A DNA stretch of 64,000 nt from Rhodospirillales bacterium. GTDB taxonomy: Bacteria; Pseudomonadota; Alphaproteobacteria; Rhodospirillales; WMHbin7. Below are positions 1-64,000 of this stretch, in pieces. Below the pieces are notes generated by a model, which worked only from the letters and a program-made list of their open reading frames with translations, ran no database searches and was not told the origin of the DNA. Position numbers and translations under genes: made by a program. The stretch lies in the NCBI GenBank assembly GCA_016214125.1, contig JACRPC010000031.1, positions 1-64,000 of the forward strand, given 5' to 3'. Numbering within the stretch: position 1 is the stretch's first letter; each line of letters begins with the position of its first letter.

Positions 1-145
1 CCCGAGCTTCGCAGCTCACATACGAAAACAGCCCTTCCGTCCGAACATCGCCGCCGCGCATCGCGCCCCCCCCTTGAATGCCGCCGGTGAATCGAATCAC
101 GACGGCGCCCCAGAGGGAAGGGTTTTTCCGCAGCCTGTTAGAGAG

Positions 146-823
146 TTAATATGGTGCCAAAACGATGCCTTGGCAGCCTTTGCCCGTGTCAAATTCGAAA
201 TCGTTCATGATCCGCCGTGCGGATTGGAAATCGTCACAAACCGCGACGTCGGGCACGCAGCGCATGGTCCAATCGCCGCCGCGTGAACTATGCTTTTCGT
301 TCGTCATCGGCGGATTGACGAACACCATATAGGGACCGAAGGGTTTGTTGCCCCAGACGGAAATGGGCGATTCCAGTTCGAACAGATAACGGGTTCCGCC
401 GCCGCGTTTGATGACGTGGTCGTAAAGATATTCCTCCTTGGCCAGGGTCCGGTATTGAAAGCGCCCGGCAATCGAAAAAATCATGAAATCGGCGGCCACC
501 AGCAACTCGCCGGCCCGTTTGGGTCCTGACATTTCATACCAGGTGCCATAGATGTCGTCACGGCAGGGTTCGAGAACCCAGCTTTTCTCCTTATTCGTGA
601 TGACGGGCTTGCCGTATTCGAGCAGCCGGATGTCTTCGTCGCTAAGTTTTTCCGATCGATAGGCTTCGTAATCCTCGTTACCGATCGGCTCGCGCTTGAC
701 CCGTTTGACCTTCGCCACCGCCTCGCCGGCGGCGCAAACCAACGCCATCACCAGGGCGAGCATCAGCGCCAGGCCGACACGCGAAAAAGGGCGAAGGCGG
801 AAAGGGCGGAGGAAACGAACCAC
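146..823 (-). CDS. hypothetical secreted protein, first of a leader-sharing pair
   Basis: I do not recognise the function. The GTG start at 823 has a GGAG six bases upstream and gives a 225-residue product with a basic n-region, a hydrophobic segment (LALMLALVMALVCAAG) and a likely signal-peptidase site near AVAK. A TTG start at 859 would add 12 residues. The mature part has four cysteines (LEPCRDD, MRCVPDVAVCDD, KGCQG), which suggests disulfides in the periplasm. The signal peptide and upstream DNA are nearly the same as those of the next gene (1052-1933), but the mature sequences do not resemble each other. A real gene is likely; its role is unknown. Confidence 0.6.
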   Translation of the reverse strand: MVRFLRPFRLRPFSRVGLALMLALVMALVCAAGEAVAKVKRVKREPIGNEDYEAYRSEKLSDEDIRLLEYGKPVITNKEKSWVLEPCRDDIYGTWYEMSGPKRAGELLVAADFMIFSIAGRFQYRTLAKEEYLYDHVIKRGGGTRYLFELESPISVWGNKPFGPYMVFVNPPMTNEKHSSRGGDWTMRCVPDVAVCDDFQSARRIMNDFEFDTGKGCQGIVLAPY

Positions 824-918
824 GCCAGGCTCCGGGCGCAATAAGGGCGTATTCGCCAAGCACGCTACCGCTGCGGGCGAGGTGTGTCAAGCATAAATTT
901 ATGGTATGTTCTTAATAT
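718..918. repeat. direct repeat copy A (promoter plus signal-peptide cassette)
   Basis: About 200 bp closely matching 1829-2028. The copy covers the promoter-proximal DNA, the ribosome-binding site, the start codon and the signal-peptide codons of the 146-823 gene. Similarity stops where the mature protein begins. Confidence 0.8.
892..903. promoter_or_regulatory. palindrome CATAAATTTATG, possible operator
   Basis: A perfect 12-bp palindrome about 70 bp upstream of the GTG start at 823. The same palindrome occurs at 2002-2013 in the second copy of the cassette. It could be an operator or an AT-rich promoter element. The regulator is unknown. Confidence 0.35.
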
Positions 919-983
919 ATTCGTCATTGTGCCGGCGTCGACCTAGACGGCTTCATGGTGATCTCCTGTTTGTTGGGTTGGGC

Positions 984-1016
984 AAAAAAAGGGCCAAGGG
1001 ATGGTTCCCTTGGCCC
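984..1016 (-). terminator. rho-independent terminator of the 1052-1933 gene
   Basis: An 11-bp perfect stem (991-1001 with 1006-1016) around a 4-base loop. On the minus strand it is followed by seven Ts (the A run at 984-990). It lies about 35 bp past the stop codon of the gene at 1052-1933. A second, smaller hairpin (1023-1040) sits between. Confidence 0.85.
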
Positions 1017-1051
1017 TCGGTTACCGGCAGGATTGCCGGTTTTGGTTAGCG

Positions 1052-1933
1052 TCAGAAGTTTTTCTTGCGCTCGTGGTGATCGCGCAACGCGTCAAGATAG
1101 GCGCGCACGGCATCGTGTTTGGGTTTCAAGTTGGCGGTAAGCCGTCCGATAGGGTGAAGCACCTTATCGAGTGCATCCTCATCGACCAGAAAGAGGCGCC
1201 GGTTATCGATCGCCGGCGAAGTCATGTCGGGGTTGAGCCGGAAGGCCTCGCCAAGATCGGGCGAGGCGGCAAGGAGCGTGCCGTCCTCAAGCCGGATCAT
1301 CGCAAAGGGCAGGGCAAAGACCCATTCCTCGAAGGATTCGCCCGGGTAATCGCTGTTGTGGAGTGGCCGGCGCGGTTTGTCGAGATAGGCCAGCCAATAT
1401 TTTTTCCACGTCCGATCCACCCCCATGCCCTGGGCGCGCGTCTCTTCCGGCGAAAGTTTGCGAAAGAAAGTCAGATGAGGAAAGAAGCCGCGATACCAAT
1501 CTTCTTCATCCAAGGCGGCGGTTATGTAATTGAGGGAATCGCCGTTGGGGAATTCAATTCGACCACTCCGCCCCCACTGGGAATAATGCTTGCGCTTGTC
1601 CGCCTGCTGGGCCGGATCGGTGGTGACGAAGCTTTCGCCCGAGAAGAATTTAATCCAGCCGGTGCGGCCGCCGCCGCCGAACCGGATCACGACGTCGCCA
1701 TCCTCGGCCATCTCAACATCGAGGCTGCTATCATCGACCACCCATTCGGCCATGGGAATGGTCCGCTGCCAAAGATCGGGATAGGGCGGAAAGGGCGCGG
1801 GCTTTTTGGTGTCCGGCGCTTGCGCCTTCGCCTCGCCGGCCGCCAAGCCAAACGCCATCGCCAACGCGAGCATCAGCGCCAGGCCGAAACGCGAAAAAGC
1901 GGGGAGGCGGAAAAGGCAGAGGAAACCAACCAC
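1052..1933 (-). CDS. hypothetical secreted protein, second of a leader-sharing pair
   Basis: Unrecognised 293-residue protein. The GTG at 1933 is preceded by GGAG at the same spacing as in the sister gene at 146-823, and the signal peptide (LALMLALAMAFGLAAG, cleavage near KAQ) is shared with it. The mature part lacks cysteines, is rich in Trp, Asp and Arg (for example WVVDDSSLDVEM, RFGGGGRTGW) and ends in a charged helix. It lies 102 bp downstream of trmB, from which it is separated by the duplicated promoter cassette, and has its own terminator at 984-1016. Probably periplasmic or surface-associated; no function is proposed. Confidence 0.6.
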   Translation of the reverse strand: MVGFLCLFRLPAFSRFGLALMLALAMAFGLAAGEAKAQAPDTKKPAPFPPYPDLWQRTIPMAEWVVDDSSLDVEMAEDGDVVIRFGGGGRTGWIKFFSGESFVTTDPAQQADKRKHYSQWGRSGRIEFPNGDSLNYITAALDEEDWYRGFFPHLTFFRKLSPEETRAQGMGVDRTWKKYWLAYLDKPRRPLHNSDYPGESFEEWVFALPFAMIRLEDGTLLAASPDLGEAFRLNPDMTSPAIDNRRLFLVDEDALDKVLHPIGRLTANLKPKHDAVRAYLDALRDHHERKKNF

Positions 1934-2028
1934 GCCAGGCTCCGGGCGCAATAAGGGCGTATTCGCCAAACACGCTACCGCTGCGGGTGTGGCGTGCCAA
2001 GCATAAATTTATGTTATGTTCTTCTAAT
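1829..2028. repeat. direct repeat copy B (promoter plus signal-peptide cassette)
   Basis: Partner of the repeat at 718-918. It runs from the signal-peptide codons of the 1052-1933 gene through the AT-rich upstream region and stops just short of the trmB stop codon at 2036. Confidence 0.8.
2002..2013. promoter_or_regulatory. palindrome CATAAATTTATG, second copy
   Basis: Same perfect palindrome as at 892-903, at the same distance (about 70 bp) upstream of the matching GTG start. Conservation in both copies suggests function, but it may only reflect recent duplication. Confidence 0.35.
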
Positions 2029-2035
2029 GTTTATG

Positions 2036-2728
2036 TCAGACTTTCGGTCTTGGCCGCCTTAACGCCGTAAGATAGGCGCAAGCCGCGCCCGCCTGGCGGG
2101 CTTTCGATTCATAGCGGGTGGGCGGCCAGTCAACGGGCCGATCCGGATGGCGGGTCAGGGTGAAGTCGGGGCTGGCCGCCAGATGGCGGATCGCCCAATC
2201 GACATAGACCGGATGGTCCGAAGCAAGGCGCAGCGGCGCGCCGTCGGCCAGGATGCGGGCCAGTTGCGCCAGATTGTCGGGACCGATGAAGCGGCGTCGG
2301 GCGTGGCGCTTCTTCGGCCAGGGATCGGGAAAGAGCAGGAAGGCGCCATCGATCGACGCCTCGGGCAGGCAGGGCAGAAGGCGCCTGGCATCCTCGGGGA
2401 AGATGCGGATGTTGGCGATCGCCTCGGCCTCGATCAGGGTCAAGAGCCCGCCCAGCCCGTTGGCGAAAACCTCGCAGCCGATCAGCCCCACCTGGGGATT
2501 GGCCTTGGCCTGGGCGGCCGTGTGCTCGCCGGCGCCGAAGCCGATTTCCAGCCACACCGAACGCGGCCGGGGATCGAACAGGGCGGCGGGATCGAGCGCC
2601 TGGCCTTCGGGCGGCAGGGCGACGGTCAGGCGGGGCAGAAGGCCAAGCAGCAAGTCCCGCTGGCCGGCGCGCAAGGGGCGTCCCTTGCGCCGGCCGTAGA
2701 AGCGGGGAGGGGCCGGCTCAGGCCCCAA
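2036..2728 (-). CDS. trmB: tRNA (guanine-N7-)-methyltransferase TrmB
   Basis: SAM-dependent enzyme that methylates G46 in the tRNA variable loop. The 230-residue product shows the family's hallmarks in order: [14 protein letters not shown] (SAM-binding loop), [14 protein letters not shown], then [17 protein letters not shown], the TrmB signature, followed by [12 protein letters not shown]. Length is normal. The best start is a TTG at 2728 that overlaps the end of metK by 11 bp, with AAGG just upstream inside metK, so the two are probably translationally coupled. metK-trmB adjacency is common in alphaproteobacteria. Confidence 0.92.
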
Positions 2729-3890
2729 ACGCCTTTTTCAGCGGGCCGACCAGATCGGCCCTCTCCCACGAGAAACCGCCATCGGCATCGGGCGCACGGC
2801 CGAAATGGCCGTAGGAGGCGGTGCGGGCGTAGATCGGCCTGTTCAGGCCCAGATGCTCGCGGATGCCGCGTGGACTAAGGTTCATCAGCTCCTGCAGCAC
2901 CTTGGAAAGCTTGTCTTCGTCGACCTGGCTGGTGCCGGCGGTGTCGATATAGACCGACAGCGGCTTGGAAACGCCGATCGCGTAGGAAAGCTGGATCAGA
3001 CACTTCGTCGCCAGACCGGCGGCGACCACGTTCTTGGCCAGATAGCGGGCCGCGTAGGCGGCCGAGCGGTCGACCTTGGTCGGGTCCTTGCCCGAAAAGG
3101 CGCCGCCGCCATGCGGCGCCGCACCGCCATAGGTGTCGACGATGATCTTGCGGCCGGTCAGCCCGGCGTCGCCGTCGGGACCGCCGATGACGAAGCGGCC
3201 GGTCGGGTTGACGTAGAAGCTTTCCTCGGGGCACATCCAGCCCTTGGGCAGCACGTTCAGCACGTGCGGGCGCACGATCTCGCGCACCTCTTCCTGGCTG
3301 GCGCTTTCATGATGCTGGGTGGAGACCACCACCGAGGTGGCGCCCACCGGCTTGCCGCCCGCATAGCGCAGCGTCACCTGGCTCTTGGCGTCGGGGCCAA
3401 GCTTGGTGAGCGCGCCGGAATGGCGGGCCTCGGCCAGCGATTTCAAGATGCCGTGGGCGAAATGGATGGGCGCCGGCATCAGATCGGGGGTTTCGTCGCA
3501 GGCGTAGCCGAACATGATGCCCTGGTCGCCGGCGCCCTCGTCCTTGTTGCCGGCGGCGTCGACGCCCTGGGCGATGTCGGCCGACTGGGCGTGCAGCAGG
3601 ATCTCGACCTTGGCGTTCTTCCAATGGAAGCCGGCCTGCTCGTAACCGATGTCACGGATGCAGCGCCTTGTGGTTTCCTCGATCAGCGCGCTGGTCACCG
3701 ATTTGGGGCCGCGCACCTCGCCGGCCAGCACGACGCGGTTGGTGGTGCACAGCGTCTCGCAGGCCACCCGGGCGTAGGGATCGGCCGACAGGAAGGCGTC
3801 GACCACGGCGTCGGAAATGCGGTCGCAGACCTTGTCGGGATGGCCTTCGGATACGGATTCGCTGGTGAACAGATAATCGGCCTTGGACAC
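2718..3890 (-). CDS. metK: S-adenosylmethionine synthase MetK
   Basis: Makes SAM from methionine and ATP in the cytoplasm. The 390-residue protein has full family length and the conserved motifs [20 protein letters not shown] near the N-terminus and [12 protein letters not shown] around residue 120. It starts with GTG, preceded by GGAGA. It lies downstream of an XRE regulator and is separated from it by a strong hairpin at 3934-3960, so it probably has its own promoter or is attenuated. metF and metH, elsewhere in the window, feed the same cycle. Confidence 0.97.
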
Positions 3891-3933
3891 GATCGTCTCC
3901 TTCCGAATGGGTGGGCGGGCGGGACAAATGAAA

Positions 3934-3960
3934 CGCGCCGGGAAACGGGTTCCCGGCGCG
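3934..3960 (-). terminator. strong hairpin between the XRE gene and metK
   Basis: A perfect 11-bp GC-rich stem (3934-3944 with 3950-3960) and a 5-base loop, followed on the minus strand by TTTCATTTG. It fits a terminator for the XRE regulator. It also lies in the metK leader, 44 bp before the GTG, so it could attenuate metK. I did not recognise a known SAM riboswitch fold around it. Confidence 0.65.
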
Positions 3961-3999
3961 CGCCGTTGTTGCAGTCTTTCGCCCCTAGGTCAAGGGGTT

Positions 4000-4497
4000 T
4001 CAGTCGTCGGAATCGTCGCCGCGGCCGCTGCCCCCCAGGGCCTTGGCCAGCTCGAAGATGCGCTTGCGCACATGCGGATCGGCGATCTTGTAATAGGCCC
4101 GCACCAGCTCGAGCGTTTCGCGCTTGGTGAGCGGGTCGTGCTCGAACACTTCCGGCGGATCTTCGGACAGGCCGATGATCTGGCGCGGGCTTTGGCGCGT
4201 CACTTCGTCGGCCATGTCGTCGAAGAAGTAGGAGACCGGCACGTCGAGCACGTTCGAAAGATCGTAAAGCCGACTCGAGCCGATGCGGTTGGCGCCGCGC
4301 TCGTACTTTTGCACCTGTTGGAAGGTGAGGCCGATGGCCTCGCCCAGCTTCTCCTGGCTCATGCCGAGGAGCGTGCGGCGCAGCCGCACCCGGTTGCCGA
4401 CATGGACGTCGATCGGATTGGGCTTGCCCGAGGCGGTGCGGCCTCGGCTGGATTTGCGGGAAACGGGTTTTCTTGGGGTGCGCGGGGCTGCTGCCAT
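4000..4497 (-). CDS. XRE-family helix-turn-helix transcriptional regulator
   Basis: A 165-residue DNA-binding protein. The N-terminal 35 residues are basic and disordered. A Cro/C1-type HTH follows (VGNRVRLRRTLLGMSQEKLG, then FQQVQKYERGANRIG), and then the typical alphaproteobacterial tail with SYFFDDM and an acidic, glycine-rich C-terminus. Its place between lnt and metK recurs in alphaproteobacteria. Targets cannot be read from the sequence. The 140-bp AT-rich gap upstream (4498-4640) probably holds its promoter. Confidence 0.88.
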   Translation of the reverse strand: MAAAPRTPRKPVSRKSSRGRTASGKPNPIDVHVGNRVRLRRTLLGMSQEKLGEAIGLTFQQVQKYERGANRIGSSRLYDLSNVLDVPVSYFFDDMADEVTRQSPRQIIGLSEDPPEVFEHDPLTKRETLELVRAYYKIADPHVRKRIFELAKALGGSGRGDDSDD

Positions 4498-4640
4498 GGG
4501 GTTCGTCGCTCTCGAAAGGTTGAACAGAGGGTCAGATCAAATACATGAAACCGAATTCATCCTAAGGTCGAACAGTACCCATACAAGATTAGGCGAGTCA
4601 ACAGATCGTCGCATAGAGTTACAAAAAACTCATGTAGTCC

Positions 4641-6200
4641 TTAATATCCACGAAATCGCCGAAATAGCAGCACGCTAACAAGGGCAATGAAAAGGAAGGG
4701 CGTATCGCGAAACCGCGAGTAGTAGGTGGGGAGGGGGGTCGGCTTTGGTAAGGGGGAATCGAGGAATCCGGTCTGACCAAGTTTAAGGTGACTGACCGTT
4801 CGGCCATATGGATTAACGACTACGGATATTCCCGTATTGGCGGCGCGTACAAGGGGCAGACCCTCCTCGACCGCCCGCAAAATGGCGGCGGCCAGATGCT
4901 GATAGGGGCCCGAGGACATCCCGAACCAACCGTCATTGGTGACGTTCAACAGCCAGGCCGGGCGGTTGGCGGGATCGGTCACCGCACCGGGGAAGATCAC
5001 TTCGTAGCAAATGAGCGGGCTGGCCGGCGGCAGACCCGGCAGAGCCAGCGATACCGGACCCGGCCCGGTCGAGAAATCGGCCTTGCTGGGCACGATGCGT
5101 TCGATGGGCAGGAGACCGCGCAGGGGCACGTATTCGCCAAAAGGCACCAGATGGACTTTGTCATAAGCGCCCACCACCCGGCCTTGGCCGTCGATCGCCA
5201 CCAGGCTGTTCCAAACCTCGAAGGGCTCGACCGCGGGTGCGCTCGCCCGAGGCACGCCGGTGATGAGCAGGCCGCCCGGCGGCACCGCCTGGGCCAGAAC
5301 CGACAAGGCCATCGGATCGCGCTCGACCAGGAAGGGCACCGCCGTTTCCGGCCAAAGGATGTGGGTGGGCGGCGGATCGCTGGGCGGATCGGGGGGGCGG
5401 CGGCTCAGATCGAGATGCTTGGCGACATGGTCGGCGCGGCGCTCCTGGCGCCACTTCTCCTTCTGGTCGATGTTGGCCTGCACCAGACGAAGCCGCACGC
5501 CCGGCACCATCGCGTCGCTCGCCCCGGCCAGACGCGCCCAGCCGAAACCGACCCAAAGGATCGCCAGCGCCAGGCCGCCCGCCAACGCCAGCCGAACGCG
5601 GGGGCCGGGTTGGCGCTCGACCAGCAGGACGGGAAGGGCGGCCAGGAAAACGGTGATGAAGCCCAGACCATGGGCGCCGATCGCCGAGGCGGGCTGGATC
5701 ATGACGTCGGAAAAGGTCCAGACGGTGCCGATCAGGTTCCAGGGAAAGCCGGTCAGCACCCAGCCGCGCAGCCATTCGACCAGGGTCCAGGCGCCGGCCA
5801 ACACGAGAAGGCGGGCCGGGCCTTGGCTCTTGGCGTCGCGCACCAGAAGCGTCGCCAGGCCGGGAAAGATGGCGAAACCGGCCGAGAGGCCGAAGACCGC
5901 AAAGGGCACCAGCCAGCCGAATTTGGCGATGTCGACGAACAGCGCGTTGGCGATCCAATAAAGCCCGGCGGTGAAATAGCCGAAGCCCCACCACCAGCCG
6001 GTGAAGAAGGCGCCCGCGCGGCAGAGCGGCCGGTCGAGCATGAGGACCAGCCCGGCAAAGGCCGGCACCAGCAGGGCCACCAGATGAAGCGGCGGCAGCG
6101 CGCCGGCGGCCGCCAGGCCGAAAAGAATCAGCAGCCCCCGCCGCTTCCAGCCCTTGGCTTCGGCCAGGGCCCGGGGCCAGGCCCAGGCGGAGGGATTCAT
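4641..6200 (-). CDS. lnt: apolipoprotein N-acyltransferase Lnt
   Basis: Inner-membrane enzyme that adds the third acyl chain to lipoproteins; in this window NirF and MlaA would be substrates. Of 519 residues, the N-terminal 200 form several membrane helices and the rest a periplasmic nitrilase-fold domain. The catalytic triad is visible as Glu in WPETAVPF, Lys in YDKVHLVPFGEYVPL and Cys in PLICYEVIFPG. A last hydrophobic helix lies near the C-terminus. The start overlaps the corC stop as ATGA. Confidence 0.95.
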   Translation of the reverse strand: MNPSAWAWPRALAEAKGWKRRGLLILFGLAAAGALPPLHLVALLVPAFAGLVLMLDRPLCRAGAFFTGWWWGFGYFTAGLYWIANALFVDIAKFGWLVPFAVFGLSAGFAIFPGLATLLVRDAKSQGPARLLVLAGAWTLVEWLRGWVLTGFPWNLIGTVWTFSDVMIQPASAIGAHGLGFITVFLAALPVLLVERQPGPRVRLALAGGLALAILWVGFGWARLAGASDAMVPGVRLRLVQANIDQKEKWRQERRADHVAKHLDLSRRPPDPPSDPPPTHILWPETAVPFLVERDPMALSVLAQAVPPGGLLITGVPRASAPAVEPFEVWNSLVAIDGQGRVVGAYDKVHLVPFGEYVPLRGLLPIERIVPSKADFSTGPGPVSLALPGLPPASPLICYEVIFPGAVTDPANRPAWLLNVTNDGWFGMSSGPYQHLAAAILRAVEEGLPLVRAANTGISVVVNPYGRTVSHLKLGQTGFLDSPLPKPTPLPTYYSRFRDTPFLFIALVSVLLFRRFRGY

Positions 6201-7075
6201 GCCCCGGCTTCCGCGCCCGAATCCGGGGGCAGGCGCAGACGCAGGCGGCGCACCCGTCTTGGATCGGCCTCGAGGATTTCGAATTCGATGCCGGCGCCGT
6301 GGGTGATGATCTCGCCCCGTCCGGGCACCCGTCCGGCAAGCTGGGTGACCAGCCCGCCCAGGGTGTCGATGTCTTCGCGCTCCTCGTCGGAGAGCAGAAC
6401 GCGGTCGAGCATGGTTTCCAGATTCTCGACCGGGGCGCGGGCATCGGCCTCCAGGGTCCGCTCGTCGAGGCGGCGGATTTCGGGCTCGGAATCGAGATCG
6501 TGTTCGTCCTCGATCTCGCCCACGATCTGTTCGACCACGTCCTCGATGGTCATCAGCCCGTCGATGCCGCCATATTCGTCGACCACCACGGCCAGATGGG
6601 TGCGCTTCTGGCGCATCTCCATCAGAAGATCGAGCACCCGGGCCGAGGGGGCGACGAACAGCACCTTGCGCAGGATGCGGTTCATCTGGAAGGGTTGGCC
6701 CGATTTCACCCAGACCAACAGATCCTTGATGTGGACCATGCCGATGACGTCGTCGAGCGTGCCGCGATAGACCGGCATGCGCGAATGACCCTCGCGGGTG
6801 AAGCAGGCTAAAAGCTCGTCAAGACCGATCGAGGCGGGCACGGCGACGATGTCGGCCCGGGGCACCATGACGTCGGCGGCCGAGACGTCGCGCAGGCGAA
6901 GCACATTGCCCAGAAGGGCGCGCTCGTGCGGATCGATCGGGGTTTCGCTTTCCTGGCGCTCCTCGATCAGCTCTTCCAGGGTCTCCAGGGCCGAAGGCTC
7001 GACACTCTTGGCCTTGACCAGACCCTTGAGCCAGTCGCGCAGCGCGTCGGCCAGCGGCGGCTTGGTCTCGTTCAC
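6197..7075 (-). CDS. CorC/HlyC-family CBS-domain protein
   Basis: Cytosolic 292-residue protein with a pair of CBS domains (around DVMVPRADIVAVPA and YGGIDGLMTIEDVVEQIVGE) and a C-terminal CorC_HlyC transporter-associated domain. Related proteins are linked to magnesium/cobalt efflux and to envelope or ribosome homeostasis, but the biochemical role is not settled. GTG start overlapping the ybeY stop (GTGA). It sits in the conserved phoH-ybeY-corC-lnt operon. Confidence 0.88.
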   Translation of the reverse strand: MNETKPPLADALRDWLKGLVKAKSVEPSALETLEELIEERQESETPIDPHERALLGNVLRLRDVSAADVMVPRADIVAVPASIGLDELLACFTREGHSRMPVYRGTLDDVIGMVHIKDLLVWVKSGQPFQMNRILRKVLFVAPSARVLDLLMEMRQKRTHLAVVVDEYGGIDGLMTIEDVVEQIVGEIEDEHDLDSEPEIRRLDERTLEADARAPVENLETMLDRVLLSDEEREDIDTLGGLVTQLAGRVPGRGEIITHGAGIEFEILEADPRRVRRLRLRLPPDSGAEAGA

Positions 7076-7573
7076 GCCCGTCCCCCGCGATAGGGGTCGG
7101 CGATGCCGAGATCACCCAGCACCGCCACTTCCAACGCCTCCATCCGCCGGGCGTCGGCGGGCCGGTCATGCTCGAAGCCCATCAGGTGCAGCACCCCATG
7201 CACGACCAGATGGGCCAGATGATCGGCCAAGCTCTTGCCCTGCTCCTTGGCCTCGGCCCGGCAGGTTTCCAAGGCCAGAGCGACATCGCCCAGATGAAGC
7301 GGCTCGCCCGGGGCCGTCGCCTCATCCTCGATCGCCGGGAAGGCCAGCACGTTGGTCGGCTTGTCCTGGCCGCGGAAATCATGGTTGAGGCGCCGGATGG
7401 CGTCATCGTCGGCCAGCAGAAGCGCCACTTCGATTTCCGCCCGGCCGCGGGTGGGATCGTTTTGCGCGGCCGCGGCGCGGAAGGCGGCCTTGGCCGCCCG
7501 GCGGCATAGGGCAGCGGCGCCGGGCAGCGCCGTCTTCCAGGCCGCCGACTGGTTAAGCTCGACCCGCAGCCGC

Positions 7574-7581
<8 letters not shown>
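7072..7581 (-). CDS. ybeY: endoribonuclease YbeY (16S rRNA maturation)
   Basis: Zinc-dependent RNase for 16S rRNA 3'-end processing and ribosome quality control. The zinc motif is intact as HGVLHLMGFEHD (H-x3-H-x5-H), preceded by TNVLAFPA. I choose the ATG at 7581 (169 residues), which overlaps the phoH stop by 8 bp; a start at 7620 would add an unconserved extension lying inside phoH. Confidence 0.94.
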
Positions 7582-8541
<960 letters not shown>

Positions 8542-8545
<4 letters not shown>

Positions 8546-9858
8546 GCCGCCAATTCGCCGGCCAGGCTGTTGGCGTGGCTTTCGCGGATGCGCACCGCCA
8601 CCACCTGGCCGAACAGGCTTGGCGGCGCCGCCAGATGCACGGGCTGCATGGTGGGACCGCGCCCGGCAAGCTGGCCGGGGTGGCGGCCCGGCCGGTCGAG
8701 AAGCACCGGCAGGACGCACCCGACGCAGGACTCGAGATGGGCGCGGGCCTGGGAATCGATCAGGGCCTGCAAACGATCCAGCCGCTGGGCCTTTACCGCC
8801 TCGGGCACCGGATGGGGCAATTGGGCGGCCGGAGTGCCGGGCCTGGGGCTGTATTTGAAGGAGAAGGATTGGGCGAAACCGACGCTGGCGATCAGATCGA
8901 GGCTGGCCTGGAAATCGGCTTCGCTTTCGCCGGGAAAGCCGACGATGAAATCCGAGGACAGCGCCAGATCGGGGCGGACGGCGCGCAGCCGATCGACCAG
9001 ACGGCGATAATCATCGGCGTCATGGCCGCGATTCATCGCCCGCAAAATGGCGTCCGAGCCCGATTGCACCGGCAGATGCAAGAAGGGCATCAGCTTGGGA
9101 TTGTCGCGGTGCGCGCCGATCAGATCGTCGCTCATGGCACCCGGATGCGAGGTGGTGTAGCGCAGCCGCTCCAGCCCCTCGATCTCGGCCAGGGCGTCCA
9201 GCAGCCTAGCCAGGCTCCAGCCTTCGGCCTGCCAGGCGTTGACGTTCTGGCCCAAGAGCGTGATCTCGCGCGCCCCTTGATCGACCAGCCGGCGGGCCTC
9301 GTCCAGAATCACCTGGGCCGGGCGGGCGTATTCGGCGCCTCTTGTGTAGGGCACGACGCAGTAGGTGCAGAATTTGTCGCAGCCCTCCTGGATCGCCAGG
9401 AAGGCCGAGGGGCCCTGCGCGCCCTGGGCGGGCAGATGATCGAATTTGGGTTCGGGCGGGAAATCGGTGTCGAGCAAACGGCCCTGGCCGCGTTCGAGCT
9501 TGGCCACCATCTCGGGCAGGCGGTGATAGGTTTGCGGTCCGAAGACCAGATCGACCTGGGGGGCGCGGGCCAGGATCTCCTCGCCCTCGGCCTGGGCGAC
9601 GCAACCGCCGACGGCCAGAAAAAGCGGCCGGCCCTGGCGGGCGCGGGCGTCTTTGAGCGCCTTCAGGCGTCCCAGTTCGGAAAAGACCTTCTCGGCCGCC
9701 TTCTCGCGGATGTGGCAGGTGTTGAGGATGACGAGATCGGCCTCGTCGGCCGCCTCGACCGGGCCATAGCCGAGCGGCGCCAGCACGTCGGCCATGCGGG
9801 CGCTGTCATAGACGTTCATCTGACAGCCATAGGTCTTGATGAAGAGCGTGCGGGCCAC
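8542..9858 (-). CDS. miaB: tRNA-2-methylthio-N6-dimethylallyladenosine synthase MiaB
   Basis: Radical-SAM enzyme that methylthiolates i6A37 of tRNA. In 438 residues the N-terminal UPF0004 domain carries cysteines at 12 (YGCQMN), 48 (NTCHIRE) and 86 (GGCVAQ) for the auxiliary cluster. The radical-SAM cluster is CDKFCTYC (residues 160-167). A TRAM domain closes the protein (VLLDRPGR...[11 protein letters not shown]). Starts with GTG at 9858, 13 bp after fur. It begins a run of overlapping genes (miaB-phoH-ybeY-corC-lnt). Confidence 0.96.
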
Positions 9859-9871
9859 GGTGATGCGGGCC

Positions 9872-10294
9872 TCAGCCTTTGTCCGGTTCGTCGAGCGGCA
9901 CGCCGTAAAGCTCCAGCCGGTGTCCGGTCAGGCGGAAGCCGTGGCGCTTGGCGATGGCGCGCTGCAGCGCCTCGATCTCCTCGGAGCGGAACTCGATGAC
10001 CTTGCCGGTGCTGGTGTCGATCAGATGGTCGTGATGCTGATTGGGCTGCTTTTCGTAGCGGGCGCGGCCGTCGCCGAAATCGTGGCGCTCGAGAATGTTC
10101 GATTCCTCGAAGAGGCGCACGGTGCGATAGACGGTGGCGATGCTGATCTTCGGATCAATGGCGCTGGCGCGGCGATAGACCTCTTCGACATCGGGATGGT
10201 CGCGCGCCTCGGACAGCACCTGGGCGATCACCCGGCGCTGTCCGGTCATCTTCATGCCGCGTTCGACACAACGCTCCTCGATCCGCGATCGCAT
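9872..10294 (-). CDS. fur: Fur-family transcriptional regulator
   Basis: A 140-residue metal-dependent repressor. The N-terminal winged helix contains [20 protein letters not shown] and the C-terminal dimer domain carries the metal-binding motif QHHDHLID and the helix [16 protein letters not shown]. It lacks the usual C-terminal CxxC zinc site, as alphaproteobacterial Fur/Mur often does. It may therefore sense iron or manganese, and this cannot be decided here. It lies directly upstream of miaB with a 13-bp gap. Confidence 0.9.
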
Positions 10295-10358
10295 CCGTGC
10301 CTCGTCGATTGGCCTTGAAATCGATAATCAATATAGGTTCTTCGGAAGCAAAACGAAA

Positions 10359-10383
10359 GGGCGTCGGCAGAGCGCCGACGCCC
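10359..10383 (-). terminator. rho-independent terminator after mucR
   Basis: A 10-bp perfect stem (10359-10368 with 10374-10383) and a 5-base loop, followed on the minus strand by TTTCGTTTTG. It sits 22 bp past the mucR stop and separates mucR from fur. Confidence 0.85.
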
Positions 10384-10404
10384 GGGCAAACTCTGGAGGG
10401 CGTG

Positions 10405-10821
10405 CTACCGGCGGCCGCGCTTGCGCGGCTTGGTGCCCAGCCCGATCTTCTTGGCCAAATGGCTGCGGTGGGCGGCGTAATTGGGCGCGACCATCGGATA
10501 GTCGGCGGGCAGGCCCCAGCGCTCGCGGTAATCCTCGGGCGTCAGGCCGTACGAGGTCATCAGATGGCGCTTCAGCATCTTGAGCTTCTTGCCGTCTTCA
10601 AGGCAGACGATATAGTCGGGCGTCACCGACTTCTTCACCGACACCGCCGGTTCGGGCCGTTCGGGCTGCGACGGGGCGTTGCCGAGATTGGTCAGACTCC
10701 GATAGACTTCCTGGATGAGGTGCGGCACGTCGCCCGGGGCGACCGAATTGTTGCCAAGATGGGCGGCGACGATCTGGGCGGTCAAAGCCAGAACGTCGTT
10801 GGAAGACGTCGAATCGGCCAT
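10405..10821 (-). CDS. MucR/Ros-family zinc-finger regulator
   Basis: Alphaproteobacterial global regulator of 138 residues. The family core is clear: YIVCLEDGKKLKMLKRHL (first zinc ligand in VCLEDG), LTPEDYRERWGLPADYPMVAP, YAAHRSHLAKKIGLG with the histidine ligands, and a basic tail. Family members control exopolysaccharide, motility and the cell cycle; targets are not visible here. Divergent from the TusA-like gene. Confidence 0.93.
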   Translation of the reverse strand: MADSTSSNDVLALTAQIVAAHLGNNSVAPGDVPHLIQEVYRSLTNLGNAPSQPERPEPAVSVKKSVTPDYIVCLEDGKKLKMLKRHLMTSYGLTPEDYRERWGLPADYPMVAPNYAAHRSHLAKKIGLGTKPRKRGRR

Positions 10822-10876
10822 TATATGCTATCCCCTTATGCGAATGTTCACGGTCAGCGTCTCTCCACGCCTTTCG

Positions 10877-10889
10877 ACTATTCTATAGT
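10877..10889. promoter_or_regulatory. inverted repeat in the mucR/tusA divergent region
   Basis: ACTAT-TCT-ATAGT, in an AT-rich stretch 56 bp upstream of mucR and 56 bp upstream of the TusA-like gene. MucR proteins bind AT-rich DNA in their own promoters, so autoregulation is possible. No direct evidence. Confidence 0.3.
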
Positions 10890-10944
10890 TCTTTTTAGTT
10901 ACAATGGCAACAACCGAAATCAGGATTGCCCAAAAGGAAAGCGA

Positions 10945-11196
10945 ATGAAGCCAAGTGCTCAATACTTCATCGACATCACCGGCGAGGTCTGCCCGATGAC
11001 CTTTGTCAAAACAAAATTACAAATTGAAAAAATTGGTGCCGGGGAAATTCTCGAAGTCCGCTTGAAGGGTGAAGAGCCTTTGAAAAACGTGCCGCGTTCC
11101 GTTGTCGAACTCGGCCATCAAATCTTGGAAAAAACCGCCGAACCGGGTGAAGGCCCCTTGGGAATTCATCGGTTAATCATCAAGAAATCACCATGA
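10945..11196 (+). CDS. TusA-family sulfur-carrier-like protein
   Basis: An 83-residue single-domain protein with the TusA (SirA-like) fold signature: an N-terminal strand, then GEVCPMTFVKTKLQIEKI, KGEEPLKNVP, and a C-terminal beta strand. The active cysteine is present, but the usual CPxP motif reads CPMT. TusA proteins carry persulfide sulfur for tRNA thiolation, molybdopterin or sulfur oxidation; which applies here is unknown. It has AAGGAAAG upstream, is divergent from mucR, and ends 3 bp before the convergent addA. Confidence 0.85.
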   Translation: MKPSAQYFIDITGEVCPMTFVKTKLQIEKIGAGEILEVRLKGEEPLKNVPRSVVELGHQILEKTAEPGEGPLGIHRLIIKKSP

Positions 11197-11199
11197 CCA

Positions 11200-14100
11200 C
11201 TATTTGATTTCGGTCAATACCGGTCCTTCGGTCCAAATAAGAAAAGTTCGGATCGGCCGCTCGGGCCAAATTCCGGCCGCCAAGGCGCGATAGGCCTGAA
11301 GCTGGTGACGATAGGCTTCGGGGATCGCGTCCTCGGCTCGGGGCGGAAGGCGGTCGGTCTTGTAATCGGCGATCCAGACCGCATCGGGCAGAACGGCCAG
11401 GCGGTCGATCCGGCCGCGGATCACCCGCTCGCCCACCTGGCCGACGATCGGCGCCTCGGCCTGCGAGCGGGGTCCGAACAGGGGTGCCCAATCGGGATGG
11501 TCCAACACCGCCAGCGCCGCCTCCAACATTTCCGTGCGGGCCGCGGCGTCGAGATCGCCGGCCTGGCGGTCAAGAAAGCGTCGGCCCAGCCGGGCGCGGT
11601 CGGCGGGCGCCCGATCGGGCAGGGTCTGCAACAGGCGATGGATAAGCTGGCCGCGCCGGTAGCGGGCGCTGCCCTCGGGCGCCAGCGGCGAGAGGGGCGG
11701 CGGCGCCGCCAAAGCGGGCCGCGAGGGGATCAGGGGCTTGGCCGGTTTGGGCTCGGGCGGCGCCGGCCGGTCGGCCCAGGCGGGCAGGGCGGGCGGCGGC
11801 GGCGGAGCCGGCGGCCCGAGGGGCATTTCGCCCTCCGGGCGCGCGCCCTCGACCACCCAGATCGGGCCGCCCGGCCAGGCCCGATCGGCGGCCAGCTCCG
11901 GGCTTTCGACGGCGCGGCCGATCCGTTCCAGCCCCAGGCGGACGCGGTCGTGCCAATTGCCGTCGGGGGCCCGCCGGTTGGTATCCCAGCCGCAGACGAT
12001 CAGCCGGTCGGCCGCCCGGGTCATGGCGACATAGAGCAGACGGTTGGCTTCCCGCCCATCGGCGGCCTTGGCCTGGTCGCGGGCCGCCTGACTTTGCCGG
12101 TCGCGCCAGGTCGCGGCGGGGGCCCACAGAGGCAGAGCCGCCTCGCCCGCACCGCTCCACACCAGGGCGGAACCCTGACCCATCTGGCCCCTTGTGTCGG
12201 GCAAGATAACGATCGGCGCCTCCAACCCCTTGGCGCCATGCACGGTCATGATGCGCACCGCGTCGGCCTCGCCGGTTTCCGGATCGCGCTTGATTTCGGT
12301 GGCGCCGCCCTCCAGCCAGGCCAGGAAGCCCTGCAGGCTGGCCGGGTGGCGGGCTTCGAAGGCCAGCGCCAGGTTGAGGAATTCGTCGATCGGCTCGCCG
12401 GCTTCCGGCCCCAGCGCCGCCAACAGCCTTTTCCGTCCGCCGCCCGGCCCCAGGAGCCTGGCGTAGAGATCGTGGGGCGAGCGCCAATCGGCCTCGGCCA
12501 GGAAGCCCGCCAGGCTTGCCAAGGCATCGCCGAAAGGCGGGCGATCCTTGGCGTCCTCGAGGGCGGCCCACAAGCGGCCCTCGCGCCCATGCGCCAGATC
12601 GAACAGATCGTCCTCGCCAAGCCCCACCAGGGGCGATTTCAGAACCGCGGCCAGCGCCAGATCGTCCTCGGGCAAAAGGGCGACCCGGCCCAGCGCCATC
12701 AAATCCATCACCGCCATCGCCTCGGTCAGCACCAGCCGGTCGACGCCGGCCACCGGCACCTCAAGCGCCTTCAATTCGCGCACCAGATCGACGACGAAGG
12801 CGTTGCGCCGGCGCACCAGCACCAGAATGTCGCCGGGCCGGGCGGCGCGCCGGCAGGATGGCAGAGGCTCGCGGCCGATCATCGCCTTGATATGGCGCGC
12901 CAGCAGTCCGGCCAGACGGGCGCGGGGCGAATCGCCCGCCACCCGCTCGACCGGCGGCTTCCAGGGCTCGGGCTGATCGGCGTCCTTGGGTTGGATCGGC
13001 GGCCAAAGCTCGACCCGTCCGCCCGCCGTCTGGCGATGGGCAAGATGACGCGGATAGCCCTGGCCGAGATCGAGGCCGTCGCGCGCCTTGGGATCGTCAA
13101 ACACCGCATCGACCGCCTGCAAGAGCGCCGGGGCGGCGCGGAAGCTCACCGCCAGCCCCACGGTGCGCCAGCCATGGCCGGCCTTGGGCAGCCGGTCCTC
13201 CAACATTAGGCGCATCGATTCGAATTCCTGGGGATCGGCGCCCTGGAAACCGTAGATCGATTGCTTGACGTCGCCGACCGCGAAGATGGTGCGGGTCGGC
13301 CGCTCAGCCCCTTGGCCGGCGAACATCTCGGCGACCAGGGCGCGGGCCACCGCCCACTGGTCGGGATTGGTGTCCTGGGCCTCGTCGATCAGGATGTGGT
13401 CGATGCCGCCATCGAGCTTGTAGAGAACCCAGGCGGCGCCCTCTTCGATCAGCCGCCTGGCCGCCAAGATGAGATCGTCGTAATCGAGCCGCGCCAGGCC
13501 GGCCTTGGCCCGGCGGTAATCCTCAAGAATGGCGCCGCCCAGGGTGAGCAGGGCGGCGGTCGCCTGGCGGGTAAGCGCCGCCTTCTCGCGCTCGCGCAGT
13601 TGGGCCAGCCGGTCGGCCTCGGTTTGCAGCGCCGCCTCCAGACCGTCCCAGGCCTTGATGGCCTCCTTGGTGGCGGGGCGGGCGAAGGGCTGGCCGCTCT
13701 TGGTCAGGAAGGCGCCCTGATAGTCGGCGAAGCGCGCCGCCCTTGCCTCGGGATCGGCGGCCAGCCAGGCGGCGATGGCCCGGCCCTTGTCTTTGTCCTT
13801 CGCGCTTCCCCGTTCCAGCGCCGCTACCGCTTGGCGTAAAGCGGCGGCGGCGAAGCGCGCCTCGGCGCAGCCGGCCGCGATCATGGCCTCGGGCGTCTCG
13901 CCGGGATCGAGCCCAAGCCGACGCTCGATGGCGCCCATCAGCCCGTCAAGGCCATGATGGCGTTCGATCAGGCGGGCCAGCCGCCCGCTTTGGCGGGCCA
14001 ACTCGCCCAAAAGATCGGGGAAGTTGCGGGCGTGCAGCCGGCCGGTGACGATGTCGAGCGCCTGGGCGAGCGCCGGATCGATCGTGGGCCTGGCGCGGGC

Positions 14101-14595
14101 CAAGACGTTGCGCTCGGCCTGGGCCAAGAGTTCGGCAGCGTCGCGCTCGTCGAGCACCGCGAAATGCGGCGCCACCCCGGCCTCCAGGGGAAAGCGGGCC
14201 AGCACCGACTGGCAGAAGGCGTGGAGCGTCTGGATCGCCAGCCCGCCCGGCGCGTCGAGCACTTGGGCGAACAGCCGGCGCGCCCGGGTCCGCATCGGGG
14301 CGTCGGGCGGCTGGCCGGTCAGCTTGGTCAAGTGGTGGTCCAGCGCCTCGTCGTCGGCGATCGCCCACAGCGCCAGCAGATCGGCCAGCCGGTTCGCCAT
14401 CTCGGCGGCGGCGGCCTTGGTGAAGGTGAGGCAGAGGATGCGCGCGGGCGCCACGCCGGCCAGCAGCAAATTGAGCAGCCGGTCGACCAGCACCTTGGTC
14501 TTGCCCGAGCCGGCCGAGGCCGACACCCAGACCGAACATTGGGGATCGGCGGCCCGGCGCTGGTCGAGGGCGGCTTCGTCGGCCAGGACGCTCAC
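11200..14595 (-). CDS. addA: ATP-dependent helicase/nuclease subunit AddA
   Basis: Helicase-nuclease subunit of the AddAB double-strand-break resection complex, the alphaproteobacterial counterpart of RecBCD. The 1131 residues contain Walker A SASAGSGKTKVL (around residue 25), LCLTFTKAAAAEMANRL, the Walker B/DEAQD motif (HILIDEAQDTNPDQW), the UvrD-like motif MTVHGAKGLE and a C-terminal RecB-type nuclease motif (IADYKTDR...YRHQLQAY). Start GTG at 14595, overlapping the addB stop (GTGA); the open frame to 14856 lies in addB. Confidence 0.95.
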   Translation of the reverse strand: MSVLADEAALDQRRAADPQCSVWVSASAGSGKTKVLVDRLLNLLLAGVAPARILCLTFTKAAAAEMANRLADLLALWAIADDEALDHHLTKLTGQPPDAPMRTRARRLFAQVLDAPGGLAIQTLHAFCQSVLARFPLEAGVAPHFAVLDERDAAELLAQAERNVLARARPTIDPALAQALDIVTGRLHARNFPDLLGELARQSGRLARLIERHHGLDGLMGAIERRLGLDPGETPEAMIAAGCAEARFAAAALRQAVAALERGSAKDKDKGRAIAAWLAADPEARAARFADYQGAFLTKSGQPFARPATKEAIKAWDGLEAALQTEADRLAQLREREKAALTRQATAALLTLGGAILEDYRRAKAGLARLDYDDLILAARRLIEEGAAWVLYKLDGGIDHILIDEAQDTNPDQWAVARALVAEMFAGQGAERPTRTIFAVGDVKQSIYGFQGADPQEFESMRLMLEDRLPKAGHGWRTVGLAVSFRAAPALLQAVDAVFDDPKARDGLDLGQGYPRHLAHRQTAGGRVELWPPIQPKDADQPEPWKPPVERVAGDSPRARLAGLLARHIKAMIGREPLPSCRRAARPGDILVLVRRRNAFVVDLVRELKALEVPVAGVDRLVLTEAMAVMDLMALGRVALLPEDDLALAAVLKSPLVGLGEDDLFDLAHGREGRLWAALEDAKDRPPFGDALASLAGFLAEADWRSPHDLYARLLGPGGGRKRLLAALGPEAGEPIDEFLNLALAFEARHPASLQGFLAWLEGGATEIKRDPETGEADAVRIMTVHGAKGLEAPIVILPDTRGQMGQGSALVWSGAGEAALPLWAPAATWRDRQSQAARDQAKAADGREANRLLYVAMTRAADRLIVCGWDTNRRAPDGNWHDRVRLGLERIGRAVESPELAADRAWPGGPIWVVEGARPEGEMPLGPPAPPPPPALPAWADRPAPPEPKPAKPLIPSRPALAAPPPLSPLAPEGSARYRRGQLIHRLLQTLPDRAPADRARLGRRFLDRQAGDLDAAARTEMLEAALAVLDHPDWAPLFGPRSQAEAPIVGQVGERVIRGRIDRLAVLPDAVWIADYKTDRLPPRAEDAIPEAYRHQLQAYRALAAGIWPERPIRTFLIWTEGPVLTEIK

Positions 14596-17555
14596 GGCTC
14601 GGCCTCCTCGCTCTCCTCGGCCCCGTCCTCCTCGGGCGCCGCCTGCCATTCGGCGAGCCTTGCCAGATGGGCGTAATCTTCCGAGCGCCGGTTGGCCCGG
14701 CCGGGAACCGGCTGGGCGAGATAGGGCGTTTCGGGCCGGTCGAAGCGGGCCACCAGCTCCTTGAGGCGGGCCAGGGCCTGGTCGGCCAGTTCGCTGGCCG
14801 GGGTCTCGGTGATCGGCCATTCCCGGCCGCCCGATCGGTCGCCGGACAGCCGCCAATAGACGAGCTGGGCGATCGGCGCCGCCGGCAGATCGGCGAAACC
14901 GCCCTGGCGGGCGATCGCGGCTTCCAGCGGCAATTGCGGCGCGAAGCCGGCTTTGACTTCCTTTTGGCTGGGCAGGGCGCCGGTCTTGTAATCGAGCAGC
15001 GCCAGGCTTCCGTCGCCCAGTCGCTCGATGCGGTCCGCCTTGGCCGACAGGGTGAAGGTGCCGCCCGGCGCCTCGAAGGCCAGGCGGCCTTCAATCTCGC
15101 TCCAGCAGCGCGGCTTGCCTTGGCGGCGGGCCGCTTCCGCTTCGGCGACCCAGCCAGCGATGCGGCGAAGGCGCGGCCACCAATAGGCGGCAAGACCCGG
15201 GAAGGCCTGGAAATCCTCGATCCGCTTGGCCGCCAGATCGACCAGCACCTTTTGGGGATCGCCGGGCAGGTCTTCGGGGTAGAGCTTCAGGAAGGCGTCG
15301 AGAAGGCCATGGACCAGATTGCCAAAATCGGCGTCGCCGGGCAGGGCGTCCAAGGGTTCGAGCGGCTTGAGATTCAAGATGCGCCTTGCGTAAAGCGCAT
15401 AGGGATCGCGCATCCAGGTTTCGATCTCGGTCACCGAAAGACGACGCGGTCTTGCCGCAACCGGCGGACAGGGCCTGGGCGCCTGCGCGGGAGGCCGCCG
15501 GGGTCCTTGCCAGGGTCCTTGATCGAGCCCGGCTTCCCAATGAAGCGGGGTGTCGTCGGCCCAAGGCGCGCGGCGATCGGGCTGGGCCAGGCCCAGCGCC
15601 CGCATCGCGGCCTCCAGACGCAACAGCCAGCGCGAGGCCTGGGTGGGCGTGCCCTGAACGCGCCGCGACCGGGTCAGCACCAGCCGGGGCGCCGCCGCCC
15701 CTTGGACGAAATCATGGGCGGCCAGCCCGATCCGGCGCTCGGGCGAGGGCAGGCCGAAGGCCTTGCGCATCGGCCGCGACAGCCAGGGATCGGCGGGCGG
15801 CGGTGCCGGCCAGACTCCCTCGTTGAGGCCGCCCAGGATCATCCGGTCGGCCTGTTGCAGGCGCGCTTCCAAGGGGCCCCAGATATGCAGGCGGGGATGG
15901 CGGCCATAGGCGGGGCGGACCGCCGCGTTCTCCATCAGGGTTTCCAAAAGGGTCGGCCAGGCGGCGCCTTCGATCGAGTCGAGATCGCGGGCGGCGCCGG
16001 CCAGCTCGGCCACGAAATGGGCCAGGGCCTCGCCATCCTCGCCCATCCATAGGCGGGCCGCTCCGGTCAGGGCGTCGCTGGCCGCCACCGCCTCGGCCAG
16101 GGCGACCTGGGCGGCGAGCAGCCGATCGATCGGCGCCTCGGGCGCGGCGATCAGCCGGGCCAAGGGCGCCTGGGCCTCGTCGAGCCGCTCCAGCCAGACA
16201 TCCTGGACGCCATCGCGAAGAGCGGCCAGCCCGGGCGCCGGACGGGGGCCGCGAAGCTTCGCCAGCTCAAGGCCGCGCACCCGGCGGCGCAGCTCGGCGG
16301 GCGCCAGGCCCAGCGCCGCCAGGGGATGCTTGAGAAGCGCCAGCAGATCCAAAGGCGCGAAGCGGCCGGCGACGGCGCGCGCCAGCAGGCGGAAGAACAG
16401 GCCGGGCGGGGTGTCGGCCAGCGGCCGGCCGGCCGAATCGTCGATGGCGATCGCCCAGCGCTCGAGTTCGGCCGCCACCCGCCGGGCCAAAGCGCGGTCC
16501 GGGGTGACCAGGGCGGCGGTGGCGCCTTCCTCTTCCAGGGTCTGGCGCATGAGCAGGGCGATGGCGCCCGCCTCCTCGCGCGGGCCGGGCGCTTCCAGGC
16601 ACAGCACGCCCTCGATGGCCGAACGGTCGAGCGAGGGCGAGTCGCGCCAGCTTGCGGTGGTCGGCGCCGGCTTGAGGGCCTGGGAGAGCAGGGCGAGGCG
16701 GGCCTTGGGCGTGGCGGCGCGGGCGCTTGGCCGCCAATCCTTGACCGCTTCGCGCGCCACCCCCAGCCTTTCGAGCAGATGCTTCATGGCGAATTGGGGA
16801 TGGTCCTCGTCGATCGCCCGCCAGCTTGCCTCGTCGAGAAGCGCGTCGAGCCCGGGCAGCACCACCCAGCCTTGGGGAAGGGCGTTCACCGCTGCGATCA
16901 GCCGGGCGGTGGCGGGCAGGCTGCCGGTCGAACCGGCGACGATCACCGGCCCGGCAGGGGGCTGGCGGCGCCAATGCTCGGCCTGCCAGTCGAGCCGGCG
17001 GTTGCGTCGCATCGCCGGATCGAGGGCGCCCTCTTCGGCCAGGGCCTTCGGCCAGTGGGTGGCCAGGATGTCGAGGAAGGCCAGCACCTCCTGCCAATGT
17101 TCGGCGTAATCGGCGGGCACCAGCGTTTTCAGGCCGTCGAGCGCCAGGCCTTCGGTCTGCACCTGATCGAGGAAGCGGGCCAGTTCCAAGGCCAGCCGCG
17201 CCGCCTGATCCCAGCCGATGCCGGGCTTGAAGGCGCGCACCAGCTTGGCCAGACGAAGCTGGCGGCGCAGCGGGTGGATGGCGGGCGGCAGGTCCGATTC
17301 GAGATCGGCCTCCTCGGCAAAGGCCATTTCCTCGGCGTCGAGATCGCCCAGCGGCTGGAAGCGGGGCAGCAGCAAGGGCTTGCCCGCGCCTTGGCGCAGG
17401 AAGGCGTCGGCCAGGGCGCGCTCGGCGCGCCGGGTCGGCACCAGGATGGTGGCGGCGGCGAGCGCCAGGGGATCGGCGCCGTCCAGGCGGTCGAGCAATC
17501 CCGCCGCCAGCTCGTCGACGAAGGAAAGGCCGGGAGCGATGGTGAAGACGCTCAT
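14592..17555 (-). CDS. addB: double-strand break repair protein AddB
   Basis: Nuclease subunit of AddAB, 987 residues. It begins with ILVPTRRAERALADAFL, which resembles a degenerate helicase motif, and ends in a PD-(D/E)XK nuclease with SLALLDYKTGALPSQKEV and LPLEAAI. This matches the alphaproteobacterial AddB type. ATGA overlap with murU upstream and GTGA overlap with addA downstream imply tight co-translation. Confidence 0.94.
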   Translation of the reverse strand: MSVFTIAPGLSFVDELAAGLLDRLDGADPLALAAATILVPTRRAERALADAFLRQGAGKPLLLPRFQPLGDLDAEEMAFAEEADLESDLPPAIHPLRRQLRLAKLVRAFKPGIGWDQAARLALELARFLDQVQTEGLALDGLKTLVPADYAEHWQEVLAFLDILATHWPKALAEEGALDPAMRRNRRLDWQAEHWRRQPPAGPVIVAGSTGSLPATARLIAAVNALPQGWVVLPGLDALLDEASWRAIDEDHPQFAMKHLLERLGVAREAVKDWRPSARAATPKARLALLSQALKPAPTTASWRDSPSLDRSAIEGVLCLEAPGPREEAGAIALLMRQTLEEEGATAALVTPDRALARRVAAELERWAIAIDDSAGRPLADTPPGLFFRLLARAVAGRFAPLDLLALLKHPLAALGLAPAELRRRVRGLELAKLRGPRPAPGLAALRDGVQDVWLERLDEAQAPLARLIAAPEAPIDRLLAAQVALAEAVAASDALTGAARLWMGEDGEALAHFVAELAGAARDLDSIEGAAWPTLLETLMENAAVRPAYGRHPRLHIWGPLEARLQQADRMILGGLNEGVWPAPPPADPWLSRPMRKAFGLPSPERRIGLAAHDFVQGAAAPRLVLTRSRRVQGTPTQASRWLLRLEAAMRALGLAQPDRRAPWADDTPLHWEAGLDQGPWQGPRRPPAQAPRPCPPVAARPRRLSVTEIETWMRDPYALYARRILNLKPLEPLDALPGDADFGNLVHGLLDAFLKLYPEDLPGDPQKVLVDLAAKRIEDFQAFPGLAAYWWPRLRRIAGWVAEAEAARRQGKPRCWSEIEGRLAFEAPGGTFTLSAKADRIERLGDGSLALLDYKTGALPSQKEVKAGFAPQLPLEAAIARQGGFADLPAAPIAQLVYWRLSGDRSGGREWPITETPASELADQALARLKELVARFDRPETPYLAQPVPGRANRRSEDYAHLARLAEWQAAPEEDGAEESEEAEP

Positions 17556-18271
17556 GGCGGCTTGGCCAGCCGGGCGTTGGCGGCCAAAAGCGCATCGGGC
17601 GTGCCGACATGGAACCAGCGCCCGTCATGGATCACGGCACCCAGCCTTTCTTCGGCCAGTGCCTGGTCGTAAAGGAGATTGAGCGAGAAGGGGCCCGTGG
17701 GCGCCCGGGCGAACAGGCGAGGCGCAAGAATCTGCACCCCGGCGAACACGTAAGGCGCCTGGGGGGCATCGCCCCGGCGACGCGGCCGGGATTGGGCGTC
17801 GAGTGCGAAATCGCCCGGCCCCTCATAGCCAAAGGCGTCTTGGCGGGGCATGAGCAGCAGGAGCGCGTCCAGGCGCGCGCCGTCCCAGGCCCGGGCCAGG
17901 CGATCGAGCGCCGAACCGGCGGGCCCGTCGAACCAGACGATGTCGGCGTTGACGACGAAGAAGGGATCGGGTCCGAGTCGCGGCAAGGCCTTGGCGACGC
18001 CGCCGCCGGTTTCCAGCAATTGATCCGTCTCGTCGGAAAAGACGATGCGCGGCTGGGTTCGGGTGGCCAGATGATCGCGGATCATTGCGCCCAGATGGTG
18101 CAGATTGATCACGCACTCCGCCACCCCCGCCGCCGCCAGCCGATCGAGCGCGTGATCGAGCATCGCCTTGCCGCCCACTTTGACCAGCGGCTTGGGCAAG
18201 GAATCGGTGATCGGACGCAGGCGCAGCCCCAGCCCCGCCGCCAGCGCCATGGCGCGGCGGATCGGTCTCAT
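17552..18271 (-). CDS. murU: nucleotidyltransferase, N-acetylmuramate-1-phosphate uridylyltransferase (MurU-like)
   Basis: A 239-residue sugar-phosphate nucleotidyltransferase. The N-terminus MALAAGLGLRLRPIT and SLPKPLVKVGGKAMLDHAL is the NTP-binding signature, and FFVVNADIVWFD is the metal-binding region. Together with the kinase gene directly upstream it forms the AmgK-MurU bypass that recycles MurNAc to UDP-MurNAc. Start at the ATG at 18271, overlapping the amgK stop. Confidence 0.88.
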   Translation of the reverse strand: MRPIRRAMALAAGLGLRLRPITDSLPKPLVKVGGKAMLDHALDRLAAAGVAECVINLHHLGAMIRDHLATRTQPRIVFSDETDQLLETGGGVAKALPRLGPDPFFVVNADIVWFDGPAGSALDRLARAWDGARLDALLLLMPRQDAFGYEGPGDFALDAQSRPRRRGDAPQAPYVFAGVQILAPRLFARAPTGPFSLNLLYDQALAEERLGAVIHDGRWFHVGTPDALLAANARLAKPP

Positions 18272-19269
18272 CCGGGCCGGTCCCGCTGGTCGGGCGGCAG
18301 GTGGCGGGCCAGCCAGTCGGCGATCGGCGCCAGCGCCGGATGGGCGAGCGCCTGATCGAGAAGCCGCCACAGACGCGGGATATGGACGAGATAGCCTTGC
18401 TTGCCGTCGCGGCGCATCAGGCGGGTGAAGATGCCGATCACCTTGCAATGGCGCTGGGCGCCCAGGATCGCCATCGAGGCGTCGAAGGCCTGGGGATCGA
18501 GGGCGGGAAAGGCCTGCCGGTAGCGGGCGCGCAGATGGCGGGCAAGCTCGGGGTCGATGTCGCGCCTGGCGTCCTCGATGAGCGACATCAGATCGTAGGT
18601 GACGGGGCCGACGACCGCGTCTTGGAAATCGAGCAGCCCGCAGGCGGCCAGACCGGCGCGGCCCTCGATCCGCATCAGATTGTCGACGTGATAGTCGCGC
18701 AGTACCAAGGTCTCGGGCACCGCGCGGGCCAAGGGAAAGAGCGCCCGCCAGCGTGCGAGATAGTCGGTGCGAACGGCATCGGGCGTCGGGCGGCCCAGAA
18801 TTTCGGGCATGTACCAATCGGGCAGCAGCGCCGCCTCGGCCAACAGGCGCTCGTCGTCATAGGGGGCAAGGCCCGGCGGGATGGCGTCGGGATGCCGATG
18901 CAGGGCGACCAGCGTGTCCAGCGCCATCTCGTAGAGCGCCCGCTCGTCGCCGCCCTGGGCCAGGAGGCGGGTGAAGGTGGCGTCGCCGAAATCCTCGAGC
19001 AGCAAAAAGCCGTGCCGGACATCCTCGGCATAAATGGCGGGCGCGCTCAAGCCCAGCCCGCGCAGATGCCGCGCGATGGTCAGGAACGGGCGGACATCCT
19101 CCTTGGGTGGCGGGGCGTCCATCGCCAGGGCGCGCCGGCTGCCGTCCTTAAGCCGGTGATAGCGCCGAAACGAGGCGTCGCCCGGCAGCGCTTGGCGCTT
19201 GGCATGGCCCCAGCCCGCCGCCTTGAGGAAGGTGTCGAGTTCGGCCTCCCGGCTGCCGACCTTACTCAT
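18268..19269 (-). CDS. amgK: phosphotransferase, N-acetylmuramate/N-acetylglucosamine kinase (AmgK-like)
   Basis: Aminoglycoside-phosphotransferase-fold kinase, 333 residues. Motifs: PGDASFRRYHRL (glycine-rich loop region), LRDYHVDNLM (catalytic loop with the HxDN pattern) and CGLLDFQDAVVGPVTYDL (metal-binding Asp). With MurU it is predicted to phosphorylate cell-wall sugars at the anomeric position. The ATG at 19269 overlaps the tsaE stop by 8 bp. The tsaE-amgK-murU order is widespread in alphaproteobacteria. Confidence 0.88.
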   Translation of the reverse strand: MSKVGSREAELDTFLKAAGWGHAKRQALPGDASFRRYHRLKDGSRRALAMDAPPPKEDVRPFLTIARHLRGLGLSAPAIYAEDVRHGFLLLEDFGDATFTRLLAQGGDERALYEMALDTLVALHRHPDAIPPGLAPYDDERLLAEAALLPDWYMPEILGRPTPDAVRTDYLARWRALFPLARAVPETLVLRDYHVDNLMRIEGRAGLAACGLLDFQDAVVGPVTYDLMSLIEDARRDIDPELARHLRARYRQAFPALDPQAFDASMAILGAQRHCKVIGIFTRLMRRDGKQGYLVHIPRLWRLLDQALAHPALAPIADWLARHLPPDQRDRPG

Positions 19270-19735
19270 CGCCGATCCGCTCCAGGCGCTGGGCCCAGCC
19301 GCCCCGATCCTCGAGCCTTGCCAGGCGGGCCTGGGGATCGGCCACGAAATCAAGGGTAAGCGACAGACCCTGGCGGGGTCGTTCGGCGCCCAGCCTTTCC
19401 GGCCATTCGATCAGCACCACGCCCTGGTCGATCGCCTCCTCGAGACCCAGTTCCAGGGCGTGCTCGGGCTTTTCCAGCCGATAGAGATCGAAATGCCAGA
19501 TGAGCCAGCGCCCGCCCTCATAGACCTGGGCCAGGGTGAAGGTGGGGCTGGGAACCTCCTCGTCGGCCAGACCGGTGTAGGCGCGGATGAAGGCGCGGGC
19601 CAACAGGGTCTTGCCGGCGCCCAGATCGCCCGAAAGGGCGATGACGTCGCCCTTTTCGGCCAGGCGGGCCAGGCGCGCCGCCAGGGCCTCGGTGCGGGCG
19701 GGATCGCTTAGGGGAATCGTTTTGGAATTGCTCAT
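19262..19735 (-). CDS. tsaE: tRNA threonylcarbamoyladenosine biosynthesis ATPase TsaE
   Basis: ATPase of the t6A37 synthesis complex with TsaB/TsaD. It has 157 residues with Walker A LSGDLGAGKTLLARAFIRA, the family motif PSPTFTLAQVYE, and HFDLYRLEKPE and VLIEWPERLG. First gene of the tsaE-amgK-murU-addB-addA run, which probably starts from a promoter in the short 77-bp gap before the divergent gene at 19813. Confidence 0.95.
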   Translation of the reverse strand: MSNSKTIPLSDPARTEALAARLARLAEKGDVIALSGDLGAGKTLLARAFIRAYTGLADEEVPSPTFTLAQVYEGGRWLIWHFDLYRLEKPEHALELGLEEAIDQGVVLIEWPERLGAERPRQGLSLTLDFVADPQARLARLEDRGGWAQRLERIGDE

Positions 19736-19812
19736 GATCCGGTTGTAGCGCCGCCGCTTGGCGCGGGCAAGCGCGCCTCGCTTTTCTTACCTCTTCGCGT
19801 TATCCTTTGCGC

Positions 19813-20208
19813 ATGGACGAGGAAAGCCAAAACGCCAACCGCAAGCGCCGCCAAATCCGCTGGCTGTCGATCGCCGTCGGGGTGATGTGGATGCTGATCG
19901 CTGGCTGGCAGGAGTTCCTCACCTTCGACAGCTACGAGGAAAGCCTGAAGGCGGCCCGCCTGCAGCAAAAGCTGGCCAACTGTCAGGGCAACGTCGCCAA
20001 GCGCTACGATTGCAAATCCTCGATCCTGATCGCCGAGCAGCGCGACAAGTTCGTCGAGTGGGGCACCAAATCGGCCATCGTCTTCGGACCGTTGATCGTC
20101 TTGGGCCTTCTCTATACCTATGCCTATCGCCGGATCGACCGCAAGGAATTCGAAGAACGCAAGCGGCGCAATCGCGAGCGCCGACGGGACTCGGAGTGGC
20201 CGACGTGA
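19813..20208 (+). CDS. small two-helix membrane protein of unknown function
   Basis: A 131-residue protein starting at the ATG at 19813 (an in-frame TTG lies two codons earlier). It has a charged N-terminus, a first membrane helix (WLSIAVGVMWMLIAGW), a central loop with two cysteines (ANCQGN, YDCKSS), a second helix (SAIVFGPLIVLGLLYTYAY) and a strongly basic tail (RKEFEERKRRNRERRR). The stop overlaps the GTG of the next gene. No function recognised. Confidence 0.7.
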   Translation: MDEESQNANRKRRQIRWLSIAVGVMWMLIAGWQEFLTFDSYEESLKAARLQQKLANCQGNVAKRYDCKSSILIAEQRDKFVEWGTKSAIVFGPLIVLGLLYTYAYRRIDRKEFEERKRRNRERRRDSEWPT

Positions 20209-21227
20209 ACGCATCGCCGATCGAAACCGAAGCTCTGGTGATTGGCGCCGGCCCGGTGGGGCTGTTTGCGATTTTCGCGCTGGGCCGGGTGGGGATGCGC
20301 TGTCACGTCGTCGATTCGCTTGGCGAGCCGGGCGGCCAATGCATGGCGCTCTATCCGGAAAAGCCGATCTACGACATTCCCGCCCAGCCGTCGATCCTGG
20401 CCGCCGATCTGGTCGATCGGCTGCTCGAGCAGGCCAAGCCCTTTCGGCCCGTCTTTCATCTGGGCCAGACCGCCCAGACGATGGAGGCGGGGCCTAAGGG
20501 CGGCTGGCGGATCGCCACCAGCGCCGGCACGGTCTTTCACGCCAAGACGGTGATCGTCGCCGCCGGCGCCGGCGCCTTCGGCCCCAACCGGCCGCCGTTG
20601 GCCGATCTCGAATCCTACGAAGGCCGTTCGGTCTTCTACATGGTCAAGCGCCCGGCCGATCTGGCGGGCAAGAAGGTGGTGATTGCCGGCGGCGGCGATT
20701 CGGCGGTCGATTGGGCGGTGCTGCTGGCCGGTCTGGCGGCCAAGGTGAGCGTCGTGCATCGCCGCGCCAAATTCCGCGCCGCGCCCGACAACATCGCCAA
20801 GCTCGAAACCCTGGCCCAGGCGGGAAAAGTCGAACTGGTGATTCCCTATCAGCTCCACGCGCTCGAGGGCGCCGACGGCCGGCTCGACGCGGTGGTGGTG
20901 GCCGATCTCGACGGGGGAACGCGCCGGCTCGAAGCCGATACGCTCTTGCCCTTCTACGGCATGGCGGGCGATCTGGGGCCGATCGGCCAATGGGGTCTGG
21001 CGCTGGCCGAGGGCCGCATCGAGGTCGATCGCGCCAGCTTCGCCACCAATCGTCCCGGCATCTTCGCGGTGGGCGACATCGCCACCTACCCGGGCAAGCT
21101 GCGGCTGATTCTGTCGGGCTTCGCCGAGGCGACGACGGCGGCGCACGCCGCCTTTGCCCATGCCCGGCCCGGCCAGGCCCTTCATTTCGAGCATTCGACC
21201 ACCGCCGGCCTTCCCCCCTTGGCATGA
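20205..21227 (+). CDS. ferredoxin/flavodoxin--NADP+ reductase, thioredoxin-reductase-like type
   Basis: A 340-residue FAD enzyme with two Rossmann motifs: VIGAGPVGLFAIFALGRVG near the N-terminus (FAD) and KKVVIAGGGDSAVDWAVLLAG mid-protein (NADPH). It has EPGGQCMALYPEKPIYDIPAQP, typical of the YumC-type FNR, and lacks the CxxC redox pair of thioredoxin reductase. It probably shuttles electrons between NADPH and ferredoxin or flavodoxin. GTG at 20205 with a GTGA overlap; a GTG at 20196 is the alternative. Confidence 0.88.
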   Translation: MNASPIETEALVIGAGPVGLFAIFALGRVGMRCHVVDSLGEPGGQCMALYPEKPIYDIPAQPSILAADLVDRLLEQAKPFRPVFHLGQTAQTMEAGPKGGWRIATSAGTVFHAKTVIVAAGAGAFGPNRPPLADLESYEGRSVFYMVKRPADLAGKKVVIAGGGDSAVDWAVLLAGLAAKVSVVHRRAKFRAAPDNIAKLETLAQAGKVELVIPYQLHALEGADGRLDAVVVADLDGGTRRLEADTLLPFYGMAGDLGPIGQWGLALAEGRIEVDRASFATNRPGIFAVGDIATYPGKLRLILSGFAEATTAAHAAFAHARPGQALHFEHSTTAGLPPLA

Positions 21228-22204
21228 GCGCCGACGACCCCTCCACCCGACCGGCGATTCTGGCGGCGCTCGATCTCGGCACCAACAATTGCCGCCTGCT
21301 GGTCGCCAAGGCGGGACCGACCAACGGCTTTCGCATCGTCGAATCCTTTTCCCGCATCACCCGGCTGGGCGAGGGGCTGGAAGCCAGCGGCCACCTATCC
21401 GAGGCGGCGATGGCGCGCACGCTGGCCGCGTTGGCTGAGTGCGCCGCCATCCTGGCCCGCCGGCCGGCACGGCATCGCCGGCTGATCGCCACCGCCGCCT
21501 GTCGGCGCGCCGCCAACGCCGATCTCTTCCTCGCCCGGGTCAAGGACGCCACCGGGCTCGAGCTGGAAATCATCTCGGCGGCCGAGGAGGCAAGGCTGGC
21601 CATGCTGGGCTGCGTGCCGCTGCTCGACCGCAAGCGCCGCCACGCTTTGGTCTTCGACATCGGCGGCGGTTCGACCGAGGCGATCTGGCTCGAGCGGCGC
21701 AACGGCGGACCGCCCCGGCTGATCGATTATCTCTCGCTGCCGATGGGGGTGGTGACGCTCACCGAGGCCGGCGCGGCAAAGCGCGACGGGCTTCTGGCCG
21801 AGGCGCGCGCCCGTTTCGGCGCCTTCGATTCCCGCCTGGGCATCGGCGCCCGCTTCGCCAAGGGCCAGGCGCAGGCCTTGGGCACCTCGGGCACGGTGAC
21901 GACGCTGGGTGCGATCCATCTGGGCTTGGATCGCTACGAGCGCCGCCGGGTCGATGGGTTGCGGCTGACCGGCGAGGAACTCGACGATGCCTGCCGGCGT
22001 TTGAAGGCGATGAGTCCCGAGGAGCGGGCGGCCAATCCCTGCATCGGGCCCGAGCGGGCCGATCTGGTGATGGCCGGCATCGGCCTCCTTGAGGCGATGC
22101 GGGCGGTCTGGACGCTGCCCGGCTTGCGGGTCGCCGATCGCGGCCTGCGCGAAGGCCTGCTGCACGGCCTGGCCGATCAGGCGCGCCGCGCCCGGGCCGC
22201 CTAA
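21224..22204 (+). CDS. exopolyphosphatase / pppGpp phosphohydrolase family protein (Ppx/GppA)
   Basis: Sugar-kinase/Hsp70-fold phosphatase of 326 residues. The phosphate-binding motifs are ALDLGTNNCRLLVA at the N-terminus and VFDIGGGSTEAIWLE around residue 145. Family members degrade polyphosphate or pppGpp. This is the short single-domain form without the C-terminal HD domain. ATGA overlap with the upstream reductase and 14 bp before rlmE; the Ppx-RlmE pairing is common in alphaproteobacteria. Confidence 0.92.
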   Translation: MSADDPSTRPAILAALDLGTNNCRLLVAKAGPTNGFRIVESFSRITRLGEGLEASGHLSEAAMARTLAALAECAAILARRPARHRRLIATAACRRAANADLFLARVKDATGLELEIISAAEEARLAMLGCVPLLDRKRRHALVFDIGGGSTEAIWLERRNGGPPRLIDYLSLPMGVVTLTEAGAAKRDGLLAEARARFGAFDSRLGIGARFAKGQAQALGTSGTVTTLGAIHLGLDRYERRRVDGLRLTGEELDDACRRLKAMSPEERAANPCIGPERADLVMAGIGLLEAMRAVWTLPGLRVADRGLREGLLHGLADQARRARAA

Positions 22205-22218
22205 GAGGGAGGCGGGCG

Positions 22219-22875
22219 ATGAGGATCAAGCTTGAATCGAAGAAGAAGCGTACGCTGTCCCAGCGCCGCTGGCTCGAGCGCCAATTGAACGATCCCTACG
22301 TCCAGGCGGCCAAGAAGGAAGGCTACCGCTCGCGCGCCGCCTTCAAGCTGGTCGAGCTTGACAAGAAATTCCATCTCTTGAAGCCCGGCCTGCGCGTCGT
22401 CGATCTGGGCGCCGCGCCTGGCGGCTGGAGCCAGGTGGCGGCCAAGGCGGTGCAGGCCCAAGGCAAGGGCGGCGGCCTGGTGGTGGCGCTCGACATCCAG
22501 GCGATGGATTCGGTGCCCGGCGCCACCCTCATCACCCTCGATTTCCTCGATCCCCAGGCGCCCGAACGCCTGATGCGGGCGCTGGGCGGCCCGGCTGATC
22601 TGGTGCTTTCCGACATGGCGGCGCCCACCACCGGCCATGCCGCCACCGATCATTTGAAGATCATGGCCCTGGCCGAGGCGGCGTTCGAGTTTGCCACCCA
22701 GGTCCTGGCGCCCGGCGGCGCCTTCGTCGCCAAGGTCTTTCAGGGCGGCAGCGAACGAACCTTGCTGGCGGCGCTGAAGCTGCGCTTCCAAAGCGTACGC
22801 CACGCCAAGCCGCCGGCCAGCCGCACCGATTCGGCCGAAACCTACGTGGTCGCCCAGGGCTTCAAGCCGGGGTGA
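22219..22875 (+). CDS. rlmE: 23S rRNA (uridine-2'-O-)-methyltransferase RlmE (FtsJ/RrmJ)
   Basis: Heat-shock-type methyltransferase acting on U2552 of 23S rRNA. In 218 residues: YRSRAAFKLVELDKKF with the first catalytic Lys, VVDLGAAPGGWSQVAA (SAM loop), VLSDMAAPTTGHAATDH with the catalytic Asp, and FVAKVFQGG with the second Lys. GAGGGAG ribosome-binding site upstream. The 3' end overlaps the convergent gene at 22862 by 14 bp. Confidence 0.96.
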   Translation: MRIKLESKKKRTLSQRRWLERQLNDPYVQAAKKEGYRSRAAFKLVELDKKFHLLKPGLRVVDLGAAPGGWSQVAAKAVQAQGKGGGLVVALDIQAMDSVPGATLITLDFLDPQAPERLMRALGGPADLVLSDMAAPTTGHAATDHLKIMALAEAAFEFATQVLAPGGAFVAKVFQGGSERTLLAALKLRFQSVRHAKPPASRTDSAETYVVAQGFKPG

Positions 22876-23323
22876 CGATCCGGTCCAGCTCCGCCGACAG
22901 GGCGTGCTCGGCCAGATGGGTGAATTCGCCGGTCCGCTCGAGCACCAGCTTGGCCTTGGCCGCCTTGCCCAACTGGGCGCGCAGATCGCCCAGCGCCTTG
23001 GCCGGCGCCACCAGCACCAGATCCTGGAAGGCCTCGTCGCGCGCCGCCTCGTTCAAGGCTTCGGCGACCTGGCTGGCGAAGACGCGCTTGGTCTGGCGCT
23101 GCCAGTCGGTGCGCGGCTGCAGCGCATGGCGGGCGCTCCCCGTACTGTCGAAGGCGCGGCCTTGGCGATCGCTCATCGCCTGGCTGGTGTGGGCGCGGGC
23201 GGGGGCGGCGAAATCATGGGCGAACACGGCACGCCACCCCGTCTGGCCCTCGACATGTTCGAGAATGTGGGCGCGGGCACCGTCGGCCACCACGGCCCAG
23301 ATGGTCCGTTTGTTGGCGAGCAT
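22862..23323 (-). CDS. host-attachment-family protein (baeRF-like)
   Basis: A 153-residue cytosolic protein matching the family described as required for attachment to host cells in agrobacteria: WAVVADGARAHILEHV near the N-terminus, a middle charged segment with RQGRAFDSTGSARHAL, and LVLVAPAKALGDLRAQLGKAAK near the C-terminus. The fold resembles eRF1 domain 2/3-type release-factor homologues. The name is historical and the true role is unclear. GGAGGAAT ribosome-binding site. Confidence 0.78.
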   Translation of the reverse strand: MLANKRTIWAVVADGARAHILEHVEGQTGWRAVFAHDFAAPARAHTSQAMSDRQGRAFDSTGSARHALQPRTDWQRQTKRVFASQVAEALNEAARDEAFQDLVLVAPAKALGDLRAQLGKAAKAKLVLERTGEFTHLAEHALSAELDRIVTPA

Positions 23324-23493
23324 GGGATTCCTCCATCCACGATGGTCCCCACTCGGCTTCAGTGTAGCGCCGGGCGGGCGGGGGAACCATTGCCGGGCCG
23401 GCTTGGCCGCCCCCCATTTTGGGCATGGCCGACCCCTGCCTTTCCCGAAGCCTCGGATTCGGCTATAGTTTTGGGAACGTCCCCGAGGGCCTC

Positions 23494-23892
23494 ATGCGCG
23501 CGCGGATCGCCGTCCTTCTGCTGATCGGAGTGCTGGGCGGGCCGCTGCCGGCTGGCGCCGACGACGATCCCGAGAAGCATTTGCTGCTCGATCCGCGCTT
23601 CGGCGACTACATGCGCGATTATCTGCGCGACCGCACCGGGCGCGACAACGCCGAATCCTGCGACACCTTCAACCGCTCGCCGATGCGCGAGCAGATCGAA
23701 TGGTTCGATCGCGGTTGCCGCTGCCTGACCCGCGAGGATTTGGCCCGCCTGACGCCCGAGCGCGAGAACTGGGCCATCCTGTGCCTGAACGTGGCGCTGC
23801 AGACCTGCCGGGGCTCGGAGAAGATCGGCTTCCTCAAGGCCCGCTGCTACAAGGAATCGCTGGTCCGGGTTCCCGACAACCCGCCGCCGTAA
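23494..23892 (+). CDS. hypothetical small secreted cysteine-rich protein
   Basis: A 132-residue protein with a signal peptide (ARIAVLLLIGVLGGPLPAGA). The mature part has six cysteines (ESCDTF, RGCRCL, ILCLN, QTCRG, ARCYK), so it is probably disulfide-bonded in the periplasm. The ATG at 23494 follows GAGGGC; the reading frame upstream of it looks non-coding. No family recognised. The stop lies 3 bp from the convergent yjbQ. Confidence 0.6.
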   Translation: MRARIAVLLLIGVLGGPLPAGADDDPEKHLLLDPRFGDYMRDYLRDRTGRDNAESCDTFNRSPMREQIEWFDRGCRCLTREDLARLTPERENWAILCLNVALQTCRGSEKIGFLKARCYKESLVRVPDNPPP

Positions 23893-23895
23893 ACC

Positions 23896-24315
23896 CTACT
23901 CGCCGATCGCATGCAGGATCACCTCGCGCCGATGCGGGCGGGTGCGGTGCTCGAAGAGATAGATGCCCTGCCAGGTGCCGAGCGCCGGCCTGCCCCCGAT
24001 CACCGGAATGGCCAGCGAGGTCTGGGTGAGCGCCGCCTTGATGTGGGCGGGCATGTCGTCGGGCCCCTCGCTTCGGTGGCGCATCCAGCCGGCCTGCTCG
24101 GGCGCTAGGCGGCGGAAGAACTCGTCCAGATCGCGGGCGACGTCGGGATCGGCGTTCTCCTGAATCACCAGCGAACACGAGGTATGGCGGACGAATACGG
24201 TAAGAAGGCCATGGGCGATGCCCTGATCCCGGACCCAGGCCACCGCCTGGTCGGTGAACTCGTAGAGCCCGGCGCCCCGGCCGGCGATCGCCAGGGCGCC
24301 TTGGGCCTGCCTCAC
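23896..24315 (-). CDS. YjbQ/UPF0047 family protein
   Basis: A 139-residue protein with the complete family core: VFVRHTSCSLVIQENADPDVA, EGPDDMPAHIKAAL, IPVIGGRPALGTWQGIYLFEHR. Members have weak thiamine-phosphate synthase activity in vitro; the in vivo role is uncertain. GTG start at 24315, overlapping the SDR stop (GTGA). The longer frame to 24825 is antisense to nothing but lies in the SDR gene and is rejected. Confidence 0.92.
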   Translation of the reverse strand: MRQAQGALAIAGRGAGLYEFTDQAVAWVRDQGIAHGLLTVFVRHTSCSLVIQENADPDVARDLDEFFRRLAPEQAGWMRHRSEGPDDMPAHIKAALTQTSLAIPVIGGRPALGTWQGIYLFEHRTRPHRREVILHAIGE

Positions 24316-25073
24316 TTCGGCTCCAGCCGCACCGCGCCGTCGAGCCGGACGACGGTGCCGTTCATCATCACGTTGGCGCACATCGCCAGCACCAGTTCGG
24401 CGTATTCGGCAGGCGTGCCCAGCCGCTGCGGGAAGGGCGTCTTGTTGCCCAGGCTCTCCTGCACCTCCTTGGGCAGGCCGAACATCATCGGCGTGCCGAA
24501 CAGGCCGGGCGCGATGCACAGCACGCGCACGCCGATCCGCGCCAGTTCGCGCGCGGCCGGAAGAGTGAGCGAGGCGACGCCGCCCTTCGAGGCCGCGTAG
24601 GCGCACTGGCCGACTTGACCTTCGAAGGCGGCGATCGAGGTGGTGTTGACGATGATGCCGCGCTCGTTGTCGGCCAGGGGCGGCAGGGTCGCCATGTCGG
24701 CGGCGGCCAGCCGCAGGATGTTGTAGGTGCCGATCAGATTGACCTGGACGGTCTTGACGAAGCCGTCGAGCGGCCCAGCGCCGTCCTTGCCGACGATCCG
24801 CCCGGCGGTGGCGATGCCGGCGCAATTGACATTGATGCGGGCCGGCCCGTGCTGGGCGCGCGCCCGGCCGATCGCCGCCTGGGCGCTGGCCTCGTCGGCG
24901 ACGTTGCAGCCGATGCCGATGCCGCCGATCTCGCCCGCCACCTTCTGGGCCGCCGCCTCGTTCAGATCGAGCACCGCCACCTTGGCGCCCGCCGCCGCCA
25001 GGGCGCGCGCCGTGCCCTCGCCCAGGCCCGAGGCGCCGCCGGTGACGATCGCCGCTTGTCCCTTCACGTCCAT
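24312..25073 (-). CDS. short-chain dehydrogenase (3-hydroxyacyl-CoA dehydrogenase type II-like)
   Basis: Classical 253-residue SDR: the cofactor loop TGGASGLGEGTARALAAAG, NCAG (as NVNCAGIAT), Ser in IIVNTTSIAAFEGQ and the catalytic CAYAASK (YxxxK). The stretch TLPAARELARIGVRVLCIAPGLFGTPM and the DLN motif after the second strand resemble type II hydroxyacyl-CoA dehydrogenases (HSD17B10-like), which use NAD and act in beta-oxidation or branched-chain catabolism. Start at the ATG at 25073, not the upstream 25133. Confidence 0.87.
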   Translation of the reverse strand: MDVKGQAAIVTGGASGLGEGTARALAAAGAKVAVLDLNEAAAQKVAGEIGGIGIGCNVADEASAQAAIGRARAQHGPARINVNCAGIATAGRIVGKDGAGPLDGFVKTVQVNLIGTYNILRLAAADMATLPPLADNERGIIVNTTSIAAFEGQVGQCAYAASKGGVASLTLPAARELARIGVRVLCIAPGLFGTPMMFGLPKEVQESLGNKTPFPQRLGTPAEYAELVLAMCANVMMNGTVVRLDGAVRLEPK

Positions 25074-25107
25074 GATCGAACTCCCCTTGCCATAAAAACC
25101 GCCGGCT

Positions 25108-26019
25108 CTATAGCAGATCGGGGCCGGCTTCACGAGAGGCGACGATCGGCTTTCTCAGCCGGGCCTCGCGCAGCGCGATGTAGAGGGTCGAGGCGACGAT
25201 GATCGCCGCGCCCAGAAGCACGCGGGCCGCCGGCACCTCGTCGAAGGCGACGAAGCCGATCAGGCCGGCGAACAGAAGGGCGGCGTATTCGATCGGCACC
25301 ACGAAGGTCGCCTCGCCCGCCGACAGCGCCCGCACCGCCAGATACTGGCCGGCGGTGCCAAAGAGGCCCATCGCCACCAGAAGGGCCAGGGTGGCGGGCG
25401 CGGGCGTCTGCCACACCCAAAGCGCCGGGCCCAGCGCCGCCAGGGCGGAAAGGAAGGTGAAGGAAAAGACCATCACCGCCGGGCGCTCGGTGCGGCTCAT
25501 GGTCTTGATGGTCGTGATGGCCAGCGCGGTGGCCAGCCCGCCCGCCAGCCCGACCAGCAGCGGCACCGGCCCCACCGACCCCTCGGGATCGAGCATCACC
25601 AGTACGCCCAGAAAACCGATCAGCGTCGCCAAAGCGCGCCGCCAGCGCACCCGCTCGCCCAGGAAGAGCACCGCCAGCACGATCAGGAACAGGGGCTTGG
25701 TGAAGCCCAAGGCCACCGAGGCGGCGATCGGCAAGGTGGTGAGCGTCCAGAAATAGGCCGCCATGCCCGAGAGGCTGAAAAGGGCGCGCAGCAGGTGCAG
25801 ATGCGGCCGGCGCACCGGATAAAGCTCGCGCCGGTGCGCCAGCACGAAGGGCGCCATCGCCATCAGCCCGAACAGGCAGCGGAAGAAGATGATCTGCGCG
25901 GTGGGTACGCTGGTGCCCAAATGCTTGATCAGCGCCGCCATCACGGAAAAGACGGCGGTCGAGGCCAGCATCCAAAGCGCGCCGCGCAGGTTGGGGGATA
26001 ACGTGGCAAGAGCGGACAT
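25108..26019 (-). CDS. EamA/DMT-family transporter
   Basis: A 303-residue inner-membrane protein with about ten hydrophobic helices in two EamA repeats (for example MLASTAVFSVMAALIKHLG, IIFFRCLFGLMAMAPFV, FAGLIGFVAFDEVPAARVLLGAAIIVA). These are drug/metabolite exporters with wide specificity; the substrate cannot be predicted. 34 bp upstream of the SDR start, so possibly co-transcribed with it. Confidence 0.88.
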   Translation of the reverse strand: MSALATLSPNLRGALWMLASTAVFSVMAALIKHLGTSVPTAQIIFFRCLFGLMAMAPFVLAHRRELYPVRRPHLHLLRALFSLSGMAAYFWTLTTLPIAASVALGFTKPLFLIVLAVLFLGERVRWRRALATLIGFLGVLVMLDPEGSVGPVPLLVGLAGGLATALAITTIKTMSRTERPAVMVFSFTFLSALAALGPALWVWQTPAPATLALLVAMGLFGTAGQYLAVRALSAGEATFVVPIEYAALLFAGLIGFVAFDEVPAARVLLGAAIIVASTLYIALREARLRKPIVASREAGPDLL

Positions 26020-26088
26020 GGTCGCTTATGCTAGCGTCTCGACCCGCCCTTGTCGCCATCTTGCAAGCGACCCTATATAATCGGGGCC

Positions 26089-28734
26089 ATGAGCCTGCGA
26101 AACCTGCCCAGCCTGTTCGCGCCCAAGGCGATCGCCGTCATCGGCGCCTCAACCCGGCCCCGCCGTTCGGGCGCCGTCATCATGCGCAATCTTCTCGAGG
26201 GCGGCTTCGGCGGCCCGATCATGCCGGTCAATCCCAAGCATGATTCGGTGGCCGGCGTCTTGGCCTATCCCGACGTGAAAAGCCTGCCGCGCACCCCCGA
26301 TCTGGCGGTGATCGCCACCCCACCCGCTTTGGTGCCCGACATGGTGGCGGCTCTGGGCGAGCGCGGCACCAAGGCGGCGATCGTCGTCTCCTCGGTCAAG
26401 GGGGCGACGCTCGATCTCACCTTGGCGCAGGCCAGGCGCCACGGCCTGCGCCTCTTAGGTCCCGACACGCTGGGCCTGCAGGTGCCGAAGGCCGGCTTGA
26501 ACGCCAGCTTCGCCCATCTGCGCGCCATGCCGGGTACGCTGGCCTTCGTCTCCCAATCGGCCGCTCTTTGCACCCAGGTGCTCGATTGGGCCAGGCCCAA
26601 GGGCATCGGATTTTCGCATTTCATTTCGCTGGGCAAGGGCGTCGATGTCGATTTCGGCGACGTGCTCGATTATCTGGGTTCCGACCCGGGCACGCGGGCG
26701 ATTCTGCTCTACATCGAATCGATCGAGCAGCGGCGCAGCTTCATGGCGGCGGCCCGCGCTGCGGCGCGCAACAAGCCGGTCTTGGCGGTGAAGGCCGGGC
26801 GGCCGCTGCCCGCCGATCCGGCCGAGGCCGGCTGGTCGGGCGCCCTGGCCGAACCCGACGCGGTCTGGGACGCGGCGCTTCGCCGGGCCGGCGTGCTGCG
26901 CGTCGCCCATCTCGACGAGCTGTTCGGCGCCGTGGAAACCCTGGCCCGCTCGCGGCCGATGCGCGGCGAGCGCCTGGCGGTGCTGACCAACGGCGGCGGC
27001 ACCGGCGTGATGGCCGAGGACGAATTGCGCGAAGGCGGTGTCGTGCTGCCGCCTTTGGCGGAGAAGACGCTCGAGCGGCTGAACGCCTTCCTGCCCAAGG
27101 ATTGGTCGCGCGCCAATCCGATCGACATGCAGGTCGACGCCGACGGTGCCCGCTACGCCGAGGCGCTCAAAACCCTGATCGAGGACCGCTCGGTCGACGC
27201 CGTGCTGGTGTTGCACTCGCCCAGCGCGCTCACCTCGTCGATCGAAGTCGCCGAGGCGGTGATCGCCACCGTCAAGAAGTCGGGCGGGCATGTGCTCACC
27301 TGCTGGGCTGGGCACGAGGCGGTCGAGCCGGCGCGCAAGCGCTTCGCCGAGGCCGGCCTCGCCACCTTCGAGACGCCCTCGACGGCGGCCAAGGCCTTCC
27401 TGCATCTGGTCTGGCACCGGCGCAACCGCGAAATCCTGATGCAGACGCCGCCCTCGATGCCCACCGTCTTCCGCCCCGACATCGCCCTGGCGCGCAAGGT
27501 CATCGAAACCGCGCTGGGCCAGGATCGTCGCCAGCTCACCGAGATCGAGGCCAAGGAGATTCTCGCCGCCTATGGCGTGCCGGTGGCGCCGGTCAAGCTG
27601 GTCGCCACGCCCGACGAGGCCGCCCTGGCCTCGAAAAGCCTGGGTTACCCGATCGCGCTCACCGTCGATTCGCCCGACATCGTGCGCAAATGGGATGTGG
27701 GCGGGGTGGCGCTCAATCTCGAGAACGCCGAGGCGGTCCGGGCCGCCGCCCAGGGCATGATCGCCCGCATCGCCGAACGCAAGCCGGGCGCCCGCATCCA
27801 GGGTTTCACCGTCCAGCGCATGGTGTCGCGCCAGAACGCCCGCCAGCTTCTGGTCGGGGTGGCGAGCGACCCGCTGTTCGGCCCGGTGATCCTGTTCGGC
27901 GAGGGCGGTCGCGCCGTCGAGGTGATCCGCGATCACGCCATCGCGCTGCCGCCCCTGAACGTCGCCCTGGCCGACGAGCTGATCGGGCGCACCCGCATGG
28001 CCCGCCTGCTCGATTCCTATCTCGACCGCCCGGCCGCCGACAAGGACGCCGTCCGCCTGGTGCTGTTGCAGGTGTCGCAGATCGTCGTCGATCATCCCGA
28101 GATCGCCGAACTCGACATCAACCCGCTGTTCGCCGATCAGCGGGGCGTGATCGCGGTGGACGCCCACATCAAGCTTGCGCCCAACCGCGAATCGCGCCTG
28201 GCGATCAAGCCCTATCCCCAGCATCTCGAGGAAGAATCGGTGTTGCGCGACGGGCGCAAGATCCTGCTTCGTCCCATCCGGCCCGAGGACGAGCCCGCCC
28301 ATTACGCGCTCATGGAGAAGATGACGCCCGAAGACATCCGCATGCGCTTCTTCAGCCTGATGACCTCGATGCCGCATTCGGAAATGGCCAGGCTCACCCA
28401 GATCGACTACGACCGCGAGATGGCCTTCATCGCCACCCTCTTCAACGACGACGGCCAAGCCGAAACGCTGGGCGTGGTGCGCACCGTCACCGATCCCGAC
28501 AACATCAAGGCCGAATTCGCCATCGCCATCCGCTCCGATCTGAAGGGCCAAGGCCTGGGCAGGATCCTGATGAACAAGGTGCTGGCCTATCACCGGGGGC
28601 GCGGCACCAAGGAGGTGGTGGGCACGGTGCTGGCCGAAAACCGCGCCATGCTGGCGCTCGCCCAGAAGCTCGGCTTCCAGCCGGTGCCCTCCGATTCGCC
28701 CGAAACCGTCGAGGTGGTCATCCGCCTCGCCTGA
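26089..28734 (+). CDS. ADP-forming acyl-CoA synthetase/GNAT fusion (Pat-like protein acetyltransferase)
   Basis: An 881-residue fusion. Domains in order: CoA-binding Rossmann domain (IAVIGASTRPRRSGAVIM, residues 1-130), succinyl-CoA-ligase-like domains (LGPDTLGLQVP, VSQSAALCTQVLDW), ATP-grasp (about 480-700, TEIEAKEILAAYGVPVAPV) and a C-terminal GNAT domain with the acetyl-CoA loop LKGQGLGRILMNKV. Where active ADP-forming synthetases carry the phospho-histidine in a HTGAL-type motif, this protein reads GWSGAL. That loss fits Pat/PatZ lysine acetyltransferases, which modify acetyl-CoA synthetase. Start at the ATG at 26089, in the frame's first conserved region. Confidence 0.88.
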   Translation: MSLRNLPSLFAPKAIAVIGASTRPRRSGAVIMRNLLEGGFGGPIMPVNPKHDSVAGVLAYPDVKSLPRTPDLAVIATPPALVPDMVAALGERGTKAAIVVSSVKGATLDLTLAQARRHGLRLLGPDTLGLQVPKAGLNASFAHLRAMPGTLAFVSQSAALCTQVLDWARPKGIGFSHFISLGKGVDVDFGDVLDYLGSDPGTRAILLYIESIEQRRSFMAAARAAARNKPVLAVKAGRPLPADPAEAGWSGALAEPDAVWDAALRRAGVLRVAHLDELFGAVETLARSRPMRGERLAVLTNGGGTGVMAEDELREGGVVLPPLAEKTLERLNAFLPKDWSRANPIDMQVDADGARYAEALKTLIEDRSVDAVLVLHSPSALTSSIEVAEAVIATVKKSGGHVLTCWAGHEAVEPARKRFAEAGLATFETPSTAAKAFLHLVWHRRNREILMQTPPSMPTVFRPDIALARKVIETALGQDRRQLTEIEAKEILAAYGVPVAPVKLVATPDEAALASKSLGYPIALTVDSPDIVRKWDVGGVALNLENAEAVRAAAQGMIARIAERKPGARIQGFTVQRMVSRQNARQLLVGVASDPLFGPVILFGEGGRAVEVIRDHAIALPPLNVALADELIGRTRMARLLDSYLDRPAADKDAVRLVLLQVSQIVVDHPEIAELDINPLFADQRGVIAVDAHIKLAPNRESRLAIKPYPQHLEEESVLRDGRKILLRPIRPEDEPAHYALMEKMTPEDIRMRFFSLMTSMPHSEMARLTQIDYDREMAFIATLFNDDGQAETLGVVRTVTDPDNIKAEFAIAIRSDLKGQGLGRILMNKVLAYHRGRGTKEVVGTVLAENRAMLALAQKLGFQPVPSDSPETVEVVIRLA

Positions 28735-28899
28735 TCACTCGCAGCGCGCCTGGCAGGCGGTGCCGTCGGGGCCGCAATCGGCTTTTTCGACCGTGCACGG
28801 CGTCTTGGAGCGCCGCGTCAGCGCCACGTCCTTGGGATAGGCGCAGACCAGCTTGTTCAACGCGCCCTGGCGGCTTGCCGCCATGGTGAAGGGTTTCAT
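28735..28899 (-). pseudogene. truncated C-terminal copy of the 29264-29752 gene
   Basis: About 160 bp almost identical to the 3' end of the gene at 29264-29752, encoding from KPFTMAASRQGAL to TACQARCE, with the stop codon kept. The N-terminal two thirds, signal peptide and promoter are missing. The stop lies 1 bp from the stop of the convergent Pat-like gene. It reads as a remnant of a local duplication, since interrupted by repeats at about 28972-29140. Confidence 0.75.
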
Positions 28900-28971
28900 A
28901 ATAAAACGGGGACACAATACGAATTACGCATAAAAACCAATATAAAACAAGCAATTACATTTTAGCATCCT

Positions 28972-29140
28972 AACCGCTGAGATCGCCGAGAGCGCGGAGC
29001 GGCCGTCGCGGTTGCCGAAAGGGTTAAAACGCCAAGACCGCCAAGACCGCCAAGGAACGCCAAGGCCGGCAAGAATGTTAAGCCGGCTTATCCCCATCCA
29101 TCCGTGTTGATCCGTGTCGATCCGTGTCGCTTTCCTCGCC
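28972..29140. repeat. interspersed short-repeat block
   Basis: Gap of about 365 bp (28900-29263) without a gene. It holds three short-period motifs in a row: ACCGCTGAGATCGCCGAGAG (about 28972), a CGCCAAGAC/CGCCAAGG series with a 9-bp period (29030-29070), and GATCCGTGTtGATCCGTGTC units (29104-29130). They are unlike protein-coding DNA here and resemble repeated intergenic elements found in many environmental bacteria. Confidence 0.6.
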
Positions 29141-29263
29141 CCGGATGACGACGCAGGCCGACACGCGCGTCACCCGACGAACGGTTTGGCAAACCCGCCC
29201 TCGCCCTTGCCGGCCTTGCCATTCGTCGCGGCCAACGCGGCGCGGAAACCGGCAATCGGGGCG

Positions 29264-29752
29264 TTAGTCGCAGCGCGCCTGGCAGGCGGTGCCGTCGGGG
29301 CCGCAATCGGCTTTTTCGACCGTGCACGGCGTCTTGGAGCGCCGCGTCAGCGCCACGTCCTTGGGATAGGCGCAGACCAGCTTGACGAGCGCGCCCTGGC
29401 GGCTTGCCGCCATGGTGAAGGGTTTCAGCGTCCGCACCGTTTCGGGGGCCAGGCTGCAGGAGACATAGCCCTGGAAGGCGCCGTCGGCCGATTCCCACAG
29501 CACGATGTTCTTGAGATCGCGGTAGCGCTCGAAGGCGGTGCAGGTGACGTTGTCGTTCTCGTACATGCGCCGGTCGTCGCCGCAATAGCCGAGATAGGAA
29601 TAGCGAAGCTGGGCCTCGGTCGGGCAATCGCCCACCGGCCGGGCTTGGGCCAGATCGGGACAGGCGACGGTCTCGGCCGCCCGGGCGGGCTCAAGGGCGG
29701 CTAAGAAGGCGAGCAGCGCGGCAAGAACGAGAACAAGGCGACGCGGCATCAT
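29264..29752 (-). CDS. hypothetical secreted cysteine-rich protein
   Basis: A 162-residue protein with a clear signal peptide (LVLVLAALLAFLAALEPARA). The mature part has ten cysteines in regular spacing (VACPD, GDCPT, LGYCGDD, VTCTA, VSCSL, LVCAY, TPCTV, ADCGP, TACQARC), so a disulfide-rich fold in the periplasm is likely. No family recognised. The start overlaps the stop of the d1-like propeller gene upstream (ATGA), so the pair is co-translated and may share a denitrification-linked role. Its 3' end is duplicated at 28735-28899. Confidence 0.7.
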   Translation of the reverse strand: MMPRRLVLVLAALLAFLAALEPARAAETVACPDLAQARPVGDCPTEAQLRYSYLGYCGDDRRMYENDNVTCTAFERYRDLKNIVLWESADGAFQGYVSCSLAPETVRTLKPFTMAASRQGALVKLVCAYPKDVALTRRSKTPCTVEKADCGPDGTACQARCD

Positions 29753-31038
29753 CGGGCGATCTCCGGGCGGGGAAAGGCGGCAACCAGGGTCAGGATATCG
29801 GCAAGCTCCAGGCGCTTCACCGGTTTTTGACCGGCGGTGTCGAAAGTGGCCACGCCGCCGGCCGGTCCCTCGATCACCGCATAGATCAGGCGGCCCCGGT
29901 CCGCCAAAAGGATCGGCCCCAGCGTGGCGCCGGCCACGGGCCGCAAAAGCGCCAGGCGCTGGCGGCTCGCCGGATCGAGAATCTCGATCGCGTCGCGCAG
30001 CGGTCCGGCGAAGCCGCTGGCGAAAACCGGTCCGCCCTCGCCATCCACCGCCAGGAAGCGCGCCGGCGCGGCGAGCGGCAGGCTGCCAAGCACCTGCCAG
30101 TGCCGGCGGTCGAGCATGACCAGTTCGGCCCTGCCCAGCACGGGAACGATCATCGCCGGATGGGCGTGAAAGGCAACCGGCCGGGCGGCGGCGTAAGCCA
30201 GCCGCAAATCGGCGGGAATTCGGGCCGCCAGCCGGCGGGCGTCGAGATTGTAGATGGCGCCGCCCGAACCGTCGACCGCGGCGCCGCCGATCTCGACGCC
30301 GTCGGGGCTAAGAAAGAAGGCACCCAGCGCCGCCTGCGCCTTGGTGCGCCGACGCGCGAAGGGCTGCGTCTCGCCCACCGCCTCCTCCAGGCCCTTCTCG
30401 AAGGAATGGACCATGCCGGAATAGACGGGCGGGGCGAGGGCATCGTGGGATAGTTCCCAAATTTCGGCGATCTCGGGCAGAAGGGCTACGAAGCTGGCGC
30501 GCCCGGGCACCGTTTGCACGGCGCCCGCGCTTGAAGGCTGGCCGCGATCCGAGCGGGCGGGGATGACGCGGAACAGCTCCAGCTCGGGCGCCCGCAGCGC
30601 CACCAACTGGCCGGGCCGGTCCAGGGCCGCCAGCAGCCAGGCGCCGTCCTCGGACAGGGCCAGGCCGCTGGCCGCGCGTCCCACCCGGATGCGTCCGCTG
30701 GCGCGCAGGCTCGCCAGATCGATGCGCTCGATCCAGCCATCCTGGCCGATCATGTAGGCGAAGCGGCCGTCGGGCGCCACAAGCGGCGGTCCCGCCGGCG
30801 GTCCCGGCAAGGGCAGGCTGGCGGCGATCGTCAGGGTCGCCGCCTTGATGACGATCAGACGGGGGTCGCCCCCCGCAATCGCCAGCAGGCGATCGGGCAG
30901 GGGTTGGGCACGGGCGGGCGCCAGAGCGGAAACGGCGCGGCTGGCCCCGATCGCCTTGGCGTCCCAGGAATCGGTCGCCTGGGCGGTGAAAGGGCCCGAC
31001 AGGAACAAGGCGGCAAGGAGGATTCGCAAGATCGTCAC
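29749..31038 (-). CDS. NirN/NirF-like d1-type beta-propeller protein, no heme c domain
   Basis: A 429-residue protein with a signal peptide (ILLAALFLSGPFTAQA) and repeated propeller blades (RFAYMIGQDGWIERIDL, IVPVLGRAELVMLDRRHWQVLG). The segment VQTVPGRASFVALLPEIAEIWEL...SGMVHSFEKGLEE aligns with NirN (AVYTAPPRQSFIAALKDLKELWEI...RGLVHSYEKGM). It lacks the CxxCH domain of NirN and NirS. The proximal heme d1 His seen in NirS (YAVHISR), NirN (ALHGG) and NirF (LSHASM) is replaced by a Pro/Gly run. It is a divergent, probably periplasmic NirN paralogue, possibly a chaperone or sensor. Divergent from nirT. Confidence 0.75.
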   Translation of the reverse strand: MTILRILLAALFLSGPFTAQATDSWDAKAIGASRAVSALAPARAQPLPDRLLAIAGGDPRLIVIKAATLTIAASLPLPGPPAGPPLVAPDGRFAYMIGQDGWIERIDLASLRASGRIRVGRAASGLALSEDGAWLLAALDRPGQLVALRAPELELFRVIPARSDRGQPSSAGAVQTVPGRASFVALLPEIAEIWELSHDALAPPVYSGMVHSFEKGLEEAVGETQPFARRRTKAQAALGAFFLSPDGVEIGGAAVDGSGGAIYNLDARRLAARIPADLRLAYAAARPVAFHAHPAMIVPVLGRAELVMLDRRHWQVLGSLPLAAPARFLAVDGEGGPVFASGFAGPLRDAIEILDPASRQRLALLRPVAGATLGPILLADRGRLIYAVIEGPAGGVATFDTAGQKPVKRLELADILTLVAAFPRPEIAR

Positions 31039-31205
31039 GCGACCGACCCTAATGCTTCGGCCGCGCCTGGGGCAAGTTTGAATTAGCCCAAAACCAACAT
31101 AATGCCTTGATGAAGAACCGGGTCTGGATTGGTGCTGAAAAGACGATTATCATCGGCTGCCGTTCGAAATCGGCAAGATGGTTGGCTTTGCGGGGGCCGG
31201 AGAAG

Positions 31206-31219
31206 TTGACCATCATCAA
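31206..31219. promoter_or_regulatory. FNR/DNR-like box upstream of nirT
   Basis: TTGACCATCATCAA, one mismatch from the FNR/DNR consensus TTGAT-N4-ATCAA. It lies 122 bp before the nirT ATG and about 170 bp before the divergent propeller gene, in a 303-bp intergenic region. The same 14-mer occurs at 35599-35612. Confidence 0.7.
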
Positions 31220-31341
31220 GGAATTCCCAGCCCAATATTGTGGATATTTCGCAGGCGCGAAAGGAACCGGATGGGGCGGCCGATGGCGGCCAATCCGAAT
31301 TGGCGATGGCAAGGCGGCGGCAAGGAAGGAGCGATAAGCCC

Positions 31342-33069
31342 ATGAGCACCGAAACCCTGATCGGGCGTCTTCTCAAGCGGAAGTATCTTGGCGCCTCGTT
31401 GGGCGGCGCGCTGGTGCTGTTCGCGGCGGGCATCGTCTTCTGGGGCGGCTTCAACACGGTCCTCGAAGCCACCAACACCATGCCATTCTGCACCGGCTGC
31501 CATGTGATGGAATCGACCGTCTACCAGGAGTACAAGCACACCATCCACTACGAGAACCGCACCGGCGTGCGCGCCGGCTGCTCGGATTGCCATGTGCCCA
31601 ATCCTTGGGTCTACAAGTTCCTGCGCAAGATCCAGGCCTCGAACGAGATCCTGCATTGGCTGATCGGCTCGATCAACACGCCCGAGAAGTTCGAGGACAA
31701 GCGGCTCACGCTGGCCAAGAACGTCTGGAAATCGATGAAGGACACCGATTCCCGCGAATGCCGCAACTGCCATTCCAACGAAGGTATGAGCAAGGTGGTG
31801 CAGAAGCCGCGCGCCGCCAAGCAGCACGAGACCATGGTCAAGGAAGGCCAGACCTGCATCGATTGCCACAAGGGCATCGCGCATCGGCCGATCCACAAGG
31901 CGCTGCCCGACGATTACGCCGTCTATGACGGCAAGGCCGACCGCGCGATCAAGCTGCCGGTGGTCTCGGCCGAGGCGATGAAGGCCGAAATGCTGGGCGG
32001 CCGCCTGACGCCCTTGCCGGCCGGCGCGGCGGCTCCGGCGGCTGCGGCCGCGGCTCCGGCTCCGGCACCCGCTCCGGCGGCGACCGCGGCCCCCGCCGCG
32101 TCGGGCGGCGCGCCGGTGGGCAACGCCCCGGTCAATTGGGACAAGGCGGCGGCGTTGGATATTCCCTTCTTCTATCCCGGCCAGACGGGTCTGGAGTGGA
32201 TCTTGAAAGGCACCGATCATGGCGGTGCCCGGCCGGTGCGCCGGGGCGGCGACCGCTGCTTCGAATGCCACGGCAAGGAACAGCCGGCGATGGGCGAGAA
32301 GATGGCGACCGGCGCCAAGGCCGAGGCGGCGCCGATTCCCAAGAAGCGGGCGGCGGTCGCCGTCCAGCTCAAGGCGGCGCATGACGGCAAGAATCTCTAT
32401 CTGCGCTTCCAGTGGCCCGACGCGCCGCACACGCCGGCGCCCTTCGCCCCGGGCGGCAAGATGGACGCCGACAACCCAATCAAGTTCGCCATGATGATTA
32501 CCGGCACCGGCATCGATCTGGGCGAGCAGGGCGGCTGCTGGGTCACCTGCCACCAGGATTCGCGCTACATGGCGGAAGCGCCGAAGGCCGAAGGCATTTC
32601 GGCCGACCTCAAGGCGAAGCTCGGCATCACCGACGGCCCCACCAAATATCTGGCGGAAAGCCGCACGGCGATCGAGCTGGCCAACGCGCCGCGCGGCGGC
32701 TGGGACAAGGTGAAGCCCCAGGCCGATCTCGACGCGCTTCTGAAGGCCGGCACCCTCATGGAACTGTCGCGCTTCAAGAGCGGCAAGGGCCAAAGCGAAT
32801 CGGGCTATGTGCTGGAGAAGCGGGTGATGGAGGGCGGCGTGCCCACCACCTATCAGGGCGGTCTGGCGAACGGCGTCTGGACGGTGGTGATGACCCGTCC
32901 GCTGGTGGCCGGCAAGCCGGGCTTCCAGGATCTGGCGCCGGGCAAGCTCTATACGGTGGGCTTCGCGCTGCATGACGATTTCACCAGCGCCCGCTTCCAC
33001 CATGTCTCGCTCGAATACAAGCTGGGGCTCGACAATGCCGAGGCCCAGATCAACGCCGTCAAGCAATAG
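31342..33069 (+). CDS. nirT: NirT/NapC-family tetraheme cytochrome fused to a cytochrome c-552/DMSO-reductase-like heme domain
   Basis: A 575-residue membrane-anchored multiheme protein. An N-terminal helix (about 17-36) is followed by four CxxCH sites (CTGCH 50, CSDCH 80, CRNCH 140, CIDCH 172), the NapC/NirT pattern for quinol oxidation. An Ala/Pro linker (about 225-260) leads to a C-terminal domain with a fifth CFECH (306) and a CWVTCH (399), a CX3CH variant. That part (LYLRFQWPDAPHT, VWTVVMTRPLV, YTVGFALHDDF) resembles ethylbenzene-dehydrogenase-type heme-binding domains. Normal NirT is about 200 residues. It would pass electrons from quinol to the periplasmic NirS. RBS AAGGAAGGAG; start at the ATG at 31342. 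Confidence 0.87.
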   Translation: MSTETLIGRLLKRKYLGASLGGALVLFAAGIVFWGGFNTVLEATNTMPFCTGCHVMESTVYQEYKHTIHYENRTGVRAGCSDCHVPNPWVYKFLRKIQASNEILHWLIGSINTPEKFEDKRLTLAKNVWKSMKDTDSRECRNCHSNEGMSKVVQKPRAAKQHETMVKEGQTCIDCHKGIAHRPIHKALPDDYAVYDGKADRAIKLPVVSAEAMKAEMLGGRLTPLPAGAAAPAAAAAAPAPAPAPAATAAPAASGGAPVGNAPVNWDKAAALDIPFFYPGQTGLEWILKGTDHGGARPVRRGGDRCFECHGKEQPAMGEKMATGAKAEAAPIPKKRAAVAVQLKAAHDGKNLYLRFQWPDAPHTPAPFAPGGKMDADNPIKFAMMITGTGIDLGEQGGCWVTCHQDSRYMAEAPKAEGISADLKAKLGITDGPTKYLAESRTAIELANAPRGGWDKVKPQADLDALLKAGTLMELSRFKSGKGQSESGYVLEKRVMEGGVPTTYQGGLANGVWTVVMTRPLVAGKPGFQDLAPGKLYTVGFALHDDFTSARFHHVSLEYKLGLDNAEAQINAVKQ

Positions 33070-33092
33070 GGAGGTCGGGCATAAGGTTCGCG

Positions 33093-33530
33093 ATGCGATG
33101 GTTGGGCGGGCTCGGCCTGGCGGTCGGGATGCTTGGGGGCGGGACGCTGGCGGGCGGCGTTGCCCGGGCCCAGGCGCCCGACGCCTTCACCATCGGCATC
33201 TGCGCCGAGGCCGAACTCGAAGCCGCCAAGCAGGGGCTGGCGAAATCGGGCCCCAGCGCCGACGGCAAGGGCTTCACCATCCTCATGTACAAATACCGCT
33301 TCTGCCCGCAAGCGGCGACGCTGGCCGTGGGCACCGCCGTCACCTGGATCAATGTCGACAAGCGCACCAGCCACAGCGTCTGGCTCAAAGAGGCCGGGCG
33401 GCCGGAATCGGACCGGCTCTTCAACGCCGAAACGGTGACGATGGTCTTCGACAAACCCGGCACCTACCGCTATCTCTGCGGCCCACATTGGGAAAAAGAG
33501 GCGATGTCAGGAACACTCCTTATACGGTAA
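33093..33530 (+). CDS. secreted cupredoxin (plastocyanin-like)
   Basis: A 145-residue exported blue-copper protein. After a signal peptide (LGGGTLAGGVARA) come strands ending in TSHSVWL (His ligand) and YLCGPHWEKEAM, giving Cys, His and Met ligands of a type-1 copper site. It sits 23 bp after nirT and upstream of nirS, so it probably serves as electron carrier between NirT and NirS, a role played elsewhere by cytochrome c551 or pseudoazurin. No nirM-type cytochrome gene is seen in the locus. Confidence 0.82.
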   Translation: MRWLGGLGLAVGMLGGGTLAGGVARAQAPDAFTIGICAEAELEAAKQGLAKSGPSADGKGFTILMYKYRFCPQAATLAVGTAVTWINVDKRTSHSVWLKEAGRPESDRLFNAETVTMVFDKPGTYRYLCGPHWEKEAMSGTLLIR

Positions 33531-33594
33531 ATATCTTTTAAAACCACGGCTTTATAAAAATACAGGGAAAACAACGTTAAAATATGGTTGAAGC

Positions 33595-33608
33595 TTGATG
33601 ATCGTCAA
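33595..33608. promoter_or_regulatory. FNR/DNR-like box upstream of nirS1
   Basis: TTGATGATCGTCAA: TTGAT-N4-GTCAA, one mismatch from TTGAT-N4-ATCAA and nearly self-complementary. It lies in the AT-rich gap 33531-33744, 137 bp before the nirS1 ATG. Consistent with anaerobic/NO-responsive control. Confidence 0.72.
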
Positions 33609-33744
33609 AGAGCCCAAAGAATTTCCAGGATTATATTTCATTTTGTTATATGAGAGATCGACCCATTGGCTTAGCTTGGCGGTCCGGATTCCGATTGGCC
33701 CGCGTCGTCGTCATCGTTTTTGAAACTGCAAGGGGAGTGTGAGC

Positions 33745-35391
33745 ATGTCGAAATCATCCCGTTACGCCGTGATGCTGGCCGCCATGACCTTGGCCGCCGG
33801 CAGCGCCTTTGCCCAGGCGCCGGCTCCGGCCGCCCCGGCAGCGCCGCCGACCATGACCAAGGAAGCCAAAGCCGCCAGCGCCAAGGCCTATTTCGAACGC
33901 TGCGCCGGCTGCCACGGCATCCTGCGCAAGGGCGCCACCGGCAAGAATCTCGAGCCGGAAGCGACCTTGAAGCTGGGTCAGGCCCGACTGGAAAAGATCA
34001 TCGCCCTGGGCACCGATGGCGGCATGGTCAACTATGACGACATCATGTCGAAGGACGAGATCCGCGACATGGCGACCTACATCCAGACCACGCCCGACGT
34101 GCCGCCCGAGTGGGGCATGAAGGACATGAAGGAGTCCTGGAAGGTCCATGTGCCGGTCGACAAGCGCCCGACCAAGCCGATGAACACGGTGAACCTGAAG
34201 AACGTCTTCTCGGTCACGTTGCGCGACACCGGCGAAGTGGCGATGATCGACGGCGACACCAAGAAGATCTGGGGCATCGTCAAGACCGGCTACGCCGTGC
34301 ACATCTCGCGCGTCTCCTTCTCGGGCCGCTATGTGTACGTTATCGGCCGCGACGGCCGCCTCGACCTCGTCGATCTTTGGTTCGAGAAGCCGACCGCGGT
34401 CGCCACCATCAAGGTGGGCATCGACGCCCGTTCGGTCGACACCTCGAAGTTCAAGGGCTACGAGGACAAGTACGCGGTGGTCGGCTCCTATTGGCCGCCG
34501 CAATACGCCATTCTCGACGGGCTCACCCTCGAGCCCAAGAAGATCGTCTCCACCCGCAGCCAGACCGTCGATGGCGAATACCATCCCGAGCCGCGCGTGG
34601 CCTCGATCGTCTCCTCGCAGGCCAAGCCCGAGTGGGTCATCAACATCAAGGAGACCGGCCTCATCAAGCTGGTCGACTACACCGACATCAAGAACTTGAA
34701 GGAAACCACCATCGAATCCGCCAAGTTCCTGCATGACGGCGGTTGGGACGCCACCAAGCGCTACTTCCTGGTGGCCGCCAACAACTCGAACAAGGTGGCG
34801 GTGGTCGACACCAAGACCGGCAAACTGGCGGCGCTCGTCGACACCAAGGCGCGTCCGCACCCCGGCCGCGGCGCCAACTTCGTCCACCCCAAGCATGGTC
34901 CGGTCTGGGCCACCTCGCATCTGGGCGCCGAAGTCATCACCTTGATCGGCACCGATCCGGTCAAGAACAAGGACAAGGCCTGGAAGGTCGTGGAAGAGCT
35001 GAAGATGCACGGCTCGGGCTCGCTGTTCGTCAAGACCCATCCGAAGTCGACCAATCTGTGGGCCGACGCCCCCCTGATGCCGGAGCCGGACAAGGCCGAA
35101 TCGGTCACCGTCTACGACATCAAGAATCTGGGCAAGGGTCCGGAGACCATCAACGTCGCCAAGATGGCGGGCCTGCCCGAGACCAAGGCGGTCAAGCGCG
35201 TCGTCCATGGCGAGTACAACGAGACGGGCGACGAGATCTGGTTCTCGATCTGGGCCGGCAAGACCGATCCGTCGGCGATCGTCGTCATCGACGACAAGAC
35301 CCGCAAGATGAAGACGGTGATCAAGGATCCCAAGCTGATCACGCCGACCGGCAAATTCAACATCTACAACACCCAGCACGATATCTACTAG
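33745..35391 (+). CDS. nirS: cytochrome cd1 nitrite reductase NirS, copy 1
   Basis: Periplasmic dissimilatory nitrite reductase (nitrite to NO). 548 residues: signal peptide, an Ala/Pro-rich stretch, cytochrome c domain with CAGCH (53-57), then the eight-bladed d1 propeller. The d1 ligand His is in TGYAVHISR; the two catalytic histidines correspond to FLHDGG and [10 protein letters not shown]. Start: AAGGGGAG is 8 bases before the ATG at 33745; a GTG at 33739 is possible. It has its own FNR-like box and terminator, separate from nirS2. Confidence 0.96.
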   Translation: MSKSSRYAVMLAAMTLAAGSAFAQAPAPAAPAAPPTMTKEAKAASAKAYFERCAGCHGILRKGATGKNLEPEATLKLGQARLEKIIALGTDGGMVNYDDIMSKDEIRDMATYIQTTPDVPPEWGMKDMKESWKVHVPVDKRPTKPMNTVNLKNVFSVTLRDTGEVAMIDGDTKKIWGIVKTGYAVHISRVSFSGRYVYVIGRDGRLDLVDLWFEKPTAVATIKVGIDARSVDTSKFKGYEDKYAVVGSYWPPQYAILDGLTLEPKKIVSTRSQTVDGEYHPEPRVASIVSSQAKPEWVINIKETGLIKLVDYTDIKNLKETTIESAKFLHDGGWDATKRYFLVAANNSNKVAVVDTKTGKLAALVDTKARPHPGRGANFVHPKHGPVWATSHLGAEVITLIGTDPVKNKDKAWKVVEELKMHGSGSLFVKTHPKSTNLWADAPLMPEPDKAESVTVYDIKNLGKGPETINVAKMAGLPETKAVKRVVHGEYNETGDEIWFSIWAGKTDPSAIVVIDDKTRKMKTVIKDPKLITPTGKFNIYNTQHDIY

Positions 35392-35413
35392 TCGTCGGGG
35401 TTTCGGAAAGGAT

Positions 35414-35444
35414 GCGGCGGGCCGAAGGGCCCGCCGCTTTTTTT
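35414..35444 (+). terminator. rho-independent terminator after nirS1
   Basis: A 10-bp perfect GC stem (35414-35423 with 35428-35437), loop GAAG, followed by seven Ts. It begins 23 bp after the nirS1 stop. Confidence 0.95.
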
Positions 35445-35598
35445 GCGGCTCAACCGGGCCGGTATTCCCCCTCCCCGTCGCCCCAATTTTTTGAACGCTT
35501 TCCGCTTCTTTCACCCCGAACAATAAAAACATACAATTTTCCTACGGTTATTTTTTTATAATAATCCCAATCGGAATTTTCCGAAAATTACATTGTGT

Positions 35599-35612
35599 TT
35601 GACCATCATCAA
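35599..35612. promoter_or_regulatory. FNR/DNR-like box upstream of nirS2
   Basis: TTGACCATCATCAA, identical to the box at 31206-31219, 63 bp before the nirS2 start, at a distance typical of activators near the -41.5 position. The surrounding 35520-35600 DNA is AT-rich, as promoters here are. Confidence 0.78.
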
Positions 35613-35635
35613 TTCCATGCGATCTTTAGGGATAG

Positions 35636-37315
<1,680 letters not shown>

Positions 37316-37332
37316 ATCGTTCTACGGGCAGG

Positions 37333-37359
37333 GGGGGCGAGCCATGGCTCGCCCCCTTT
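37333..37359 (+). terminator. rho-independent terminator after nirS2
   Basis: A perfect 24-base palindrome (37333-37356, stem up to 10 bp with a 4-base loop) followed by TTTGTCGTTT, 17 bp past the nirS2 stop and 40 bp before nirE. It may reduce rather than block read-through into nirE, since no separate promoter is obvious. Confidence 0.85.
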
Positions 37360-37399
37360 GTCGTTTAAGCCGACCCCGCGCGAGGAGGATGGGAACAGC

Positions 37400-38179
37400 A
37401 TGACGAGGCCGGGCAAGGTCCACCTCGTGGGCGCCGGACCGGGCGACCCGGATCTCCTCACCGTCAAGGCCGAGCGGCTGATCCGCGCCGCCGACGTGGT
37501 GGTCTATGACCGCCTGGTGGGCGAGGGCGTGCTGGGGCTCATTCCCGCCGGCACCATGCGGGTCTTCGTCGGCAAGGAATCCGGCCACCACATCCTGCCC
37601 CAGGAGCGCATCAACGACTTGCTTCTCAGTCTGGCCCGCGCCGGGCGCCAGGTGGTGCGCTTGAAGGGCGGCGATCCCTATATTTTCGGGCGCGGCGGCG
37701 AGGAAGCGCTCTTCCTGGTGCGCCACGGCGTCGCCGTCGAAGTGGTGCCCGGGGTCAGCGCCGCCTCGGGCATCGGGGCGCTGGCCGGCATTCCGCTCAC
37801 CCATCGCGGCCTGGCCAGTTCGGTGCGCTTCGTCACCGGCCATGCACGGGAAAACGGCCGGCTCGACCTCGATTGGCAAGGTCTGGCCGATCCCGATTGC
37901 ACGCTGGTGATCTATATGGGCCTCACCACCGCCCCCACCATCGCCGCCCAACTGATCGCGGCGGGCCGTCCGGCCGCCACGCCGGTGGCCCTGATCGAGA
38001 ACGGCACCACCGAGGCCGAACGGCGGATCATCGCCACCTTGGCCGACTTGCCGCAGGCCATCGAGCGCCACGGCTTGAAGCCGCCCACCCTGATCCTGAT
38101 CGGCAAGGTGGTGGGGCTGGCGGCCGAGCTTGGCGCGGCCGAGGACGGACCGGCCGCCGATGCCGTCAAGCATGGCTAG
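37400..38179 (+). CDS. nirE: uroporphyrinogen-III C-methyltransferase (NirE/CobA type)
   Basis: SAM-dependent methylation of uroporphyrinogen III to precorrin-2, the first committed step to heme d1. 259 residues with the family motifs VGAGPGDPDLLTVKA, VVVYDRLV, RLKGGDPYIFGRGGEE and VPGVSAASGI. It is a single-domain enzyme, without the CysG dehydrogenase/chelatase part. GAGGAGG ribosome-binding site, ATG at 37400. First gene of the heme d1 operon nirECFDLGHJN. Confidence 0.93.
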   Translation: MTRPGKVHLVGAGPGDPDLLTVKAERLIRAADVVVYDRLVGEGVLGLIPAGTMRVFVGKESGHHILPQERINDLLLSLARAGRQVVRLKGGDPYIFGRGGEEALFLVRHGVAVEVVPGVSAASGIGALAGIPLTHRGLASSVRFVTGHARENGRLDLDWQGLADPDCTLVIYMGLTTAPTIAAQLIAAGRPAATPVALIENGTTEAERRIIATLADLPQAIERHGLKPPTLILIGKVVGLAAELGAAEDGPAADAVKHG

Positions 38180-38489
38180 AGCGCTGGCGCTGGCGCTCTT
38201 GCTCTCCGCCTCGCCCGCTCTCGCCCAGCCCTCGGCCGAGCGGCAGCGCGAGCTGATCGACTTCGTCCGCCAGGATTGCGGCGCCTGCCACGGTCTCACC
38301 TTGAAAGGCGGGCTGGGCAGCCCACTTCTTCCCCAGGCGCTGGCCGGGCGCGACAAGGAGGGGCTGATCGAGCTGATCTTGAACGGCAAGCCGGGCACCC
38401 CCATGCCGCCCTGGAAAGGCTTGCTTAGCCGCGCCGAAATCGCTTGGATCGTCGAGTATCTGATGAGCGGAGCCGCCGATGCGCGTTAA
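38172..38489 (+). CDS. nirC: NirC-type periplasmic c-type cytochrome
   Basis: A 105-residue monoheme cytochrome: signal peptide (ALALALLLSASPALAQ), CGACH at 36-40 and a Met ligand in the PMPPWKGLLS loop. NirC is thought to feed electrons into heme d1 maturation or NirS. The start overlaps the nirE stop by 8 bp and its end overlaps nirF by 11 bp. Confidence 0.88.
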   Translation: MARALALALLLSASPALAQPSAERQRELIDFVRQDCGACHGLTLKGGLGSPLLPQALAGRDKEGLIELILNGKPGTPMPPWKGLLSRAEIAWIVEYLMSGAADAR

Positions 38490-39651
38490 GGCCCTTACCC
38501 TGTCTTTGGTCTTTCTGGCGCTGGCCGGCTGCGCCGGTCCGTCCTTGCGCGGCACCGGCGATCTCGGCGTCGTCGTCGAGCGTTCGGCCGGGCGTCTGGC
38601 GCTGGTCGAAACCACCACCGGCAGCCTGCTTGATCGCATCGAAGGGTTGGGCGATCTTTCCCACGCCTCGATGGTCTTCTCGCGCGACGAGCGCTTTGCC
38701 TTCGTCTTCGGCCGCGATGGCGGCCTTACCAAGGTCGATCTCCTTGAGCGGCGCATCGCCAAGCGCATCGTCCAGGCGGGCAATTCGATCGGCGGCGCCA
38801 TCGGCCAGGATGGAAGCTGGGTGGCGGTGGCCAATTACGAGCCGGGCGGGGTGAAGATCTTCGCCACCGCCACGCTCGACCTGCTGGCCGACATTCCGGC
38901 AATCGGCGCCGACGGCAAGCGCTCGAAGGTGGTGGGCATCGCCGAGGCGGGCGAAGGCCGGCTGATCTACAGCCTCTACGATGCCGGCGAGATCTGGCTG
39001 GCCGATCTGGCCGATCCGCGCCAACCCAAGCTCAGCAAATTCGCCAACGCCGGCAAGCTGCCCTATGACGGGCTGGTGACCATGGATGGCCGTTCCTACG
39101 TCGCTGGCCTGTTCGGTGAAGACGGGCTGGCGCTCCTTGATCTGTGGAACGTCGAGGCCGGCGTCAAAAAGGTCATGCCGGGCTATGGCAAGGGGGCCGA
39201 GCCCTTGCCGGTCTTCAAGATGCCGCATCTGCGCGGTTGGGCGGCCGCCGGCGACGCCCTTTACATTCCCGCCATCGGCCGGCACGAGGTGCTGGTGATC
39301 GACCGGCGCAACTGGACCGAGATCGGCCGCATTCCGGTGGCCGGCCAGCCGGTGTTCGTGATGGCGAGGCCCGATGGCCGCCAGGTCTGGGTCAATTTCG
39401 CCCTGCCGCACAACGACACCGTCCAGGTGATCGACACCCCCACCAACCGGGTGATCCGCACCCTGAAGCCCGGCAAGGCGATCCTCCATCTCGAATTCAC
39501 CCCCAAGGGCGATCGGGTGTGGCTTAGCGCCCGCGACGACGACCGGGTGACCATCTGGGACACCAAGACGCTGTCCCCGATCGGCAGCCTCGCCGTCGAG
39601 AAGCCCTCGGGCATCTTCTTCACGGTGCGGGCGCACCGCTTCGGTCTGTGA
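38479..39651 (+). CDS. nirF: NirF, heme d1 biosynthesis lipoprotein
   Basis: A 390-residue protein needed for heme d1 synthesis. Signal peptide with a lipobox (LALAGC), then a d1-like propeller without a heme c site (FAFVFGRDGGLTKVDL, VFVMARPDGRQVWVNFA, VWLSARDDDRVTIWDTKTL). The His of LSHASM is retained, in contrast to the propeller gene at 29749-31038. Probably a membrane-anchored dehydrogenase-like protein in the periplasm. Confidence 0.93.
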   Translation: MRVKALTLSLVFLALAGCAGPSLRGTGDLGVVVERSAGRLALVETTTGSLLDRIEGLGDLSHASMVFSRDERFAFVFGRDGGLTKVDLLERRIAKRIVQAGNSIGGAIGQDGSWVAVANYEPGGVKIFATATLDLLADIPAIGADGKRSKVVGIAEAGEGRLIYSLYDAGEIWLADLADPRQPKLSKFANAGKLPYDGLVTMDGRSYVAGLFGEDGLALLDLWNVEAGVKKVMPGYGKGAEPLPVFKMPHLRGWAAAGDALYIPAIGRHEVLVIDRRNWTEIGRIPVAGQPVFVMARPDGRQVWVNFALPHNDTVQVIDTPTNRVIRTLKPGKAILHLEFTPKGDRVWLSARDDDRVTIWDTKTLSPIGSLAVEKPSGIFFTVRAHRFGL

Positions 39652-40115
39652 GCGGCATGACCGGCTACACGACGCTTGAAAAAAATCTGCTCGATGGCTT
39701 CCAGCGCGATTTTCCGCTGGTCTCTAGGCCCTTCCAGGCGATCGCCGAGCGGTTGGGGGTCGGCGAAGACGACGTCATCGAAACGCTGAAGCGCCTTAAG
39801 GCCGAAGGCGCGGTGAGCCGAGTCGGCGCGGTGGTGCGGCCCAACAAGGCGGGCGCCAGCACGCTGGCCGCCATGCGGGTGCCGGCCGAGCGTCTCGACG
39901 AGGTGGCCGAGCGGGTCAGCGCCTATCCCGAGGTCAACCACAATTACCGGCGCGATCACGCCATCAATCTGTGGTTCGTGGTCGCGGCGCCCAGCCGGGC
40001 GCGGCTCGACCAGGTCTTGTCCGAGATCAAGGCGCAAAGCGGCCTTCCGGTTTTCGATCTGCCGATGCTGGCCGAGTATCACATCGATCTGGGATTCGAT
40101 CTCGCATGGAGCTAG
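39648..40115 (+). CDS. nirD: NirD, siroheme decarboxylase subunit (AsnC/Lrp-like)
   Basis: One of four paralogous siroheme decarboxylase subunits encoded in a row. 155 residues from GTG at 39648 (GTGA with nirF) or 152 from ATG at 39657. HTH-like N-terminus (LLDGFQRDFPLVSRPFQAIAERLG), then VSRVGAVVRPNKAG and the DHAINLWFVVAA strand of the ligand-binding domain. NirDLGH convert siroheme to didecarboxysiroheme. The NLWF core groups it with nirG. Confidence 0.9.
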   Translation: MSGMTGYTTLEKNLLDGFQRDFPLVSRPFQAIAERLGVGEDDVIETLKRLKAEGAVSRVGAVVRPNKAGASTLAAMRVPAERLDEVAERVSAYPEVNHNYRRDHAINLWFVVAAPSRARLDQVLSEIKAQSGLPVFDLPMLAEYHIDLGFDLAWS

Positions 40116-40603
40116 ACGCCACCGATCTGGCCCTGTTGGCCGCGCTGCGCGATGGGCTGCCCCTGGTGCCCGAGCCCTACCGCGTGCTGGGCGAAAGCGT
40201 CGGGCTTGGCGAGGCGGAAACCCTGGCCCGCCTTAAAGCGCTCCAAGACGCCCAGGTGGTGAAGCGTTTCGGCGTCGTCGTGCGCCATCACGAGCTGGGC
40301 TACGAGGCCAACGCCATGGCGGTCTGGGACGTGCCCGACGCCGCCATCGACCGCTTGGGCGAAAACCTGGCCAAGGACAAGGCGGTGACCCTGTGCTACC
40401 GGCGCCGGCGCGCCCTGCCCGATTGGCCCTACAATCTTTTTTGCATGATTCACGGCAAGAGCGCCGATTGGGTGAAGGGCGAATTGGCGCGGCTGGCCGA
40501 GCAGCACGGGCTGGCCGCCTATCCCGGCGCCGTGCTGTTCAGCACCAAGCGCTACAAGCAGCGCGGCGCCTGGGTCGGGCGCGGCGCCACCGAGGCGGCG
40601 TGA
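40106..40603 (+). CDS. nirL: NirL, siroheme decarboxylase subunit
   Basis: A 165-residue AsnC-like subunit. LLAALRDGLPLVPEPYRVLGE opens the HTH-like part, VVKRFGVVVRHHELGYEANA follows and LPDWPYNLFCMIHGK marks the sensor/catalytic domain. The DWPYNLF type groups it with nirH rather than with nirD/nirG. It overlaps nirD by 10 bp. Confidence 0.9.
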   Translation: MELDATDLALLAALRDGLPLVPEPYRVLGESVGLGEAETLARLKALQDAQVVKRFGVVVRHHELGYEANAMAVWDVPDAAIDRLGENLAKDKAVTLCYRRRRALPDWPYNLFCMIHGKSADWVKGELARLAEQHGLAAYPGAVLFSTKRYKQRGAWVGRGATEAA

Positions 40604-40608
40604 CGGCG

Positions 40609-41052
40609 ATGGACGCCACCGACCGCGCCATCATCAACGCGCTCCAGGGCGGCTTTCCGCTTTGCGAACGGCCCTACGCGGCGGCGGCCGCCGATCTCGG
40701 CCTTGCCGAATCCGACCTGATCGCCCGCCTGGAACGACTGTTGGCCGACAAGGTGCTCACCCGTTTCGGTCCCCTCTTCAACGCCGACGCCATGGGCGGC
40801 GGTTTTCTTCTGGCGGCGATGAAGATTCCCCCAGCCGATTTCGAGCGGGTGACGGAGCTGGTCAACGCCCATCCCGAAGTGGCGCACAATTACGCCCGCG
40901 AGCACGCCTTCAACATGTGGTTCGTGCTGGGCGCCGAAAAGCCCGAGCGGATCGAGCAAACGATCGCCGCCATCGAGGCCGAGACCGGCTATCCGGTCCA
41001 TCGGATGCCCAAGCTCGACGAATTCTTCATCGACGCGCGGTTCGCCGCATGA
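40609..41052 (+). CDS. nirG: NirG, siroheme decarboxylase subunit
   Basis: A 147-residue paralogue: MDATDRAIINALQGGFPLCERPY, VLTRFGPLFNADAMGGG and AREHAFNMWFVLGAEKP. Same subtype as nirD. Start taken at the ATG at 40609; a GTG at 40600 overlaps the nirL stop. It ends in ATGA with nirH. Confidence 0.9.
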   Translation: MDATDRAIINALQGGFPLCERPYAAAAADLGLAESDLIARLERLLADKVLTRFGPLFNADAMGGGFLLAAMKIPPADFERVTELVNAHPEVAHNYAREHAFNMWFVLGAEKPERIEQTIAAIEAETGYPVHRMPKLDEFFIDARFAA

Positions 41053-41531
41053 GCGGGCTCGACACCCTCGATCGCGCCATCGTAAGAGCCACCCAGGCCG
41101 GGCTGCCGCTCGATCCAGAGCCCTATCACCGGGTGGCCGAGCAGGTTGGCGCCACGCCCGCCCAGGTGATCGAACGGCTGCAGGCCATGCTGGCCGGCGG
41201 CGTCGTGCGCCGGATCGGCGCCGTGCCCAACCACTACGCGCTGGGCTATCTCGCCAACGGCATGACGGTGTGGGACGTCGTCGACGATTGGATGGACGAG
41301 GCCGGCCGCTTGCTCGCCGCGCTCGATTACGTGACGCATTGCTATCACCGGCCGCGCCATCCGCCCGACTGGCCCTACAATCTCTTTGCGATGGTGCATG
41401 CTAAGGACCGCGAGACGGTGGCAGCCAAGGTCGCCGAGATGGCGCGGGTGCTGGGGCCGATGGCGCGCGGCCATGAGGTGCTTTACAGCACCCGCATCTT
41501 GAAGAAAACCGGCCTTAGGATCGGCGACTGA
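41049..41531 (+). CDS. nirH: NirH, siroheme decarboxylase subunit
   Basis: A 160-residue paralogue: LDRAIVRATQAGLPLDPEPYHR, VVRRIGAVPNHYALGYLANG and HPPDWPYNLFAMVHAKD, of the nirL subtype. It completes the D-L-G-H set in Pseudomonas order. Ends TGATG into nirJ. Confidence 0.9.
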   Translation: MSGLDTLDRAIVRATQAGLPLDPEPYHRVAEQVGATPAQVIERLQAMLAGGVVRRIGAVPNHYALGYLANGMTVWDVVDDWMDEAGRLLAALDYVTHCYHRPRHPPDWPYNLFAMVHAKDRETVAAKVAEMARVLGPMARGHEVLYSTRILKKTGLRIGD

Positions 41532-42694
41532 TGTTCCGCCTCTCCCAGTTCCTGGCCGATCTCGAAAATCCGGCGCCGACGGGGCCAAGGCGCGATCCGC
41601 CCGGCCCGGTGGTGATCTGGAATTTGATCCGGCGCTGCAATCTGGTCTGCAAGCATTGCTATTCGATCTCGACGGACAAGGATTTTCCGGGCGAGCTGTC
41701 GGGCGACGAGATCAACGCGGTGATGGACGATCTCAAGCGCTTTCGGGTGCCGGTGCTGATCCTCTCGGGCGGCGAGCCTTTGCTGCGCCCCGATCTTTTC
41801 GCCATCGCCGATCGCGCCAAAAAAATGGGCTTCTATGTCGGGCTGTCGACCAACGGCACCCTGATCGACGCGGCGATGAGCGCCCGCATCGCCGCCACCG
41901 GCTTCGATTATGTCGGCGTCTCGATCGACGGCATCGGCGCCGTCCATGACCGCTTCCGCGGTCAGGCGGGCGCCTTCGACGCCGCCCTGCGCGGCCTGGC
42001 GCTTTGCCGGGCCAGGGGCGTCAAGGTCGGGCTGCGCTTCACCATGACCGAGGACAACGCCCTGAATCTTCCCGCCATCCTCGCGCTGATGGAACAAGAA
42101 GGCCTAACCAAATTCTATCTCTCGCATCTCAACTATGCCGGGCGGGGCGATCGCAACCGCGCCGACGACGCGGTCTTCGCCACCACGCGCCGCGCCATGG
42201 AGCTTCTGTTCGAAACGGCGCTCGGCCATGTGCAAGCCGGGCGCGAGCGCGAATTCGTCACCGGCAACAACGACGCCGACGGCGCCTTTCTCTATCTATG
42301 GGTTCGGACCCGCTTTCCCCAGCACGCCCCGGCGCTGTTCGCCAAGCTCGAACGCTGGGGCGGCAACGCCAGCGGCGTCAACGTCGCCAACATCGACAAT
42401 CTGGGCAACGTTCATCCCGACACCATGTGGTGGAGCCACACGCTGGGCAACGTCAAGAAGCGGCCCTTCTCCGAGCTGTGGACCGACCTTGGCGATCCGC
42501 TGCTGGCCGGCCTCAAGCAACGGCCGCGCCCGGTGGGCGGGCGCTGCGCCGCCTGCCGGTTCCTTGGTCTGTGCAACGGCAACACGCGGGTGCGGGCCTT
42601 GAAGTTGAGCGGCGATCCTTGGGCCGAGGACCCCGGCTGCTACCTCACCGATGCCGAAATTGGCCTTAATCCCAACCAGCGCGCGGCGGAGTGA
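41531..42694 (+). CDS. nirJ: NirJ, heme d1 radical-SAM enzyme
   Basis: A 387-residue radical-SAM protein that replaces propionates by keto groups on didecarboxysiroheme. CNLVCKHC (36-43) is the SAM cluster, followed by LSGGEPLLRPDLF. A SPASM-like C-terminal region has GRCAACRFLGLCNGN and PGCYLTD cysteines for an auxiliary cluster, plus HPDTMWWSHTLGN. Translationally coupled to nirH (TGATG) and overlapping nirN's alternative start. Confidence 0.95.
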   Translation: MFRLSQFLADLENPAPTGPRRDPPGPVVIWNLIRRCNLVCKHCYSISTDKDFPGELSGDEINAVMDDLKRFRVPVLILSGGEPLLRPDLFAIADRAKKMGFYVGLSTNGTLIDAAMSARIAATGFDYVGVSIDGIGAVHDRFRGQAGAFDAALRGLALCRARGVKVGLRFTMTEDNALNLPAILALMEQEGLTKFYLSHLNYAGRGDRNRADDAVFATTRRAMELLFETALGHVQAGREREFVTGNNDADGAFLYLWVRTRFPQHAPALFAKLERWGGNASGVNVANIDNLGNVHPDTMWWSHTLGNVKKRPFSELWTDLGDPLLAGLKQRPRPVGGRCAACRFLGLCNGNTRVRALKLSGDPWAEDPGCYLTDAEIGLNPNQRAAE

Positions 42695-42696
42695 CG

Positions 42697-44238
42697 ATGA
42701 TCCGAATTCTGGCTGGCTTGATGCTGTTGGCCTCGACCGCCCTGGCCCAGGACGACACCGCCAAGCTTTACGCCGAGCATTGCGCCCAATGCCACGGGCC
42801 CGAGCGCCTGGGCGGGCTGGGGCCGGCGCTGCTGCCCGAGAATCTGGGCCGTCTTCGTCCGGCCGAGGCGGTGAAGGTGATCCTCGAAGGCCGCCCCGCC
42901 ACCCAGATGCAGGGCTTCGCCGACAAGATCGGCAAGGAGCAGGCGGAGGCGTTGGCCAAACTCGCCTACACGCCCTTGGCCACGCTGCCGGTCTGGGGCA
43001 TGGCCGAGATCGAGCAAAGCCGCATCGTCCACGCCAAGCCGGATTCGCGGCCCGCCAAGCCCATTCACAGCGCCGATCCCTTGAACCTGTTCACGGTGGT
43101 GGAGACCGGCGATCATCACGTCACCATCTTGGATGGCGACCGTTTCGAGCCCCTGGCGCGCTTTCCCAGCCGCTTCGCGCTGCATGGCGGCGCCAAATAT
43201 TCGCCCGACGGGCGCTATGTCTATCTTGGCTCGCGCGACGGCTGGATTTCCAAATACGATCTTTATGATTTCGCCCTGGTGGCCGAGGCGCGCGCCGGCA
43301 TCAACAGCCGCAACATCGCCGTCTCCTCCGATGGGCGCTACGTCATCGCCGCCAATTATCTGCCGCACAGCCTGGCGGTTCTCGATGCCCGCGATCTCAA
43401 GCCCCTGAAAGTGATCGAGGCCGGCGACGGCAAGGGCAAGACCAGCCGGGTTTCGGCGGTCTACACCGCGCCGCCCCGGCAAAGCTTCATCGCCGCGCTC
43501 AAGGACCTCAAGGAGCTTTGGGAGATTCCCTATGCCGACGACGCCAAGCCGATCTATCGCGGCCTGGTGCACAGCTACGAAAAGGGCATGGTCGAGGGCC
43601 AGGCGATTTTGGGCCCCTTTCCGGTGCGCCGCATCGAGATCGAGGATTATCTCGACGATTTCTTCTTCGATCCGCCCTACGCCAATCTGATCGGCGCCTC
43701 ACGCGAGGGCAAGGCGCAGGTGGTGAATCTGCTGGTCGGGCGCACGATCAAGACCCTGGCGCTGCCCGGCATGCCGCATCTGGGCTCGGGCATCGCCTTT
43801 GCCAAGGATGGCGTGCCCTTGATGGCGACGCCCAATCTCAAGGAAGGGGCGATCAGCGTCATCGACATGAAGAGCTGGCAGGTGGTGACCCGCATCGACA
43901 CGCCGGGACCCGGCTTCTTTTTGCGCGGCCACGAGAACTCGCCCTTCGCCTGGACCGATCTGATGATGAGCAAGAATAAGGACACGCTGGTGATCCTTGA
44001 TACCCGCACTCTTCAGGTGGCGCGCACGCTCACGCCCGCGCCGGGCAAGACGGCGGCGCATGTCGAATTCACCAAGGACGGCAAATACGCCCTGGTCTCG
44101 ATCTGGGAGATGGACGGCGCCCTGGTGATCTACGACGCCCAAACCTTCGCCGAGGTCAAGCGTTTGCCGATGAAGAAGCCTTCGGGCAAATACAATGTCG
44201 GCAACAAGATCGGCTATTCGAGCGGCACCAGCCACTGA
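42697..44238 (+). CDS. nirN: NirN, dihydro-heme d1 dehydrogenase
   Basis: A 513-residue NirS-like periplasmic protein with a cytochrome c domain (CAQCH, 29-33) and a d1 propeller. It makes the last double bond of heme d1 and hands it to NirS. Motifs: RFALHGGAKYSPDGRYVYLGS with the ligand His, RGLVHSYEKG, GMPHLGSGI and RGHENSPFAW. Start ATG at 42697; a GTG at 42691 overlaps the nirJ stop. Last gene of the operon. Confidence 0.92.
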   Translation: MIRILAGLMLLASTALAQDDTAKLYAEHCAQCHGPERLGGLGPALLPENLGRLRPAEAVKVILEGRPATQMQGFADKIGKEQAEALAKLAYTPLATLPVWGMAEIEQSRIVHAKPDSRPAKPIHSADPLNLFTVVETGDHHVTILDGDRFEPLARFPSRFALHGGAKYSPDGRYVYLGSRDGWISKYDLYDFALVAEARAGINSRNIAVSSDGRYVIAANYLPHSLAVLDARDLKPLKVIEAGDGKGKTSRVSAVYTAPPRQSFIAALKDLKELWEIPYADDAKPIYRGLVHSYEKGMVEGQAILGPFPVRRIEIEDYLDDFFFDPPYANLIGASREGKAQVVNLLVGRTIKTLALPGMPHLGSGIAFAKDGVPLMATPNLKEGAISVIDMKSWQVVTRIDTPGPGFFLRGHENSPFAWTDLMMSKNKDTLVILDTRTLQVARTLTPAPGKTAAHVEFTKDGKYALVSIWEMDGALVIYDAQTFAEVKRLPMKKPSGKYNVGNKIGYSSGTSH

Positions 44239-44268
44239 AAAGGCGCCGCTCAAGTCCGATCCGCCGCG

Positions 44269-45135
44269 CTATTCGCGCGCCCTGGGATCGAGATCGATCA
44301 AGCGCAAGTATTCGGGCCTCTGATCGCCAAGCGGTGTGAAGTAGTCGACCGCAACGGGATGCGCGCGGCCTTTCCAACGCCGTTCTCCATAATGGCTTGA
44401 AAGTCCTGTCGGTGGGCCTTCGGCAGTTAGGCCGAAGCGGAGAATGGCGTCGATCATAAAGCGGTCAGCGTTCGCGGACTCCTGGGGTGCAAACCAAAGA
44501 ACCTCCCGAACCAATCCCGACGATGAAGAGAACCGAATTTCCAAACGGTCCCTTCCGCGCTCGAAAACAGCCGTCCGGCGTCGTTCCGGAAAGCTGCCGT
44601 CGCTGGGGTTCTGCAGTTGAAAGCCGATCTGCCGTGCATGGCGGTCGACGGTTTCTTGGCTCATGCGCAAGCCAAACCCGAAGATGGTTGTGTCATGACT
44701 GATGGGTTCGGCCGACTGCATGACAACCGGACGCATCGTGCCATCGAGATCGGGCCGAGTAAGGCAAACAAGATGTACTGTCGTTCGGTTCACGCGGCCT
44801 GGTTCCAGATCGGGATAACAACGTTGGACGCGGCCGGGAACCAGAATCGTAACTTGGCGATGGCCAGCGTACTGGCAGTCCATTTGCACGGGTTCAAGGC
44901 TAAGTGGATCGAATTCGAATTCGCCGGCGTCGGAGGGCATTCGCATGGCGTTGTAGGTGACATAGACATTGGCCGTTTGGAGCGCCGCGTTCGGGGCTTC
45001 CGAATCCGGCCAGCGCAGGGGACACGAAATTCGGTACACGCGCTCTTGGCTGGAGAGCGCCTGAGCCTCACCGACCAGCCCCATGACCAGCAGGAGCCCG
45101 CCGGCGCCGATCAGCCAAGAACGTCGGCGCGTCAT
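44269..45135 (-). CDS. hypothetical secreted protein, possible STY0301-like
   Basis: A 288-residue exported protein (signal peptide SWLIGAGGLLLVMGLVGEAQA). The N-terminal region has ISCPLRWPD, then MDCQYAGHRQVTILVPGRVQRC; spacing and motif order recall the protein at 45260-45667 (TECPYLLPSD...LLCRYGKW...PVPGK). The remainder is unrecognised. Start at the ATG at 45135 gives a normal signal peptide; an upstream ATG at 45180 does not. Convergent with nirN. It may be an extra immunity-like protein, but this is a guess. Confidence 0.6.
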   Translation of the reverse strand: MTRRRSWLIGAGGLLLVMGLVGEAQALSSQERVYRISCPLRWPDSEAPNAALQTANVYVTYNAMRMPSDAGEFEFDPLSLEPVQMDCQYAGHRQVTILVPGRVQRCYPDLEPGRVNRTTVHLVCLTRPDLDGTMRPVVMQSAEPISHDTTIFGFGLRMSQETVDRHARQIGFQLQNPSDGSFPERRRTAVFERGRDRLEIRFSSSSGLVREVLWFAPQESANADRFMIDAILRFGLTAEGPPTGLSSHYGERRWKGRAHPVAVDYFTPLGDQRPEYLRLIDLDPRARE

Positions 45136-45259
45136 CGTTGTCAGAGTCCTAACGAGTAATGACGGAATAACTGCCGGCATCCTCCTTGCCTCCCTTGCCG
45201 GTATACAACAAATCGGTGACAGGAAACGAATTTCCTCATCGCGCCCCTTTCGCCGCCGC

Positions 45260-45667
45260 TCACTCCGGCTTCTTCACCACCGACGTCGCCCAAGCGCGCA
45301 GATAGATCGGGTGAGCCTTGCCACCAGGATAGTAGACCACGATATCATATCGAATCATTTTGCCAGGAACGGGCAGTCGCAATTGGATTTCCGCCTCCCA
45401 TTTCCCGTACCGACATAGAAGCACCGCGCCTTCAAAACCACCTTTTTCTCCGTAGATGTGGGGTGTGTAGAGAAGTTTGGGTGCGATCTTGACTTCATAA
45501 TCGCCGCTATCGACGGTGCCCGCATCGCCCAAATGGAGCATTTCCGCCAGGAAGAGGCGGATTTTGGGATCGCTCGGCAGGAGGTATGGACATTCAGTAA
45601 TGACCTCCTTGGCCTGCGCCGTCCAAGAGGTAAGTCCGAAGAGAAGTGTGATCATGAATCGGCGCAT
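45260..45667 (-). CDS. small secreted protein, candidate immunity partner
   Basis: A 135-residue exported protein (signal FMITLLFGLTSWTAQA) with two cysteines (TECPYLL, LLCRYGKW) and a beta-rich middle (LRLPVPGKMIRYDIVVYYPGG). It begins 14 bp downstream of the BPSL0067-like gene at 45682-47307 and would sit in the periplasm. Size, location and coupling fit an immunity protein for a cell-wall amidase, though no immunity family is recognised with certainty; a STY0301-like resemblance is noted. Confidence 0.6.
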   Translation of the reverse strand: MRRFMITLLFGLTSWTAQAKEVITECPYLLPSDPKIRLFLAEMLHLGDAGTVDSGDYEVKIAPKLLYTPHIYGEKGGFEGAVLLCRYGKWEAEIQLRLPVPGKMIRYDIVVYYPGGKAHPIYLRAWATSVVKKPE

Positions 45668-45681
45668 GGCGACGGCTCCTC

Positions 45682-47307
45682 CTATTTGTCGTTCCGAATT
45701 ACCGAATAGCGATCGGCCTGTTGGATCACACTCTTTCCGGATTCATTGAAATATAGAAAGTGCCGCGTGGTAGGAACATTCTTCGACTGATCCAACACCC
45801 ACATGCCCTGCTTCCCATCTTTGGTGCCGTATTCGAGAAAGATGGCGGCGTGATTGCCGGTGTCGCGATTCATATACTTACCGTTTTCGAAAGTGGCAAT
45901 GGCGGTGCCGCGCTCCAGGGGCGGTTTGCCGAAGCCGGTGATCTTGTCGCCCTCCTTCCAAAGTGAGCTGGGGCCGATGCCAGGCACGGCCTCCTTCACC
46001 AGCGACACGCATTGTTGGTTCTTGCCGACCCATTTCTTCGCCTTGGCGTCCTTCTCGAACTGATCGAGATTCTTGGCGACATGGCCCTTGGCGAATTTGG
46101 GCTCGGAGGCTTTGTCCGATTTCTTGGACGCATCGGTCTCGCCCTCGGCCTTGGCCGGATGCAGCATGCCGCCTTCGCCGTCGGTTTGATCTTGGCCATC
46201 TTCCCCGTTATCTTCCGCGATGGCCTGATCGGCTTCGCCCTCGTCCTGGCCTTCGGAATCGGCGGCGTCCTGCTCGGAATCCTCCGGGCCCGACGCCATC
46301 ACCGTTCCGTCTTCGGCCAACACCTCGTTGGTGTCGCGGATGGCGATGTGGGTGCCATCTTCGGAGGTGGCCGTGACGACGCCGTTGTCCTCGGCGACGG
46401 GGGCATTTTGATCGGCGTCTTCGCCCCATTTGGCGATGTCGTCGGCCAGGGCCTGACGGGCCTCGTCAGGACTGGGGAAGGGGCCGAAACGCGCCTCGGC
46501 CTCGGCCTTCAAGACGCCCAGAGGCGGATCGGGCCGGTCGGCCCCGCCCAGGAACTTCACCCGATCCTCGGGCTCGAGCGCATTCTTGATGACCCGGCCA
46601 TAGAGGTCGGCGATCGTGGGATCGATTTCGCCGATCTTGCCCACCAGATCGCGCAGTTCGACGATCGCCTTGTCACCATAGTCACCCACCGCCAGCTTGG
46701 CCAGATTGGGAAAATCGCCGGGATCGCCGATCTGGGCCAGATTGGCAGCCGAGCGCCGGTTGGCCTGGAAGGCGTCGGTTTCGAGTTTGGGCAGATCGGG
46801 ATTGGGGTGAAAAATCACCGGCGGCGGCCGCTCGACCAACAGCCCGCCCTCGCCCAGGCGGTTGTTGGTGTGATGGCGGTCGACCTCATGGTAGGTCGGG
46901 GCGCGGAAGCCCTTGAAGGTGTCAAGGAGATCGTCCTTCAGGCTGCCCAGGGTTTCACCCTTGGGCAAGACGAAGCCATCGACCGCGAGGCCCTTGTCCT
47001 TCTGATAGCTTTTGAGCCCGTTCTCCAAAGGCGTGCCCCACCAGCCGGTGGGGCCGTCGGTACGACTGACGTCGTAATGGCCGGAATTGCCCAACAGGCT
47101 CTCCAGCTTGATCACATCGCCCCGATCATTGGGCTGATCGTTGCCGACGCCGCCCGCGAAATCGAAGAAGTCGGTGCCCAGCCCCGACCAGCCGGCATCG
47201 CCCCAGGAGAATCCTCCCCAATTGGCGCCGCTCAAGCCTGATCGGCCCGTATCGCCGCCGGAGACCCAATCGAAGGAGCCCCAGCCCCGGTCGTTCTTGT
47301 TGCTCAT
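45682..47307 (-). CDS. modular protein with PG-binding-like region and C-terminal BPSL0067/NlpC-P60-like domain
   Basis: A 541-residue protein without a signal peptide. Gly/Trp/Asp-rich start (about 1-55), then a peptidoglycan-binding-like module (LGNSGHYDVSRTDGPTGWW, LKSYQKDKGLAVDGFV). A long linker with a very acidic stretch (about 300-385, many Asp/Glu/Gln/Gly) follows. The C-terminal 130 residues match the BPSL0067 family: NQQCVSLV with Cys433, GTAIATFENGKYM, NHAAIFLEYG with His486 and MWVLDQ, the NlpC/P60-type catalytic layout. It could be a T6SS-style cell-wall-degrading effector, but no secretion genes are nearby. Start at the ATG at 47307. Confidence 0.72.
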   Translation of the reverse strand: MSNKNDRGWGSFDWVSGGDTGRSGLSGANWGGFSWGDAGWSGLGTDFFDFAGGVGNDQPNDRGDVIKLESLLGNSGHYDVSRTDGPTGWWGTPLENGLKSYQKDKGLAVDGFVLPKGETLGSLKDDLLDTFKGFRAPTYHEVDRHHTNNRLGEGGLLVERPPPVIFHPNPDLPKLETDAFQANRRSAANLAQIGDPGDFPNLAKLAVGDYGDKAIVELRDLVGKIGEIDPTIADLYGRVIKNALEPEDRVKFLGGADRPDPPLGVLKAEAEARFGPFPSPDEARQALADDIAKWGEDADQNAPVAEDNGVVTATSEDGTHIAIRDTNEVLAEDGTVMASGPEDSEQDAADSEGQDEGEADQAIAEDNGEDGQDQTDGEGGMLHPAKAEGETDASKKSDKASEPKFAKGHVAKNLDQFEKDAKAKKWVGKNQQCVSLVKEAVPGIGPSSLWKEGDKITGFGKPPLERGTAIATFENGKYMNRDTGNHAAIFLEYGTKDGKQGMWVLDQSKNVPTTRHFLYFNESGKSVIQQADRYSVIRNDK

Positions 47308-47607
47308 CGCCCGTTCCAAACGCAATGGTTACATCGATGCGCTAATTAGAACACAGAGCGAAAACACTCGTCAAGGAAAATGATCATATTATGATTCAAG
47401 CGCTTAGGCCGTTCCCGCCGAAAATCAGCCGAAAAAGGCCATATACACTCGAACCGCCAGCCGCCCGAAAAGAACATAAAGAAAATATCGCTTGATACGC
47501 CCTGGCAAACTGATCAAAATCCCAGCATCCTATGGATGTGTCATTGGGGAGTGCGTCCGGCCGCTTGGTCCCGCTTCCCTTGGCCGAACGGAAAGGAGTG
47601 CACCGTC
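47308..47607. other. AT-rich intergenic region, no gene seen
   Basis: About 300 bp between the effector-like gene and the terminase-like gene, transcribed outward on both sides. It is markedly more AT-rich than its surroundings and contains AATGATCATATTATGATTC-like short inverted repeats. Probably holds both promoters. No RNA or ORF of note. Confidence 0.5.
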
Positions 47608-48012
47608 ATGGCGAAGCGTTTGAAGACCAGGCAGGACAATTTCTGCCGCTATTATGTCCGTTCCTATGACCCGGCCGCCGCCGCCGCCCGCGCCGGCTAT
47701 TCGCCGCGCAGCGCCGCCAGCCAGGCCTCGCGCCTCTTGGGCGATCCGATCATCCAGGCCCGCATCGCGATCTTGCAGGCCGAGATGTCAAAGGGCGGCT
47801 GCCGCGATCTGGAAGCCTTGATCGCCAAGCTCGAAAACATCTATTCGCGCGCCATCAATCTGGGCAATTACAGCGCCGCCACCGCCATCGTCACCGCCCA
47901 GGCGCGGCTGTTGGGCCTTGGTCCGCCCCGCCCCCGGTCGGCCAAGCCGGCCACGGCGCCAACTTCCGAGGCGCCCGATTCTCCCCTGTCGGTCCGACCC
48001 GAGGCGGCCTGA
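47608..48012 (+). CDS. orphan phage terminase small subunit-like protein
   Basis: A 134-residue protein matching the Terminase_2 pattern: LKTRQDNFCRYYVRSYD, AAAAARAGYSPRSAASQASRLL, then DPIIQARIAILQAEM. Such proteins recognise phage DNA for packaging. No terminase large subunit, portal, capsid or integrase lies nearby, so it is a remnant or a domesticated DNA-binding protein. GGAAAGGAG precedes the start with a 9-base gap; a start at 47536 would add an unlikely extension. Confidence 0.68.
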   Translation: MAKRLKTRQDNFCRYYVRSYDPAAAAARAGYSPRSAASQASRLLGDPIIQARIAILQAEMSKGGCRDLEALIAKLENIYSRAINLGNYSAATAIVTAQARLLGLGPPRPRSAKPATAPTSEAPDSPLSVRPEAA

Positions 48013-48169
48013 GCGACGGCGCCGCCCCAATGCGAACGATTCGCAAAACGCCTGGAATTCGCAAGCCTCTTCAAGGTGTTTTGGCGAAAAATGCTAAAGA
48101 AATGGCCCGGAATGGGGGGTGAATCGGGCGCTTTCAAAGACTTACTTGAGTCAAAGCGGCGCCGGGCGG

Positions 48170-48232
48170 GCGCAAATCGGGGGCGGATCGGCCTCAATCG
48201 GGCGCAAAGCGGCGCAAATCGGCGCAAAGCGG
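48170..48232. repeat. short imperfect tandem repeat GCGCAAA(T/G)CGG
   Basis: Four near-copies of GGCGCAAA followed by TC or GC in about 60 bp, within the 315-bp gap 48013-48327. The gap also holds a direct repeat of CAAACCTTGGCCCGC at about 48294-48325, just before the CoA-transferase start. No gene or RNA seen in it. Confidence 0.55.
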
Positions 48233-48327
48233 GAGCCGAGAGGGTAGCCAACGTTCCTCGGGGCCATTAGGTTCGGTCCTCGGAGTGCCCGCCCAAACCT
48301 TGGCCCGCCCCAAACCTTGGCCCGCTC

Positions 48328-49494
48328 ATGAGCCCCGATCGCCCGCCGCCCGCCGCCACGTCCGACCCTGCCGCCGGCCCGCTCGCCGGCCTTCTGGTGG
48401 TGGCGCTCGAACAGGCGGTGGCGGCGCCCTTCTGCACCTCGCGGCTGGCCGATGCCGGGGCCCGGGTCATCAAGATCGAACGGCCCGAGGGCGATTTCGC
48501 CCGCCATTACGATCGGGCGGCGGCGGGCGAGAGCACCCATTTCATCTGGCTCAACCGCGGCAAGGAATCCCTGGTGCTCGACATCAAGGCCCCCGAGGAC
48601 GCGGCGCTGTTGGCTCGCCTGATCGACCGGGCCGATGTCTTCATCCAGAATTTGGCGCCCGGCGCGGCGGCAAGGGCCGGCTTCGGTTCGGCCGATCTGC
48701 TGGCACGCCATCCACGCCTGATCGCCTGCGACATCTCGGGCTATGGCGCCAGCGGCCCCAGCCGCGACATGAAGGCCTACGATCTGCTCATCCAGTGCGA
48801 GACCGGCCTGGCCTCGATCACCGGCCGGCCCGAGGGGCCGGGACGGGTGGGGGTGTCGGTGGTCGACATCGCGGCCGGCATGTACGCCCACGCCGCCATC
48901 TTGGAAGCGCTGATCGCCCGCGGCATCAGTGGCCGGGGCCGCGTCCTTCAGGTCTCGCTGTTTGACGCCATGGCCGATTGGATGACGGTGCCGCTCCTCT
49001 TCGAGATGCACACCGGCCAGGGGCCCCAGCGCCTGGGCCTCATGCATCCCTCGATCGCCCCTTACGGTGCCTTCCCCACCCGAGACGGCCGCCCGGTGGT
49101 AATCGCCATCCAGAACGAACGCGAATGGCAGGCGCTCTGCGCCACCGCCTTGGGCCGCCCGGAGATCGCCACCGATCCGCGCTTCGATTCGGGCGTCAAA
49201 CGGGTGGCCAACCGCTCGGCGCTCGATGGGCTGGTGGCCGAGATTCTGGGGGCGCTTTCCCATGCCGAGGCGGTGGCGCGGCTTGCGGCGGCCAACATCG
49301 CCTACGCCTCGGTCAACGAGGTGGCCGATCTCGCCCGCCATCCGCATCTGCGCCTGACGTCGGTCGTGACACCTTCGGGTCCGCGCCAACTGGTGGCACC
49401 GCCGCCGATCGGGCTTGGCCTGGGGGCAGGCCTGGGTGCGGTGCCGGCGCTGGGCCAGCACAGCGACGCCATCCGGCGCGAATTCGCGCCATGA
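48328..49494 (+). CDS. class III (CaiB/BaiF) CoA-transferase
   Basis: Formyl-CoA-transferase-fold enzyme of 388 residues: VVALEQAVAAPFCTSRLADAGARVIKIERP, CDISGYGASGP and AYDLLIQCETGL with the catalytic Asp, and RVGVSVVDIAAGMYA. Moves CoA between carboxylates through an aspartyl-CoA intermediate. Followed with ATGA overlap by a MaoC-type hydratase, the same pairing as mesaconyl-CoA C1-C4 transferase and mesaconyl-C4-CoA hydratase, but substrate is not provable here. Start at the ATG at 48328 after repeats. Confidence 0.87.
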   Translation: MSPDRPPPAATSDPAAGPLAGLLVVALEQAVAAPFCTSRLADAGARVIKIERPEGDFARHYDRAAAGESTHFIWLNRGKESLVLDIKAPEDAALLARLIDRADVFIQNLAPGAAARAGFGSADLLARHPRLIACDISGYGASGPSRDMKAYDLLIQCETGLASITGRPEGPGRVGVSVVDIAAGMYAHAAILEALIARGISGRGRVLQVSLFDAMADWMTVPLLFEMHTGQGPQRLGLMHPSIAPYGAFPTRDGRPVVIAIQNEREWQALCATALGRPEIATDPRFDSGVKRVANRSALDGLVAEILGALSHAEAVARLAAANIAYASVNEVADLARHPHLRLTSVVTPSGPRQLVAPPPIGLGLGAGLGAVPALGQHSDAIRREFAP

Positions 49495-50330
49495 GCGGCG
49501 CCATAAGCCTGGCCGATTGGATCGGGCGCGGCGAAACGGCGGACGACATCCTGGCGCCCGGCCCCGCTTTGGCGCTTTGGGCCCTGCTCGATCATCCGCC
49601 GCCCGTGGAACCGCCGACGCATCTGCCGCCGCTCGGCCATTGGCTCTATGGCTGGAACCGGCCCCGCCAATCCGACTTGGGCGCGGATGGGCATGAGCGG
49701 CTGGGCCGCTTCCTGCCGCCCGTCGATTTGCCCCGGCGCATGTGGGCGGGCAGCCGGGTGGTCTTTCATCGCCCGCTGGCGATCGGCGGGCCGCTGCGCC
49801 GTCAATCGACCATCGCCGACATCGCCGCCAAGGAAGGGCGCTCGGGCCGGCTGGTCTTCGTCACCGTCCGCCATCGCCTGTTCGACCGGGCCGCCGATCC
49901 GGCGATCGAGGAAACCCAGGACATCGTCTATCGCGGTCCGGCCAAGCCGGGCGACGCGCCCGCGCCCTTGGCGCCGCCCGCCGGCGCCGATTGGCGGCGA
50001 ATCGTCACCCCTGATCCGGTGCTGCTGTTTCGCTATTCGGCCCTCACCTTCAACGCGCACCGCATCCACATCGATCGCGCCTATGCGCGCCAGGTCGAGG
50101 GCTATCCGGGCCTGGTGGTGCAAGGGCCGCTCACCGCGACGCTGCTGCTCGACCTATTCCTTCGCCAGCGGCCGGGCCTGGCGGTGCGGGAATTTTCCTT
50201 CCGGGGATTGGCGCCGCTTTTCGAGGGCCAGGCGATCGCGCTTGGCGGCAAGGCCAAGCCGGCCGGCGCCGATCTCTGGGCGCTCTCGGCGGATGGGCGG
50301 CTGGCGATGACGGCCGAGGCGCGAATCTGA
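49491..50330 (+). CDS. MaoC-like hydratase, mesaconyl-C4-CoA hydratase/HTD2 type
   Basis: A 279-residue double hot-dog protein. The N-terminal half has LGHWLYGWNRPRQSDLGADGH and RMWAGSRVVFHRPLAIGG; the C-terminal half carries FRYSALTFNAHRIHIDRAYA, the hydratase motif with its His, and GLVVQGPLTATLLLDLF. Members hydrate fatty enoyl thioesters or mesaconyl-C4-CoA. Coupled to the CoA-transferase (ATGA). Confidence 0.87.
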   Translation: MSGAISLADWIGRGETADDILAPGPALALWALLDHPPPVEPPTHLPPLGHWLYGWNRPRQSDLGADGHERLGRFLPPVDLPRRMWAGSRVVFHRPLAIGGPLRRQSTIADIAAKEGRSGRLVFVTVRHRLFDRAADPAIEETQDIVYRGPAKPGDAPAPLAPPAGADWRRIVTPDPVLLFRYSALTFNAHRIHIDRAYARQVEGYPGLVVQGPLTATLLLDLFLRQRPGLAVREFSFRGLAPLFEGQAIALGGKAKPAGADLWALSADGRLAMTAEARI

Positions 50331-50353
50331 AAGCGCATTGGCATCAGTGCCCG

Positions 50354-50640
50354 CATGCTTCGAGACGGCCGCCAAGAAAAAGACAAGCGAACCACCAAGA
50401 CACGAAGGCACAAAGATCACCGATTCTTCGTGTCTTGGTGGTTTCGCTTCTCCAAAAAATCATCGGCGCTGGCCGATGTGTTCGGCGGGTCACGGAAAAA
50501 TCTCGATGAGTGGCCTCATGCTTCGAGACGGCCGCCGAAGGGCGGCCTCCTCAGCATGAGGCGATCTTTATCCTCACCCCGAGGAGGACCGCAGGTCCGT
50601 CACGAGGGGCGAGGAGGACCACCGGTCCGTCTCGAAGGGT
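50354..50640. repeat. dispersed intergenic repeats with hairpins
   Basis: The 348-bp gap 50331-50678 has no gene. It holds: (a) CATGCTTCGAGACGGCCGCC at 50354-50373 and again at 50517-50536; (b) a 20-bp-arm hairpin (50387-50406 with 50427-50447) carrying the ACCAAGACACGAA motif; (c) a hairpin 50514-50561 with CCTCATGCT/AGCATGAGG outer arms; (d) two 30-bp tandem units starting GAGGAGGACC at 50581 and 50611. These resemble repetitive intergenic elements of alphaproteobacteria. Confidence 0.75.
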
Positions 50641-50678
50641 GAGAAGCGAAGGGACCAGAATTCCTTGGAGACGAGGAC

Positions 50679-51154
50679 CTAACCGTTCTTCAAACGGCGC
50701 GGCGCAAGCGGGCCCTCGAAGAAGACCCGGCAATTGGCCCAGCCGTCATCCTTGAAGTAATAGGTCTCGCCCGGCCTTGCCAGCCCGTCGGGATCGGTGA
50801 GCAGATCGTGCTGGCGGCCCCTGGGCACCATGGTCAAAAGGGCGCGGCCCTCCTTGCCCTCGAAGACCGCGTAGAGACGAAGCGGGATGATGCCGTTGAA
50901 GCGCCCGATCTTGCAGGCGTGCGACAGCACATGGTCTTCCTTGCCCGCCTGCCAGAAGGGCTTCTTGCTCGCCCGATGGCGAAGCGGATCGACCGCGTCG
51001 GGCCAACGTCGGTGGACGGGATGCTTGGGCAGCCCGGTGGTGGCGATCGACGGGTTGAGGTGGCGGCCGTCCGGCGCCGACAAGGACTCCGCAGCCGCCG
51101 GGAAGGAAACCAGCGACAGTGTCGTCAAAAAGGCCGTTCTGGCCAGGGCGCGTT

Positions 51155-51158
<4 letters not shown>
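50679..51158 (-). CDS. hypothetical secreted protein coupled to metH
   Basis: A 159-residue protein with a signal peptide (AFLTTLSLVSFPAAAES) and mature part with two cysteines (SHACKIG, ANCRVF). It has a recognisable beta-rich tail (LRLYAVFEGKEGRALLTMVPRG, ETYYFKDDGWANC). No family recognised. The ATG at 51158 overlaps the metH stop (ATGA), so it is probably the last gene of the methionine operon, an unusual partner for a cytosolic enzyme. Confidence 0.65.
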
Positions 51159-54622
<3,464 letters not shown>

Positions 54623-54627
54623 CGGGA

Positions 54628-55509
54628 CTACTCGCTTTTCGGCGGGCGGACGCCCAGGATGTGGCAGATGGCGAAGACCAGATCGGCGCGGTTTAGGGTG
54701 TAGAAATGGAAGCGCTCGACTCCATCCTGCGCCAGCGCCCGGCACTGCTCGGCCGCCACGGTGGCGGCGACCAGGCGCCTGGTGTCGGGATCGGCATCGA
54801 GCCCGGTAAAGAGATCGGCCATCCAGATGGGCACGCTGGTGTTGCAGGCCTTGGAGAACTTGACCACCTGGGCGAAGTTGGTGACCGGAAGAATGCCGGG
54901 CACGATCGGCACCGTGATGCCGGCCTTCAACGCGCGGTCGCGGAAGCGGCGAAAGACATCGACCTCGAAGAAATACTGGGTGATGGCGCGCTTGGCGCCG
55001 GCGTCGATCTTGCGCTTCAGATTGTCGAGATCGGCTTGGGCGCTTTTCGCCTCGGGATGGGTTTCCGGATAGGCGGCGACGCTGATGTCGAAATCGGCGA
55101 TCCGCATCAGCCCCTTCACCAGATCGACGGCGTAGGGATAGCCGCCCGGATGGGGGCGGTAGGGAGTCTCGCCCTCGGGCGGGTCGCCCCGAAGCGCCAC
55201 GATGTGGCGGATGCCTTCCTCCCAATAGCGCCGGGCGACGGCGTCGATCTCGTCTTGGGCGGCGCCGACGCAAGTGAGATGGGCGGCGGGCGTCAAGCCG
55301 GCCTCGCGCTTTAAGCGGATCACCGTGTCGTGGGTGCGCTCGCGCGTCGAGCCGCCGGCGCCGTAGGTGACCGAAACGAAGGACGGCGCCAGGGGCGCCA
55401 GGCGCTGGACGCAGGCCCAAAGCTGGCCGCCCATCGCCTCGGTCTTGGGCGGGAAGAACTCGAAGGACACCGACACCTTGAGGGGCGAGATGTGCTCGAA
55501 CAGATTCAC
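54628..55509 (-). CDS. metF: methylenetetrahydrofolate reductase MetF
   Basis: FAD enzyme reducing 5,10-methylene-THF to 5-methyl-THF for MetH. 293 residues: VSFEFFPPKTEAM, SVTYGAGGSTRERTHDTV, HLTCVGA, GIRHIVALRGDPPEG and FFEVDVFRRF. GTG start at 55509 overlapping the upstream gene stop (GTGA). Confidence 0.96.
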   Translation of the reverse strand: MNLFEHISPLKVSVSFEFFPPKTEAMGGQLWACVQRLAPLAPSFVSVTYGAGGSTRERTHDTVIRLKREAGLTPAAHLTCVGAAQDEIDAVARRYWEEGIRHIVALRGDPPEGETPYRPHPGGYPYAVDLVKGLMRIADFDISVAAYPETHPEAKSAQADLDNLKRKIDAGAKRAITQYFFEVDVFRRFRDRALKAGITVPIVPGILPVTNFAQVVKFSKACNTSVPIWMADLFTGLDADPDTRRLVAATVAAEQCRALAQDGVERFHFYTLNRADLVFAICHILGVRPPKSE

Positions 55510-56462
55510 GGCGTCGATCCTTTCGCGTATTTGAGCTTGGCGGCCAGCCAGAGGGTGACGTCGAGCGGCTGGCCCGGCAAGAGCAGGGTTTCGTAGGGTT
55601 CGAGGCCGCTGGCGCGGCACCAGCCCTCGACGGTTTCGCGGGGAAAGCCCAGGCGGCGGTGCTGATGGCGCTCGCGCAATTCCTCCATGGCGTGGGGCGC
55701 CAGATCGATGATCGCCAGCCGGCCGCCGGGCTTCAAGATGCGCGCCGCTTCGGCGATCACCTGGGCCGGGCGTTCGGCGAAATGCAGCACCTGATGGAGC
55801 GTCGCCAGATCGGCCGATTCGTCGGCCAAAGGCAGGCGGGCCATGTCGCCCTGGCGCAGCCTTCCATGGCGCAGACCGGCCGCTTCGAGCTTGGCGCGGG
55901 CGACATCGAGCATGGCGCGCGAGGCGTCGATGCCGATCGCCTGGCCGACATGCGGCCCCAGCAATTCCAGCATGCGCCCGGTGCCGGTGCCGATATCGAC
56001 CAAGATTTTGGGCGCGTGCGGCAAGAGCGATTCGAGAAGCTGGCGTTCGATCGGCAGGGGATCGATCGGCAAGGCCCGCTGGCGATCCCATTCGGGCGCG
56101 TTGGCGCGGAAATACTCCTCGGCGCGGGCGCGCCGCTCGGCCCGCAAGGCCTGCAGGCGGGCCTGATCCTCGGCCAGCGCCGGATCGGCTTCGGGGGCCA
56201 GGTCGATCAGCCGACGCCCGAGATCGCGGTCGGCCGCCAGGCTGTAGAAGACCCAGGCGCCGTCGCGCTGGCGCTCGACCAGCCCGCTTTCCGCCAAAAG
56301 CTTGAGATGGCGCGACACCCGGGGCTGGCTTTGCCCCAAAATCCGCACCAATTCGCTGACCGCCAAACCTTCGTCGCGCACCAGCGCCAGAAGGCGCAGG
56401 CGGGTCGAATCGGCGGCGGCGCGAAACGCCCCGACAAGCTCGGTGAGCGTTGGCTCGGGCAT
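55506..56462 (-). CDS. ArsR-family regulator fused to a SAM-dependent methyltransferase
   Basis: A 318-residue fusion: an N-terminal ArsR winged helix (residues 1-85; LAVSELVRILGQSQPRVSRH, DGAWVFYSLA) and a class I methyltransferase (VDIGTGTGRMLELLG, IGIDASRAML, LHQVLHFAERP, ILKPGGRLAIIDL). No metal-binding ELCV/CxC motif is seen in the HTH. Being first in the metF-metH operon, it probably senses a methionine-cycle metabolite such as SAM or SAH; this is an inference. Confidence 0.88.
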   Translation of the reverse strand: MPEPTLTELVGAFRAAADSTRLRLLALVRDEGLAVSELVRILGQSQPRVSRHLKLLAESGLVERQRDGAWVFYSLAADRDLGRRLIDLAPEADPALAEDQARLQALRAERRARAEEYFRANAPEWDRQRALPIDPLPIERQLLESLLPHAPKILVDIGTGTGRMLELLGPHVGQAIGIDASRAMLDVARAKLEAAGLRHGRLRQGDMARLPLADESADLATLHQVLHFAERPAQVIAEAARILKPGGRLAIIDLAPHAMEELRERHQHRRLGFPRETVEGWCRASGLEPYETLLLPGQPLDVTLWLAAKLKYAKGSTP

Positions 56463-56500
56463 CGGCCAATTCCTAGCACAGAGTCAAATCACGATATACA

Positions 56501-56514
56501 CATATCTTTATATG
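56501..56514. promoter_or_regulatory. inverted repeat CATAT-N4-ATATG, possible ArsR-type operator
   Basis: A 5-4-5 palindrome 39 bp upstream of the ArsR-methyltransferase ATG. ArsR-family operators often have such AT-rich inverted repeats. It lies in the 253-bp divergent region (56463-56715) shared with mlaA. Confidence 0.4.
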
Positions 56515-56515
56515 A

Positions 56516-56529
56516 TTTGTCCGGACAAA
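56516..56529. promoter_or_regulatory. perfect palindrome TTTGTCCGGACAAA
   Basis: A 14-bp perfect palindrome directly next to the preceding repeat, about 55 bp upstream of the ArsR-methyltransferase gene. Could be part of the same operator or the site for another dimeric regulator. Confidence 0.45.
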
Positions 56530-56715
56530 GGCCGAACGACTCCGACTCCCCGCAAATGTTCCGTGTCTAATATGTCACAGTGAGTCGTTTTGGAATCACT
56601 TGGGCACTTGAGCCTCTGGCAGCCGGAAATCAGCTATGGTACTCCGAGAAACTGGATTGTGGGGCGAGCCCTGCGTCTGCCCTTGTGCTCTTGATCAGGT
56701 TGGATTTCGAACAAC

Positions 56716-57552
56716 ATGAAAAACGCCCTGTCTCGAATTCCCGCAATCCTCGCCGCTTCCCTCCTCACCACGTCGCTTTTGGCCGGCTGCGCGACACCGC
56801 CCGCCGCCACCGACAAGGAGGCGATGGCCGAGTACGAGCAGGCCAACGATCCCGGCGAGCCCACCAACCGCGTCATCTTCCAGATCAATCAGGGGCTCGA
56901 CAAGGGCGTCATCAAGCCGGTGGCCCAGGGCTACCGCGCCGTGGTGCCCTATCCGCTGCGCGACCGCGTCCGCGACTTCCTTTCCAACCTGCGCGAGCCC
57001 TGGACCTTTGTGAACGACGTGCTGCAGTTCGAATTCGGCCGCGCCGGCATCACGCTGGGCCGCTTCTGCTTCAACTCGACCTTCGGCATGCTGGGCATCG
57101 TCGACATCGCCACTTCGGCCGGGCTTGAAGGCCACACCGAGGATTTCGGCCAGACCCTGGCGGTTTGGGGCATCGGCGAAGGGCCCTTCGTCACCCTGCC
57201 CTTCTTCGGCCCCTCCAACCCGCGCGACACGGTGGGTCTGGTGGTCGACAGCTTCCTCGACCCCTTTGGCATCTGGCTGGGCGGCTGGGTGCCCGACGAG
57301 GCCATGTGGGCCAAGACCGGGCTTACCGCCGTCGACAAGCGCGAGAAATATCTCGACCCCCTGGACGAGATCGAACGGACCTCGCTTGACTACTACGCCT
57401 CGCTGCGCAGCCTCTACCGCCAGCGCCGGGCCGAGGAGATCCGCAACGGCCAGAAGGCAAAGACGCTGCCGGCGCCCGGCATGACCTTCGATTTCGACGC
57501 GCCCGCCGACGACAAACCGGCCCCGTCCGGCCCGTCCGTCTCCCAGCGCTGA
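56716..57552 (+). CDS. mlaA: outer-membrane lipoprotein MlaA (VacJ)
   Basis: Part of the Mla phospholipid-transport system that keeps lipid asymmetry in the outer membrane. 278 residues: lipobox LLAGCATP, then NDPGEPTNRVIFQINQGLD, FNSTFGMLGIVDIA and GPFVTLPFFGPSNPRDTVG, the family core. C-terminal Pro/Asp tail. Next gene is mlaC, 4 bp downstream. Confidence 0.94.
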   Translation: MKNALSRIPAILAASLLTTSLLAGCATPPAATDKEAMAEYEQANDPGEPTNRVIFQINQGLDKGVIKPVAQGYRAVVPYPLRDRVRDFLSNLREPWTFVNDVLQFEFGRAGITLGRFCFNSTFGMLGIVDIATSAGLEGHTEDFGQTLAVWGIGEGPFVTLPFFGPSNPRDTVGLVVDSFLDPFGIWLGGWVPDEAMWAKTGLTAVDKREKYLDPLDEIERTSLDYYASLRSLYRQRRAEEIRNGQKAKTLPAPGMTFDFDAPADDKPAPSGPSVSQR

Positions 57553-57556
57553 TGCG

Positions 57557-58204
57557 ATGACCCGTCGCTTTGTCCTGATCGCGGCCGCGCTGCTCGCCCT
57601 GCTGTTCGCCGTTCCGGCCGAGGCCGACGTCGGTTCCGACGCCAGCAAGTTCGTCTCCTCCCTGGCGCAGAACGCGATCGAAAAGATCGCCAAGGCGCAG
57701 TTGCCCGAAGACGAACGCACCCGCGTGCTGCGCACCATGCTGCACGACAATTTCGACATGGGAGCGATCAACGCCTTCGTCACCGGGCGCTTCTGGCGCC
57801 AGGCCAGCGACGCCCAGAAGGCCGAATTCGCCAAGACCTTCGAGGACTATCTGGTCATCACCTGGTCGAAGCGCTTCAAGGATTACGGCGGCCAAACGAT
57901 GGACGTGGTCGGCGCCCAACCGCCCGACGAAAGCGGCGCCATCTCGGTCGACACCCGCATCCTCGATCAGGGCAAGCCGATCTACAACGTCACCTGGCGG
58001 GTGCGCGCCAAGGATGGCGGCTTCAAGGCGGTCGACATCGTCGTCGAAGGGGTGAGCATGGCGATCACCCAGCGCTCCGATTTCCTGGCCAAATTGCAGC
58101 GCGACGGCATGGACGGCCTTCTGGTGGCGCTCAAGGAAAAAGTCGACGACATCCGCGCCGGCAAGATCGAGCCGCCGATGGCCGTCAAGCCCTCCGGAAA
58201 ATAG
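57557..58204 (+). CDS. mlaC: MlaC/Ttg2D family phospholipid-binding protein
   Basis: Periplasmic lipid shuttle between MlaA and the inner-membrane MlaFEDB. 215 residues with signal peptide (LIAAALLALLFAVPAEA), then MLHDNFDMGAINAFVTGRFW and a typical MlaC core (KTFEDYLVITWSKRFKDYGG, WRVRAKDGGFKAVDIVVEGVSM). MlaFED genes are not in the window. Confidence 0.92.
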   Translation: MTRRFVLIAAALLALLFAVPAEADVGSDASKFVSSLAQNAIEKIAKAQLPEDERTRVLRTMLHDNFDMGAINAFVTGRFWRQASDAQKAEFAKTFEDYLVITWSKRFKDYGGQTMDVVGAQPPDESGAISVDTRILDQGKPIYNVTWRVRAKDGGFKAVDIVVEGVSMAITQRSDFLAKLQRDGMDGLLVALKEKVDDIRAGKIEPPMAVKPSGK

Positions 58205-58299
58205 GCGGCGGGGAGCGGCGAAGTTATCCACCGCCTCCGCCCTGGACGCCCCCAAAATCCCCGACTACTATGCCCTCCGCGTTTTCTGGGAGGTTCCCC

Positions 58300-58911
58300 G
58301 TGTTCCGCCTCATTCGTCCCCTTCTCGCCCTGCTGGCCCTCCTTCTCGTCCCTCTCGCCCCGGCCCAAGGCCAGGGCGCCGGGAAAGCGACGACCGACGA
58401 GATGCTGGCCGAACGCGTGCTCGGCAATCCCAAGGCGCCGATCACCATCATCGAATATTTCTCGCTCACCTGCTCGCACTGCGCCGACTTCCACGTCAAC
58501 ACCCTGCCCCAGCTCAAGAAGGAATGGGTGGAGACCGGCAAGGCGCGTCTGGTGATGCGCGATTTCCCGCTCGACCGGGTGGCGCTGCACGGCGCCGTCC
58601 TGGCGCGCTGCCTGCCCGGCGACAAATACTTCGCCTTCGTCGACATGCTGATGACCAGCCAGAAGCAATGGGCAAGCGCCCCCGACCCCCGGGTGGCGCT
58701 GAACGGCAACGCCCGACTGGCCGGCCTGTCGAAGGAGAAGATCGACGCCTGCGTGGCCGACACCGCGCTGACCGACGGCATCCTCGCCCGCCAGCTCGAG
58801 GGCCAGCAGAAATTCAAGATCCAGTCGACGCCCACCTTCGTCATCGACGGCAAGACCTTCCCCGGCGCCATGCCCTTTGCCCAGTTCGACCGCATCCTCA
58901 AAGGGCAGTGA
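58300..58911 (+). CDS. DsbA-family thiol-disulfide protein
   Basis: A 203-residue exported thioredoxin-fold protein: signal (LIRPLLALLALLLVPLAPAQG), then APITIIEYFSLTCSHCADFH with the CSHC redox pair, an alpha-helical insert, and STPTFVIDGKTFPGAMPF with the cis-Pro. DSBA/DsbG-like oxidoreductases of this type oxidise or isomerise periplasmic cysteines. Start placed at GTG 58300, ten bases after GGGAGG; an ATG at 58270 is possible. Confidence 0.86.
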   Translation: MFRLIRPLLALLALLLVPLAPAQGQGAGKATTDEMLAERVLGNPKAPITIIEYFSLTCSHCADFHVNTLPQLKKEWVETGKARLVMRDFPLDRVALHGAVLARCLPGDKYFAFVDMLMTSQKQWASAPDPRVALNGNARLAGLSKEKIDACVADTALTDGILARQLEGQQKFKIQSTPTFVIDGKTFPGAMPFAQFDRILKGQ

Positions 58912-58921
58912 GCCGCTTCGC

Positions 58922-61900
58922 ATGGTCCAGTTCGATCGCCTCCGCGTCGTCGGCTTCAAGTCCTTCGTCGAATCGACGGATCTGGCGATCGAAAACGGCA
59001 TGACCGGGGTGGTCGGCCCCAACGGCTGCGGCAAATCGAATCTGGTCGAAGCCCTGAAGTGGGTGATGGGCGAGACCTCGGCCAAGCAGATGCGCGGCGC
59101 CGACATGGACGACGTTATCTTCGGCGGTTCGCAAGGCCGGCCGGCCCGCAACATGGCCGAGGTGGCGGTGGTGCTCGACAACCGCAGCCGCACCGCGCCC
59201 GCCATGTTCAACGACGCCGACGAACTCGAAGTCTCGCGCCGCATCGAGCGCGGCCAGGGCTCGCTCTACAAGGTGAACGGCCGCGAGGTGCGGGCCCGCG
59301 ACGTGGCGCTCCTCTTCGCCGACGCCGCCACCGGCGCCCGCTCGACCGCCCTGGTCAGCCAAGGCCGCATCGGCGCCATCATCAACGCCAAGCCGGCCGA
59401 CCGGCGTTCGCTTCTCGAAGAAGCGGCCGGCATCGCCGGGCTGCATTCGCGGCGCCACGAGGCGGAAATCCGCCTGCGCGGCGCCGAATCGAACCTGGCC
59501 CGCCTGGAAGACGTGCTCGTCACCCTCGACGCCCAATTGCAGGCCCTGGTCAAGCAGGCCAGGCAGGCGGCGCGCTACCGCACCATCAGCGACCAGATCC
59601 GCACCGTCGAGGCCCGTCTGCTGCTGCGCCGCTGGGACGAGGCGGTCGGCGCGCTCGATCTGGCCCGCGACGCCCTGGCCGCCATCGATTCCGAGGTGGC
59701 GGAACGGACCGGCCGCGCCGCCCAGGCCGCCACCCGCCAGGCCGAGGCCGCCAGCGCCCTGCCGCCGCTTCGCCAGCACGAAGCCGAGGCGGCGGCCCGC
59801 CTGCAGCGCTTGCGGCTGGCCGGCGAGCAGCTCGACGCCGAGGAAGCCCGCATCGCCCAGGCGAGGCGCGATCTCGCCACCCGCTTGGCCCAGACCGCCG
59901 CCGATCTCGAACGCGAAGCCGCCCGCGCCGCCGACGCTCAGGAAGCCCTGGCCCGTCTGGCCGAGGAGGAGCGCTTGCTTCGGGCCGCCAGCCAAGGCGA
60001 CGCCGAGGCCCAGGCCCTGGCCCGCGAGACCTTGTCCAAGGCCGCCCAGGCGGTCAACGAGCAGGAATCGGACCTGGCCCGGCTCACCGAGCGGGTGGCG
60101 GCCGAGGCGGCGCGCAAGACCGCGCTCGAGCGCCGCTTGGCCGAGATCGCCGAACGGATCGCCCGGCTGGAATCCCGCCAAAGCGAAGTGGCGGCCGCCA
60201 TCGGCCGCGCCGAGACCGAGGCCGCCCAGGATGCCGAAGTGGTGGCGGCGCAGACCCGGCTTGACGCGGCGCGCCAGGCGCTCGAAGCCGCCCGCGCCCG
60301 CCTCGACCAGGCCGAGCGCCTGCGCGAAAGCGCCGACACCACCCGCGCCCAGGCCCGCGACGCCCTTTCCGCCGAAGAGGCCGCCGGCTCGCGCCTCAAG
60401 GCCGAAGCCGACGGTTTGACCGCGCTGTTGGCCGCCGGCGCCAAGGAAGGCACGCCGATCCTTGACGCCATTACGGTCGATCCCGGTTTCGAAACCGCCC
60501 TGGGTGCCGCGCTGGGCGAGGATCTGGAAGCGCCCATCGATCCCAATCAGCTTCATCACTGGGCGCTCCTTGCCCCTTACGCCGATCCGCCGGCCCTGCC
60601 CGAAGGTGTCACGCCCTTGGCGCACCATGTGCGGGCGCCCGCCGAACTGGCACGACGGCTGTCGCAGATCGGCCTGGTCGAGGACGGCGCCGCCTTGCGC
60701 GCGGCGCTCAAGCCCGGCCAGCGGCTGGTCAGCCGCTCCGGGGCGCTCTGGCGCTGGGACGGCTTCACCGTTGCCGCCGGCGCGCCTACGCCGGCCGCCA
60801 CCCGTTTGGCCCAACGCAACCGTCTGGCCGAAATCGCCGTCGCCCGGACCGAGGCCGAGGGCCGTATTGCCCAGGCCCTGGCGTCGCTGGTCTCGGCGCA
60901 GACGGCCGCCGAATCGGCCCAGGAGGGCGCCCGCCTGGCCCGCGAGGCGCAAAAGGGCGCCGAGGGTGAAGTCGCCCAGGCCGGCCAACAACACACCCGT
61001 CTGCTCGAAAAGGCCGCCGAGCTGGCCGCCAGGCTGGGGGCGCTCAAGGCCCAGGCCGACCAGGCCGCCGCCGACAAGAACGAGGCCGAGACCCAGCACG
61101 CCGACACCGAGCGCGCGCTGGCCGAGCATCCCGATCCCGAGGCCGGCCGAGCCCAGATGGCCGGCTTGCGCGAAACCCTGACCGGCCTGCGTTCGGCGCT
61201 TCTGGAGGCGCGGGCCGGCCATGACCGCCTGATGCGCGAGGCCGGCGAACGCCAGCGCCGTCTGGAGGCGATCGGCCAGGAGCTTCTGTCCTGGACCAGC
61301 CGCGCCGAAAGCGCCCAGGGCCAGATCGCCGAACTGGAAGCCCGCCAAAACGCCGCCCGCGCCGAGGACGAGCGCCTGGCCGCCCTGCCGGCCGAGATCG
61401 CCGCCAAGCGGGCCGGCCTGCTCTCGGAAATCGGCGGCGCCGACCGCGCCCGCCAGGAGGCCGCTGACCGTCTGGCCCAGGCGGAAACCGAGCAGGCCGA
61501 GGCCGACCGGGCGCTCAAAGAGGCCGAACAGACGCTGGCCCAGGCGCGCGAGGAGCGCGTGCGCCGCGAATCGGCGCTGGAGGCCGGCAAGCAGCTCTGC
61601 CGCACGGTGGCCGAGCGGGTCGCCGAGCGCCTGGAATGCACGCCGGAAACCATCGCCGAGACCTGCGGGCTCGATCCCGACGAGGTGCTGCCGCCCGTCG
61701 AGGATTTGGAACGCCGGTTGGAGCGGTTGGGCCGCGAGCGCGAGAACATCGGCCCGGTCAATCTGCGCGCCGAGGCCGAGGCCGAGGAATTGACCAAGCA
61801 GCTCGAATCGCTCAAGGCCGAACGCGAGGATCTGATCGCCGCCATCGCCCGGCTGCGCCAGGGCATCGCCGAACTCAATCGCGAAGGGCGCGAGCGGCTG

Positions 61901-62377
61901 GTCGCCTCGTTCGAGGCGGTGGACCGCCATTTCCGCGAACTCTTCGTCCGCCTGTTCGGCGGCGGCCGCGCCCATCTGGCGCTCACCGAGGCCGAAGACC
62001 CGCTGGAAGCGGGCCTCGAGATCATGGCCAGCCCGCCCGGCAAACGGTTGCAGGTGATGAGCCTGCTGTCGGGCGGCGAGCAGGCGATGACGGCGCTGGC
62101 CCTTCTCTTCGCCGTCTTCATGACCAACCCGGCGCCGATCTGCGTGCTCGACGAGGTCGACGCCCCCCTGGACGACGCCAACGTCGATCGCTTCTGCACC
62201 CTGCTGGCCGACATGATGCAGACCACTTCGACCCGCTTCCTGGTCGTCACCCACCACCGCATGACCATGGCCCGCATGGACCGGCTTTACGGCGTCACCA
62301 TGCCCGAACGCGGAGTCTCCAAGCTGGTCTCGGTCGATCTCAAGACCGCCGAGACGCTGCGCAAGAAAGATTCCTAA
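58922..62377 (+). CDS. smc: chromosome segregation protein SMC
   Basis: A 1151-residue SMC ATPase of condensin. Walker A GPNGCGKSN (32-40), a long Ala/Glu/Arg-rich coiled coil, a hinge around residues 500-620 (GTPILDAITVDPGFETALGA), a second coiled coil, then LLSGGEQAM (signature) and VLDEVDAPLDDANVDRF (Walker B). Full length. Starts 10 bp after the dsbA-like stop. A weak hairpin follows. Confidence 0.96.
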   Translation: MVQFDRLRVVGFKSFVESTDLAIENGMTGVVGPNGCGKSNLVEALKWVMGETSAKQMRGADMDDVIFGGSQGRPARNMAEVAVVLDNRSRTAPAMFNDADELEVSRRIERGQGSLYKVNGREVRARDVALLFADAATGARSTALVSQGRIGAIINAKPADRRSLLEEAAGIAGLHSRRHEAEIRLRGAESNLARLEDVLVTLDAQLQALVKQARQAARYRTISDQIRTVEARLLLRRWDEAVGALDLARDALAAIDSEVAERTGRAAQAATRQAEAASALPPLRQHEAEAAARLQRLRLAGEQLDAEEARIAQARRDLATRLAQTAADLEREAARAADAQEALARLAEEERLLRAASQGDAEAQALARETLSKAAQAVNEQESDLARLTERVAAEAARKTALERRLAEIAERIARLESRQSEVAAAIGRAETEAAQDAEVVAAQTRLDAARQALEAARARLDQAERLRESADTTRAQARDALSAEEAAGSRLKAEADGLTALLAAGAKEGTPILDAITVDPGFETALGAALGEDLEAPIDPNQLHHWALLAPYADPPALPEGVTPLAHHVRAPAELARRLSQIGLVEDGAALRAALKPGQRLVSRSGALWRWDGFTVAAGAPTPAATRLAQRNRLAEIAVARTEAEGRIAQALASLVSAQTAAESAQEGARLAREAQKGAEGEVAQAGQQHTRLLEKAAELAARLGALKAQADQAAADKNEAETQHADTERALAEHPDPEAGRAQMAGLRETLTGLRSALLEARAGHDRLMREAGERQRRLEAIGQELLSWTSRAESAQGQIAELEARQNAARAEDERLAALPAEIAAKRAGLLSEIGGADRARQEAADRLAQAETEQAEADRALKEAEQTLAQAREERVRRESALEAGKQLCRTVAERVAERLECTPETIAETCGLDPDEVLPPVEDLERRLERLGRERENIGPVNLRAEAEAEELTKQLESLKAEREDLIAAIARLRQGIAELNREGRERLVASFEAVDRHFRELFVRLFGGGRAHLALTEAEDPLEAGLEIMASPPGKRLQVMSLLSGGEQAMTALALLFAVFMTNPAPICVLDEVDAPLDDANVDRFCTLLADMMQTTSTRFLVVTHHRMTMARMDRLYGVTMPERGVSKLVSVDLKTAETLRKKDS

Positions 62378-62394
62378 CGTTTTCTTGCCCCCCG

Positions 62395-62411
62395 GGGGCG
62401 CTTTTCGCCCC
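62395..62411 (+). terminator. weak hairpin after smc
   Basis: GGGGCG/CGCCCC stem with a 5-base loop and a short TCTTTC tail, 17 bp past the smc stop. Confidence 0.45.
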
Positions 62412-62562
62412 TCTTTCAGCCACGTTTTCGCGTGATTCTCCAAAGACTTGAGGGGGAGGTTTTCGGGCTTGACAGGCCAAGGTGGCGCCGATATGGTGCG
62501 CTCCGCTTTCGGGGCGGTCGCCGCTACCCGGAAGGGGGATGCGTTTTTTGGGTGGAACGGCC

Positions 62563-62949
62563 ATGAACGATCGGTCCGACCCACCGAACCTTGCCGATCT
62601 CGACGCCCGGCTTCGCGCGCTGCGCCAGGCCGATTCGCAGGCGTCGGACGGTGCGTCTCCCGGCGGCGGCGGGGCTTCGATGGGCGGTTTGGGCGTGGCG
62701 ATGCGAATCGGCGTCGAATTGGTTTCGGCGCTGGGGGTCGGGGTGGGGCTCGGTTATCTGCTCGACCGCTGGCTGGGCACCAAACCGTGGTTGATGTTGG
62801 TGTTCTTCTTCCTGGGCGCGGCCGCCGGCGTGCTCAATGTCTGGCGGGCGGTCAATCGCCAGGACGTGACGGTGGGGTTCAAACCGCCGGCCCGGGAAAC
62901 GGACATCCCGAACGAGCAAGGCCCCGACGCGGGCAAGAGGCGAAGGTAG
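62563..62949 (+). CDS. atpI: AtpI-like F0F1 ATP synthase assembly protein
   Basis: A 128-residue two-helix membrane protein: Gly/Ala-rich start, VGVGLGYLLDRWLGTKPWLMLVFF and FFFLGAAAGVLNVWRAV. It leads the atp operon, as in many alphaproteobacteria, and belongs to the AtpZ/AtpI family (c-ring assembly or magnesium). Start at the ATG at 62563. Confidence 0.87.
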   Translation: MNDRSDPPNLADLDARLRALRQADSQASDGASPGGGGASMGGLGVAMRIGVELVSALGVGVGLGYLLDRWLGTKPWLMLVFFFLGAAAGVLNVWRAVNRQDVTVGFKPPARETDIPNEQGPDAGKRRR

Positions 62950-62956
62950 AACGTCA

Positions 62957-63679
62957 GTGGCAAGCCCACTTCACCAATTCGAGATCAAGACCCTGGTGCC
63001 GATCAAGATCGGCGGGATCGATCTTTCCTTCACCAATTCGGCGCTGTTCATGGCGCTGGCGGTGGCGGCGGTGACCTTCTTCTTCGTCCAGGGCATGAAG
63101 GGGCGCAGCGTCGTTCCCGGCCGCTGGCAATCGCTGGCCGAACTGACCTACGAATTCGTCGCCGGCATGCTGAAGGACAATGTGGGCGCCGAGGGGCGCA
63201 AGTTTTTTCCCTTCGTCTTCACCCTCTTCACCTTCATCCTGTTTGGCAACCTCCTGGGCCTGCTGCCCTACAGCTTCACCTTCACCAGCCACATCATCGT
63301 GACCTTCGCGCTCGCCTGCGCGTCGTTCCTCTTGGTCACCCTGGTCGGCCTGGCCCGCCACGGCCTGCATTTCTTCTCGCTCTTCGTGCCCTCGGGGGTG
63401 TCGCCGGTCCTCTTGCCGCTGATGATCCCGATCGAGATCGTCTCCTATCTCTCGCGGCCGGTGAGCCTCTCGGTTCGTCTTTTCGCCAACATGATGGCGG
63501 GCCACACCATGATGAAGGTGTTCGCCGGCTTCATTCTGCCGCTCGGCGTTTTCGGCATCGCGCCGTTCGCCATCGACGTCGCGCTCACCGGTTTCGAGTT
63601 CGGCATCGCCATCATCCAGGCCTACATCTTCACCGTGCTCACCTGCCTTTACCTGCACGACGCCGTGCATCTCCATTAA
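62957..63679 (+). CDS. atpB: ATP synthase F0 subunit a
   Basis: A 240-residue proton-channel subunit. Five to six membrane helices and the conserved SVRLFANMMAGHTMMK segment carrying the essential Arg. GTG start. First F0 subunit, between atpI and atpE. Confidence 0.96.
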   Translation: MASPLHQFEIKTLVPIKIGGIDLSFTNSALFMALAVAAVTFFFVQGMKGRSVVPGRWQSLAELTYEFVAGMLKDNVGAEGRKFFPFVFTLFTFILFGNLLGLLPYSFTFTSHIIVTFALACASFLLVTLVGLARHGLHFFSLFVPSGVSPVLLPLMIPIEIVSYLSRPVSLSVRLFANMMAGHTMMKVFAGFILPLGVFGIAPFAIDVALTGFEFGIAIIQAYIFTVLTCLYLHDAVHLH

Positions 63680-63723
63680 GGCCGGAAACGGGTTTTTCAG
63701 TCCAACGCCAACGGTAAGGAACA

Positions 63724-63954
63724 ATGACGATGGAAGTTGCAGCAGCTAAGTTGATTGGCGCCGGCCTGGCCGTGATCGGCCTGGGTGGCGTCGGCGCCGG
63801 TATCGGCCAGATCTTTGCGACCCTGGTCTCGTCGGTGGCCCGCAATCCGGCCGCCAAGTCGCAGGTTCAGGGTCTGGCCTTCATCGGCTTCGCCCTGGTC
63901 GAGGCGGTGGCGCTCTACGCGCTGGTGATCGCCTTCCTGATCCTGTTCGGCTAA
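63724..63954 (+). CDS. atpE: ATP synthase F0 subunit c
   Basis: A 76-residue two-helix proteolipid of the rotor ring: [20 protein letters not shown] in helix 1, RNPAAKS loop, and [18 protein letters not shown] with the proton-binding Glu in helix 2. An in-frame ATG at 63730 is an alternative start. The window ends before atpF. Confidence 0.96.
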
Positions 63955-63967
63955 GTTCGGTTCGGTC

Positions 63968-64000
63968 GGGCCCACCCACCCCGACGGGGCGGGCGGGCCG
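63968..64000. terminator. GC-rich hairpin after atpE, cut by the window end
   Basis: GGCCCACCCACCCCG then CGGGGCGGGCGGGCC can fold into a stem with small mismatches 14 bp past the atpE stop. A hairpin here is common and may set the high atpE-to-atpF ratio. No T run seen before the window ends. Confidence 0.45.

Follow-up and report, generated by a model that had tools for sequence, protein, structure and literature searches.

The window, by which we mean the whole 64-kb stretch of DNA analysed here, encodes a protein in which a NapC/NirT-type domain and an EB_dh domain carrying two further c-type heme motifs are joined in one chain, beside genes for a cupredoxin and for the cytochrome cd1 nitrite reductase NirS. 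The protein probably unites a quinol dehydrogenase with a periplasmic relay as a dedicated donor to certain kinds of NirS; its heme loading and electron route are predicted. Its parts are known, and in joining them it represents a conserved variant, not a new module; the more interesting part is its association with particular NirS lineages. A search of open-licence full texts turned up no description of the fusion or of its association with NirS.

The fusion gene and its neighbours in the window

The translation of the fusion gene runs through a single frame with no internal stop (Table 1), and the Pfam domains confirm the original prediction of a NirT with four CxxCH motifs that continues through an Ala/Pro linker into an extra domain. 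Cytochrom_NNT (PF03264) scores 233.9 bits against a cut-off of 24.1, and a hydrophobic stretch at about residues 16-37, seen by eye in the translation, provides the N-terminal anchor expected of the family. TIGR02161 gives 254 bits, below its cut-off of 310.6. By sequence, the N-terminal part is a member of the NapC/NirT family, and it is predicted to oxidize quinol. Six heme-type motifs are spread along the chain, beginning at residues 50 (CTGCH), 80 (CSDCH), 140 (CRNCH), 172 (CIDCH), 306 (CFECH) and 399 (CWVTCH). An in-frame GTG at 31240 would lengthen the protein by 34 residues; we favour the ATG at 31342, since the alignments to the proteins of the fused loci L001 and L003 begin at residue 1.

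Known NirT proteins terminate after the fourth heme. The fusion resembles them in its anchor, its four CxxCH motifs and a gene adjoining nirS, and differs in the roughly 310 additional residues past the linker region and the two extra heme motifs. In TorC, too, a NapC-type domain is followed by an additional heme domain, a layout that the fusion shares. Membership of the TorC family itself was rejected: TIGR02162 covers residues 27-200 only (profile positions 24-192 of 387), and its score of 216.9 bits falls short of the cut-off, 478.2.

Table 1. Coordinates of the fusion gene, its parts and neighbouring features in the window
Feature	Position	Strand	Evidence or remark
nirT-EB_dh fusion gene	31342..33069	+	575 aa, six c-type heme motifs
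NapC/NirT domain (residues 23-183), anchor and four CxxCH	31408..31890	+	PF03264, E 1.2e-69; own-genome search
Ala/Pro-rich linker, about residues 218-261	31993..32124	+	Translation, by eye
EB_dh domain, NapO/PcrO-like, residues 266 to about 556	32137..33009	+	PF09459; fold match to 2ivf_C and 7b04_C
Heme motif 5, CFECH, residues 306-310	32257..32271	+	C, C and H in 32/32
Heme motif 6, CWVTCH (CX3CH), residues 399-404	32536..32553	+	C, C, H and spacing in 32/32
R551-x-H553, invariant; H553 candidate distal ligand of heme 6	32992..33000	+	Both residues in 32/32
Type-1 copper protein (plastocyanin/azurin family), candidate electron acceptor	33093..33530	+	PF00127, E 1.7e-6
NirS copy 1 (cytochrome cd1), fusion-linked lineage	33739..35391	+	PF02239, E 2.4e-146; trees
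NirS copy 2, lineage without fusion link	35675..37315	+	PF02239, E 1.8e-154; trees
FNR/DNR-type box, one mismatch, upstream of fusion gene	31206..31219		Putative; motif scan

The adjacency to a cupredoxin and to NirS, claimed at the outset, holds: both genes lie downstream on the same strand, the cupredoxin gene starting 23 bases past the end of the fusion gene. The tandem nirS pair represents two NirS lineages in our trees, and copy 1 alone is of the fusion-linked kind. Scanning the window with the FNR/DNR box consensus, we found five sites with one mismatch. Three of these precede the fusion gene, nirS1 (33595) and nirS2 (35599); the other two are at 11204 and 30845. Sites with up to two mismatches number 25, against 9.25 expected. 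The putative boxes before the three genes are consistent with joint anaerobic control. Divergently from the fusion, the window also encodes a cytochrome d1-domain protein without CxxCH (29749-31038, minus strand).

The EB_dh domain and its CX3CH motif

The original prediction likened the C-terminal part to EB_dh domains, and Pfam agrees: the better of two stretches matching PF09459 spans residues 266-499, with 112.7 bits against a cut-off of 33.3 (E 3.6e-32). Structure prediction, which had been proposed as a check, answered in part. A model of the full-length fusion built from five sequences was unusable (pLDDT 38.4). That of the EB_dh domain, also from five sequences, is weak, with a mean pLDDT of 50.3 and a pTM of 0.60, exceeding 80 in places in the core strands and falling below 50 in both motif loops; it nevertheless matches EbdC (2ivf_C; Z 13.2, 182 residues, rmsd 4.8) and NxrC (7b04_C; Z 12.9, 171 residues, rmsd 3.8), the next row being at Z 9.9. 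Judged by its sequence and by the β-sandwich fold of this weak model, the C-terminal domain is an EB_dh domain.

CFECH and CWVTCH, the latter with its three-residue gap, are present as had been described, and both are kept in 32 of 32 relatives. The alignment comprises 19 fused and 13 separate domains, all matching the EB_dh family; the script was set to discard rows lacking CX3CH and discarded none. We left out L021-L023, which match over the last ~70 residues only and have neither motif, and L046, a 129-aa fragment. C306, C309, H310, C399, C403, H404, H544, R551 and H553 are invariant throughout. CX3CH is also kept in the copies from G793, G781 and G792, and across alpha- and gammaproteobacterial records. 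The extra heme motifs are not chance. DUF1924 is matched by one of the 32 relatives, and the CFECH segment of the fusion (residues 306-330; 32257-32331) is weakly similar to cytochrome c'' (1e8e, E 0.0092). At two loci, L059 (7460-9157, genome G456) and L060 (7004-7642, genome G016), the NapC domain has an additional CX3CH as its first heme motif, CSSTCH and CTTSCH, respectively.

The gamma subunits EbdC and NxrC share the EB_dh fold, but they are described as holding a single heme b, ligated by Met and Lys, within a molybdenum enzyme (PMC8387239); the fusion has two covalent-type motifs and no adjoining gene for a molybdenum subunit. We rejected its assignment to the DMSO reductase type II gamma subunits on the strength of those two motifs and of the nir neighbours, and TIGR03477, at 23.2 bits, stays below its cut-off of 169.85. 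The genome does have an EB_dh protein of b-type elsewhere: it is encoded at G000:C15:27942-28724 (L007, L076), ends in a cytochrome c motif and adjoins an iron-sulfur protein that by eye is of the molybdenum-enzyme kind.

For comparison we used nine b-type gamma domains, including one from this genome. The strands flanking the CX3CH loop pair with those flanking the Met-type loop of the b-type domains; in hhalign the heme loop itself is unaligned between the two types, and the CFECH segment has no counterpart. In hhalign, H553 falls opposite a Lys of the b-type domain from this genome, whereas MAFFT is two residues off, and among the b-type rows this place is occupied by Lys, His or another residue. 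With the heme loop unpaired and the two programs differing at H553, we do not claim a Met-to-His swap residue by residue. From the pairing of the flanking strands and the weak domain model we infer that the heme-b pocket of EbdC is the probable site of the CX3CH heme, with His553 near the place of the lysine ligand.

Precedents for heme at such motifs come from other families in which CX3CH is placed elsewhere. MmcA, like the fusion, is a multiheme cytochrome with such a motif, and all seven of its motif peptides, one of them CXXXCH, were reported with the +615 Da shift of heme (PMC11024163); atypical CX3CH motifs have likewise been noted in ImcH and in some CymA homologues (PMC6295460). By analogy with MmcA, CX3CH can hold heme c. 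It could instead be that the EB_dh domain is structural, a dock between the NirT hemes and either NirS or the cupredoxin, with heme at CFECH only and CX3CH serving as a disulfide or metal site. The motif is non-standard, the gamma subunits as described in PMC8387239 bind one non-covalent heme b, and the domain model is weak around CX3CH, all of which speak for such a role. We nevertheless consider it quite improbable, given that the cysteines and the histidine are kept in all 32 domains, a disulfide having no need of His, that the CXXXCH of MmcA carries heme c by mass (PMC11024163), and that the closest described partners are termed diheme (PMC5845722).

These partners are NapO and PcrO of Azospira suillum PS, reported to be c-type cytochromes with two hemes, homologues of the gamma subunit EbdC, and functionally redundant carriers downstream of NapC and PcrQ (PMC5845722). 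In the account given there, a pcrO napO double deletion abolishes anaerobic growth on nitrate or perchlorate, as does deletion of both quinol dehydrogenases. Several perchlorate islands are described as having pcrQ and pcrO (PMC4623255). Compared by description, the C-terminal domain fits NapO/PcrO in being EbdC-like, in having two c-type motifs and in going with a NapC homologue (PMC5845722), so it is a known kind of NapC-family partner. The novelty originally assigned to the C-terminal domain, which was staked on its not being a known module, is thus partly lost: the NapO/PcrO kind had been described (PMC5845722), and what differs here is that it is fused. The fusion shares with the NapC-NapO and PcrQ-PcrO pairs a tetraheme NapC/NirT quinol dehydrogenase and an EbdC-like diheme partner (PMC5845722, PMC4623255); by description, those pairs are two proteins working for Nap or perchlorate reductase, whereas the fusion is one chain beside NirS.

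Distribution, gene order and NirS lineages

How widely the fusion occurs in nirS genomes had been raised as a question, and we addressed it in two samples. In the class sample (385 genomes) EB_dh matches occur in 15 genomes and the fusion in 8, the latter making up 8 of the 27 nirS-bearing genomes and none of the 358 others. The phylum sample (398 genomes) gave EB_dh matches in 11 and the fusion in 5, that is, 5 of 51 nirS-bearing genomes and 0 of 347 others. The genome of the window (G000) is counted in both; the two sets of figures are not summed, because some genomes are common to both. A reference-genome protein search returned five loci: four fused (L001-L004) and one, L005, whose NirT is unfused and follows a nirS read in two pieces, 55 bases from the contig end. 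Five plasmid records carry the fusion, from Ruegeria (three), Aliiroseovarius and Azospirillum brasilense, the gene being annotated as 'NapC/NirT family cytochrome c'; gene context was examined in three of them. Plasmid searches for NapO/PcrO returned the same five fused records, and 6 of 80 genomes matched in the family of G711; neither source yielded a sequence identifiable as NapO or PcrO.

At 18 of the 19 fused loci, the fusion either adjoins nirS or has only the cupredoxin gene between itself and nirS; at the remaining one, L004, the contig ends there. A cupredoxin gene is found within 1 kb of the fusion in 18 of 19 as well, at ~650 bases in L058, and none was detected in L057. The commonest order is nirS-fusion-cupredoxin; the window, L001 and L002 have fusion-cupredoxin-nirS.

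Four genomes (G402, G711, G793 and G781) have nirS, nirT and EB_dh as separate genes in that order, with ~0.8 kb between nirS and nirT in G781. This is likely the pre-fusion gene order. On the EB_dh tree the fused and separate states are explained by one change, and the branch with the 19 fused rows has support 97/96. Relatives with separate adjacent genes could also raise the suspicion that a frameshift or an error of assembly has made two genes look like one. That is hardly credible, as the fused frame is free of stops in 19 loci from separate records (close kin may be among them) and one NapC/NirT gene is annotated in all five plasmid records.

We considered separate EB_dh genes as markers of nap operons, which was not borne out among the loci examined. 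The napA gene adjoins the nirS-nirT-EB_dh cluster in G711 and G793, and the napA loci of the own genome and of G628 have NapC and no EB_dh. Among the 13 separate EB_dh loci we scanned the neighbours of five (L060, L061, L065, L066 and L069), two (L067 and L068) have nirS, and six were listed only. The scanned loci have xanthine-dehydrogenase-like, MtrA- or MtrB-like and FCSD-like neighbours. At L061 (6718-9322) and L066 (4875-9028), CX3CH EB_dh proteins are encoded beside a cytochrome with ten CxxCH, followed in L066 by an MtrB/PioB porin; the EB_dh module may feed extracellular electron conduits too. At L065 (7046-10759) and L069 (5343-9073), separate NapC and EB_dh genes lie beside flavoproteins, FCSD-like in L065 by Pfam and SQR-like in both by NCBIfam; L185 looks similar by eye.

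Two NirS lineages carry the fusion unit, with G471 and perhaps L005 as exceptions. In a tree of 72 NirS rows, one branch separates the 20 that adjoin the fusion or the split pair from the 52 others (SH-aLRT 100). This single-branch picture was lost when 20 rows, three of them outgroup, were added. In the larger tree (89 NirS and three outgroup rows) the linked rows fall in two places: a clade of eight that includes NirS1 of the window (support 97), and the other 12, which form one group in the 72-row tree and a grade near the outgroup here. The linkage label still requires only three changes, and none of 500 shuffles was as low, a clustering that is favoured by the fact that some linked rows (L001-L003, L073-L075) were fetched for the fusion; the genomes of the remaining linked rows were searched whole with both queries. 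Several unlinked nirS loci have short flanks, and their genomes are covered by the whole-genome EB_dh searches. Both trees come from quick searches with SH-aLRT support only and long-branch warnings. Second copies of the same gene, the partial G344, the two pieces from L005 and the gene of G122, whose nirS is broken by an in-frame TAG (L163, 4715-6523), were kept out of them.

NirS of G471 falls among the 12 linked rows; at its locus a cupredoxin gene directly follows nirS, and neither NirT nor EB_dh is found there. A third NirS lineage (CSGCH; L153, L154, L156-L160) has a five-CxxCH NapC-family gene in the locus in 7 of 10 cases, directly adjoining nirS in four.

A predicted electron route to NirS

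Placed beside a nitrite reductase, the fusion probably supplies its electrons by a short route of its own, and the genetics of NapO and PcrO offer a precedent for a relay from NapC to an EB_dh protein (PMC5845722). The NapC/NirT domain, in the membrane, would oxidize quinol, and electrons would pass from its four hemes across the flexible Ala/Pro linker to the NapO/PcrO-type EB_dh domain with its two c-type hemes, and thence to the neighbouring cupredoxin, the heme c domain of NirS or both, bypassing the bc1 complex. The arrangement would be TorC-like, built from NapC and NapO parts. The CX3CH heme would occupy the heme-b pocket of EbdC/NxrC on a two-cysteine tether, with His404 as proximal ligand and His553 at the place of the gamma-subunit lysine. 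The order of the hemes within the EB_dh domain and the acceptor partner are guesses; G471 hints at the cupredoxin as last carrier, because it keeps nirS and cupredoxin without the fusion.

Other routes exist in the own genome, which has two further NapC-family genes, one of them in the nap locus as a separate gene ~2.4 kb after napA, and one bc1-type cytochrome b, so that a bc1 route to NirS is possible. NirS might then be fed through bc1, the fusion serving another acceptor or acting as a redox buffer and its adjacency to nirS reflecting joint regulation only. The bc1-type cytochrome b fits this, as do the absence of the fusion from G471 and the partners of related separate EB_dh genes (MtrA/MtrB-like, FCSD-like and others), whose variety marks the module as promiscuous. 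We regard it as rather unlikely, however, since in both samples the fused form was found only in nirS-bearing genomes, since it sits beside nirS at nearly all its loci, and since the fusion-linked rows group together on the NirS tree more than in any of the shuffles.

Returning to a relay dedicated to NirS, its fullest version states that two NirS lineages have a dedicated, bc1-independent NirT-NapO input of six hemes, one of them a covalent, probably bis-His CX3CH heme derived from the EbdC pocket. Taken whole, this is a tentative proposal, on the doubtful side. If borne out, it would mean that an EbdC-type fold is able to carry covalent c-type hemes via CX3CH.

The identity of the carriers that supply cytochrome cd1 nitrite reductase, and the need for bc1, have been argued case by case. 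In the present case a single donor architecture is linked by gene order and phylogeny to particular NirS lineages, which makes the matter testable in cultured hosts that have the fused form by record: Azospirillum brasilense Sp 7, Ruegeria and Aliiroseovarius. The link between the fusion and NirS also suggests a purpose for the tandem nirS pair: if the proposal is true, genomes with both kinds of NirS, the own genome included, would run two electrically separate nitrite reductases.
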